Source of the DNA: Polyangiaceae bacterium
GTDB lineage: Bacteria; Myxococcota_A; Polyangia; Polyangiales; Polyangiaceae
Direction: 5' to 3'
Assembly: GCA_025353725.1 (NCBI GenBank)
Contig: JANXOF010000025.1
Coordinates: 1 to 41,516, forward strand
Length of the DNA: 41,516 bases
The notes beneath the pieces were generated by a model. That model saw only the letters and a list, made by a program, of their open reading frames with translations, was not told where the DNA came from and did no database searches. Positions within the stretch are counted from its first letter, which is position 1. Each line of letters opens with the position of its first letter. Position numbers and translations under genes: made by a program. This document shows, in pieces, positions 1-41,516 of this stretch.

Positions 1-259
1 ACCACGTTCGGGTGCCGCACGCGTGCCATCAGTACTGCCTCGCGCTCGAACCGTTCGAACAGCTCAAGACTCGCATCACCGAGGAGAATTTTGAGCGCCA
101 CGGGCATGCCTAACCGTGCGTGGTAGCCCCTGTACACCTCACCCTTTCCCCAGCTCCGAGGAAGCCGTCGACGACGTACCGATCAAGAACGCGTTGGCCA
201 GGTAGAAGTTGCAGGCTTAGCTTCGCTCCGAGTGGAAACCGCGCGCTTCGGTGAGCCAA
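1..259 (-). pseudogene. Ser/Thr protein kinase, N-terminus only, frameshifted and cut by the window edge
   Basis: Reading leftwards on the minus strand, the protein begins with a PGQRVLDRYVVDGFLGAG stretch, the typical start of a myxobacterial Hanks-type kinase (beta-1 strand and glycine loop). That frame then loses the kinase pattern. The pattern resumes in another frame as GKGEVYRGYHARLGMPVALK, with the VALK ATP-binding lysine, and continues to RVRHPNV at base 1. The switch falls at a four-base C run (plus strand 148-151); one extra base would restore a normal GAGGKGEVY loop. So there is a one-base deletion or a sequencing error. The start is uncertain: a TTG at 259 lies in frame, a CTG at 214 would give a shorter leader, and an ATG at 313 would overlap the preceding gene more. 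The gene follows the hypothetical gene ending at 217 with overlap, suggesting co-transcription. The rest of the kinase lies outside the window. Confidence 0.75.
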
Positions 260-1218
260 ACGCGCTCTTCGGGGATCGTTCGAACGCCATCGACGAGCAC
301 TTCGGGGCGCCATGGGTCCGAGCTATCACCGGGGCCCATGACGACGCCTTCACGCCCGCACGCGAGTCGAACGCGCGCGCCGGGGGGAACGACGCCGGAC
401 GCTCGGAGCAGGAGCCTTACCCAAGGCGCGTCCTCGCTGGTCCGTGCGTCGCTTGCGGCTATCGCGAAAAGATCGAGCCGCGTGAGATCGAAGTCGACGT
501 TCGGTCTGCACCGCATTCCCTCGAGAGCGTAAACCCGCTTCACGAGCGCGGTAACAGGGAGTGCGGACTTGCCGAGATCGTCGTGTGCGTTGGGTGCGAG
601 GTCACCTACAAGCGCCGATACGGCGAGCCGATGAGGTTCGATTCCACCTCGCGCGGTCGTCGGCGCGGCGACCATGCTGTCGAGCAGACGCGTCGCCGCG
701 GCTTCGATTCGCTCGACGCCGCGCGGTTGTTGACCCTGTAAGACGAGGGCGAGCGTGGCGTGAGCGACCACTCGTTGCGTTGAACGCGACGCTCGAAGGG
801 CGTCGAGTGAAGCGAACACCATGTAGGCTGCACTTACCGCGCGGCGTTGAACGCTCCATGAGACAGGCGCCATCTCGAGCGCTCGCGCGGTTGCGGCGCG
901 GTGGTGCTCGTGCGCGCGTTCGAGGCGCCTCACGACGGAGAGACCGACCGGCCACGTCCAGGGTTCGCCTTCGGCGCATGCTCGTGCTAAGCCGTCGGCA
1001 TCACGCAAGGCGAGGGCGACCTGCGCGATAGCGTAACTCTCGGCATCAATCGCGTCGGACTCGCTGCCTGACTTCGTCTCGCCGAGTTCGCGCCAGCACA
1101 GCGTGGCGAGCGTGAGGCGCTTCGAGCGCCTCGCTCGGCCCCGTCGTCCCCTCAGCGAGTGCCGCGCCAAAAACGAGGACATCGGCCGAGGATGGTTTTG
1201 TAGGGAACGTGAGCTCAA
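217..1218 (-). pseudogene. C-terminal part of a frameshifted two-module hypothetical protein
   Basis: This frame continues the protein encoded upstream at 1046-2734. The first ~38 residues of the open frame are Arg-rich and look out of frame. From about LTLATLCWRELGE onward it reads as an Ala/Leu-rich helical protein. The middle (VRRLERAHEHHRAATARAL and following) vaguely recalls a degenerate HD-type helical domain, but I see no HD metal pair. The last ~50 residues (PPGARVRLACGREGVVMGPG) form a small beta-rich tail resembling the C-terminal segment of myxobacterial HD-like proteins. No function can be assigned. Joining the two frames needs a net one-base removal near 1115-1125, giving SEALEA-LTLATLCW. 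The stop at 217 overlaps the start region of the kinase gene. Confidence 0.6.
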
Positions 1219-2734
1219 TAGCCTTCAAGTTCAGCAGCATTCGCCCGAGCTCGCTCGATTGTTCGAACACTTCGAAGTCGAGCGCGACGAGTGAACGGTC
1301 TCGAAAAACGCCGCCACCGACAAGTTGAAGTGTGAACGGCGGGTGAGCAACCTCGACGCAGTGCGAGACGCTCTCCGCCGTTTGAAGCGCCATCGGATGT
1401 CGCGGACCGTAGGCTGCGACGTTGCGCGAAAGCACGAAGAGAGCATTGAGCAATTGGGCCGTCGCGTTCGAGGGGGGGGGCCGAAGCCTGCGCGACGGAC
1501 GAGGGCTGAGTCGCCAAGGTTCGCGACGTAATTCGAACATAGTCACGGCGGAGACGTGTTCGAGCGTGGGCTCGCGGATGGCGTTCAAGTATTGGCGTTT
1601 GCCTACGAGTCGAACAATCGACACTACGCCAGCACTCGATTGCGCGTCACTCGCCGCTCGCCGCAAAAGGCCTGTTGCCATCTCCGACGCCGTCGTGGGA
1701 CCTGATGTCGAGATGAGTTTCGCGGTGAGCGGCCAGAGCGTGGGATCACGAAGGGAAACGCTTGCGGCGAGTGACGCGCCGAACCCACTCGCTTCGAGGT
1801 CGTCGGCGACAGCCTGAGTGAAAGGCGTATTCCGGTTTCTGAGTCGAGCGAGAAGTCCGAGCGTTCTTGCATCTACGTCGCCGCGCGTTCGAGCCAGAAG
1901 CCTTTGCGCAAAACGTCCGTGAGGAACAGCCTTAGCGATTTCGTCGCAACGGAGCACAATGGCTATTTCGGCCAGTCCCCAAGCGTTCCCATCGTCCGTC
2001 GAGGCAAGCAGCTGTTTTGCCTCTGCGCCTGACATCTCGAGATGTCGGTCGTCGACTTGCTGCGTGTAAAGCGTAAGTGGTACATCAAATTCTTCTCGCG
2101 AAGCCGCGTCATCGAGTTCACTCGAGGCGATGGTGACGGTCTCTTCTCCGGATGCCAGCGCCGCCTCGCCGCGGACCGCACTGACCATCGCATGGATGCC
2201 GTCGCCGTCGGTCCCGAAAGACTCCATCACTTCGACGAAGCTCGGGTGAAGGTCGATAGCGAATCCTTCGGCCCCGTCTTGCCAGAGCCAGTCTTGAAAC
2301 CGTCGAATCGAGCCCTCGCTTGGCGTGAGGAAGGCCAGCTCCTCGGCGAATCGCAGAAGTTGGTCGGCCGATACCCGGTCGCACAAGCGTATCGAGCGGA
2401 GTCCGGTTATGAACGCGGGTTGCACCCAGCGACCTGCTTTCTGTGAGACTTGGAGGCCTAATCGTCCTGCGATGAAGAGGCCTGTCGCGCGAAGTTCAAG
2501 GACTGCGTCGCGCGCCGTGAGCCAGTGAGCGAGCGTTCGATCGGCAATCAATCGTGCGCTCGATTCCTGCATACGCGCAGACCGGACGAGGGCGTCGATC
2601 GATGACGCGAGGAGTCTCTCGAACGCGACGGGCACCGCCACGGACCGTTTGTCGCGTCGCAGTGTTTCGGAGATGTGCGGTGTGCACGTAACAGCGACGT
2701 CGTCCGGAGTACGGCCCGAAGCGGAGGCCTTCAT
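1046..2734 (-). pseudogene. N-terminal part of the frameshifted two-module hypothetical protein
   Basis: The 562-codon frame starts at an ATG at 2734. The N-terminal ~400 residues are mostly helical, with a REATGLF-like hydrophobic core and several LLARLR/LRRA helices, possibly alpha-solenoid. An Arg/Pro-rich linker is encoded across a nine-base C run (plus-strand G at 1472-1480). After the linker comes a module beginning AQLLNALFVLSRNVAAYGP, containing LVGGGVFRDRSLVALDFEVF and ELTFPTKPSSADVLVF. This pattern occurs in large myxobacterial proteins that have a degenerate HD-like half after it. The last ~25 residues (from about LEAPHAR) are probably out of frame; the real continuation is the frame ending at 217. 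The intact product would be about 838 residues. I see no signal peptide or membrane segment. Function is unknown. Confidence 0.6.
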
Positions 2735-2992
2735 AGCTACGATGGTGCAAACAGAGAGCCGTTCGACGCGCCAGCGCGCAGCTCACGTCAGTGACAAAAA
2801 TGCGCAGATGGCGGGTGTGCGCGCACCGCCTACGTTGTGCCGTGCTGCTGCAGCGGCGCTACGTTGCCGTGGCGAGACCGCTACAGTCTGCCGCGGAAGT
2901 GAAACCTCCGAATCCTCCAAGAAAACCAAGCGAATGCGGCGCCCACCCCGCCGCGCGCGAGTACGCGTCTACCGTGTTACCCTTGGCAGACG

Positions 2993-4318
2993 ATGCCCTT
3001 GCTGTACGGAGACTCGACGCCGTTCCCGCTCGGCTACAACTTCCTCGCGACGCTCGAAGTGTTCCTGACGACCGCGACGCGCATCGTTCAACTCGAAAGT
3101 GACGCGCGCGAGCTGACGCGCAAAACAGAAAAGCTCGGTGAGGGCAGAGTCAAAGGGCTCGAGGCGCTCGACCAGTTTCACACGGTGGTCATGCGCGCCG
3201 TGCAAGATACAGCTGAGAAAGTGCAGCACGCTCACGCGCTCGACTACGCACAACGCGTAGCTGAATTCGCGTCGCGTTTCGTGGAGGAGCACAAACGCGC
3301 GACGGTGAGCGCCAACGAGCGCGAGGCCGCGCAGTGCCGATCGGAAAACGAGAGGCGTATCCAAGAGCAAAGGCAGCAGCTCGAGGTGTTCCTCAAAGCT
3401 GCAAGGCTCTCTGTCGTCCGGACGTCCATCGCGATGCAGCTCGTCGGTGACACGAAAGATGCGCGCCACGAGATGAGTGCAGTCTTCGACCATCCCGAGG
3501 GAATTCAAACGGTCTTCAACCTTGGTGTGCACCGGGTCGATGCGTGGACCGTACCTCGAAAAGTGTCCGACTTTGCGCAGGGCGTCGAGCTTCTGGTCGG
3601 TGTCGACAAGAGCTGGCTTCGAGGCACGGTCACGCCGAAACAGGTCAATGTTGATGACTGGATCCTCACAAGCTTTAACCTGGCGGAGGACGCCTTCACG
3701 CTGACCCTGAGGCGTAAGCTCGCGGAAAAAGAGTCGCTGCACTTTGTTTTGGAGCGAACCGATGTTGGGCTTGCGGGCACGGTCGAGCACCCAGGGCTCG
3801 TGGGTCTCGAAGCGCCCGAAGCTCCGCGGCTTCTTGACGCGGGCGACCTGGAGGCCCTCGACCGCGTTTGGCAGGCGTTGCGCCTCGTGTGCCGCGAAGC
3901 TGCCTCGCATAAAGAGCACCTTGTCAGTGCAAGTCTCGACGGTACCCCCGTGTTCGAGGGGGGCCTTGTGATCCCGGTCGTCGTTCGTTTGGTAACGATG
4001 TTTGCTCCTACGGTCCGTGAAATCACAAAGCGGAGCCCCAATGAGCACGAACTTTCCCTCAAGCTGGAGAGCGAGGGCGGCCGCCGCGAGGAGCTGTATC
4101 TCCGCAAAGAGCAGCTCCTAAGCAAGCTTCAACCGCTTTCCTCGATGGGTCGTGAGGTGTTCGCGCCGCTCGGTCTCGACACGTGGGTTCCGGGCCTCAC
4201 CAACCCGCCACCTTCCGTCGTTTCATCGAGGGGCGGGGCCGTTTCGAAGTCGCTGATTTCGCAGACGGGGCCCGTGAGTGCGCCGCCGCTGCCGCCAAGC
4301 AAGCGGTCCGCTGACTGA
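2993..4318 (+). CDS. Hypothetical coiled-coil protein
   Basis: The gene encodes 441 residues starting MPLLYGDSTPFPLGYNFL. I do not recognise a named family. Residues ~25-145 are rich in Glu/Arg/Lys/Gln with heptad-like spacing (ESDARELTRKTEKLGEGR, ENERRIQEQRQQLEVFL), so a long coiled coil is likely. The middle (~150-370) is mixed alpha/beta. The tail from ~410 is Pro/Ser-rich and low in complexity. No signal peptide or membrane helix is visible, so it is probably cytoplasmic. A lipoprotein gene starts 14 bases downstream on the same strand, so the two may be co-transcribed. The long antisense frames within 2969-4125 on the minus strand are shadows. Confidence 0.85.
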   Translation: MPLLYGDSTPFPLGYNFLATLEVFLTTATRIVQLESDARELTRKTEKLGEGRVKGLEALDQFHTVVMRAVQDTAEKVQHAHALDYAQRVAEFASRFVEEHKRATVSANEREAAQCRSENERRIQEQRQQLEVFLKAARLSVVRTSIAMQLVGDTKDARHEMSAVFDHPEGIQTVFNLGVHRVDAWTVPRKVSDFAQGVELLVGVDKSWLRGTVTPKQVNVDDWILTSFNLAEDAFTLTLRRKLAEKESLHFVLERTDVGLAGTVEHPGLVGLEAPEAPRLLDAGDLEALDRVWQALRLVCREAASHKEHLVSASLDGTPVFEGGLVIPVVVRLVTMFAPTVREITKRSPNEHELSLKLESEGGRREELYLRKEQLLSKLQPLSSMGREVFAPLGLDTWVPGLTNPPPSVVSSRGGAVSKSLISQTGPVSAPPLPPSKRSAD

Positions 4319-4332
4319 GGTAGCCTGTCGGA

Positions 4333-4860
4333 ATGAAGCTGCGGCTAACCTCTCGTCTGTCGCTCGTTGGTCTCGTCGTCACGTCGTTTTTGCCAGCGTG
4401 CGGAGGCGCCTCGTCAGCTCCTCCACTCGCGCCGGATGTGGTCCATGACGCCGGCTCGGAGACCTTTGCGGAAATCAACCCGGCCGATCTCGCCGAACTC
4501 GACGGCGGCGCCGGTCGCCCGGTCGCGACACCTGGACGCGCGGCGCATGACGGACCAACCGAGCCGAAGGAGGAATGCACGCCAGTAGGGGTCGACTTTG
4601 AGAAACGCGCGCGACCGAAGCTAAAAGACTGCTACGCGCAGGCAAAAAAGAAGGACCCGAACGTCGCGGGAACGACCAGAGTGCGCGTGAACATCGACAC
4701 CCTCGGCAAGGTGACATCGATGAAGATAGTTGAAAGCACACTTCCCGATTCTGTCGCGCGGTGCATGCTCGACGCCGTAAAGCACACCCCCATCGCCGAG
4801 TCCTCGAAATGCCCGGGTAAGTCATTTACCCTTCCCGTGACGTTTCCGACCCCGCCTTAG
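4333..4860 (+). CDS. Lipoprotein with AgmX/PglI-type C-terminal domain
   Basis: The product is 175 residues. It starts with a lipoprotein signal peptide: a basic N-terminus, a hydrophobic core and the lipobox LPAC around residue 24, then an Ala/Ser/Pro linker. The C-terminal ~80 residues have the AgmX/PglI (TonB-C-like) pattern: ARPKLKDCYAQAKKKDP, then VRVNIDTLGKVTSMKIVEST, a second Cys in VARCMLDAVKHTPI, and a final LPVTF strand. In Myxococcota this domain recurs in envelope proteins, some linked to gliding or to TonB-like energy transduction. The specific partner here is unknown. It lies 14 bases after the coiled-coil gene and converges with the RCC1-like gene that ends at 4876. Confidence 0.8.
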   Translation: MKLRLTSRLSLVGLVVTSFLPACGGASSAPPLAPDVVHDAGSETFAEINPADLAELDGGAGRPVATPGRAAHDGPTEPKEECTPVGVDFEKRARPKLKDCYAQAKKKDPNVAGTTRVRVNIDTLGKVTSMKIVESTLPDSVARCMLDAVKHTPIAESSKCPGKSFTLPVTFPTPP

Positions 4861-4875
4861 CTAGAGCGGAATCAC

Positions 4876-6147
4876 CTACGGATATCCGATAACGCTATCC
4901 GGTGAGAGACGTGAGCCTCCCGTAGTGCCTAATCCGAGTTCCCCGTGCGTATTTTCGCCCCAACAAAGGATACTTCCAGCGCGGGTTGTCGCGCATGAGT
5001 GCTCGCCACCGGTCACGACGCTAACCGCGTTGGTGACCCCCGACACTGCGCTTGGTAACGACGTTGCTGTAGTCGGTGTCGGACGCGTTTGGCCGTCGCC
5101 AATTTGGCCGAGGAACCCCGCTCCCCAGCACGCGACAGCGCCGCCTCGGCGGACCGCGCAAGCGTGATCCCTCCCGGCAGCAAGTGCGACAGCATCGAGG
5201 TCTTTGACTGCACTCGGCGTGGGGTTTGCCTCCTTTGTCGCGCTGCCATTCGCGAGCTGTCCAACCTCGTTCGCACCCCAGCAGAACACCGCGCCCGACG
5301 TCTTTGCCGCGCACGTCGAGCGGGAACCCGCGGCGACGACAGCGACCGAATTGAGTGCGGCGACAGGGGACGGCACCGCTTTCGCATCGAAATCGCCGGT
5401 TCCAAGTTGACCGAGTGCGCTATCTCCCCAACAGAGCAGCGTGCCGTCGCTCTTTATGGCGCAAGCGTGGAGGTCACCCGCGACGACCGCGATCGCGCCG
5501 ACCAGGTTTGCCACCGCGGTAGGCGAAGGCTGTCGCTGCTTCAATCCGTTTCCGAGCTGTCCGACAAGGCCGTCGCCCCAGCACGCAACCCCTCCGTTGG
5601 CGCGCAGCGCGCACGAGAAATTCGAGCCACACGCGACAGCTCTCGCGTCTGTCAGGCCATTCACCTCGACAGGAACATTCGAGCGCGCGTCGGTTTGACC
5701 GTTACCGAGCTGGCCATCTTGATTGTCGCCCCAGCACGCGACCTTTCCCGAACTTCGAACGACGCACGAGTGATTCTGCCCCGCGCAAACGTGCGCCGCG
5801 TCCGCCGCCCCCGGCACCGCTTGCGGCGTCGCGACAGTGCCGGCGTCGACCGCACCCCCCGCGCCGAGCTGTCCGCGTCCGTCATCGCCCCAGCATTTCA
5901 CGGTTAGATCAGGCTTTCGGGCGCACGTATGCGTTGCACCAAGGGCGACTTCGAGCTCGTTGGTTACCGGAATAGGGAACTCCTTGGCTCCTCCATCGTC
6001 GGTGGCGATGGGGTCGGTGGTGCCCGCATCCGTGCGAAGGTGCACGTCTTCGACGCCGACGAGTCCGGCGCATGCCACGCCAGCGAGGCTCGCGGTCAGG
6101 ACAGCAAAGCCAACAATCTTCCCCGCAACCCGGGCGCGCTCGCTCAT
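4876..6147 (-). CDS. Secreted RCC1-like seven-bladed beta-propeller protein
   Basis: The product is 423 residues. The N-terminus (MSERARVAGKIVGF then a hydrophobic stretch ending AGVACAG) is a signal peptide. The Cys could be lipidated, but the position -3 residue is Gly, so lipoprotein status is uncertain. After an Asp/Thr-rich linker there are seven repeats of ~50 residues. Each contains a C(A/V) strand and a CWG-x5-GQLG-type turn: CWGDDGRGQLG, CWGDNQDGQLG, CWGDGLVGQLG, CWGDSALGQLG, CWGANEVGQLA, CWGAGFLGQIG and CWGENTHGELG. Seven such units fit a closed RCC1-type propeller, with paired cysteines in each blade suggesting disulfides outside the cytoplasm. The start codon overlaps the stop of the upstream TPR gene by 4 bases, so translation is probably coupled. 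Ligand and role are unknown. Confidence 0.88.
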   Translation of the reverse strand: MSERARVAGKIVGFAVLTASLAGVACAGLVGVEDVHLRTDAGTTDPIATDDGGAKEFPIPVTNELEVALGATHTCARKPDLTVKCWGDDGRGQLGAGGAVDAGTVATPQAVPGAADAAHVCAGQNHSCVVRSSGKVACWGDNQDGQLGNGQTDARSNVPVEVNGLTDARAVACGSNFSCALRANGGVACWGDGLVGQLGNGLKQRQPSPTAVANLVGAIAVVAGDLHACAIKSDGTLLCWGDSALGQLGTGDFDAKAVPSPVAALNSVAVVAAGSRSTCAAKTSGAVFCWGANEVGQLANGSATKEANPTPSAVKDLDAVALAAGRDHACAVRRGGAVACWGAGFLGQIGDGQTRPTPTTATSLPSAVSGVTNAVSVVTGGEHSCATTRAGSILCWGENTHGELGLGTTGGSRLSPDSVIGYP

Positions 6148-7178
6148 TCGAACGTCCCTCCAAGTGTGACGGAATCGAACGTGACGCCTACGCGCACCCT
6201 CCGTCCTTCATCGGGTGGGTGGTCGGCCCGCGCGGTCCTCACTTTTTGAGGCCCGCTCGGCGCCGTAAAAAAGAGCGCGGCGCCGCCGCCTGCAAGGAGG
6301 CCACCCACGATGAATGACAAAGTCGACACGGTCCCGCTGCTCTTTGCGTCGGCGGCGAGCGAGACGCCGGTGCTGTCGCACTCGAGGCCCGTGCAATGCC
6401 CCTTCGTGTCGTTCCACTTCGAGGACGTGCGCAGGCCGAAGAACGTGCCAATCCCTACGCCCACCACGCCAGCACCCAGGAGTGCATAGCTAACGGTGCG
6501 CTGGGTACCGCCTCTGAACCGCTTTTCGTCGGTGCCTTGGGCGGGGGACTCGCGCTCGGCGTTCTCCCCGTTCGCGGCCTTCGGCAACGCGGCGTCGTCC
6601 TCGAGCAGGGGAATTTCGAGGCTTTGTGAAGTGACCTGCTCGCTGGCGTCGAGCGTGGTTGAAAATGTCTTTTTTCCGGTCGCGTGCGCCTCAATGGAGT
6701 GCTTGCCGGGATCCACGGGCACGGGTGAAGCGAGTGCGACGGAGTCGAGCACGTTTCCGTCGAGCTTCACCTCGGAGTTCTTGTCCCGCACGACGATGCT
6801 GATACGAATGAGCCTTGGTTCGAGCTTGTCCGCACGGTCGCGTGCCGTCTTTTCGCGGTCGGGGCGTCCGAGACGCTGAGCGAGTGCGATGGCTTCGTGA
6901 AAACGCGTCGACGCACTGGCAAGCTGTCCGCCGCGTTCGTAGCAATCCGCAAGATTCAGCAGCGTACCCATCGCGGGCGCGAGCTTGTGGCTCGACGCGA
7001 GTTTCGGGCACGCTTCCGCGAAGCGTTTCGCTTCCATCAATTTGCGGGCGTCTTGAAAAAGTGATTCGGCCGCGGCTGTAGCGGAGTCGTTGGGGTCGGC
7101 AGCCGCAGCGTCCGACGCTACAACGAACCCTATCACCGCGACAACAAGGGCCGCTCCTCGAGCTCGAACGCACGCCAT
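6144..7178 (-). CDS. TPR-containing membrane protein with PEGA-like segment
   Basis: The product is 344 residues with a signal peptide (hydrophobic residues ~8-25, cleavage near SDAAAADP). Residues ~35-125 form TPR-like helices: AAESLFQDARKLMEAKRFAE, MGTLLNLADCYERGGQLASA and FHEAIALAQRLGR. They are followed by a beta-sandwich stretch (LIRISIVVRDKNSEVKLDG through KHSIEAHATGKKTFSTTLD) resembling a PEGA-type domain. Two later hydrophobic segments (VSYALLGAGVVGVGIGTFF and TLSFIVGGLLAGGGAALFF) are likely membrane helices. This layout is common in Sorangiineae next to kinase genes. It starts 23 bases after the kinase stop and overlaps the RCC1-like gene by 4 bases, so the three probably form one operon. 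Confidence 0.82.
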   Translation of the reverse strand: MACVRARGAALVVAVIGFVVASDAAAADPNDSATAAAESLFQDARKLMEAKRFAEACPKLASSHKLAPAMGTLLNLADCYERGGQLASASTRFHEAIALAQRLGRPDREKTARDRADKLEPRLIRISIVVRDKNSEVKLDGNVLDSVALASPVPVDPGKHSIEAHATGKKTFSTTLDASEQVTSQSLEIPLLEDDAALPKAANGENAERESPAQGTDEKRFRGGTQRTVSYALLGAGVVGVGIGTFFGLRTSSKWNDTKGHCTGLECDSTGVSLAADAKSSGTVSTLSFIVGGLLAGGGAALFFTAPSGPQKVRTARADHPPDEGRRVRVGVTFDSVTLGGTFE

Positions 7179-7201
7179 CTCTGCAGACTATCTGGACGTC
7201 G

Positions 7202-8662
7202 CTAGTCGCGTGTAGATGGAATTTCAGCGCTTGAGGCGGCGGACGGCCCCGTAGTTCGGACCGCCTTACGGCGAGGTTTTGCACTCGCTTTCGGCGCGGG
7301 GTCTCCCGCCTTCGAGTTGTCGCGGGTTTCGCTTGCCAGCGGCTCCGCGTCGGCGGACGGCTCGGTAGAAGCGCTCCACGCGGTCTTGGCCAACGCGGGC
7401 GATGCCGCGCTTGCCGCGGCTTCGGGGGCAGCCCAACGAGGCTGAGTAGGGGGAGCCTGTGTCGCCATGACGCTTGCTATCGGCTGTGTTCCTCTGCTCC
7501 CCACCGCTGCTTGCTCGCGACGAACCGTTTGAATAACCACCGCGGCCGTACACATGGCGGCCACCACGACGGCCCCCCAAGCGATGCCCGTACGGGGCCT
7601 TTCGGACGGGCGTAACGCTCCCTGCGTTCCCGCCCAAGGAGCGGCCGTGCCAGAATCGTGTGCACCCGGTGCGCCTGAGGGAGCCGCCGCGCCAACGCCC
7701 ATCCGGGGACCGGCGATCGTCGCCCCATGAACGATTTGAGCGACACCGAGTGTTTGCGCGATGCGGTCTGCGATGCCGCGCGCGCGCAGCGGATCGACGG
7801 CAAAGGGGACCAGTCCGTAGGCGAGCTCTGCGACATTGGCAAAGCGCGCGTCGGGCTGCTTTTCCATGCAGCGTTGGACGAGCTCCGAGAATCCTGACGG
7901 CAAGTCGCCGCGTACCGCAGACAGCAGGGCTGGATTCTCGTGCATGACCATGGATAAGAGTCTGCCTAGCGTATCTCCCTCGAACGGGGCGACACCGGCG
8001 ACGAGGCGGTAGAGGACGATTCCGAGTGACCATAAGTCACTGCGAGCGTCGACGGCGCGCGGGTCGCGCATCTGTTCTGGCGACATGAACCGCGGGCTCC
8101 CAAGCATCGAGGCCGAGCGCGTCATGTCTTGGTCGCTGCCCGTGGCGCCGAAGGGGTTTACCTTCGAGATACCGAAGTCCAACACCTTCACGAGGGCCGA
8201 GCCTGCGTGCCCCTGCGTAACGAACAAATTTGCGAGCTTCACATCACGATGAACAATGCCGAGACTGTGCGCCTCTCCCAAAGCCTCGCATGCTTGAAGG
8301 ACGTATTCGACGGCTTCAGATACAGGGAGCTGCCCGCGCTGCTTCGCGAGTGCCGACAGGTCACAGCCGTCGAGGTATTCCATCACGATGAATGGCTCGC
8401 CGGTCTCGAGCGTGCCTACGTCGAATACTTTTGCGATATGCTCGTTGCGAAGTCGGACGACGGCCTTCGCCTCTCTGAGGAAGCGACTCGTAGCTTCGGC
8501 CTCGTCGATTCCCGGGTTGTCGCGACGCAGAAGCTTGAGTGCGACGAGTTGGTCGAGTTGAAGATGACGCGCGGCGACCACATACCCCATGCCTCCGCTC
8601 CCCAGCACTCGCTCGACGCGGTACTTACCTGCGAGCACATCGCCGGGACGCACAGAAAACAT
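7202..8662 (-). CDS. Membrane-anchored Hanks-type Ser/Thr protein kinase
   Basis: The product is 486 residues. Residues ~14-280 are a complete kinase domain: glycine loop GSGGMG at 21-26, ATP lysine K43 in VALK, catalytic HRDVKLAN at 138-145, DFG at 162-164 and the activation-segment end FMSPEQM. All catalytic residues are present, so it should be active. A long Ala/Pro/Gly linker leads to one membrane helix around residues 360-380 (GIAWGAVVVAAMCTAAVV). A low-complexity Ala/Ser/Pro C-terminus of ~100 residues follows and is presumably periplasmic; no recognisable sensor domain is visible. It is the first gene of a minus-strand cluster with the TPR and RCC1-like genes. The phospholipase/esterase gene is divergent upstream. 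Confidence 0.92.
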   Translation of the reverse strand: MFSVRPGDVLAGKYRVERVLGSGGMGYVVAARHLQLDQLVALKLLRRDNPGIDEAEATSRFLREAKAVVRLRNEHIAKVFDVGTLETGEPFIVMEYLDGCDLSALAKQRGQLPVSEAVEYVLQACEALGEAHSLGIVHRDVKLANLFVTQGHAGSALVKVLDFGISKVNPFGATGSDQDMTRSASMLGSPRFMSPEQMRDPRAVDARSDLWSLGIVLYRLVAGVAPFEGDTLGRLLSMVMHENPALLSAVRGDLPSGFSELVQRCMEKQPDARFANVAELAYGLVPFAVDPLRARGIADRIAQTLGVAQIVHGATIAGPRMGVGAAAPSGAPGAHDSGTAAPWAGTQGALRPSERPRTGIAWGAVVVAAMCTAAVVIQTVRREQAAVGSRGTQPIASVMATQAPPTQPRWAAPEAAASAASPALAKTAWSASTEPSADAEPLASETRDNSKAGDPAPKASAKPRRKAVRTTGPSAASSAEIPSTRD

Positions 8663-8766
8663 CTCTCTGGAGCCTACGGCGCGGCCTCGCGTCTCGCAAC
8701 GAAACTAAAAGAATTATCGAGCGATGAAGGTGGGATGCACCACTGCGCTTTCGCTCTTCTGCGGGC

Positions 8767-9525
8767 ATGTGGGATGCTCGCACCATGGATGTTTTGCACC
8801 TTGGCCCGCTCCGTGTCCGACGCATCGTGAAGACTCACGGGACGCCGCCCAAGAGCCCTTCAGACGCGCCGCTCACCGTTGTCTTGATGCACGGCTACGG
8901 GGCGCCCGGCGACGATCTCGTCTCGCTCGAAGCGGCGATCGATGCTGTCGTCGGGACGACCTTTCTTTTCCCCGAGGCGCCTTCTACCCTCGGCCAAGGC
9001 CTCGGATTTGAAAGCGCGCGCGCATGGTGGGACATCGACATCGCTCGCTTTCAGAACGCGATGATGCGCGGCACGTTTAACGACCTCGTGGACCAAGTTC
9101 CGCCTGGGATGAGTGCTGCGACGGCCGATGTCTTGGCGATGCTCGACGCGCTTGAGCGCGACACGAAGACGACCAGTGACACCATCGTGCTCGGAGGATT
9201 TTCTCAAGGTTCCATGCTCGCGCTCGATGTAGCGCTGCGCTCGACGAGGCCTTTTGGTGGCTTGGCGTTGCTCTCGAGTACGCTCCTCGCGAAGCAGGAG
9301 TGGCTGCCGCTGATGCCCGCCCGCAAAGGCATGAAAGTCTTTCAAAGTCACGGCAGAGATGACCGAATCCTTCCGTACGTTGTTGCCTCGGAGCTTCACC
9401 GCGAACTTCTCGCCGGAGGTCTCGCCGTGACGTTCACGCCTTTCGAGGGCGCGCACGGAATCTCGCCGCTCGTGGTCCGCGCGCTCAGCGAGTGGCTCGC
9501 TGGCGTCGCTTCGAAACGTTCATGA
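8767..9525 (+). CDS. Alpha/beta hydrolase, phospholipase/carboxylesterase family
   Basis: The product is 252 residues, or 246 from the second ATG at 8785 (MDVLHLGPLRV), which may be the true start. The fold is shown by VVLMHGYGAPGDDLV (oxyanion region), the nucleophile elbow GGFSQGS, the acid in SHGRDDRILP and the histidine in FEGAHGIS, in the usual order for the phospholipase/carboxylesterase (YpfH/EstB-like) family. No signal peptide is seen, so it is probably cytoplasmic. It would hydrolyse short-chain carboxylic esters or lysophospholipids; the substrate is unknown. It is transcribed divergently from the kinase gene, with about 100 bases between. The EAL gene follows 36 bases downstream on the same strand. 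Confidence 0.85.
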   Translation: MWDARTMDVLHLGPLRVRRIVKTHGTPPKSPSDAPLTVVLMHGYGAPGDDLVSLEAAIDAVVGTTFLFPEAPSTLGQGLGFESARAWWDIDIARFQNAMMRGTFNDLVDQVPPGMSAATADVLAMLDALERDTKTTSDTIVLGGFSQGSMLALDVALRSTRPFGGLALLSSTLLAKQEWLPLMPARKGMKVFQSHGRDDRILPYVVASELHRELLAGGLAVTFTPFEGAHGISPLVVRALSEWLAGVASKRS

Positions 9526-9561
9526 GAGCCGCGCGGGTCTCGTCTCTAGTAGTCTCATCGG

Positions 9562-10341
9562 GTGTCAAAGGAAGTTCTTAGAGAGCCACGCCGTACGACA
9601 GTCTTAATTCGCAGAGTTCTTGATGCCAAGGACGTCACCGTGGTGTTTCAGCCGATCGTCGACTTAAAAACACGCGAGCTTTTCGCGTACGAGGCGCTCG
9701 TCCGTGCGAAACGAGACGACTTTGACAGTCCGATGAGCCTGTTCGCGGCGGCCGTGCAGCACTCATGCTCGGGCGAATTAGGCCGTCTCATTCGTCAATT
9801 GGCCATCGCGGGCTGTCCCTCCCACCCGCTCTTTCTGAACGTGCACCCGGCCGAGCTCAATGAGAAGTGGGTGGTGCAACCGGACGACCCCATCTTTCAG
9901 CATGGCCACGACGTTTATCTCGAAATCACCGAGGGAGTTCCGCTCTCACACTTCCGCCTCTGCCAGAGTGTGCTCCGTGATGTGCGCGCGCGCGGAGTCT
10001 ACCTCGTGGTCGACGACCTCGGCGCAGGCTATTCAAACTTAAAATACATCGCTGACCTTCACCCGCGCATCGTGAAGCTCGATCGCGAGCTCGTGATGGG
10101 GCTGGTTAAAGACTCGCGCATGTTCAAGCTCGTGTCGGCGATTGTTGTTCTGTGCCGGGAACTCGACGCGATGGTCGTTGCCGAAGGGATCGAGACCCGC
10201 GAAGAGCTGGAAGCAGTACGCGAGGCTGGCGCCCAGTACGGTCAAGGATATCTCCTCGCGCGTCCGTCCTTCCCGCCTCCTCCAGTGACGTGGCCGGCTG
10301 GCCTTGCCGCGACAAAACGCGGGCAGCTTTTGCCGTCTTGA
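9562..10341 (+). CDS. EAL-domain cyclic-di-GMP phosphodiesterase
   Basis: The product is 259 residues from a GTG start and is essentially a stand-alone EAL domain. The catalytic set appears complete: the glutamate of YEALVRA, the Asn in LFLNVHP, the Glu of YLEITEG, the Asp pair in VVDDLGAGYSNL, the Lys in IVKLDREL, the Glu in VVAEGIETREE, and the Gln of GQGYLLARP. It is therefore predicted to cleave c-di-GMP to pGpG. No sensory domain or membrane segment is attached. It converges with the FHA-GGEEF gene, with only seven bases between the two stop codons, so opposing transcription could interfere. Confidence 0.92.
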   Translation: MSKEVLREPRRTTVLIRRVLDAKDVTVVFQPIVDLKTRELFAYEALVRAKRDDFDSPMSLFAAAVQHSCSGELGRLIRQLAIAGCPSHPLFLNVHPAELNEKWVVQPDDPIFQHGHDVYLEITEGVPLSHFRLCQSVLRDVRARGVYLVVDDLGAGYSNLKYIADLHPRIVKLDRELVMGLVKDSRMFKLVSAIVVLCRELDAMVVAEGIETREELEAVREAGAQYGQGYLLARPSFPPPPVTWPAGLAATKRGQLLPS

Positions 10342-10343
10342 CG

Positions 10344-10360
10344 AAAGGTTAGAGACCTTT
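10344..10360. terminator. Short hairpin at the EAL/GGDEF convergent junction
   Basis: AAAGGT and ACCTTT form a 6-bp stem with a 5-base loop, flanked by an A-rich and a T-rich side. It sits exactly between two convergent stop codons and overlaps the GGDEF stop. It could act as a weak bidirectional terminator, but the stem is short and AT-rich. Confidence 0.3.
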
Positions 10361-11503
10361 AATGCAGACCCGATTACGCCCGCCTCGCTTCGCATCGTAG
10401 AGCCCCTCGTCGGCCTCGCCGATGAGGCCTGCCGCCGTGCTGACCTGCGCCTCCGGAAGAGCTGCGATGCCGACGCTGACGGTCACCGGAAGGCGTCTTC
10501 CTTGGAACTCGAAGCTCGTTTGCTCTACGGCCGCGCGCAAGCGCTCCCCGACAACGCCGGCATTGAGCAAGGGAATGCCCCTGCAAATCACGGCAAACTC
10601 TTCGCCGCCGTAGCGCGCCGCGACGTCTTCCGTCCGAATCATCGAGTGCGTGACGCGTGCAAGGTGCACGAGGACGGCATCTCCTGCGAGGTGCCCGAAA
10701 GTGTCGTTTACCTTTTTGAAATGGTCGACGTCGAACATGACGAGCGACAGCATCGTCTTGTGACGTTTTGCGTAGGCGAACTCGGTATCTAGGCGATCGA
10801 GAAAAAACTTTTTGTTGTAGGCCTTGGTAAGTCCGTCGCGCAGAGCCGCATCGTACATTTGCTGCTGGAACGTTTCGTCTAGCTTGTCTTGGTACGTGAA
10901 CTTCAGCATCGTGTTGGCGCCGAGGCGGATCTTGTCGCCCTCTTTCAGCTCCTGGTGCTGCACGGCCTCACCGTTGACGAGCGTTCCGTTTGCGCTCCCG
11001 AGATCTTCGATGATAACGCGCCCTCCAATCGTGAGGACGCGGCAGTGGCGACGTGAGATCCCGTCGTCATTGAGGCGCAGTTGTGCGCTTATCGCGCGGC
11101 CGACAACGCTCTCGGGTCCTTCGAGCTTATACATCTCCCCCAAGTTCGAACCGGCAAGAACCACAAGATACGCGTGCACCTGCTGGCGCCTCGCATGCAG
11201 CTCAATTTCGAGGCTTGAAACGTTCGTAATCCGGGTCGACTCCCCTTCGTCTTCCGGGGCGCGTGTGCTCAACCTCGGTCCGCCTTGGGCTGCCGGCGCC
11301 CCTGAAACGCCTGGAAAATTCGACAACGTGGGACGCAGCGGAAGTTGCGGAGCAAGCGGAGCGTGCGGAGGCTGTTGGGCCTGCGGGTGCGGGTGCGGGT
11401 GCGGATGCGGATGCGGATAGAGAGGTACCTTCGCGTTCGCGGCTTGCGCGTTTTGAGGGGCCGGTCGAGGCGGGCTTGGCCGAAGGGGCGGATCACTCGC
11501 CAT
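10349..11503 (-). CDS. FHA-GGDEF diguanylate cyclase
   Basis: The product is 384 residues. Residues 1-~110 are a Pro/Ala-rich low-complexity leader that includes a run of five Pro-His pairs. An FHA domain follows at ~125-205: SVVGRAISAQLRL, ISRRHCRVL and DLGSANGTLVNG, with the Arg, Ser and Asn used for phosphothreonine binding in this family. A GGDEF domain fills ~225-380: DVDHFKKVND, then RTED five residues before RYGGEEF. The GGEEF signature is catalytically competent, and RxxD at that spacing is the allosteric c-di-GMP inhibition site. The combination predicts c-di-GMP synthesis gated by binding to a phosphorylated partner, plausibly a substrate of a Ser/Thr kinase. It is cytoplasmic and convergent with the EAL gene. 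Confidence 0.93.
   Translation of the reverse strand: MASDPPLRPSPPRPAPQNAQAANAKVPLYPHPHPHPHPHPQAQQPPHAPLAPQLPLRPTLSNFPGVSGAPAAQGGPRLSTRAPEDEGESTRITNVSSLEIELHARRQQVHAYLVVLAGSNLGEMYKLEGPESVVGRAISAQLRLNDDGISRRHCRVLTIGGRVIIEDLGSANGTLVNGEAVQHQELKEGDKIRLGANTMLKFTYQDKLDETFQQQMYDAALRDGLTKAYNKKFFLDRLDTEFAYAKRHKTMLSLVMFDVDHFKKVNDTFGHLAGDAVLVHLARVTHSMIRTEDVAARYGGEEFAVICRGIPLLNAGVVGERLRAAVEQTSFEFQGRRLPVTVSVGIAALPEAQVSTAAGLIGEADEGLYDAKRGGRNRVCIKGL
11383..11418. repeat. Hexanucleotide tandem repeat coding for Pro-His pairs
   Basis: Three GCGGGT units are followed by three GCGGAT units on the plus strand. In the minus-strand FHA-GGDEF gene they read as alternating His and Pro codons. The unit change from GGGT to GGAT splits the array into two homogeneous blocks. 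Confidence 0.9.
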
Positions 11504-11607
11504 AGGCCCCTAGGGTGCCGACCTTTGATCCGTCGGTCAAGGGTGCGCGCGCAGCCGCCACCTTTCGCGAGGGGAGGGCTGCGGGCACGTAGGTGTTTGG
11601 AGTTTTT

Positions 11608-12120
11608 TCAGCCCTCGTGAATCGTTACCTTGTTCATCTTAACAGGCGTGATTGGCCGATCGCCGGCGCCTGTTTTGGTGGTCTCGATTTTCTTCACGAT
11701 CTCCATGCCCTCGATGACCTTTCCGAACACAGGATGCTTCGACGCTCCCGGGCTGAACCAGTCGAGGTAAGCGTTGTGTACCGTATTGATGAAAAACTGG
11801 CACGACCCACTGTTTGGGCGCCCCGTGTTCGCCATCGAAAGCGTGCCCGGCTCATTCGATAGGCGGGCCGCGTGCTCGTCGGCGATGGTCCCGGTCGGAC
11901 TATCACCTGTACCCGCACGCGGACTCGAGGGGTCCTTGCTGTGCGGACAACCAAATTGAAGCATGAAGCCGTTGATGACCCGGTGGAAGTGGAGTCCGTC
12001 ATAGAACCCGCTCTTCGCGAGGGTCACAAAGTTCCCGGCACTGATGGGCATCTGGTCGACAAAGAGCTCGACTTTGATGTTGCCGAGCGACGTTTCGAGC
12101 AGCGCGATTGGATTTGCCAT
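11608..12120 (-). CDS. Cyclophilin-type peptidyl-prolyl cis-trans isomerase
   Basis: The product is 170 residues from the ATG at 12120 ([11 protein letters not shown]); a GTG three codons upstream is an alternative. It is a small bacterial PpiB-like cyclophilin. The pattern runs LGNIKVELF, APxxxxNF-like [18 protein letters not shown], catalytic [13 protein letters not shown], then [19 protein letters not shown] with Gln, Phe and Phe lining the active site, and [14 protein letters not shown]. There is no signal peptide, so it acts in the cytoplasm. It catalyses X-Pro isomerisation during folding. It lies about 60 bases downstream of the AgmX-like gene on the same strand. A second, lipoprotein cyclophilin is encoded at 32257-33132. 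Confidence 0.95.
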
Positions 12121-12181
12121 GCCGCGCACGGTAGACGCGTAACTGCGGCTTGGGAAGAACCTAGAGACGCCCGCTTTTGTG

Positions 12182-12685
12182 TCAGCGCGAGGCGATCTCG
12201 ACGGGTAAAACGACTTGCGCTGCGGCAGCTTGAGGCAAAAATTCCCACGTTTTTACGTGTGTCTCGACGCAGCGGCGCATGGAGAGAGACTCGCCCGCGG
12301 CTACAGCCCGGCGGACTTTGCCGTCGACGCCAATCTCAAGGGCGACGGTGACGCGCGCGGGCTCGTTCGCGTCCGTGCCTCGCCAGCACGCGTCCTGAAT
12401 GTCCTTTGCGTTGAGGTGCACCACGTTGTCGGTGACGACACCAGCGGCTGTCTTTCGCGGCTCTTCACGCATGAAACTCAGGCCCACGATGAGGACTAGG
12501 CCGAGGAAGACGCCCGCGACGAGGTACCCCGACATGCCACGCCACGAATGCTTGGCTCGGCGCGCCCACCCCGCGTCCGCTTTCGCGCGGCGTGAGGCGG
12601 AGCTCACCTCCACGTCGAGCTCGAACGGCGCGTCGGAGCTCCGGTCCGGGCGCGGGTCTTGGGCTGTGAAGGGAACGATGCGCAT
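12182..12685 (-). CDS. Single-pass membrane protein with AgmX/PglI-like C-terminal domain
   Basis: Counted from the ATG at 12685 ([10 protein letters not shown]) the protein has 167 residues; an in-frame start at 12781 would add a basic leader. Residues 1-~50 are cytoplasmic and charged. One membrane helix follows ([20 protein letters not shown]), then a periplasmic domain with [46 protein letters not shown] and a final VVLPVEI strand. The paired cysteines and strand order match the AgmX/PglI type, related to the TonB C-terminal fold. The function is unknown; it is a likely envelope component. The cyclophilin gene follows on the same strand. No convincing Shine-Dalgarno site is seen for either start. 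Confidence 0.65.
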
Positions 12686-12919
12686 GTCTCGGACCGGACA
12701 CTGCAAGTGCCGCACCTTCCGACCGAAAAGGCTCGCTTGGGGTGAAGTTCGCGAAAAGTGAAGCTTAAAAGCCACTTTCAACGGTCCCAGCCGAACGCCT
12801 ACCGTGAGCGATTGAGCCTTCGACGACTATGCGAGTGAACCGAGGATCCACCCTACGGGGCGCGCAAGTGGCTCTCGTGTGGGCACTCCCATAAAGCGCA
12901 CCGTGGTAGGAGCGATGCC

Positions 12920-14410
12920 GTGACAGCCCCTTCGAAGCTCGGCTTTTTCGAGACGGTTCAGACCTTCCCTCGGTCGTTTTGGATGGGGTGCACCATCGAG
13001 ATGTGGGAGCGACTCGCGTACTACGGCGTACGTTCCGTCGTACCCTTGTATATCGCGCAGGCGAGCGATCCTGGCGGCCTGCACTTCAGCCAAGCGCAAA
13101 AGGGGAGCATCTTCGCCGCGTGGGCGCTCGTGCAGTCGCTCGTACCGATGGTCAGTGGCGGTTTCGCCGACCGTTTCGGCTACAAGAAGACGATTGCGAG
13201 TTCAGTCACGCTTGCGTGTCTCGGCTACGTTTTGATGGGGACGCTCCGCAGCTACGTCGGATTTTTCGCGGCATGCTTGGTCCTTGCGCTCGGTACAGCG
13301 ATCTTCAAGCCCGGGCTCCAAGGCACGCTCGCGCAATCGACGTCGAAGCGAAACTCCAGCGTCGGCTGGGGCCTTTTTTACTGGCTCGTCAACATTGGCG
13401 CGGCGATGGGGCCGTTGCTCGGCGGCTACTCGCGGACCCAAAGCTGGCCGCTTGTTTTTTACGGATCGGCCTGCGTAATGGCGCTGAACTACCTGATGCT
13501 GTTCACGTACGTCGAGGTTGAATCCGGCGCCGACAAGAAAAAAACAGCGCGTCGCGTGCTCGTGGACACGGTTAGAAACCTCGGCGATCTCCGGCTGTTG
13601 ACTGTCATCCTACTCTTTAGTGGCTTTTGGATGATGCTCTACCAGCTCTGGGATTTGATGCCGAACTTCTACGCCGATTGGGTCGACTCGTCGCCTTTCG
13701 TAGAGTCCAACTCTTGGCTCCCAAAGGCATGGCTTGCGAGTGACGCGCGAGGCGTTCAGCTCAAACAGGAAAATGCCATCAATTTCGACTCGGCCCTCGT
13801 CGTGCTTTTTGTCATTCCCCTCTCGTTCGTCGTAGCGCGCCTCCGCGTCATGTCCTCTATTACGCTCGGCGTGCTCATCGCGAGCTTCGGCACGCTCGTT
13901 TTCGGTACGTCGCCGAGCGTCTACGTGCTCTTTCTCGGAATCGCGCTCTTTGCACTCGGCGAAATGCTTACTGGACCGAAGAAGACCGAGTATTTTTCGC
14001 TTATCGCACCGAGCGGGAAGAAGGCGCTCTACCTCGGGTACGTGAATATTCCGGTAGCCATCGGGCAGGCGCTGGGTGCGAAACTGGGCGCGTGGCAATA
14101 CGGCAATCACGGAGAAAAGGCGACGCTCGCCCTGACGTACTTGGCCGAAAAAACGGACCACCACGCGCCGGGTGTGTGGGACGGCGACCTCGAACACCTT
14201 ACAGGCTTCGTCGGCGCTACGCGTACCTCAGCGTTCGAGACGCTCCAAGCCGTGCTTGGCAACGATGCTCACGCGGTGGACCATCTTTTGTGGGTAACCT
14301 ATAAGCCGTATCAAGTTTGGTATTGGTTTTCTGCAGTTGGCTTTGCTTCGCTCGCGGGTCTCCTCATATTTTCTCACGTTAGCAAAAGGTGGAAAGATCT
14401 CGATGTCTGA
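12920..14410 (+). CDS. POT-family (PTR2) proton-dependent oligopeptide transporter
   Basis: The product is 496 residues from a GTG start, with AGGAG seven bases upstream (12908-12912). The POT signature EMWERLAYYGVRSV (the ExxERFxYYG helix-1 motif that couples protons) lies at residues ~30-43. It is followed by many hydrophobic helices and by the POT second-helix region FADRFGYKKT. FYWLVNIGAAMGPLLGG and a P-rich stretch are as expected. A long loop around residues 255-285 separates the two halves. It imports di/tripeptides with protons across the inner membrane. The last bases overlap the start of the next small gene by 8 bases, so downstream genes may share its transcript. Confidence 0.92.
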   Translation: MTAPSKLGFFETVQTFPRSFWMGCTIEMWERLAYYGVRSVVPLYIAQASDPGGLHFSQAQKGSIFAAWALVQSLVPMVSGGFADRFGYKKTIASSVTLACLGYVLMGTLRSYVGFFAACLVLALGTAIFKPGLQGTLAQSTSKRNSSVGWGLFYWLVNIGAAMGPLLGGYSRTQSWPLVFYGSACVMALNYLMLFTYVEVESGADKKKTARRVLVDTVRNLGDLRLLTVILLFSGFWMMLYQLWDLMPNFYADWVDSSPFVESNSWLPKAWLASDARGVQLKQENAINFDSALVVLFVIPLSFVVARLRVMSSITLGVLIASFGTLVFGTSPSVYVLFLGIALFALGEMLTGPKKTEYFSLIAPSGKKALYLGYVNIPVAIGQALGAKLGAWQYGNHGEKATLALTYLAEKTDHHAPGVWDGDLEHLTGFVGATRTSAFETLQAVLGNDAHAVDHLLWVTYKPYQVWYWFSAVGFASLAGLLIFSHVSKRWKDLDV

Positions 14411-14597
14411 GCCAGGCGATAGATCCGATTCGCCGGAGGACGGTAAGCTCGATCTCGTGCAGTTTTTTCGCGCTCTGCCTGCCCGAGCGCGCCGCGAGTA
14501 CGACGTCTTGGCCGAGCGTGATCGAACGTTCGGGGAGGACGTTCTGGCGGAGTCTCACGCAGGCGGGCGTTCTCCTTCGTCGGACGGTACGGCGTGA
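14403..14597 (+). CDS. Small hypothetical protein coupled to a Fic/Doc-like gene
   Basis: The product is 64 residues from the ATG at 14403, which overlaps the transporter stop by 8 bases. An earlier in-frame start inside the transporter is unlikely. It is strongly charged, with a central helix (LVQFFRALPARARREYDVLA) between disordered, Ser/Asp/Gly-rich ends. I recognise no family. Its stop overlaps the GTG start of the next gene by 4 bases (GTGA). A small charged protein in this position is the arrangement seen for antitoxins upstream of toxins, but nothing in the sequence itself proves that role. Confidence 0.6.
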   Translation: MSEPGDRSDSPEDGKLDLVQFFRALPARARREYDVLAERDRTFGEDVLAESHAGGRSPSSDGTA

Positions 14598-14959
14598 TCC
14601 CCGACCCGGAGGCTATCTCCAGGGCTTACGTCCTCATCGCACCCGAGCTGGGGTTGTCGCCGCGGTCGAGCGAAGCCGCGATTCGCATTGCACTTCGCGA
14701 GGCCGACCACCTCTCCGATGACGTCTATGACGTTCCTGCCGCGCTCCTCTACGCGCTCGGCCGGCACGCGCGGTGTTTCGGAGGCTTCCGTGCGATGAGC
14801 GTCCTCGTTGTCGAGTGGCACACGAAAACGCTAGGATTTAAGCTCGAGGCGTCACCTTCTGAGCTCGCGGAGGTCCTCACCCGCGTCACGCTGAATGAGC
14901 TCACGCATCGGGACGTCAAGGCGTGGGTGCTTGAGCGAATGCTCCCGTTCGGCGGCTAG
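14594..14959 (+). CDS. Degenerate Fic/Doc-like protein
   Basis: The product is 121 residues from a GTG start. The order of elements follows the Doc toxin: a helix ending VYDVPAALLYALGRH, then HARCFGGFR where Doc has HxFxDxNKR, then the core helix MSVLVVEWHTKTLGFKL, then an acidic-led helix pair and VKAWVLERM. The His and Arg of the Fic motif are kept at the right spacing (eight apart). The acidic residue, the Asn and the Lys are replaced by Phe, Gly and Phe. If the resemblance is right, catalytic transfer of AMP or phosphate is unlikely and the protein may be a pseudo-enzyme. The match is by eye only. It is translationally coupled to the small gene upstream; the EVE gene follows 66 bases later. 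Confidence 0.6.
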   Translation: MIPDPEAISRAYVLIAPELGLSPRSSEAAIRIALREADHLSDDVYDVPAALLYALGRHARCFGGFRAMSVLVVEWHTKTLGFKLEASPSELAEVLTRVTLNELTHRDVKAWVLERMLPFGG

Positions 14960-15025
14960 CGCCCGCTCGTGATTTGACGGTGATGCGTGACAGCCGACAG
15001 CCATACCTCGTTGTAAGGTTCGCGC

Positions 15026-15481
15026 ATGGCGAAGGTGATGGTTGAACGCGCGGCTCCGTCGACGCGCGCCCGCGGTACGTTTCTCATCAAAAGCGAACCG
15101 TCCGTGTACTCGTTCGACGAGCTCGTGCGCGATGGGTCGACCGTGTGGGACGGTGTCCGCAATTACGAGGCTCGAAACACGCTCCGCGTGATGAGGAAAG
15201 GAGATCTGCTCCTCTTTTATCACTCGAACGAGGGCAAAGAGATCGTCGGACTCGCCCGTGTCGCGGTGACGGCCTATCAAGACCCCAAAACGGCCGACGA
15301 CTGGAGTGCCATCGACGTGACCCCTCTCAAACGGCTTCGACGAACGGTGACGCTTGCCCAAGTCAAAGCGCATCCGCTTCTTTCGAGTATGGCGCTCGTG
15401 AAGAGGTCACGGATTTCCGTCGTGCCAGTCACAGTCGAAGAACTCGCCGTTGTTCTCCAGCTCGCTGAAACCAAGCTGTAG
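15026..15481 (+). CDS. EVE-domain protein (thymocyte nuclear protein 1-like)
   Basis: The product is 151 residues. After ~15 variable residues comes the EVE fold pattern: FLIKSEPSVYSFDELVRDG, WDGVRNYEARNTLRVMRKGDLLLFYHSN, EIVGLARV, then YQDPKTADDWSAIDV, LKRLRRTVTLAQVKAHPLL and RSRISVVPVT. These are the classic landmarks of the THYN1 branch of the PUA-like EVE family. EVE domains bind modified bases in DNA or RNA; the target here is unknown. It is cytoplasmic and full length. It lies on the same strand as the transporter/Fic-like cluster and could be co-transcribed with it. Confidence 0.93.
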   Translation: MAKVMVERAAPSTRARGTFLIKSEPSVYSFDELVRDGSTVWDGVRNYEARNTLRVMRKGDLLLFYHSNEGKEIVGLARVAVTAYQDPKTADDWSAIDVTPLKRLRRTVTLAQVKAHPLLSSMALVKRSRISVVPVTVEELAVVLQLAETKL

Positions 15482-15579
15482 CGGCCGGCCGGAAAGCTCT
15501 TGGGTCGCGTGAGAGATAGATAACGACGATCGTTGGGAACAGCCTAGGCACGCGACGTGCTCACTCGCGCACAACCCCA

Positions 15580-16431
15580 GTGATGAGCATGTTAGCCCCC
15601 ATGAGTCCTTCGCAGAGCGCCACGGATTCGTGGCAACTCATCCACGACGATCCGTTCGTCCGTGCAACGAATAGCCAAGACGTGGAGCGTGTCGTGATGG
15701 CCGTCGCGGCGCGAAGTGCGACTCCCTACATGGAGTTGCTTCGCTCTCTTGTAGGTGTTGATGACCTTACAGAAACGCAGGCACGCTCGTTCTTTCGCGC
15801 GGTCGTAGGGCACCAGTCCGCGATGGCTGCGGCGCTGCACCGCCCCGTTCACGTCCGCGTCGCGGCGCTCGATCTGCTCACCACGAAGCCGCCGAAAGCT
15901 GGGGCTCGGAGCGATGGCCATCCCATCGTGGTGACGCCTTCGCTTCTCGAAAAGGCGTTCGAGGTAGCGACGGCCGACGGCGTCACCGGCCTCCCGCAGC
16001 GTGCGCAATTCATGAACTTGCTTCGTCACGAGTTACGGCAGCGTAAGCGACACCGCATCTGCGTCGCGTTTATTGATCTCGACGGCTTTAAACGGGTCAA
16101 TGACGTTCACGGGCACGCGCGCGGCGATACGGTCCTCCGCGCACTTGCGCAATCGGCTCGAGGCTCCCTTCGCGAAGGTGATGTCCTTGCGCGCATCGGC
16201 GGTGACGAGTTTGCCGTGCTCCTTCTCGATGCGTCTCCCGTCGAGGCTGACGCTGCCCTTCGACGCCTGCGCGACAGGTTCGAAGCGCTAACGGCGCCGC
16301 TCGGCACGTCATTTTCATCAGGCGTCGCAGTGGCCGTGACAGGCGAGCTGGCGGAGCGTGTCGTCACACGGGCGGACGAAGCCATGTATCGGCAAAAGCG
16401 AGCGCGCGCGGCAAGTTTGCGCGCGCTATAG
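15580..16431 (+). CDS. GGDEF diguanylate cyclase
   Basis: The product is 283 residues from a GTG, with nearby in-frame ATGs as alternatives. Residues 1-~120 are a helical, Ala/Arg-rich region with no family I recognise. The GGDEF domain covers ~130-280: DGVTGLPQRAQFMNLL, FIDLDGFKRVNDVHGHARGD, REGD five residues before RIGGDEFAVLL, and RADEAMYRQKR at the end. GGDEF is intact and REGD is the RxxD inhibitory site, so it should make c-di-GMP and be product-inhibited. There is no membrane segment. It ends four bases before the probable start of the MpaB-like gene. Confidence 0.92.
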   Translation: MMSMLAPMSPSQSATDSWQLIHDDPFVRATNSQDVERVVMAVAARSATPYMELLRSLVGVDDLTETQARSFFRAVVGHQSAMAAALHRPVHVRVAALDLLTTKPPKAGARSDGHPIVVTPSLLEKAFEVATADGVTGLPQRAQFMNLLRHELRQRKRHRICVAFIDLDGFKRVNDVHGHARGDTVLRALAQSARGSLREGDVLARIGGDEFAVLLLDASPVEADAALRRLRDRFEALTAPLGTSFSSGVAVAVTGELAERVVTRADEAMYRQKRARAASLRAL

Positions 16432-16435
16432 ACAG

Positions 16436-17620
16436 GTGGTGATTCGCTTTCCTTCGCGTTTCGTCAACTTGCCCAATGCACGGCTGCGCTTCGGCGATCG
16501 CGTCGACAGACTCGGGCCCTTCCTCACCCGTGTCGACGCACCCGCGGATCGCGTGGTCGCGGCCATGGAGTCGCTCCCAAGGGGCGAGGGTTGGCGGTTC
16601 TTCGAGCGAGGCCTTCGCGAAGGGGCGCCATCCATTCAAGACGCTCCGCGCGCGATGCGCGATTTCCTCGAGGAAGCTGCCGAGGTTCCTGCTTGGGTCG
16701 ACGCCTCGGCCTGTGATCGCGGCGGCGACCTTCTCATGCGAACGGGCTTGCTCGGCGGTGCGGTGCTCGGATCACGGTCGCTGGTGCTGGGCTACGCGTC
16801 ACCGGCGGGCAACAAGCCCCTCGTGCTCTCGGGGCGTTTGAAAGAGCAAGCGGCGACCCGTCTCAACGAGACCGCTCGGTTCGTTCAGGCCGTGTGCCGC
16901 CGAGGCGGTATGCGTCCCTTTGCCGACGGGTGGCAAATCACCTTGAAGGTGCGCCTCATTCACGCACAGGTGCGACGCATGATCCTGAAGACGGCGGCGT
17001 GGAACGAAGCCGCATGGGGCGCCCCTGTCAATCAGCACGACATGGCCGCGACGACGCTCCTCTTCTCGATTGAGATGATGAACGGGCTACGTGCCCTCGG
17101 CGTCGAAATCAATGCCGAGGAGGGTGAGCAATACATCCACCTTTGGCGGTGGATCGGTCGAGTCATTGGCGTGGATCACGACCTTCTCCCGGCGTCGGAA
17201 CAGGATGCGCTGCGGCTTACGACCCTTATCGCGGCCACAATGGCTCCTCCAGACCAAGACTCGCGCGAACTTACCAAGGCTCTTTTCGACGCCGCTTCTG
17301 AGGGCGAGGGCGTGACGACACCTGAACAACGTCGTCGAGCGGCGTTCAGTCGACGATTCGGTACGACCCTTTGTCGTGAACTGCTTGGTGATGAGCTCGC
17401 CGATGGCCTCGGCGTTCCGCGCAGCGCGTACCGTTTCGCCATGCCTCTGATGCGTGGCCTCGTCAGCGGCGTTGGGCGAGTCACGCGTGCTGTGCCCTTC
17501 GCGGAGCGCCGCGCACTAGCCTCCGGGCTGCGGTACTGGGACCGCGTTGTCGCGATCGGGTTACCGGGGGCGACCTACGAATTTGCGTTACCGAATGCGT
17601 TGGGCGGTTTAGATGCGTAA
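16436..17620 (+). CDS. MpaB/rubber-oxygenase-like protein (DUF2236)
   Basis: The start is taken as GTG at 16436 (or 16439), just after the cyclase stop. A longer frame from 16358 would lie inside the cyclase gene. The product is ~394 residues. Landmarks of the ER-bound oxygenase MpaB / latex-clearing protein catalytic domain are visible: RTGLLGGAVLGSRSLVLGYA, TLKVRLIHAQVRRMIL with a candidate heme-ligand His, NQHDMAATTLLFSIEMMNGL, and EEGEQYIHLWRWIGRVIGVD. Known members are b-type heme enzymes cleaving polyisoprene or oxidising prenyl side chains; the substrate here is unknown. No signal peptide is seen. The M50 protease gene follows 26 bases downstream. Confidence 0.82.
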   Translation: MVIRFPSRFVNLPNARLRFGDRVDRLGPFLTRVDAPADRVVAAMESLPRGEGWRFFERGLREGAPSIQDAPRAMRDFLEEAAEVPAWVDASACDRGGDLLMRTGLLGGAVLGSRSLVLGYASPAGNKPLVLSGRLKEQAATRLNETARFVQAVCRRGGMRPFADGWQITLKVRLIHAQVRRMILKTAAWNEAAWGAPVNQHDMAATTLLFSIEMMNGLRALGVEINAEEGEQYIHLWRWIGRVIGVDHDLLPASEQDALRLTTLIAATMAPPDQDSRELTKALFDAASEGEGVTTPEQRRRAAFSRRFGTTLCRELLGDELADGLGVPRSAYRFAMPLMRGLVSGVGRVTRAVPFAERRALASGLRYWDRVVAIGLPGATYEFALPNALGGLDA

Positions 17621-17646
17621 CTCGGACTTTCGTGTAAGAGACCCTC

Positions 17647-18630
17647 GTGCAGTTTCGCCTTGGTTCCATTCCGGTTCGCATTCGCGGCCAGTTTCTCTTT
17701 CTCGCGCTCGTCCTCGGCGCGCGACTCGAACGCCCCGACTTGATTGCCGTGTGGGTGGCGGTCGTTCTCGTCTCGGTGCTTGTGCACGAGCTCGGTCATG
17801 CGTTGATGGGGCGCGTCTTCGGCCTCACGCCGCACATCGAGCTCCACGGTATGGGAGGCACGACGTCCTGGCTCGACGCCGATCCGGGCGCCAACCGCCG
17901 CGACATCGGCGCTGCGCGGTCCATAGCGATTAGCCTAGCCGGCCCGTGCGCTGGGTTTTTGCTCGCCGGCGTCATCTTTCTGGCGATGCGTCTCGGGTTT
18001 GAGCCGAACAACCTTCACGCCCGCGCAGCGCTGTCGTTCGGCACTGAAGTAAATCTCTACTGGGGCTTTTTTAACCTCGCACCGATGCTTCCGCTCGACG
18101 GTGGAAACGTCGTTCGCGGGGCGTTGAACCTTGCCACCAAAGGCCGTGGCGAAAAGCCCGCCCGCCTGGTGTCCGTTGCCTCCGGCGTGCTGCTCATCGC
18201 TTACGCGGCCTACCGACGCGAGCTGTGGTTAGGAGGCCTTGGCGCCTTCTTCACGTGGTCGAACATTCAAGCTTACCGAGACATTGACGCGCGCGCCGTC
18301 GATGTACCGCTCGCGCAAGCCGTGCAGAAGGCGTACGCGGCGCTCGAGCGGCACGACGGCGCCGAGGCGATGGAGCTCCTCAAGCCAGTGATCGTCCCGC
18401 AGGCGTCCGCGCGTCTGCGCGCGATAGCGCTGCGTGTCTACGCGTATGCCCTGCTCATTGAGGGAATGTGGGGCGAATTGCTTCTCATTCTCGAGCAAAA
18501 TACGGTGCTGATTGGCGCGGAGGAGATGGCGCGGTACGCCAAGACGGCGAGGCAGCTCGGGCGCCACCCGGAAGCCGATGCTATCGACCGACTCGTCCTG
18601 GACCCCCAAGTCGCGAAGACCATCCGCTAG
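17647..18630 (+). CDS. M50 site-2-type zinc metalloprotease with C-terminal helical repeat
   Basis: The product is 327 residues from a GTG. An N-terminal hydrophobic region leads to HELGH at residues 47-51 in a membrane helix (zinc ligands and catalytic Glu). The third zinc ligand is in NLAPMLPLDGGNVVRG around residue 152, with helices between. This is the core of the S2P/SpoIVFB group, cutting membrane-embedded segments. Residues ~220-325 are soluble and TPR-like (PLAQAVQKAYAALERHDGAE, LRVYAYALLIEGMWGELLLI). The substrate is unknown. It shares strand and close spacing with the MpaB-like gene and ends immediately next to the convergent SUMF1-like gene, with no intergenic base. Confidence 0.88.
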   Translation: MQFRLGSIPVRIRGQFLFLALVLGARLERPDLIAVWVAVVLVSVLVHELGHALMGRVFGLTPHIELHGMGGTTSWLDADPGANRRDIGAARSIAISLAGPCAGFLLAGVIFLAMRLGFEPNNLHARAALSFGTEVNLYWGFFNLAPMLPLDGGNVVRGALNLATKGRGEKPARLVSVASGVLLIAYAAYRRELWLGGLGAFFTWSNIQAYRDIDARAVDVPLAQAVQKAYAALERHDGAEAMELLKPVIVPQASARLRAIALRVYAYALLIEGMWGELLLILEQNTVLIGAEEMARYAKTARQLGRHPEADAIDRLVLDPQVAKTIR

Positions 18631-19425
18631 TTACTTCGCGTCGGAGCAGCAGCGGAACCCCACCTGTTTCGCGCGGTAGCCTTCATCATGGTGCGTGGTC
18701 GCGGCGCGGCATCGGTTTCTTCCGGGAAGCCACCAGCCGCCACGCAGCGAAGCGCGATGGGGAGTGACAAGGCCGTCGCGTTCGACCCACTCATCGACGT
18801 TTCCAATCATGTCATGCACGCCGAAGGCGCTCGTGCACGCAGGGAAGGCCACGAGCCTCGCGCGATGGTCGGTTAGTTTTTCCTGGGGTCCTCCCAAATC
18901 GGTGCGATCGTGATTACAGCGCGTCGAGTCTCGTTTAAATCCGTACGGGTAGGGGTTCATGTCCGCACCCTCACACGCGAATTCCCACTCACTCTCCTTG
19001 CAGAGGCGCGCGCCTCTCTCTTCGCAAAGGGTCTTCGCTTCGACCCAACTCTTGTTGACCACGGGCAGCAGGTCTCGCGTATCCTTCGGAGAAGGTTCGC
19101 TGGGCGTTTCCGCGTATTCCTCGCGATCGACGCAGAACCGACGAGGCTGGCGCGCGACCTTGCACTTTGCAGGCTTGGCGAACTCGGCGCAGCGCAGGTT
19201 TTGGTAGGGCGGAGGGTCGAGCCAGTGCAGGCACACCTGCTCTGCATCTGGGCAGTAATCGCCATCGACGAGGACCATGCCGGCGGCGCACGGACTCTCG
19301 GGAGGTCCGTCGACAAGCGTCATCGGCACGGGAGCTTCAGGCAGTTGCCTCTCGGCCGCCGCGAGGCGTACGACGAGGAGTCCGCCTACGGAGAACAGGA
19401 CACTTCGGGAGGTTTTGAGGGACAC
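18631..19425 (-). CDS. Secreted SUMF1/FGE-sulfatase-fold protein
   Basis: The product is 264 residues from a GTG at 19425. It begins with a hydrophobic signal segment (VLFSVGGLLVVRLAAA). The core has the formylglycine-generating-enzyme fold: MVLVDGDYCPD, RRFCVDREEYAETPSEPS, VNKSWVEAKTLCEERGARLCKESEWEFACEG, FGVHDMIGNVDEWVE, SLRGGWWLPGRNRCRAATTHHDEGYRAKQVGFRCC. Many Cys suggest disulfides. True FGEs activate sulfatases, whereas many myxobacterial relatives are non-enzymatic binding modules. No sulfatase gene is in the window, so FGE activity is not supported. Its stop abuts the stop of the M50 protease gene. Confidence 0.88.
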   Translation of the reverse strand: MSLKTSRSVLFSVGGLLVVRLAAAERQLPEAPVPMTLVDGPPESPCAAGMVLVDGDYCPDAEQVCLHWLDPPPYQNLRCAEFAKPAKCKVARQPRRFCVDREEYAETPSEPSPKDTRDLLPVVNKSWVEAKTLCEERGARLCKESEWEFACEGADMNPYPYGFKRDSTRCNHDRTDLGGPQEKLTDHRARLVAFPACTSAFGVHDMIGNVDEWVERDGLVTPHRASLRGGWWLPGRNRCRAATTHHDEGYRAKQVGFRCCSDAK

Positions 19426-19591
19426 TACGTCACCCTTCGCTAAAGAGTGTGACGCTCGCCGCGTGAACTGGCCAGCACGTCGTGTTTGTACGCCGCTTCG
19501 GGTTTCGTCCGGCCTGCATCGTGGCGGCTTACGTCGTAGGGATCGCGCGGATCTCGACGAACTTTCGCGGGTTCAGCCTATGCTCTGGCGC

Positions 19592-21394
19592 ATGGCCACG
19601 ATGGTGCACGAAGCACTCGAATCGACAGTCGCGAAGTTTCAGGACAAGCCCGCGCTGCGCGTCAAGCGCAACGGCACTTGGCAGACGACAACCTGGAGCT
19701 CGTACGGTCGTGACGTGCGCCGTGCCGCTCGAGGGCTTATCTCGCTTGGTGTTCGACCGGGGGAGGGCATTAGCCTCATTGGGCAAAACAGCCCGGAGTG
19801 GCTTATCGCCAATGTCGGCGCGATTTTCGCGGCCGCTGTTCCTGCGGGGATCTACACCACGAGCAGCCCCGCCCAGGTGGGCTACATTACCCACCATTGT
19901 AATGCCCGCGTTGCGTTCGCCGACACGGCCACGCAGGTCGCGAAATTTGCCGCGTTGCCGTCAGGAATACCGAACCTCGAGGTCGTCGTGCAGATGACCG
20001 GCAAGCCCGCGTTCCCCACCGACGTGGGAATGAGCGCGAAGCTTCGCGTGATGGGTTGGGACGAATTCCTCGAGCTCGGCGATACGCTGCCTGACTCCGC
20101 GGTCGATGAACGCTTGAATCTGCAATCGCCCGACGGCGTCTGCACGCTCATCTACACGTCCGGCACGACAGGTGAGCCGAAAGCCGTCATGCTCACCCAC
20201 ACAAATCTCGTTTGGACGGCGGGTTCGCTGCTCCCGACGCTCAGCCTCGGTCAAAACGACATTACGCTCAGCTACTTGCCGCTCAGTCACGTGGCGGAGC
20301 AAATTCTCACGATCCACGGGCCCATGGCGATGGGTTCGCTCGTCTACTTCGCTGAGAGCATCGACAAACTCGGCGAAAACCTGGCCGAGGTGCGCCCAAC
20401 GCTGTTTATGGGCGTGCCGCGCGTGTGGGAGAAAATTCAGTCAAAAATGATGGCGGCCGGCGCCAACGCCCCGTTCGTGCGAAGAAAGCTCGTCGCCTGG
20501 GCGCGCAAGACAGGCCTCGAAGGCGGCAACGCAGAGCAGCGCGGCGAGAGAAAACCTGTTCTCTTCCCCTTGGCCCAGAAACTCGTGTTCAACAAAGTCC
20601 GCCAGCGCCTCGGCCTCGATCGCGCGCGCCTTTGTATTACGAGCGCAGCCCCAATTTCGCGCGAAACGCTCGACTTTTTTCTAGCGCTCGGTATCCCCGT
20701 CCTCGAGGCGTACGGTATGAGCGAGTGCACAGGACCTGCGACCTATTCTCCGCCGGGTCGCTTTCGTACGGGAAAGTGTGGAATCTGTATCCCGGGAGCA
20801 GAGATCAAACTCGCTGAAGATGGCGAGCTTTGTATTCGCGGCAAGCATGTTTTCAAGGGCTACTTGAATGACGCCGAGGCGACGAAAGAGGCGCTCGACG
20901 CCGACGGTTGGCTGCACTCCGGTGACATCGGTACGATCGACAGTGAGGGCTTCGTACAGATCACAGACAGGAAGAAAGACATTCTGATTACCGCCGGCGG
21001 CGAGAACATCGCGCCTCAAGTGATCGAGAGCCGACTCAAGGCGATTCCGGTCGTCGCGCAGGCCGTGGTCATTGGTGATCGGCGCAAGTACCTTTCTGCA
21101 CTGCTAACCCTTGATTCAGAGCGCTTGCTTGCAGACGCGAAGCTCGCAGGAAGCGCCGCTCGTACGGCGTCCGAGGCCGCGATTTGCGCGGATTTTCGTC
21201 GCCATCTTGAGCGGCAAATCGCGAGCATCAACGACACGTTGGCGCGTGTTCAGACGATCAAGCGCTTCGCCATTCTTCCGGCTGATTTGTCGATCGAGAC
21301 CGGTGAACTCACACCGACGATGAAAGTGAAGCGAAAAGTAGTCAACGAGAAGTTCGCGCGGGAGATCGAGTCTCTCTATCTTACGGAGGCGTAA
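19592..21394 (+). CDS. Long-chain fatty-acid-CoA ligase (AMP-forming)
   Basis: The start is placed at the ATG at 19592 (MATMVHEALESTVAKF), giving 600 residues. The open frame extends to 19277, but the extra part overlaps the SUMF1-like gene and looks non-coding. ANL-family motifs are intact: P-loop YTSGTTGEPKAVMLTH at ~187-202, then YGMSECTGPATYS, DGWLHSGDIG, and the hinge DRKKDILITAGGENIAPQ. Length and spacing match the FadD/FAA long-chain group. It converts a fatty acid, ATP and CoA to acyl-CoA, AMP and PPi, feeding beta-oxidation or lipid synthesis. It is monocistronic as far as can be seen and divergent from the SUMF1-like gene. Confidence 0.94.
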   Translation: MATMVHEALESTVAKFQDKPALRVKRNGTWQTTTWSSYGRDVRRAARGLISLGVRPGEGISLIGQNSPEWLIANVGAIFAAAVPAGIYTTSSPAQVGYITHHCNARVAFADTATQVAKFAALPSGIPNLEVVVQMTGKPAFPTDVGMSAKLRVMGWDEFLELGDTLPDSAVDERLNLQSPDGVCTLIYTSGTTGEPKAVMLTHTNLVWTAGSLLPTLSLGQNDITLSYLPLSHVAEQILTIHGPMAMGSLVYFAESIDKLGENLAEVRPTLFMGVPRVWEKIQSKMMAAGANAPFVRRKLVAWARKTGLEGGNAEQRGERKPVLFPLAQKLVFNKVRQRLGLDRARLCITSAAPISRETLDFFLALGIPVLEAYGMSECTGPATYSPPGRFRTGKCGICIPGAEIKLAEDGELCIRGKHVFKGYLNDAEATKEALDADGWLHSGDIGTIDSEGFVQITDRKKDILITAGGENIAPQVIESRLKAIPVVAQAVVIGDRRKYLSALLTLDSERLLADAKLAGSAARTASEAAICADFRRHLERQIASINDTLARVQTIKRFAILPADLSIETGELTPTMKVKRKVVNEKFAREIESLYLTEA

Positions 21395-21459
21395 AGGAGC
21401 GCATCAATTGAGGTTTACTCGCTTTAGATCGTTCGGTTGACTCGCCCGTACGGCGTCGC

Positions 21460-22242
21460 GTGAGTATCCCCTACCGAAATGACGTCGAGGCTCTCCGCGA
21501 ACGAAAATCTACGCTCGAGGGCGAGCTCGCGAAGCTTCGCGAGCAGACCACGCGCCTCGGCGACTTGAAAGCGAAGGAAGTCGAGTTGGCGACTGAGCTT
21601 GCTCGTGTGGAGGGAAGGCTAAGCGGTGGCGAGACAAGGCGCGCTCTCCCTCTTCTCGACCAGGTGCGCGTCGCGAGTCCGTGCAGCGCCGATTGGAATG
21701 CAATGGTGGGTGACGACCACGTACGCTTCTGTAGCGGATGTGAAAAGAACGTTTTCAACCTGTCAACGCTGAGCCGTGACGCCGCGGAGACGCTCCTTCG
21801 TGATCGCTTAGGAACGGACCTCTGCATTCGCTTTTACCAGCGCACAGACGGCACGATCCTCTCTCAAGATTGCCCGACGGGCGTAAAAAAGAAGCGCCGT
21901 AAGAAACTCGCGTTCGCCGTGGCTGGAGCCGGCGCTCTTGCGGCTGCCGCAACGATGTTCACGAAGAGCACGTGCTCCCACGGCGGTGCGTTCGGCACCA
22001 CGGTCACGCAGGGTGCGATGGGCCCCGTCGCGCCGATCGTCGAGTCCACTCCCTCGGAGGAGCCTGAGCCAGCGAACGAACCAAAAACAGTCGACGACGC
22101 AAAAGAGGCCGAGCCGCCACCACCACCTCCTCCACACGTGATGGGGAAAATGATGCAGGGAGGAATAGGACCGCGCCCGGACCCGAAGAAGCCCACCCCA
22201 CGAGCTCCGACCATGGGAACCGTCGGCGTACCCACGCGTTGA
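21460..22242 (+). CDS. Membrane protein with conserved Cys-motif domain (unknown function)
   Basis: The product is 260 residues from a GTG. Residues ~5-55 are a coiled coil (ALRERKSTLEGELAKLREQ). Residues ~70-145 form a compact domain: VRVASPCSADWNAMVGDD, VRFCSGCEKNVFNLSTLSR, LCIRFYQRTDGTILSQDCP. It has five cysteines including a CxxC pair, which may bind metal or form disulfides. I have seen this PC-W..M-GD/RFC..C..NV.NLS pattern as a recurring uncharacterised domain in Polyangia. A basic KKKRRKK stop is followed by one membrane helix (LAFAVAGAGALAAAATMF), then an acidic and Pro-rich tail of ~90 residues with a poly-Pro run. The Lys-rich side suggests the Cys domain is cytoplasmic. Function is unknown. 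Confidence 0.8.
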   Translation: MSIPYRNDVEALRERKSTLEGELAKLREQTTRLGDLKAKEVELATELARVEGRLSGGETRRALPLLDQVRVASPCSADWNAMVGDDHVRFCSGCEKNVFNLSTLSRDAAETLLRDRLGTDLCIRFYQRTDGTILSQDCPTGVKKKRRKKLAFAVAGAGALAAAATMFTKSTCSHGGAFGTTVTQGAMGPVAPIVESTPSEEPEPANEPKTVDDAKEAEPPPPPPPHVMGKMMQGGIGPRPDPKKPTPRAPTMGTVGVPTR

Positions 22243-22340
22243 GGCAGCCCTCAACAGTGCCGAGGCACCAGGCCCCGCAGCCGAGCGTTTGGCGTCCCGT
22301 TTTCGACGTGCTCGGGCGCCTTTGGCGCGTCGGCCGACGG

Positions 22341-22583
22341 CTAAGCGGCCGGCTTCGTTTTCAAGCTGTCGATGGCGTGGACGGGAGCGCCATTTCCCTT
22401 CATGAGGTGCGCTATCGCGCCGAGCACGAGTCGTTGGCTTTCGAGCATGCTTTTGCCCTCAAACACGGGCGAGACCACATGAACGGTAAAGTGGCCGCCT
22501 CCTGAGCCCGGACCGACCTGAACCGCGGCGTCGGGGATGGCTGCTAGAATCGCCGTCTTCATCGTGTCTTCAACGGACGCCAT
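22341..22583 (-). CDS. BolA-family protein
   Basis: The product is 80 residues from the ATG at 22583; the A is shared with the upstream TGA (TGATG), so translation is coupled. It has BolA landmarks: a helix MASVEDTMKTAILAAIPDA, GHFTVHVVSPVFEGKSMLES with the conserved His and the FxGKS turn, RLVLGAIAHLM, and HAIDSLKTK with the C-terminal His used for cluster binding with glutaredoxins. BolA/IbaG proteins form [2Fe-2S] heterodimers with CGFS monothiol glutaredoxins, and exactly such a glutaredoxin is encoded immediately upstream. The pairing strongly supports a role in Fe-S trafficking or sensing. Confidence 0.92.
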   Translation of the reverse strand: MASVEDTMKTAILAAIPDAAVQVGPGSGGGHFTVHVVSPVFEGKSMLESQRLVLGAIAHLMKGNGAPVHAIDSLKTKPAA

Positions 22584-23506
22584 CAGTAGCGCGCGACCTT
22601 CGCGTCGACGCGTTGCGACCATGCCTCGATGCCGCCTTCGAGGTTGAAGACGTTCGTGAAACCCTCGCGCAGAAAGCGCTCGGCGGCACTTTTGCTGCGC
22701 ATTCCGTGATGGCAGTGGAAGACGACGGCCGTACTCTTTTCAAGCCCAAGCAAGTGCTTCTCGCCTGCAGCGTCCAGCGGGTGCGCTCGATCAATTTTCG
22801 CGACGTTCCGTTCGTCTTCCCCGCGGACGTCGAAGAGCTCGAAGGGTTTGCCTTCGTCCATCCACGCTTTGAGCTCCGGTGCCGTAAGCACCTTCACGCG
22901 AGCAGGTTCGTTCGGATTTTCAATTTTGAATGCGCCTCCGTCAGAGGTTTCCACCCAAGTGATGCGGATACCGTCGGCGCGCTTCGCGCTCGCTTTGTCG
23001 AACAGGACGGTCACACCGGAGGCTGTCACCTCGAAGTCACCTGCCTTCTTCGGTCCGAAGTAGAGCTCGTACTGGAATTTATCGCCGATCTCGAGACGAA
23101 GGTGCTCGCCGTTTCCCTCATCGGCGTCCTTGATCGTCTTGGCCGCGCGCTCGTCGATCGCGATCGATGGCGACACGACGGGCGGCTCAAGGACACCGAG
23201 CTTCTTCTGCAAGTCGCCCTGCGCATGCATCTCTTTCACGATGTCGCATCCGCCAAGAAATTCGCCATCCACATAAAGCTGGGGAATGGTGGGCCAGTTT
23301 GAGTACTCCTTGATCCCGTCGCGAACCGCGGGATCCGAGAGCACGTTGACGGTCTCGAAAGGTACCCCGGACTCTTTGAGGATACCGATCACCTGGGCCG
23401 AGAACCCGCACTGCGGGAAGTGCTTGTTGCCTTTCATGAAGAGAACCACCTTGTTCTTTTTCACGAGGTCGTCGAAGTGTTGGCGCTGCTGGTCGGAAAG
23501 AGGCAT
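22583..23506 (-). CDS. CGFS monothiol glutaredoxin / A-type-like / rhodanese fusion
   Basis: The product is 307 residues from the ATG at 23506 (a TTG one codon earlier is also open). Domain 1 (~5-105) is a Grx4-type monothiol glutaredoxin: VVLFMKGN, HFPQCGFSAQV with the CGFS active Cys near residue 33, NWPTIPQLYVDGEFLGGCDI. Domain 2 (~113-205) has the IscA/HesB strand order and the ending GGAFKIENPNEP. It lacks the three A-type cysteines, so it probably cannot bind a cluster as IscA does. Domain 3 (~208-300) is a rhodanese with FELFDVRGEDE and the active-site loop VVFHCHHGMRS, containing the persulfide-forming Cys. The gene is coupled to bolA. Together they suggest delivery of sulfur or [2Fe-2S] clusters. 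The fusion itself is the notable point. Confidence 0.9.
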   Translation of the reverse strand: MPLSDQQRQHFDDLVKKNKVVLFMKGNKHFPQCGFSAQVIGILKESGVPFETVNVLSDPAVRDGIKEYSNWPTIPQLYVDGEFLGGCDIVKEMHAQGDLQKKLGVLEPPVVSPSIAIDERAAKTIKDADEGNGEHLRLEIGDKFQYELYFGPKKAGDFEVTASGVTVLFDKASAKRADGIRITWVETSDGGAFKIENPNEPARVKVLTAPELKAWMDEGKPFELFDVRGEDERNVAKIDRAHPLDAAGEKHLLGLEKSTAVVFHCHHGMRSKSAAERFLREGFTNVFNLEGGIEAWSQRVDAKVARY

Positions 23507-23553
23507 CAACGAAAGGGTTTACGCCGCCGCCGCGGGCCGTCAAGCTTCCTTTC

Positions 23554-24537
23554 GTGAGCACGACCTTGTCTTCGCAGCCTTCGAGTCCCTCGCGCCACTA
23601 TCGGCTCACCATCGATTGCGATGCGCGGACCCCGGGGTTCACCGCCGTCTACCTTCGTATGGGTGGAGGGGAGTGCGCATTCATCGAAACCGAGACGTCG
23701 CACGCGTTGCCGAAGTTGCTTGCAGCACTTCAGGAGTGCGGGCGAACGGTTCACGATGTGCGATGGATTGTCGTGACGCATGCTCACCTCGACCACGCGG
23801 CCGGCGCGGGTGGGTTACTCGCGGCGTGTCCTAACGCGACACTGTTGGCGCATCCACGCGCGGCGAGGCACCTCATCGACCCCGCAAAACTCGTAAAAAG
23901 CGCTACGGCGGTTTACGGAGAAGAACGGTTTGCGGCGCTTTACGGTTCGATCCAGCCCATTCCGAAGGAGCGGGTGCGAGCCCTTGAAGATGGCGAGACC
24001 TTCGAACTCGGCGACGCGACACTTCGCGTGCACCATACAGCGGGCCATGCGAACCATCACTTCGTTATCGACGACCCGGCGATCGAGACGGTCTACACCG
24101 GTGACTCGCTCGGCCTCGTGTACCCCGCACTGCAGACGCGCGGACTCTTCGCGTTAGCCACGACGAGTCCAACGAACTTCGATGCGCACGAGGCGCGCCG
24201 GAGCGTCGATCGTATCCGCGCACTTGGAGAGACTTACGCGTGCCCTACCCACTTCGGAGCCACCACGGAGATCGACGGCGTCGCAAAGCAGCTTCACGCA
24301 TGGATAGACCGCGCCGAGGCGTGGGTGGAGGAGGCGGCGCGCGGACAGGACACTGTCGTGGAGATGACGCGACGACTCGGCGTCGCCTGGCGCGAAGCTA
24401 TTGCCCGGGAGAGCAACGAGAGGAATCTCGGCTTCGGAAAAGCGGAATGGGCTCTTCTCGCGACCGACCTTGACCTCAATGCGCAAGGCCTCGCAGTAGC
24501 TGCAGAGTCAAAACGTAACCCGCGTCCACCCCGCTAG
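23554..24537 (+). CDS. Metallo-beta-lactamase-fold hydrolase (ST1585-like)
   Basis: The product is 327 residues from a GTG. The MBL zinc motif THAHLDH is at ~75 residues in, with later ligands in HHTAGHANHHF and VYTGDSLGLVYP and a distal histidine in CPTHFG. The N-terminal strand order (FTAVYLRMGGGECAFIETE) and overall length fit the ST1585-like subgroup of MBL hydrolases, of unsettled substrate. The C-terminal ~80 residues are a helical extension. It is divergent from the glutaredoxin fusion, with ~47 bases between the starts, so both promoters must be packed there or overlap. A role in thiol/persulfide chemistry is possible from context but unproven. Confidence 0.88.
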   Translation: MSTTLSSQPSSPSRHYRLTIDCDARTPGFTAVYLRMGGGECAFIETETSHALPKLLAALQECGRTVHDVRWIVVTHAHLDHAAGAGGLLAACPNATLLAHPRAARHLIDPAKLVKSATAVYGEERFAALYGSIQPIPKERVRALEDGETFELGDATLRVHHTAGHANHHFVIDDPAIETVYTGDSLGLVYPALQTRGLFALATTSPTNFDAHEARRSVDRIRALGETYACPTHFGATTEIDGVAKQLHAWIDRAEAWVEEAARGQDTVVEMTRRLGVAWREAIARESNERNLGFGKAEWALLATDLDLNAQGLAVAAESKRNPRPPR

Positions 24538-24549
24538 CCCGAACGCGGA

Positions 24550-24582
24550 CGGGGGACGGACGGGGACGGACGGGGACGGGGA
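24550..24582. repeat. GC-rich tandem repeat downstream of the MBL gene
   Basis: About three copies of a 10-base unit CGGGGACGGA lie just after the MBL stop and before the Cys-rich lipoprotein gene. The strand is purely G/A/C-rich and no hairpin is obvious. Confidence 0.8.
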
Positions 24583-24683
24583 TTGCGGCAACGGCAAAGC
24601 GCTTGTTGCTGAAAAATCAGAAACCTGTACCCTTAAGCCTAGCGTAGCGGGCGTCGGGCCCTCCGCCGTGGAGATAGTGGCCT

Positions 24684-27600
24684 ATGCGATCCGCAGCTGC
24701 AATCCGTAGTTTGTGTGTTGTTGTCTCGGTGGCTGCCGTCGCGATAGCCTGCGGGTCTGGTGGCGGGAGCGAATTTGTCGACCCGAATGCCGTGAGCGCC
24801 GCGGACGATGCGGGCGAGGCGCTGCCCTCGCTCGGCTCCTTCGATTTGAGCGACGCCGGAACCGGGGGCGGAACAGGCGACTGCAAGCGCCTTACGTGCG
24901 CAAACCTCAAGGCGACCTGCGGGCCCATTGGCGACGGCTGCGGTGGAATCGTCCAGTGCGGAACGTGCGCCGTGGGGGAGACGTGCGGCGGCGGCGGCGT
25001 TGTAAGTGCTTGCGGAAAGCCCGCGTGCGCGACCAAGACGTGTGCGGACCAGGGCGCAAACTGCGGCGCCTTAGGCGACGGTTGTGGCGGCCTTATCCCA
25101 TCATGCGGCACATGCGACGCAGGCCAATGTGGTGGTGGCGGCCCCAGCAAGTGCGGGGCGGGCGGGGCAGACGCCGGCGCCTGCATACCCACAAAAACAT
25201 TGTGCGCTGCAGGGGATTGCGGACCCATCGCGGACGGCTGCGGAGGCCTTATCAACTGTGCGGTTGCTTGCCCGGCGGGGCAGTCGTGTGGGGGCGGGGG
25301 AACTCCAAGCCTTTGCGGAGCGCCGCCTTGCGTGAAGAAGACATGCGGAACGCAGAATTGTGGATTCGTAGCCGACGGCTGCGGCGGCTCTCTGACGTGT
25401 TGGCCGCCAGCTCCTGCACCATCCGTTTGCGGTCCCGGGGAGTCGTGCGGAGGCGCGGGCGTTCCCAATACGTGCGGAACACCTGCAACATGCACGGGTT
25501 TGTGTCAGCAGCAGGTGACCTGTCCCGGTGGTGGAACGACAAGTATTGAAGGCTATGTCACTTCGCCTAACGGCGTCCTACCCGTGCCGAACGCGGTTGT
25601 GTACGTCCCGAACGGCGCGGTGGCTGCGTTTACCGAGGGCGTCAAATGCGAGACGTGCGCGACCGCGTCGGGAAGCCCTCTGGTCTCGACGACGACGGAC
25701 GCAAACGGTCACTTTTTCTTGCCAAATATGCCCGTGAGCACCCCGGGGAAGGTGACCTCGGTACCCGTTGTCGTTCAGCTCGGTAAGTGGCGTAAACAAT
25801 TCACCATCAGTACGACGGCGTGCACGAACAATCTCGTGCCGTCCTTCGGTGCGGCAGCCGCCAATAAAACAGCGGCTTTGCCGAGCTCACAAGCCGAAGG
25901 CGATATCCCGCTTACCGCGATTTCGACAGGTCAAGTCGACGGTCTCGAGTGTGTGTTTCGTAAGATGGGCGTCGCGAATACCGAATTCACGAGCGGTAGT
26001 GGTTCGGGGCGTATTCGCCTCTATCGAGACAACGGCGCAACGACCGCTGGCGTCGGCGCAACGGATGCCACATCTCTCTACAATCCTGCCGCTGACAACG
26101 CGAGTGGAACTATTTCCGGAGCGACGAATACGTCACCCATCGTGCTGACGACGACGGCCGCGCACGGTCTTTCGACGGGGGCCATCGCGACAGTCTCCGG
26201 CGTCCGCGGCAACAAGGCGGCGAACGGTGCGTTTTCTATCACCGTTGTTGATGCCACACACTTTTCGTTGAATTTTAGCGTTGGCAACGGCGCCTATACC
26301 TCGAAAGGCACATGGAGCTCCTGCAGCGGCGTTGGCTGCAAAGCCGAAATCGACAAGTACGACGCGGTCATTTTTGGCTGCGTCGGCAACGAGGTAAATA
26401 AGCCCGCACCCGCGCGTGCGAACGTTCTCGCGTACGCAAACAAGGGCGGCCGCGTGTTCGCAACCCACCTCTCGTACGTCTGGCTTTACAGCGTGGGCGG
26501 TACCGGTACGGCGGCGTTTCAGTCCCCGTGGGATACGACGGTGACCGCGTGGGACAGCGGTAACGAGATTAGTTGGGACAACGGTACCGTGACGGCTTCT
26601 CTCGACACATCCTTTCCGAAGGGGGCGCTCTTCTCGAATTGGCTTCAGGCGCCGGTGCTTCCCGTCTCCGCGACGTTCGCGCCACCCTACGCGGCGGTGG
26701 CCGCGCTCTCCTCGACGTCGCCACCGATGGTCGCGCTGACCGAGCCGCGTCGAGACATTACGCCCGTGGCGCCGAACCTCTCTACATCTGGTGTCGTGGG
26801 GCCGGCACAACGCTGGCTCTATACGACCGACGACGACGGTAAGGCGTGCGCGGCTCCTGCTGACTGCAAGAGCGGCGTGTGTAAGGCGACGAAATGTGTA
26901 GGGTCGGTAAGCGCCGGAACCCCTGCCGCGGCAGATTCTCCGATGCATTATACATTTAATACGGATACGAGTTTACCACCTGCTTCGCAGTGTGGTCGCG
27001 TGCTTTACAGCGATTTTCACGTTTCAATTGGCAACACCAACGGAGCGACCTTTCCCGATGAGTGCGGTTCAGCACCGCTTAGCTCGCAGGAGAAAGTCTT
27101 GGCGTATTTTCTGTTCGACCTCGCCTCGTGCGTATCCTCATCAACTCCCCCAGCGTGCGTCAAAAAGACGTGCGCGCAGCAGGGGCTCGGCTGCGGCCTT
27201 GCCGGCGACGGTTGCGGTGGTCCACTCGATTGTGGCCCGTGTGCGGTCGGCGAGTCGTGTGGTGGCGGTGGTGTGCCAAGCCAGTGTGGTGCTCCCGCTT
27301 GTGTGAAGAAAGTCTGCGCGCAAGGGACGTGCGGAAAGCTCGGGGACGGATGCGGCGGCACGCTCGACTGCGGAACGTGCGGCGCAGGAACGTGCGGTGG
27401 AGGCGGCGCGAACCTTTGTGGCGGAGCCGCGTGTAACCCATCCGGATGTCCGGCCCCCGCGCCAAAGTCCGTGTGCGGGCCGGTGGCCGACGGGTGCGGC
27501 AAGGTGAATAACTGTCCGTGTCAGGCGAACGTGCCGTGTGTGAACGGAACGTGCGGTGCGCCCGCGTGCGTTGCCCGGACGTGCAGTCAGGCCGGCGCCA

Positions 27601-27716
27601 ACTGCGGTCAAGTCGCGGACGGTTGCGGAGGCATTCTTGCTTGTGGAAACTGCGTCGTACCGCAAACGTGCGGCGGTGGCGGGACTGCGAACCTTTGCGG
27701 CGGCGGCGTGAACTGA
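24684..27716 (+). CDS. Giant Cys-rich repeat lipoprotein with carboxypeptidase-regulatory-like domain
   Basis: The product is 1010 residues. The signal peptide ends in the lipobox-like AIAC near residue 23. Four Cys-rich repeats of ~45 residues follow (~70-270), each with CG-xxGDGCGG, then CGTC and CGGGG elements. Next are a beta domain SIEGYVTSPNGVLPVPNAVV (carboxypeptidase-regulatory type, ~285-390) and a flavodoxin/ThuA-like part split in two. The split is caused by a segment at ~475-545 (AAHGLSTG, VDATHFSLN, GAYTSKGTW) that looks like phage tail-protein modules. The ThuA-like part resumes at YDAVIFGCVGNEVNKP and GGRVFATHLSYVWLY. Four more Cys-rich repeats (~820-1005) close the protein. 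The many Cys imply disulfides at the cell surface. The repeat family is common in Myxococcota and often mis-annotated; its role is unknown. Long antisense frames here are codon shadows. Confidence 0.88.
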   Translation: MRSAAAIRSLCVVVSVAAVAIACGSGGGSEFVDPNAVSAADDAGEALPSLGSFDLSDAGTGGGTGDCKRLTCANLKATCGPIGDGCGGIVQCGTCAVGETCGGGGVVSACGKPACATKTCADQGANCGALGDGCGGLIPSCGTCDAGQCGGGGPSKCGAGGADAGACIPTKTLCAAGDCGPIADGCGGLINCAVACPAGQSCGGGGTPSLCGAPPCVKKTCGTQNCGFVADGCGGSLTCWPPAPAPSVCGPGESCGGAGVPNTCGTPATCTGLCQQQVTCPGGGTTSIEGYVTSPNGVLPVPNAVVYVPNGAVAAFTEGVKCETCATASGSPLVSTTTDANGHFFLPNMPVSTPGKVTSVPVVVQLGKWRKQFTISTTACTNNLVPSFGAAAANKTAALPSSQAEGDIPLTAISTGQVDGLECVFRKMGVANTEFTSGSGSGRIRLYRDNGATTAGVGATDATSLYNPAADNASGTISGATNTSPIVLTTTAAHGLSTGAIATVSGVRGNKAANGAFSITVVDATHFSLNFSVGNGAYTSKGTWSSCSGVGCKAEIDKYDAVIFGCVGNEVNKPAPARANVLAYANKGGRVFATHLSYVWLYSVGGTGTAAFQSPWDTTVTAWDSGNEISWDNGTVTASLDTSFPKGALFSNWLQAPVLPVSATFAPPYAAVAALSSTSPPMVALTEPRRDITPVAPNLSTSGVVGPAQRWLYTTDDDGKACAAPADCKSGVCKATKCVGSVSAGTPAAADSPMHYTFNTDTSLPPASQCGRVLYSDFHVSIGNTNGATFPDECGSAPLSSQEKVLAYFLFDLASCVSSSTPPACVKKTCAQQGLGCGLAGDGCGGPLDCGPCAVGESCGGGGVPSQCGAPACVKKVCAQGTCGKLGDGCGGTLDCGTCGAGTCGGGGANLCGGAACNPSGCPAPAPKSVCGPVADGCGKVNNCPCQANVPCVNGTCGAPACVARTCSQAGANCGQVADGCGGILACGNCVVPQTCGGGGTANLCGGGVN

Positions 27717-27827
27717 CGCCTAGCCTGCCCCGGACAAAGCATAACGCGGATCCCTCGGCCTTCGGCGTTGAGTAGCTTCAAGCCGAGGCGTCGAAGTCAC
27801 GCGAGTTCGGCCGCGCTTTCGGCTCGC

Positions 27828-27852
27828 ACCTACGCTTTCGTATCGCGTAGGT
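27828..27852. other. Perfect 8-bp inverted repeat in the leader of the barrel gene
   Basis: ACCTACGC and GCGTAGGT are separated by 9 bases, ending 10 bases before the ATG at 27863. In RNA it would form a hairpin right in front of the start codon. It may control translation, bind a dimeric regulator, or be the terminator of the upstream gene without a U run. Confidence 0.45.
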
Positions 27853-27862
27853 TCGAAGACTC

Positions 27863-28576
27863 ATGAGGATCCGATTCGCGTCCGTGTCGCTCGTGATGGT
27901 TTTTGCGGCTCATTCAGCGTACGGCGATTCATCCCGTCCGCCGGACCCGTCCGTGACGACGGAGGAACCCGGGCCCGTCGTCGCCGGCTCCGCATCGGCA
28001 GACCCAGCGACTCCCAGGAAAGAACGCCTTTTTAGGTTTGGCGGCGGCTTTCTCATGACAGGCGGCATTGTCGCCACTGAAAAGCCGAGCTCAGGCGACC
28101 CGGCAGGACTCTATCCCGGTTATTTTGGCTCAAAGTCGGGTGTGGGCGTTTCGCTCGAGGGACGGGTTTTCGGCGCGCTAGGCCTTCAGGTAGACATCCT
28201 CCGCGTGAGCGAGGACGCGACCGCTGAAATCAATCGCGTAAAAAACCACCTCGAACAGACGGCGCTGCATGTTCCGGTTTACGCGAAAGGCATCTTACCG
28301 TTTGGGCCGGTTCGCCCGTTCGTCGGCTTTGGCCCGGAGTTCGTTTTCGGCGTTACAGAGAATTATACGCTGCTCGGCGGGATGCTTGGCGTCGAAGGCT
28401 ATATCCCAATAAAAAGCGTCGTGCTGCTTATCCCTTTTGGCCTTCGGTACGCGTACAACGTCGGCATGGGCAGCACGCTTCAGGACCGCTCCGAAACGTT
28501 TTTCGGCCAGCAAACTCCACGCCCCAACTTCCAGCACAACGCGGGCCTCACTCTCGGCGTAAGTCTCCTTTACTAG
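27863..28576 (+). CDS. Outer-membrane beta-barrel protein
   Basis: The product is 237 residues with a signal peptide (MRIRFASVSLVMVFAAHSAYG, cleavage near residue 21). A disordered Pro/Ser/Asp linker of ~30 residues is followed by alternating hydrophobic/polar strands: FRFGGGFLMTGGIV, GVGVSLEGRVFGALGLQVDIL, LHVPVYAKGILPFGPVRPFVGFGPEFVFGV, and a final LTLGVSLLY. Ending in a hydrophobic-aromatic pattern with terminal Tyr fits Bam recognition of a barrel. Eight to ten strands are plausible. The closest general type is the OmpA/porin-like family of small outer-membrane barrels. Its substrate is unknown. The hairpin at 27828-27852 is in its leader. Confidence 0.8.
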   Translation: MRIRFASVSLVMVFAAHSAYGDSSRPPDPSVTTEEPGPVVAGSASADPATPRKERLFRFGGGFLMTGGIVATEKPSSGDPAGLYPGYFGSKSGVGVSLEGRVFGALGLQVDILRVSEDATAEINRVKNHLEQTALHVPVYAKGILPFGPVRPFVGFGPEFVFGVTENYTLLGGMLGVEGYIPIKSVVLLIPFGLRYAYNVGMGSTLQDRSETFFGQQTPRPNFQHNAGLTLGVSLLY

Positions 28577-28840
28577 AGAGCGTGCACATCGCGCTTGTAT
28601 AGGCGCCGTGTTCCGGACAGCGCTCGGCGCAGCGTGGCACTTTATAAACTTGCGACCGGTCCCGCACGGACCATCGATCGTTTCCTCCAATCCGCCTGTT
28701 CCGCGTTCGCCCGCCGCGACTCTTCTCGACGCCGTCGAGTCCGAGTCCGAGTCCGAGTCCGAGTCCGCGACTCGCTCCCTCCCACGCGACCCACTCGACC
28801 AAGCTTTGTCCGACATCAGCAGGGGCGATGCCCTAAAACC
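28577..28840. other. Intergenic stretch with CGAGTC tandem repeat, no gene seen
   Basis: Between the barrel gene and the tRNA terminator no convincing gene exists. Both strands are open across the repeat, reading Ser-Glu or Asp-Ser runs, but the plus frame runs into the tRNA terminator and the minus frame overlaps the barrel gene. The repeat is five exact copies of CGAGTC at 28736-28765. Confidence 0.6.
28736..28765. repeat. (CGAGTC)5 microsatellite
   Basis: Five perfect tandem copies of a six-base unit, flanked by two copies of CCGCGACTC. It is a likely length-variable site. Confidence 0.9.
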
Positions 28841-28875
28841 GAAAAAGGTTCGGAGCTTTGCAGCTGCCGAACCTT
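28841..28875 (-). terminator. Rho-independent terminator of the tRNA-Pro gene
   Basis: On the minus strand AAGGTTCGG pairs with CCGAACCTT. An inner AGCT/AGCT extension gives a ~13-bp stem around a TTGC-type loop with one bulged G, followed by a run of five T. It starts 3 bases after the tRNA 3' end, so it clearly serves that gene. Confidence 0.9.
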
Positions 28876-28876
28876 A

Positions 28877-28952
<76 letters not shown>

Positions 28953-29256
28953 GGCTTGCCACGATTCGCAACCGCTAGTATCTCGCGAACGAGCACTGTT
29001 GAGAGGCGCTTCGTAACTTTCGGCAGACTACCTCGAGCCTTGTGACGGATCAAGGGTCTTTCCTTTGTGTCGCGCGATGTTGTTCGGGGGCTCGCATTTT
29101 GCGAAGGCGCAACGTGAGCAGCTGTGCGAATTGCGCGACGTGTGGTGATTCGACCCGCACGATTGCTTGGCAAAATCGTAGCTCATGCGCAGGCACGCTA
29201 CGTGCTTCGCGGCCTGCGCAGTTCCGAAGACGGAACGCACTCAAAAGGGGGGGACG
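28953..29256. other. Intergenic stretch between tRNA-Pro and the histidine kinase
   Basis: No gene is supported. It should hold the tRNA promoter (minus) and the kinase promoter (plus). An in-frame extension of the kinase to 29185 exists, but the G-rich Shine-Dalgarno-like run at 29247-29253 favours the ATG at 29257. Confidence 0.5.
28975..29002 (-). promoter_or_regulatory. Possible sigma-70-like promoter of tRNA-Pro
   Basis: On the minus strand TCAACA and TACTAG are spaced 16 bases apart, ending 22 bases before the tRNA 5' end. Both boxes are imperfect matches, so this is a guess based on position. Confidence 0.3.
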
Positions 29257-30600
29257 ATGACACTGCACCATCTCATTCGCGAGGACTCGGCGTTTTTGCC
29301 GAATGGGCCCGCGAGCCAACATCGGGCAAAAACGAACCGCGACGCGAATCCTGTGCTTGCCAAGCGTCCGACGAGTCCTGCCGGCCACGAGCTTCAGGTT
29401 ATGCACGACGCGCTTCTTCGCAACGCATTGGTTGCGCTTGCGTCCTCACTCGACTACGGCGCCGTGCTCGGTAAGGTGAGCCGCACGGTGAGCGAAGCGC
29501 TCTGCGTGGCGTGCATTCTTTCTGTGATCGAAAAGGAGAGCGTCGCGAGGTTTGAGCGCCGGCCTTTGCGCGGAAAGTCGCTTACCGAAGAGACCTTGGC
29601 CGCGCTCGTCGCGGACGTCGTCGCCCACGGTTCTGGCGTTATAGCCACGCGCGTTGGCGCGCTTGCGTCGTTGGCTCTTTCCCCCAATGCGCGTCACCGC
29701 GCCGAAATGGCACGTCGGGAAGCCGGCGCGGAATGGGCCCTCTGCGTTCCTATCCTCGCTGAAGGCACGGGCGCGCTTGGAGCGGTTACCCTGTTCGGAA
29801 GCTCCAAAAGTAGTGCGGCGCCGAATGCGTTCGCCCACGAGCTTGGGCGCCACCTGGCCCTCGCTATTCGCAATGGGCGCCTTTATTTCGCCGCACTGAA
29901 GGCTGCGAAGGAGCGCCAACGGGTACTCTCGCTCGTCGCGCACGAACTGAAAAGTCCTCTCGGCGTCATTCTCTTGGGGACGGCGCATGCTCTTGAGCGA
30001 ATGAACGCATGTGACTCTCGCGAGTGTCACGTGAAGGAGCTGGAAGTCGTTCTAAGGTCCGCCGAGCGGATCAAAAAGCTTGTCCTGGACCTCCTTGATG
30101 TATCGTCCATCGACGCCGGCAAGCTGTGCGTTCGGCCCACGTTCTGCGATGTGGCAGAAACCATCGAGAGTGTCCTGCGCGACCTCGAACCAGTCGCCCG
30201 GAGAGAGGGGGTAACTCTCGTTTACGAGCGCAATGGCGACGCACCGCGTGCTTGGGTTGATGCCGATCGCCTCGCTCAGGTACTTGTCAACTTGGTGGCC
30301 AATGCAATTCGATTCACGCCGCATCACGGTCACGTGCGGCTGCGCGTCGCAAACGTTGACGCGACCGAAGTGGTTTTCGCGGTCGAGGACTGCGGACGTG
30401 GAATCGAGGCCGGCGATCTCGAACGCGTTTTTGACCGCTTCTGGCAGGCGACGGACATCGAAGCCATGGGGTCGGGCTTGGGTCTGAGTATCTGTCGGTC
30501 GATTGTCGATGTGTCCGGTGGTCGCATTTGGGCGAGGAGCACGCGGGGGGTCGGAACCACGATCTACTTTACACTTCCCAAAACCCCACAAGATGCGTGA
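29257..30600 (+). CDS. GAF-containing sensor histidine kinase
   Basis: Counted from the ATG at 29257 (G-rich ribosome-binding run seven bases upstream) the protein has 447 residues. A GAF-like sensor region spans ~50-205, including ACILSVIEKESVARF, EWALCVPILAE and GAVTLFGSS. The HisKA helix has LVAHELKSPLGVILL with the phospho-acceptor His. The ATPase domain shows NLVANAIRFTP (N box), VEDCGRGIE (G1), FDRFWQ (F box) and GSGLGLSICRSIV (G2). No membrane helix is present, so it senses a cytoplasmic signal. The sigma-54 response regulator gene follows after 143 bases on the same strand, so the two most likely form a cognate pair. Confidence 0.93.
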   Translation: MTLHHLIREDSAFLPNGPASQHRAKTNRDANPVLAKRPTSPAGHELQVMHDALLRNALVALASSLDYGAVLGKVSRTVSEALCVACILSVIEKESVARFERRPLRGKSLTEETLAALVADVVAHGSGVIATRVGALASLALSPNARHRAEMARREAGAEWALCVPILAEGTGALGAVTLFGSSKSSAAPNAFAHELGRHLALAIRNGRLYFAALKAAKERQRVLSLVAHELKSPLGVILLGTAHALERMNACDSRECHVKELEVVLRSAERIKKLVLDLLDVSSIDAGKLCVRPTFCDVAETIESVLRDLEPVARREGVTLVYERNGDAPRAWVDADRLAQVLVNLVANAIRFTPHHGHVRLRVANVDATEVVFAVEDCGRGIEAGDLERVFDRFWQATDIEAMGSGLGLSICRSIVDVSGGRIWARSTRGVGTTIYFTLPKTPQDA

Positions 30601-30743
30601 GATTTGCAATCTGCGAACTCGCACACTCTGACGAAGAGACGCACTTCGGTAGCACATTGTGACCGAGAGCGCGCTAGGGTGGGGGGCGAAGACTCATTCA
30701 AGCCGATGTTGGCAATGATTCGGTTCGCTCCCGGGGGGGAAAC

Positions 30744-32150
30744 ATGACTCAGGAACGCTTCGTGCTCGTAGTCGACGATGACCTCGAAATGGCTCATTGT
30801 GTTGCTGAAATTCTCGAGACCGAAAAGTGCCGATGCGAGACGGCAGTAAGCGGTTCTGACGCGCTGCTCTCGTGCCGTGAAAATGACTTCGACGTTGTCG
30901 TCAGTGATGTCCGCATGGCGGAAATGGATGGCATCGAGCTCATGACTCGGCTCAAGCACCTTCAATCCGATTTGCCTGTGATTCTCATGACAGCCGAGGG
31001 GTCGATTCCTGCGGCTATCGATGCGGTCAAGCGGGGAGCGTTCCAATATATCACGAAGCCTGTCGCGGCTCGGGAGTTGAGGCGACTTGTCGACCAGGCG
31101 GTCACCGCTCGTGCCAGCGTCGAGCCGCCACCGTCGTCCAAACGGGCCTTTGGGCACACCGCCGCACGAGCGACGGGCGCGGCCACCTATGCGGCTCCTC
31201 GCGGCACCGAGGAACTCATCGGCGAAAGTTTGGCCATGCGGGAGCTGAGGGCGCGCATCGAACTCGTGGGGTCGGCAACATCGCCTGTGCTCATCGTCGG
31301 CGAGACAGGAACAGGGAAGGAGCTCGTCGCGCGTGCCATTCACGCATGCAGCGCACGAGCGTCGAAGCCGTTCGTCACGGTCAACGCGGCAGCGATTCCC
31401 GAGACCCTACTCGAGAGCGAGATGTTCGGTCACGTGCGCGGCGCGTTCACCGGCGCGTTCCAGACGCATCGTGGCCTGCTCGCCGAAGCGGATGGCGGTA
31501 CGCTTCTCCTCGACGAAATTGGCGACATGCCCCTTGGCCTTCAAGCGAAGTTACTGCGTGTTCTTCAGTCGGGAGAGATCCGTGCAGTGGGGGGAGACCG
31601 AATCCAGAAAGTCGACGTTCGCATCGTCGCAGCCACTCACCGCCGACTTCCCGAGCTCGTGCGCGAGGGACGCTTTCGCGACGATCTCTACTACCGCCTT
31701 AACGTCATCAATATTGCCGTACCTCCGCTTCGCTCGCGCGTTTCAGACATTCCCGACCTCGCCGCGCGGTTTCTCGCTCTCGGTCTCGAGCGTGCTCCCG
31801 CATCGCGAGTAAGGTCGATTAGTCCCGAGCTCCTCGACCTGCTCCGTCACGGCGCATGGCCGGGTAACGTGCGCGAATTGCAAAGTACAATCGAGCGTTT
31901 GGTCGTTCTTGCACTGACGACTCAGCTCGAGCCTCGCCACCTTGCTCTCGTCGATGACGAGCTCAAGCCCGTGACTGGCGCTCCCGTTACACGGCCACTT
32001 GGGGAGGAACTCTGCTGCATTGACGACCTGGTCCGACGTCATGTCGAAGCGGTGCTCGTGCACACGGACGGCAACAAAGCGCGTGCCGCAAAAATTCTGG
32101 GCATTGACCTTTCGACGCTTTATCGCTGGCAGCAAAAATGGCAACCCTAA
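30744..32150 (+). CDS. NtrC-family sigma-54-dependent response regulator
   Basis: The product is 468 residues with three domains. The receiver (1-~118) has acidic Asp11-Asp13, phospho-acceptor D55 in VVVSDVRMAEMDG, T83 and K105. The AAA+ domain (~155-395) has Walker A GETGTGKE at 186-193 and the sigma-54-contacting loop GAFTGA at 233-238, followed by GGTLLLDEIGDMP and the R-finger region FRDDLYYRLNV. The Fis-type HTH at the C-terminus is NKARAAKILGIDLSTLYRW. All motifs needed for phosphorylation, ATP hydrolysis and sigma-54 activation are intact. It is probably controlled by the upstream histidine kinase. In Myxococcota such regulators often control development or stress genes; the targets here are unknown. 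Confidence 0.95.
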   Translation: MTQERFVLVVDDDLEMAHCVAEILETEKCRCETAVSGSDALLSCRENDFDVVVSDVRMAEMDGIELMTRLKHLQSDLPVILMTAEGSIPAAIDAVKRGAFQYITKPVAARELRRLVDQAVTARASVEPPPSSKRAFGHTAARATGAATYAAPRGTEELIGESLAMRELRARIELVGSATSPVLIVGETGTGKELVARAIHACSARASKPFVTVNAAAIPETLLESEMFGHVRGAFTGAFQTHRGLLAEADGGTLLLDEIGDMPLGLQAKLLRVLQSGEIRAVGGDRIQKVDVRIVAATHRRLPELVREGRFRDDLYYRLNVINIAVPPLRSRVSDIPDLAARFLALGLERAPASRVRSISPELLDLLRHGAWPGNVRELQSTIERLVVLALTTQLEPRHLALVDDELKPVTGAPVTRPLGEELCCIDDLVRRHVEAVLVHTDGNKARAAKILGIDLSTLYRWQQKWQP

Positions 32151-32186
32151 GGGAGACTCGAGAGATGGCTGGGCGCGGAGGCGCGT

Positions 32187-32220
32187 CTTCGGTCCAGGGG
32201 GGCCTGCCGCCCCTCCGAAG
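32187..32220. terminator. Hairpin in the convergent gap after the response regulator
   Basis: CTTCGG pairs with CCGAAG and, inside a three-base bulge, AGGGG pairs with CCCCT around a 9-base loop. It lies between the convergent response-regulator and cyclophilin genes. It has no U run on either strand, so it may be a Rho-assisted or bidirectional terminator. Confidence 0.45.
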
Positions 32221-32256
32221 TCACTCGTTAGGTCAGCCGCGTTTCGTCGCCCGACG

Positions 32257-33132
32257 CTAGGGCGCTCCTGTGCCTCGACGGATCTCAATCGCTTCGATGG
32301 TCACGTCTTTCTCGGGTCGGTCGCCGTCCTCGGTGGGCACGTTCGCTATCGCGTGAACCACGGAGGTAGGCGTGCACTCGCCAAAGATGGTGTAGGAGCG
32401 ATCAAGGTGCGGGGCAGGCGCGTCAGTGATGAAAAACTGCATGCCGTTCGTGTCCGGGCCTCGGTTGGCCATGCAGAGGAGGCCTGCGCGATCGTGCTTG
32501 CTGCCGAGACCCGTCCACAATTCGTCATTGAAGACGTACCCAGGTTCCCCGCGACCTGACCCTTGGGGGTCACCGCCCTGCACCATGAAACCCTTGATGA
32601 CGCGATGAAACGTCGTGCCGTCGTATGCGTTCCGTGTAACCCATTGGCCTTTGTCCTTAAACGGCCTCTTGCCGCGCGCGAGACCAACAAAGTTCGCGAC
32701 GGCGACGGGCGCCTTGTCGTCGAAGAGTTTGCACCGAAGATCGCCTTTCGATGTTTTGAGCGTCGCCATGAGCGGTCCGACTGGGGCGAATCCGACCGTC
32801 GCCTGAGCGAGTGTGAAGGAGCCGTTCATCGGGTCGGGACCAGGGTCGAGGGGGGCTTCGCTTACCTGTGCGCTGTCGCGCGACTCGGTCGCTGACTCTC
32901 GCTTCGAGTCCGTAGCCTTCGAGGCCTCGCGACCCCGCGTCCGAGTCGAGCCGGACGTGGCACTCTGGCTCATCAACGGGGACACACCGGCATTCCCAAG
33001 CACTCCGCCAACGGAGAGCTTCTGGTCGGGCGCTCGAGGGCCGTCGGTCGGTCCCGAACCGCACGCGCCTAGGGCACCGCTCAGCGGAAAGATAAACGTA
33101 AGGAAAGCAGCCGAAACGTAAGGAAGCGACAT
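32257..33132 (-). CDS. Lipoprotein cyclophilin (peptidyl-prolyl cis-trans isomerase)
   Basis: The product is 291 residues. The N-terminus has a hydrophobic signal and a lipobox-like LGAC near residue 23. A ~90-residue Ser/Thr/Arg-rich disordered linker leads to a cyclophilin domain from ~115: TLKTSKGDLRCKLFDDKAPV, VANFVGLARG, TTFHRVIKGFMVQGGDPQGSG, LLCMANRGPDTNGMQFFI, and YTIFGEC. The active-site Arg, Phe, Met and Gln residues are kept. It is likely an outer-envelope folding catalyst, in contrast to the cytoplasmic cyclophilin at 11608-12120. The small lipoprotein gene lies 10 bases upstream on the same strand. Confidence 0.92.
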   Translation of the reverse strand: MSLPYVSAAFLTFIFPLSGALGACGSGPTDGPRAPDQKLSVGGVLGNAGVSPLMSQSATSGSTRTRGREASKATDSKRESATESRDSAQVSEAPLDPGPDPMNGSFTLAQATVGFAPVGPLMATLKTSKGDLRCKLFDDKAPVAVANFVGLARGKRPFKDKGQWVTRNAYDGTTFHRVIKGFMVQGGDPQGSGRGEPGYVFNDELWTGLGSKHDRAGLLCMANRGPDTNGMQFFITDAPAPHLDRSYTIFGECTPTSVVHAIANVPTEDGDRPEKDVTIEAIEIRRGTGAP

Positions 33133-33142
33133 CTACTGCATC

Positions 33143-33343
33143 CTAACGTCGTGGGAGCTCCCTTGCGAGCGTCGTGGTGGGCGCGATGCCCGCGACGGGA
33201 AAGCCACGCCCGTGAGCGAGGCGTATACGGTCTTCGAGACCGGGCGAGATCGCGATTTGAGGCTCACCATCCGTCGGACGGGGGCACCCGCCTAGAACTA
33301 AACCCGTGATGGATGCAAAAGTCATGTAGGCGAGTTTTCTCAT
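33143..33343 (-). CDS. Tiny lipoprotein (hypothetical)
   Basis: Counted from the ATG at 33343 the product is 66 residues. MRKLAYMTFASITGLVLGGC is a good lipoprotein signal with lipobox LGGC at residue 20. The mature ~46 residues are short and Arg/Pro-rich (ISPGLEDRIRLAHGRGFPV). A longer open frame to 33502 would overlap smpB and is disfavoured. It may be a real small lipoprotein; no family is recognised. It precedes the cyclophilin lipoprotein by 10 bases, so they may be co-transcribed. Confidence 0.55.
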   Translation of the reverse strand: MRKLAYMTFASITGLVLGGCPRPTDGEPQIAISPGLEDRIRLAHGRGFPVAGIAPTTTLARELPRR

Positions 33344-33395
33344 TGGGCCATGGACCGTTCCAAACCGCAAAGTCTTGGGAAGAGCGGACAAGGAC

Positions 33396-33896
33396 TTAGA
33401 CGCGACTGTCCCGTCGTGCGCGGATGTCTTCGAGTGCCTCTCGGCACTCCGTTCTTTCAGCCATGGCTGCGCGCTTGTCGTGGGCCTTTTTTCCGCGTGC
33501 AAGGCCGAGTGTCACCTTCACACGGCTGCCGCTGAAGTACAGGTTAAGGGGCACAAGGGTGTAACCCTCGCGCAGGACGGCGCGCTCGATGTGGAGAATT
33601 TCCTTGGCGTGAAGGAGGAGTTTGCGCGCGGTGCGCTCCACGTGAGGAAACGCACGGGCCGCAAAGAAGGATGCGATATACATCTGTCGAAGCCAAACCT
33701 CGCCGTTGTCGACAGATGCGTAGGCGTCGGTGAGCTGCGTGCGCCCGTCACGGAGCGACTTGACTTCGCTCCCGCGTAACACGATGCCTGCCTCGTAGCG
33801 CTCTGAAATCATGTAATGGAAGGTCGCCGCGCGGTTCTGAGCGATGAACTTATGAGCCTCTTTACGACGACCAGACATCTTCTTTTCTCGCCTCAT
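33396..33896 (-). CDS. smpB: SsrA-binding protein SmpB
   Basis: The product is 166 residues from 33896, or 160 from the ATG at 33878 (MSGRRKEAHKF), which resembles the usual start. SmpB landmarks: NRAATFHYMISERYEAGIVL, GSEVKSLRDGRTQLTDAYAS, VWLRQMYIASFF, RKLLLHAKEI, GYTLVPLNLYFSGSRVKVTL, LARGKKAHDKR. The basic C-terminal tail (RAAMAERTECREALEDIRAR) is the part that enters the decoding centre. It works with tmRNA in ribosome rescue; I see no tmRNA in this window. Confidence 0.97.
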   Translation of the reverse strand: MRREKKMSGRRKEAHKFIAQNRAATFHYMISERYEAGIVLRGSEVKSLRDGRTQLTDAYASVDNGEVWLRQMYIASFFAARAFPHVERTARKLLLHAKEILHIERAVLREGYTLVPLNLYFSGSRVKVTLGLARGKKAHDKRAAMAERTECREALEDIRARRDSRV

Positions 33897-34124
33897 CGTC
33901 CTGAAACAAAGCCTGCGCGTTCAGCGATTTCATGCGACCCACCGTTTCCGAGGAGAGCTTCGTGCGTGCGACATCGACGAAGATCTTACTTAATGGAGCG
34001 CGAAATGTCGCGGTTCAAGCCTCGTTTCCGCGCGCGCGCTCGCATCGAATTTCCAAAAAGGAAAAGCTGCGTGCCCGAGCGGGATATGGCCGATATCAAC
34101 GTTTTGAGTAGTGTGGGCCATACG

Positions 34125-35552
34125 ATGAGAAACGAATTGATGTGCGGATTAGCGGTTCTTGGTGCGGTCCTTACGGCGTCCGGCTGTGTCGTGCAACCTG
34201 TCTCCGGTGAGTCGAACGCGCTCGAGGTGACTTCAGACCTGAGTACGGCCCGTCAAAGCGCCCTCGTAACGTGGAGTGAGCAAGCCCTCGCGGCAGACGC
34301 GCTCGACCACACGCCGCCGGCAAGCGGTGAAGCCCGGATAGCCGGCGAGCAGTTTGGTCCGCTTCGGTCGTCGCGAGCGTTCGCGATTGTCCACCTGGCA
34401 ATGTACGACGCGGTGCAGTCGATTGGCGGCGAATATCGGACCTACACAGCCATGCCCTGCCAGCCTCACGTGGACATGGACGCGGCCATCGCGGTCGCCG
34501 CTCACGACACGCTGGTGAATCTTTACCCCTCGCAGACGCCTATCTTCGCCCGTGCGCTTCGCGCCGAACTCTCCGCGAATCTGTCTCCGACCCGCCAAGC
34601 GGGAATGGACGTTGGGGCACGTGCGGCTGAACGTGTGTTGCGCCTACGTACGAACGACGGCTCGCAGCGTCCAGAGCCTAATTATGGAGATTTGAACCTA
34701 AAAGTGGGGCCCGGGATGTGGGCGCCCGACGCCGTCTCCCAAGCAACGATTGCGCTCGGTGGTTATTGGATGAACGTGACGCCGTTTGCGTTGACGTCCG
34801 CGCAACAGTTTCGTGCGCCTGCTCCCTACGCCCTCTCCTCCGTGCAGTGGCGGGCCGACCTCGACGACGTCCGCGACTACGGCGGCGACGGAGTTCACGC
34901 ACCTACCCTACGTACGAAAGAACAAGAGCAGGTGGGCCGATTTTGGGGATACGATATCCCTGCGAAGATCGGGACGCCGCCCCGTCTCTACAATCAGATT
35001 GCAATGACGGTAGCGCGCCGCAAGGGCCTAATCAACAAACCTGCCGAGTTAAGTCGCCTTCTCGCGGCGGTCAATGTTTCGATGGCAGACGCGGCCATAT
35101 CTGCGTGGGAGAGTAAATACTTCTACAACGTTTGGCGCCCGACGAATGCTATCCGTGCAACCGCTGTACGCGACGGCGGAGACCCGAATTGGACTGCGCT
35201 TGGAGCGGCCGCGAGCAACTCGCCGTCGCCGACTTTCATGCCACCTTTTCCTGCGTATCCCTCGGGGCATGCGACCATCGGTGGAGCGCTTTTCGAGACG
35301 CTGGAGCAGCTCGTCGGAGACACGTCCTTTACCCAAGTTTCGGACGAGTTTAACGGCATCACGACGGACTCAAACGGTCGCGCTCGTCCGTTCCTTCCGC
35401 GTACGTTCCTGAGCTTGAAAGACGCCGAGGCGGAGAACGCGCGAAGTCGCACCTTCATTGGCATTCACTGGCGCCACGACGAGACCGCCGGTATCAAGAT
35501 GGGCAATAGCGTGTCCAACTACGTGGTCAAGCACTTCTTCACGAAGCGCTGA
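34125..35552 (+). CDS. Vanadium-dependent haloperoxidase-like lipoprotein
   Basis: The start is the ATG at 34125 (MRNELMCGLAVLGAVLTASGC), a lipoprotein signal with lipobox ASGC. The open frame to 33816 overlaps smpB and is not used. The product is 475 residues. Vanadate-pocket motifs of the VHPO/PAP2 superfamily are intact: KYFYNVWRPTNAIR around residue 330, YPSGHATIGGA around 380, and FIGIHWRHDETAG around 446 with the covalent-site His. Chloroperoxidase-type enzymes oxidise halides with peroxide. The halide specificity is not visible, and some relatives are phosphatases. The OsmC gene lies 39 bases downstream on the same strand. The gene is divergent from smpB. Confidence 0.85.
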   Translation: MRNELMCGLAVLGAVLTASGCVVQPVSGESNALEVTSDLSTARQSALVTWSEQALAADALDHTPPASGEARIAGEQFGPLRSSRAFAIVHLAMYDAVQSIGGEYRTYTAMPCQPHVDMDAAIAVAAHDTLVNLYPSQTPIFARALRAELSANLSPTRQAGMDVGARAAERVLRLRTNDGSQRPEPNYGDLNLKVGPGMWAPDAVSQATIALGGYWMNVTPFALTSAQQFRAPAPYALSSVQWRADLDDVRDYGGDGVHAPTLRTKEQEQVGRFWGYDIPAKIGTPPRLYNQIAMTVARRKGLINKPAELSRLLAAVNVSMADAAISAWESKYFYNVWRPTNAIRATAVRDGGDPNWTALGAAASNSPSPTFMPPFPAYPSGHATIGGALFETLEQLVGDTSFTQVSDEFNGITTDSNGRARPFLPRTFLSLKDAEAENARSRTFIGIHWRHDETAGIKMGNSVSNYVVKHFFTKR

Positions 35553-35591
35553 TCGTCGACGAAAATAGCGACGCAAGAAACGTACATAGCC

Positions 35592-36020
35592 ATGGATATA
35601 AGAGTTTCGTTTCCGGGAGGCAAACGCGTCGACGCACGGGTCGGCAACCACGTGATCCAGACCGACCAACCGGTGACCAACGGGGGTGAGGACAGCGCGC
35701 CTTCGCCGTTCGACCTGTTCCTTGCGTCTGTCGCAACGTGCGCGGGCATCTACGTTCTCGGCTTTTGCCAAGCGCGCGCGATTCCGACGCTGGGTATAAC
35801 CCTGCGTCAGAGCGTCCGTTACGATGCGATGACGAAGTTGCCATCGCTTATCCGACTCGAACTCGGTCTGCCTGATGGATTTCCTGAAGCCTACCGGAGT
35901 GCAGTCGTGCAAGCGGCCGCAAGCTGCAAGGTGAAGAAGCTCCTCGCGAGTCAACCGTCTATCGAGGTTTTTGCGGCTCCTGCGCATTCGTCGCCCTGCG
36001 GCGCTCGCCCTCAGCTCTGA
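35592..36020 (+). CDS. OsmC-family peroxiredoxin-like protein
   Basis: The product is 142 residues. It shows the OsmC/YhfA pattern: MDIRVSFPGGKRVDARVG, the Ser/Pro-rich turn PSPFDLFLASVATCAGIYV carrying the first Cys, and a second Cys in QAAASCKVKKLL. Two such cysteines act as peroxidatic and resolving thiols in hydroperoxide-reducing OsmC/Ohr proteins. The Arg position typical of Ohr is not certain by eye, so general OsmC family is safer. It follows the haloperoxidase gene closely, and the two may be co-expressed in peroxide-related stress. Confidence 0.88.
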   Translation: MDIRVSFPGGKRVDARVGNHVIQTDQPVTNGGEDSAPSPFDLFLASVATCAGIYVLGFCQARAIPTLGITLRQSVRYDAMTKLPSLIRLELGLPDGFPEAYRSAVVQAAASCKVKKLLASQPSIEVFAAPAHSSPCGARPQL

Positions 36021-36355
36021 CTCATTCGCTCGTGTCGACTCGCCTCGCGCTTTCTCGCCCGTTTCGAGAGGAACGGTGCGTGAGGTGCGCTTTTGGCTGG
36101 GTCGAATGTCGATTTCCAGCGACTCACCGGCTTCTTCTGAGCCTTCCGTCACGTGTGGCAGCCTGCTTTCACGTACGGCTTCGAGCGTCATTGGCGCAAC
36201 GATTGCGCCTGGACGCACGGAGTGCGGGGGGGGAAACCTAGAGGCTTGTCGTCGCGTGAGTCGATCAACGTGGCTCGACGTTTGCACCGAAGGCCACCAT
36301 GCCTAAGTGCGCGCTTGAGCCGGGATTTCTCCTTTCTCCGCTCTCCGCGACGCCT
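36021..36355. other. Intergenic stretch, no gene supported
   Basis: Only short Arg-rich frames on plus and a long minus frame running antisense through osmC are open. None has family features. A seven-base G run lies near 36227-36234. Confidence 0.5.
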
Positions 36356-36838
36356 TCAACCGGCGACGTTGAATGGCTTTGACGTTCGGTCGATGTGGGT
36401 TGCCGCGTGTGCACGACGTGGAGGCGCTAGGGTTGACACCAACCTGAGTGCGTCGGTTGCGGTGAAAATGCCGACCACTTTTCCTCGCTCCAGCACGACC
36501 GCGCATCCGTAGCGATGCCTGGCCATGTGTCTTGTAACGAACCCGATCGAGGCGTCCGGCGCGACGGCATAGGCGTCCGGAGTCATTGCGTCTTCCACGA
36601 TGTCTGCGTCCAGATCGACGCCTCGGATCGTCTCCAGAAAATAGAGATCGCGCTGCGACACAACGCCAATCAGCTCGCCGTGCTCGAGCACCGGCAAGTG
36701 ACGCACGCGGTGGTCACGCATGAGGCGGTGAGCCGTCGACAGCGACTGCGTTCGTCCGATCGTGAGAGGCTGGGTTGTCATGAGCGCGCCGACGGTCCAG
36801 CGGGCTTCTGTCGGTTGTGTGCGTGCGTTACTGGTCAT
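36356..36838 (-). CDS. CBS-domain pair protein
   Basis: Counted from the ATG at 36838, preceded by GGAGG, the product is 160 residues. Two CBS motifs: (1) VGALMTTQPLTIGRTQSLST through VRHLPVLEHGELIGVVSQRDL, and (2) VEDAMTPDAYAVAPDASIGF through GCAVVLERGKVVGIFTATD. It is a stand-alone cytoplasmic CBS pair that probably binds adenosyl nucleotides. Such proteins often modulate partner enzymes; no partner is fused here. Upstream it shares a divergent region with clpB. Confidence 0.9.
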   Translation of the reverse strand: MTSNARTQPTEARWTVGALMTTQPLTIGRTQSLSTAHRLMRDHRVRHLPVLEHGELIGVVSQRDLYFLETIRGVDLDADIVEDAMTPDAYAVAPDASIGFVTRHMARHRYGCAVVLERGKVVGIFTATDALRLVSTLAPPRRAHAATHIDRTSKPFNVAG

Positions 36839-37266
36839 GGGGGGCCTCCAAGGACTACACATCTTCGCTAAGCAAGGGGTACGCCAGTTGACGCGCGAGC
36901 CTTTGGGCCATCGGTTCGCGGCGCGCGTCCTTCGATCGAGCGTGAGCCACTCCGCCCCAGGTGAGAACTCGTCGTCTATGAGCACCGAACCAAAGGGGCG
37001 GAGGCCTTAGCTCGAGTTGAGCGAACAGTATTATGGAATGGCGGTCGTCGGGTCGTCGGGCCTCGCTCGGCCGCCATGCGTAATCGATTCGTGCCGCCCG
37101 TATACGTTGGATTTCCACGATGACAGCGCGTGAGACTAAGTTCGACCAAGGTGAATCGGGTGGCCCGCGCTTTGCTTCTTGTTCTTTTGCCGGACGAGCC
37201 TTGGCGCTTCTTTGTTCCTAAAGGCCGCTCGTTTACGTGCATGATGCAGACCTTGAAGGAGATGCG
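36839..37266. promoter_or_regulatory. Divergent control region for the CBS gene and clpB
   Basis: The 428-base region holds no supported gene. I find no CIRCE inverted repeat and no clear sigma-32-type promoter. A TATTAT hexamer at 37029-37034 could be a -10 box toward clpB, but its -35 partner is poor. GAAGGAG at 37255-37261 is the clpB ribosome-binding site. Confidence 0.35.
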
Positions 37267-39954
<2,688 letters not shown>

Positions 39955-39975
39955 GCGTGTCTTGGCGTCCGTGGT

Positions 39976-40416
39976 CTACACGACGCGTTCGGGTAGAGGA
40001 CGAACGACGAAGACCGACCGGTCGCAGTGGTTCACGACCTTCGCGGCCGTCGTACCAAGCAAGCGGTCGAAGCCGGAGTAGCCGTGGGAGCCAAGCATCA
40101 CAAGATCGCAGGCGAGCGTGGTCGCTTCGCGACAGATCGTGTCCCACGGCGTACCGACATGAACGTGGAGGCCCTCGATCTCCGAACGAGGATGCTTAGC
40201 GGCTAGGGCTTCGAGCTCGACCTTCGCTTCTGAAGTCATCGTTGCGAGCACGTCTGCGGCCGCGTGCACGAGCATCTCCTGGTTGACTTCAGGCGGCAGA
40301 CCGACGGCGCGAAGCAAACACATGCCAGCGCCCACCTGTCTGGCGAGCGTTGCGGCGACCTCAAGGACGAAGGGAGCCCGAGGGGAGGCGTCGAGGCAGA
40401 CGAGGATTCGCTTCAT
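39976..40416 (-). CDS. Universal stress protein (UspA family)
   Basis: Counted from the ATG at 40416 the product is 146 residues. It has the Usp fold: MKRILVCLDASPRAPFVLEV with the nucleotide-binding Asp, and the ATP-binding loop GSHGYSGFDRLLGTTAAKVV followed by the C-terminal SVFVV strand. The GxHGxxGxxxxxxGS-type loop ends in GTTA rather than GS; ATP binding is likely. It converges with clpB, with 21 bases between stops. It is likely a general-stress companion. Confidence 0.9.
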   Translation of the reverse strand: MKRILVCLDASPRAPFVLEVAATLARQVGAGMCLLRAVGLPPEVNQEMLVHAAADVLATMTSEAKVELEALAAKHPRSEIEGLHVHVGTPWDTICREATTLACDLVMLGSHGYSGFDRLLGTTAAKVVNHCDRSVFVVRPLPERVV

Positions 40417-40463
40417 AACGCCGGCGAGGTTCAATGTTCGTGCCGCGTAGATGGCTCAGGTCG

Positions 40464-41055
40464 TCACGTAGCACATGGAGGCAGATGTGGCGAACGTGCC
40501 TGTCCGATGAACTCGAGAGTTCGCGCCTCGGAGTCGACCTCGCCCGCCGTCGTATACGGGAGGGACGAGCTGCCGTTTGGACCCAGTGTGACAAGATGCC
40601 TCTCGAGAAAGACAGCGGGCTGGACTCAGCCTTCGACGGGGAGCGCCGACGCAATCTGCCCGCCGCGGGGTCTCAAGTCGGCGAGTCGCGCGCCAGAGAC
40701 ATACCGAGTGTCCGCCTGCCGCCACGCGGTGAACGGTAGGGCCACACGATAGGACGCGGGGTTGAACGAGAGGGCCTCGGAAACGATGGACCACGTCCAG
40801 TCGCCCCCAAACGTCCTGCTGGCTTGCGTTCGCACGGCGAGGGGTCGTCGGACGTCGATGTCGTAGAGAATAAACTTCAATTGCGTGTCGCCGGAGCCGA
40901 CAGTTCCTAATGCCACAAGGGACGTATCGTGAGCTACGAGCGTAGAGATGCGTCCCTTTAACGGGTAGTGTGGAACAAATCGCGGCGAGGGTTCGTCGGT
41001 CACTGCAATGTGCTGAAGTGGCCACCGCTCGTTCGGCGTTCGGCGACATAAAGGA
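40464..41055 (-). pseudogene. Remnant of a beta-propeller-domain (Beta_propel family) gene
   Basis: On the minus strand one frame reads RTPNERWPLQHIAVTDEPS, LKGRISTLVAHDTSLVALG, KFILYDIDVRRPLAVRTQA and GGDWTWSIVSEALSFNP, then VALPFTAW. This order resembles the C-terminal half of the Beta_propel family seen in Myxococcota. The frame is then hit by TGA at 40626-40628, after which it stays open to 40464 and continues as VQPAVFLERHLVTLGPNG, in keeping with a Trp-to-stop change. The 5' end is lost exactly where the IS66-like end begins at 41056. So it is truncated at one side and carries a nonsense codon. Confidence 0.65.
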
Positions 41056-41193
41056 GTATCCCCTGTACGGAGGCGCTTTATTTCATCGATAATGGCTTGA
41101 CGGCATACTCGCGTGAATGAGGACGAGTGCAGCGCAGTGGGCGGACCTTATATGCGCTTGGCGCGAGAGCGGCGCGACAGGAGAGGAATTCGA
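41056..41193 (+). mobile_element. Truncated IS66-type left end (copy A) with tnpA remnant
   Basis: This segment begins GTATCCCCTG and is a direct repeat of 41343-41480. It contains an ORF at 41117-41245 that starts MRTSAAQWADLICAWRESG, clearly related to the first residues of IS66 accessory protein TnpA. After about 26 residues homology stops and the frame ends at TGA 41243. It interrupts the beta-propeller remnant. Being short and diverged from copy B, it is an older insertion remnant. Confidence 0.8.
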
Positions 41194-41226
41194 AGATAGG
41201 GTCAAGAGTGGTGGATCAGCGGCTGA

Positions 41227-41342
41227 TCAAGCGGCGACCTTCTGAGGTTGAATCTTTGTTTTCCTCTGCGGCTTAATCGTGTCGACATCCGGCGCCAGCG
41301 GAGCGCGCTCGAGGCGAACGCCATCGAGAAACTGAATTCCGT
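41227..41342 (-). pseudogene. 3' end of an unidentified ORF between the two IS66 ends
   Basis: On the minus strand a frame ends at TGA 41227-41229 and reads GIQFLDGVRLERAPLAP, DVDTIKPQRKTKI and QPQKVAA. It is cut at 41343 where IS copy B starts. A palindrome GATCAGC-G-GCTGATC at 41214-41228 overlaps its stop. No family is recognised; it may be the tail of another transposon gene. Confidence 0.4.
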
Positions 41343-41516
41343 ATCCCCTGCACGGAGGCACGTTCTTTCATCGACAATGGCTTGGCGGCATACTCGCATG
41401 AATGAGGACGAGTGCAGAGCAGTGGGCGGAACGTGTACGCGCTTGGCGCGAGAGCGGCGTGACAGGAGAGGAATTCGCGAAGTCCATCGGATGTCGCGTC
41501 AGTGCACTCTATTCGT
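41343..41516 (+). mobile_element. IS66-type left end (copy B) with start of tnpA, cut by the window edge
   Basis: GTATCCCCTG at 41343 mirrors the start of copy A, and the ATG at 41404 is 61 bases in, exactly as in copy A (41117). The reading frame MRTSAEQWAERVRAWRESG then GVTGEEFAKSIGCRVSALYS matches IS66-family TnpA (accessory protein OrfA). It is open to the window end. The rest of the element (tnpB, tnpC, right end) is outside. Confidence 0.85.

Follow-up and report, generated by a model that had tools for sequence, protein, structure and literature searches.

A phage-type E1_FCCH-like module inserted into a variable loop of a predicted Cys-rich lipoprotein of a Polyangiaceae bacterium

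A predicted lipoprotein of 1010 amino acids (AA) carries, inside its conserved core, a segment that is missing from the other homologues compared and that resembles modules of phage virion proteins. It is encoded in the window, i.e. the complete 41,516-nucleotide stretch of DNA from a Polyangiaceae bacterium that was analysed here. The explanation that is considered probable is that a phage-type module was captured into a loop of the lipoprotein, where it would add a ligand-binding face, probably for a glycan. The starting piece would have been a virion module of approximately 72 residues that folds like the FCCH half-domain of ubiquitin E1 enzymes. On the window lineage, once this had diverged from the nearest homologue sampled, the module would have entered a hypervariable loop of the core domain without disturbing the reading frame. 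Once inserted, the module would fold alone and jut from a loop of a surface protein, and the additional face would most likely bind a glycan, by analogy with comparable barrels in phage tailspikes.

The gene is located on the forward strand, as are all features described below, at positions 24,684 to 27,716, in agreement with an earlier sequence-only reading. It starts with ATG and has no internal stop. Reading the translation by eye, a signal-peptide-like start (24,684 to 24,752) ends at Cys23 with the lipobox-like motif AIAC (residues 20-23), and the protein is therefore predicted to be a bacterial lipoprotein. It contains 83 Cys residues and eight DGCG motifs, whose number and positions match the eight Cys-rich repeats, four per end, that had been described before. 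The N-terminal block (24,882 to 25,478) has its DGCG motifs at residues 84, 132, 184 and 231, with all four repeats before residue 266, and the C-terminal block (27,156 to 27,704) has them at residues 842, 888, 936 and 979, with all four repeats after residue 824; the outer limits of both blocks were set by eye. No tandem array was found in the gene at the DNA level. A carboxypeptidase-regulatory-like domain had also been proposed, and a segment at positions 25,542 to 25,736 does match CarboxypepD_reg (PF13620; E 0.0062), but weakly, as its 17.3 bits lie below the curated cut-off of 32.3 bits and the segment does not qualify as a family member. Matches of similar weakness occur in two homologues. 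The source genome has one short partial match to the gene and no second full-length copy, the plasmid collection contains no match to it, and no match to a sigma-70-like promoter was found within positions 24,400 to 27,950.

A core domain lies between the repeat blocks and is conserved across 29 homologues (alignment A8, which left out L019, lacking the C flank, as well as L032 and L033, which are copies of L003 and L008). Its first part spans positions 25,896 to 26,087, and its second part follows the end of the variable loop within positions 26,319 to 27,149, as delimited by the homologue comparison. This region had been described as an interrupted ThuA-like domain. The interruption was confirmed, since the module sits inside the core, but the ThuA label could not be established. 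The window protein gave no hit to ThuA (PF06283) even at E ≤ 1, and this family matches only one of the 29 homologues (E 0.018). Six unrelated families likewise match one homologue each, one of them with a better score than ThuA. Comparing the core profile with ThuA using hhalign gave a probability of 40.7 % over 45 columns, and a profile search of the PDB with the core returned no ThuA-type chain. The structure model of the core, built from only four sequences, reached a pLDDT of 33.4. ThuA was dropped as a firm label for lack of a significant match, and at the sequence level the core may be said to recall ThuA weakly.

The module itself covers positions 26,103 to 26,318 (residues 474-545), which is nearly exactly where a foreign segment had been placed (about 475-545). 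As an 80-AA fragment it matches E1_FCCH (PF16190) with an E-value of 4.3e-6 and 27.1 bits, or 26.9 bits on a second scoring. Because these scores are just below the curated cut-off of 29.5 bits, the module is named E1_FCCH-like and is not treated as a member of the family. A match to E1_FCCH at E ≤ 0.01 was obtained for 35 of 37 module rows, including the row from the window. Searching PDB sequences with a module profile of 36 viral rows and the window row led to E1 enzymes, with a best E-value of 1.8e-4.

Structure models were built from the alignments A6 and A7. With A7, which includes the 36 viral copies, the module is modelled with six strands, a pLDDT of 89.3 and a pTM of 0.77. The best 50 matches listed in a Foldseek search of the PDB were all either chains of E1 enzymes or the FCCH domain on its own (top E 6.2e-6), and a second aligner, which re-ranks the Foldseek matches, gave a Z-score of 12.8 for Uba6 (rmsd 1.5, 83 residues aligned) and of 10.6 for the isolated FCCH domain 2v31. 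The module is thus predicted to have the FCCH fold. Below the E1 structures follow the phi92 endosialidase (Z 8.4), the T1 tail tube (8.2), the LKA1 tailspike (7.4) and the K1F endosialidase (7.3); this likeness at Z 7-8 may reflect just a common arrangement. Among predicted viral structures, the best match had a TM-score of 0.82 and an rmsd of 0.5 over 71 columns, and one of these structures is already named FCCH domain containing in public records.

The segment had been called typical of phage proteins, and this agrees with the searches of phage and viral sequences. It matches phrog_584, annotated as 'major tail protein', with an E-value of 1.3e-5. Annotated phage records contain few matches, 24 of 50,697 at E ≤ 10, nine of which cover at least 80 % of the module. 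The best of them is a 'phage stabilization protein' (E 1e-6, 44.6 % identity), whose gene adjoins one annotated as major capsid protein, followed by a 'baseplate J like family protein' of Pantoea phage PdC23. Scanning viral contigs with the single sequence yielded three loci, the best with 66 % identity and an E-value of 5e-24, which is relative to the candidate stretches only. Identity to the three copies in the contigs L036 and L037 is 61-69 %, and the motifs GATN, SPI, VDATHFSLN and GNGAY are common to them and the module. Two of these copies lie within a baseplate-wedge-like ORF of L036 (phrog_6, E 4.9e-8).

A scan with a five-row alignment, which includes the window row, returned at least 600 stretches, of which at least 262 code for relatives; 79 loci were kept. 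Of 43 chosen viral carriers, 26 match phrog_584, although this does not make them 26 major tail proteins, because the module itself appears to be part of phrog_584. Other carriers match tail spike, central tail fibre, sheath, baseplate wedge and major head families, with one or two carriers per family among the best 25 of 40 families, and the carrier in L062 has seven copies or pieces of the module. Judged by sequence, the module can be aligned with the phage copies over its full length and is of the phage FCCH-like virion module type.

Matches to the window protein at E ≤ 0.001 occur in 110 of 144 relatives; not all of these matches extend over the whole protein. After removal of duplicates, the insertion site was compared in 30 other homologues, i.e. 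orthologues without the insert were looked for as the sequence-only reading had suggested, and the module was not found in any of these 30. The loop between the conserved flanks measures 15-96 residues in these homologues, with differing content, versus 98 residues in the window. The homologues L004, L005 and L006 from the same genus have Cys-rich loop segments of 96, 95 and 48 residues. In the nearest homologue, G047 (contig L032, JAEUKG010000018.1), two matches that are 3 bases apart cover residues 4-462 and 534-1007, on either side of the module; the loop of G047 has 31 residues and is 67 residues shorter than that of the window. G047 is the sister of the window protein in a core tree of 30 rows, with a support of 97/96.

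The module profile matches two of 318 ORFs of at least 200 AA from 35 loci, both of them copies of the window gene, and among 986 ORFs from 38 further loci its only matches are the window gene and one gene of genome G011, which is tailspike-like. In 12 genomes of the genus, the module is found within the lipoprotein only in the window's genome. Inspected matches that cross the module region in G144, G153, G161 and G163, and likewise in G004, G005, G009, G010, G044, G049, G064 and G112, are without the module. Direct repeats of 8-12 nt are present near the site, but none convincingly brackets the module as a target-site duplication. Since the loops of the homologues vary and do not contain the module, the loop is insert-tolerant and the module was gained on the window lineage. 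An in-frame insertion after the split from the nearest sampled homologue is therefore well supported. What would speak against a foreign origin, namely a segment carried by all orthologues and insignificant phage matches, was found in neither respect.

The distribution of the module in bacteria bears on the direction of transfer. The module is rare in the phylum: it occurs in at least five of 193 relatives and in at least nine of 377 genomes of the phylum, both counts including the window's genome; the two sets overlap, and in many genomes only part of the first-look candidates was scored. Ranked by pairwise score, the top 91 of 132 other copies come from viral contigs, and the first copy from a bacterial genome, at rank 92, is the tailspike-like protein of G011. 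This ranking is tilted towards viral copies because they were picked by a profile that contains the window copy. A module tree of 133 rows and 79 columns, built after removal of duplicate rows, rows under 55 residues and rows with an E-value above 1e-3, shows no supported branching around the window copy. Among the carriers in the phylum are the tailspike-like proteins of G011 and G187, a baseplate J protein in G035 and the carriers in L130 and L136, which we take from their N-termini to be tail-tubular-B-like; three unassigned carriers lie in L131, L133 and L134. Distant copies are also present in four other predicted lipoproteins, whose lipoboxes were judged by eye. These are an Ig-domain lipoprotein in L126 (from G185), which is truncated by the contig start, a beta-helix lipoprotein in L137, whose E1_FCCH score of 41.6 bits is above the cut-off, and Sortilin-type lipoproteins in L132 and L135, for which a Pfam search gave no E1_FCCH match at E ≤ 0.01. 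The capture of a domain from a phage, which had been called plausible, is supported by these comparisons, and a phage-to-host direction by direct capture appears favoured.

A folded and probably useful module is suggested by the columns that it has kept. At conservation thresholds of 100, 90, 80 and 70 %, the window copy retains 8 of 8, 19 of 21, 25 of 29 and 30 of 36 columns, respectively. It also strays from the conserved columns more than most viral copies do, with just 4, 2 and 2 of the 36 viral rows scoring lower at the 90, 80 and 70 % thresholds. Most likely, the module folds as an independent beta domain projecting from the loop. Regarding its ligand, the endosialidase barrel family PF12195 matches two of 37 module copies weakly (best E 0.0048), and a passage in the literature places a polysialic-acid site in the K1F barrel (PMC12632334). 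A glycan role is favoured because of this site, the two PF12195 matches, the endosialidase and tailspike chains ranked behind E1 in the structure comparison, and the fact that tail and spike proteins carry the module as an accessory domain. Binding of a glycan by the window module is, by this analogy, our best guess.

The composition and the setting of the gene suggest that the module has probably settled in the host. Its GC3 is 0.667 versus 0.673 in the remainder of the gene, and below the 0.75-0.99 of the 12 viral copies listed. Its overall GC content of 0.583, by contrast, is lower than the 0.633 of the gene, at the 18th percentile of gene stretches of the same length. At the DNA level, the closest fetched viral copy is 67 % identical, and no donor was found among these copies. 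Eight of ten neighbouring proteins belong to ordinary cellular Pfam families (AMP-binding enzyme, glutaredoxin plus rhodanese, metallo-beta-lactamase fold, histidine kinase, NtrC-type regulator, PAP2, Clp ATPase and MPAB/Lcp oxygenase), and two have no family. PHROG matches of these ten neighbours include no virion family and no sign of a prophage was seen there, so within these ten neighbours the gene does not lie amid phage genes. These observations also bear on an assembly chimera, in which a phage fragment would have been joined to a host gene. The genome is split into 98 contigs and its contamination is estimated at 3.43 %, but one and the same gene continues on either side of the module, the reading frame is unbroken, and the GC3 is that of the gene and lower than in the viral copies. 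On the basis of frame, flanks and GC3, a chimera was judged unlikely and is given next to no weight.

Almost as improbable is an ancestral module that the lipoprotein family had from the start and that every other lineage lost, because its absence from the 30 other homologues, the sister included, would need many independent losses. A neutral passenger, i.e. a module without a selected role in a loop that accepts almost anything, is a more serious possibility, though a doubtful one. It would fit the variable length and content of the loop across the homologues, the single copy in the lipoprotein of only one genome, and the departures from conserved columns that exceed those of most viral copies. 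Against it, the invariant columns and all but two of the near-invariant ones were kept despite a DNA identity of 67 % and a gene-like GC3, and a neutral segment that old would be expected to have lost its core; its age depends on the true donor. The module could also come from another bacterial surface protein, with FCCH-like modules circulating in both lipoproteins and phages. The distant copies in the four other predicted lipoproteins make such a source possible, yet these copies share at most 46 % identity with the window copy and rank under the 91 viral copies, with bacterial copies having been sought within the window's phylum only; this origin is considered rather unlikely. A different effect of the capture would be receptor masking, where the displayed module would bind the cell's own surface glycan and block the adsorption of phages that use the module. 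The type and place of the module fit this idea, as does the glycan site in a structurally comparable phage barrel, but a phage of the window host was not identified in the analysis, and masking is regarded as very unlikely. Capture of a phage-type module that adds a binding face is preferred over these alternatives.

Domain traffic between phages and hosts is known in general and is usually inferred from distant similarity. Ig-like domains of phage virions and bacterial proteins represent the same traffic of a small exposed beta domain; their fold differs from that of the module, for which, moreover, a homologue lacking the insert is available. The closest counterparts are the phage FCCH-like virion modules (phrog_584, L036), with the identity and common motifs given above, whereas in the window it is a host lipoprotein that carries the module, and the ten neighbours scanned include no phage gene. 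The endosialidase barrel (PF12195) and tailspike modules of phages are linked to the module by the two matching copies and by structures that align at Z 7-8, but their identity is low (12-16 %), and the glycan site would not necessarily be shared.

With the first catalytic cysteine half-domain (FCCH) of the eukaryotic ubiquitin E1 (PF16190), the module has fold and sequence kinship in common; the carrier here, in contrast, is a bacterial lipoprotein, and a ubiquitin system is not implied. In E1, too, the FCCH is described as an insertion, joined by loops to the domain that hosts it (PMC12355090). We would take a domain of this type to be suited to loop insertion. According to one review, the FCCH domains of NAE1 (printed as NEA1) and SAE1 are unique to eukaryotes (PMC11354881). 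In the open-licence PMC literature, no article linking E1_FCCH with phages was found. By their titles, the articles listed there for FCCH and phage have E1, UBA1, ubiquitin or SUMO as subjects, and those for FCCH and bacterial homologs mostly ubiquitin or ISG15; for the domestication of phage-tail domains in myxobacterial lipoproteins, just type VI secretion was found. A wider and speculative view, which we hold to be unlikely, would see the FCCH as an insertion-ready mover shared by phage virions, lipoproteins and the E1 at the root of eukaryotes, with a captured copy that may present a phage adhesin at the surface of the host and mask a phage receptor. The structural and functional effect of the captured module is directly measurable, as the insert has been delimited and a close homologue lacking it is available, and the wider origin of the FCCH is testable because the module profile matches ubiquitin E1 enzymes in sequence.

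The loop of the conserved core domain that is equivalent to positions 26040-26340 of the window is a hot spot of changing inserts. Where the predicted lipoprotein of the window holds its phage-type FCCH-like module, three same-genus homologues (L004, L005 and L006) carry Cys-rich segments of 48-96 residues instead. A short Cys-rich motif with four cysteines (26847-26897, residues 722-738) also lies inside the core domain of the window protein, and it is missing from all three homologues that were aligned with the window protein there.

FCCH-like modules were also found in other predicted lipoproteins. A predicted Ig-domain lipoprotein of genome G185 (L126, positions 3-2330), whose gene is cut by the contig start, carries such a module close to its C-terminus, and a PHROG search of this protein gave no match. 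It is a second non-phage surface carrier of the module in the class. Based on the module profile, FCCH-like modules are likewise present in three predicted lipoproteins (L137, L132 and L135) that contain regions of the beta-helix or Sortilin type; of the three, only L137 exceeded the Pfam cut-off.

In the same-genus relative G011, two tailspike-like proteins, L125 (contig C186, 7512-10064) and L129 (contig C111, 7870-8448), combine a pectate-lyase-like part with FCCH modules or with a fragment of such a module. They are possibly domesticated tailspikes. The adjoining genes, judged by eye, are nucleotidyltransferase- and polysaccharide-synthesis-like rather than phage-like.

For the module (model m0a461a45e7d8; alignment A7 of 36 viral copies and the window row), the profile matched eukaryotic E1 enzymes among PDB sequences with an E-value of 1.8e-4. 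This match contrasts with a 2024 review, in which the NAE1 and SAE1 FCCH domains are listed as eukaryote-only (PMC11354881).
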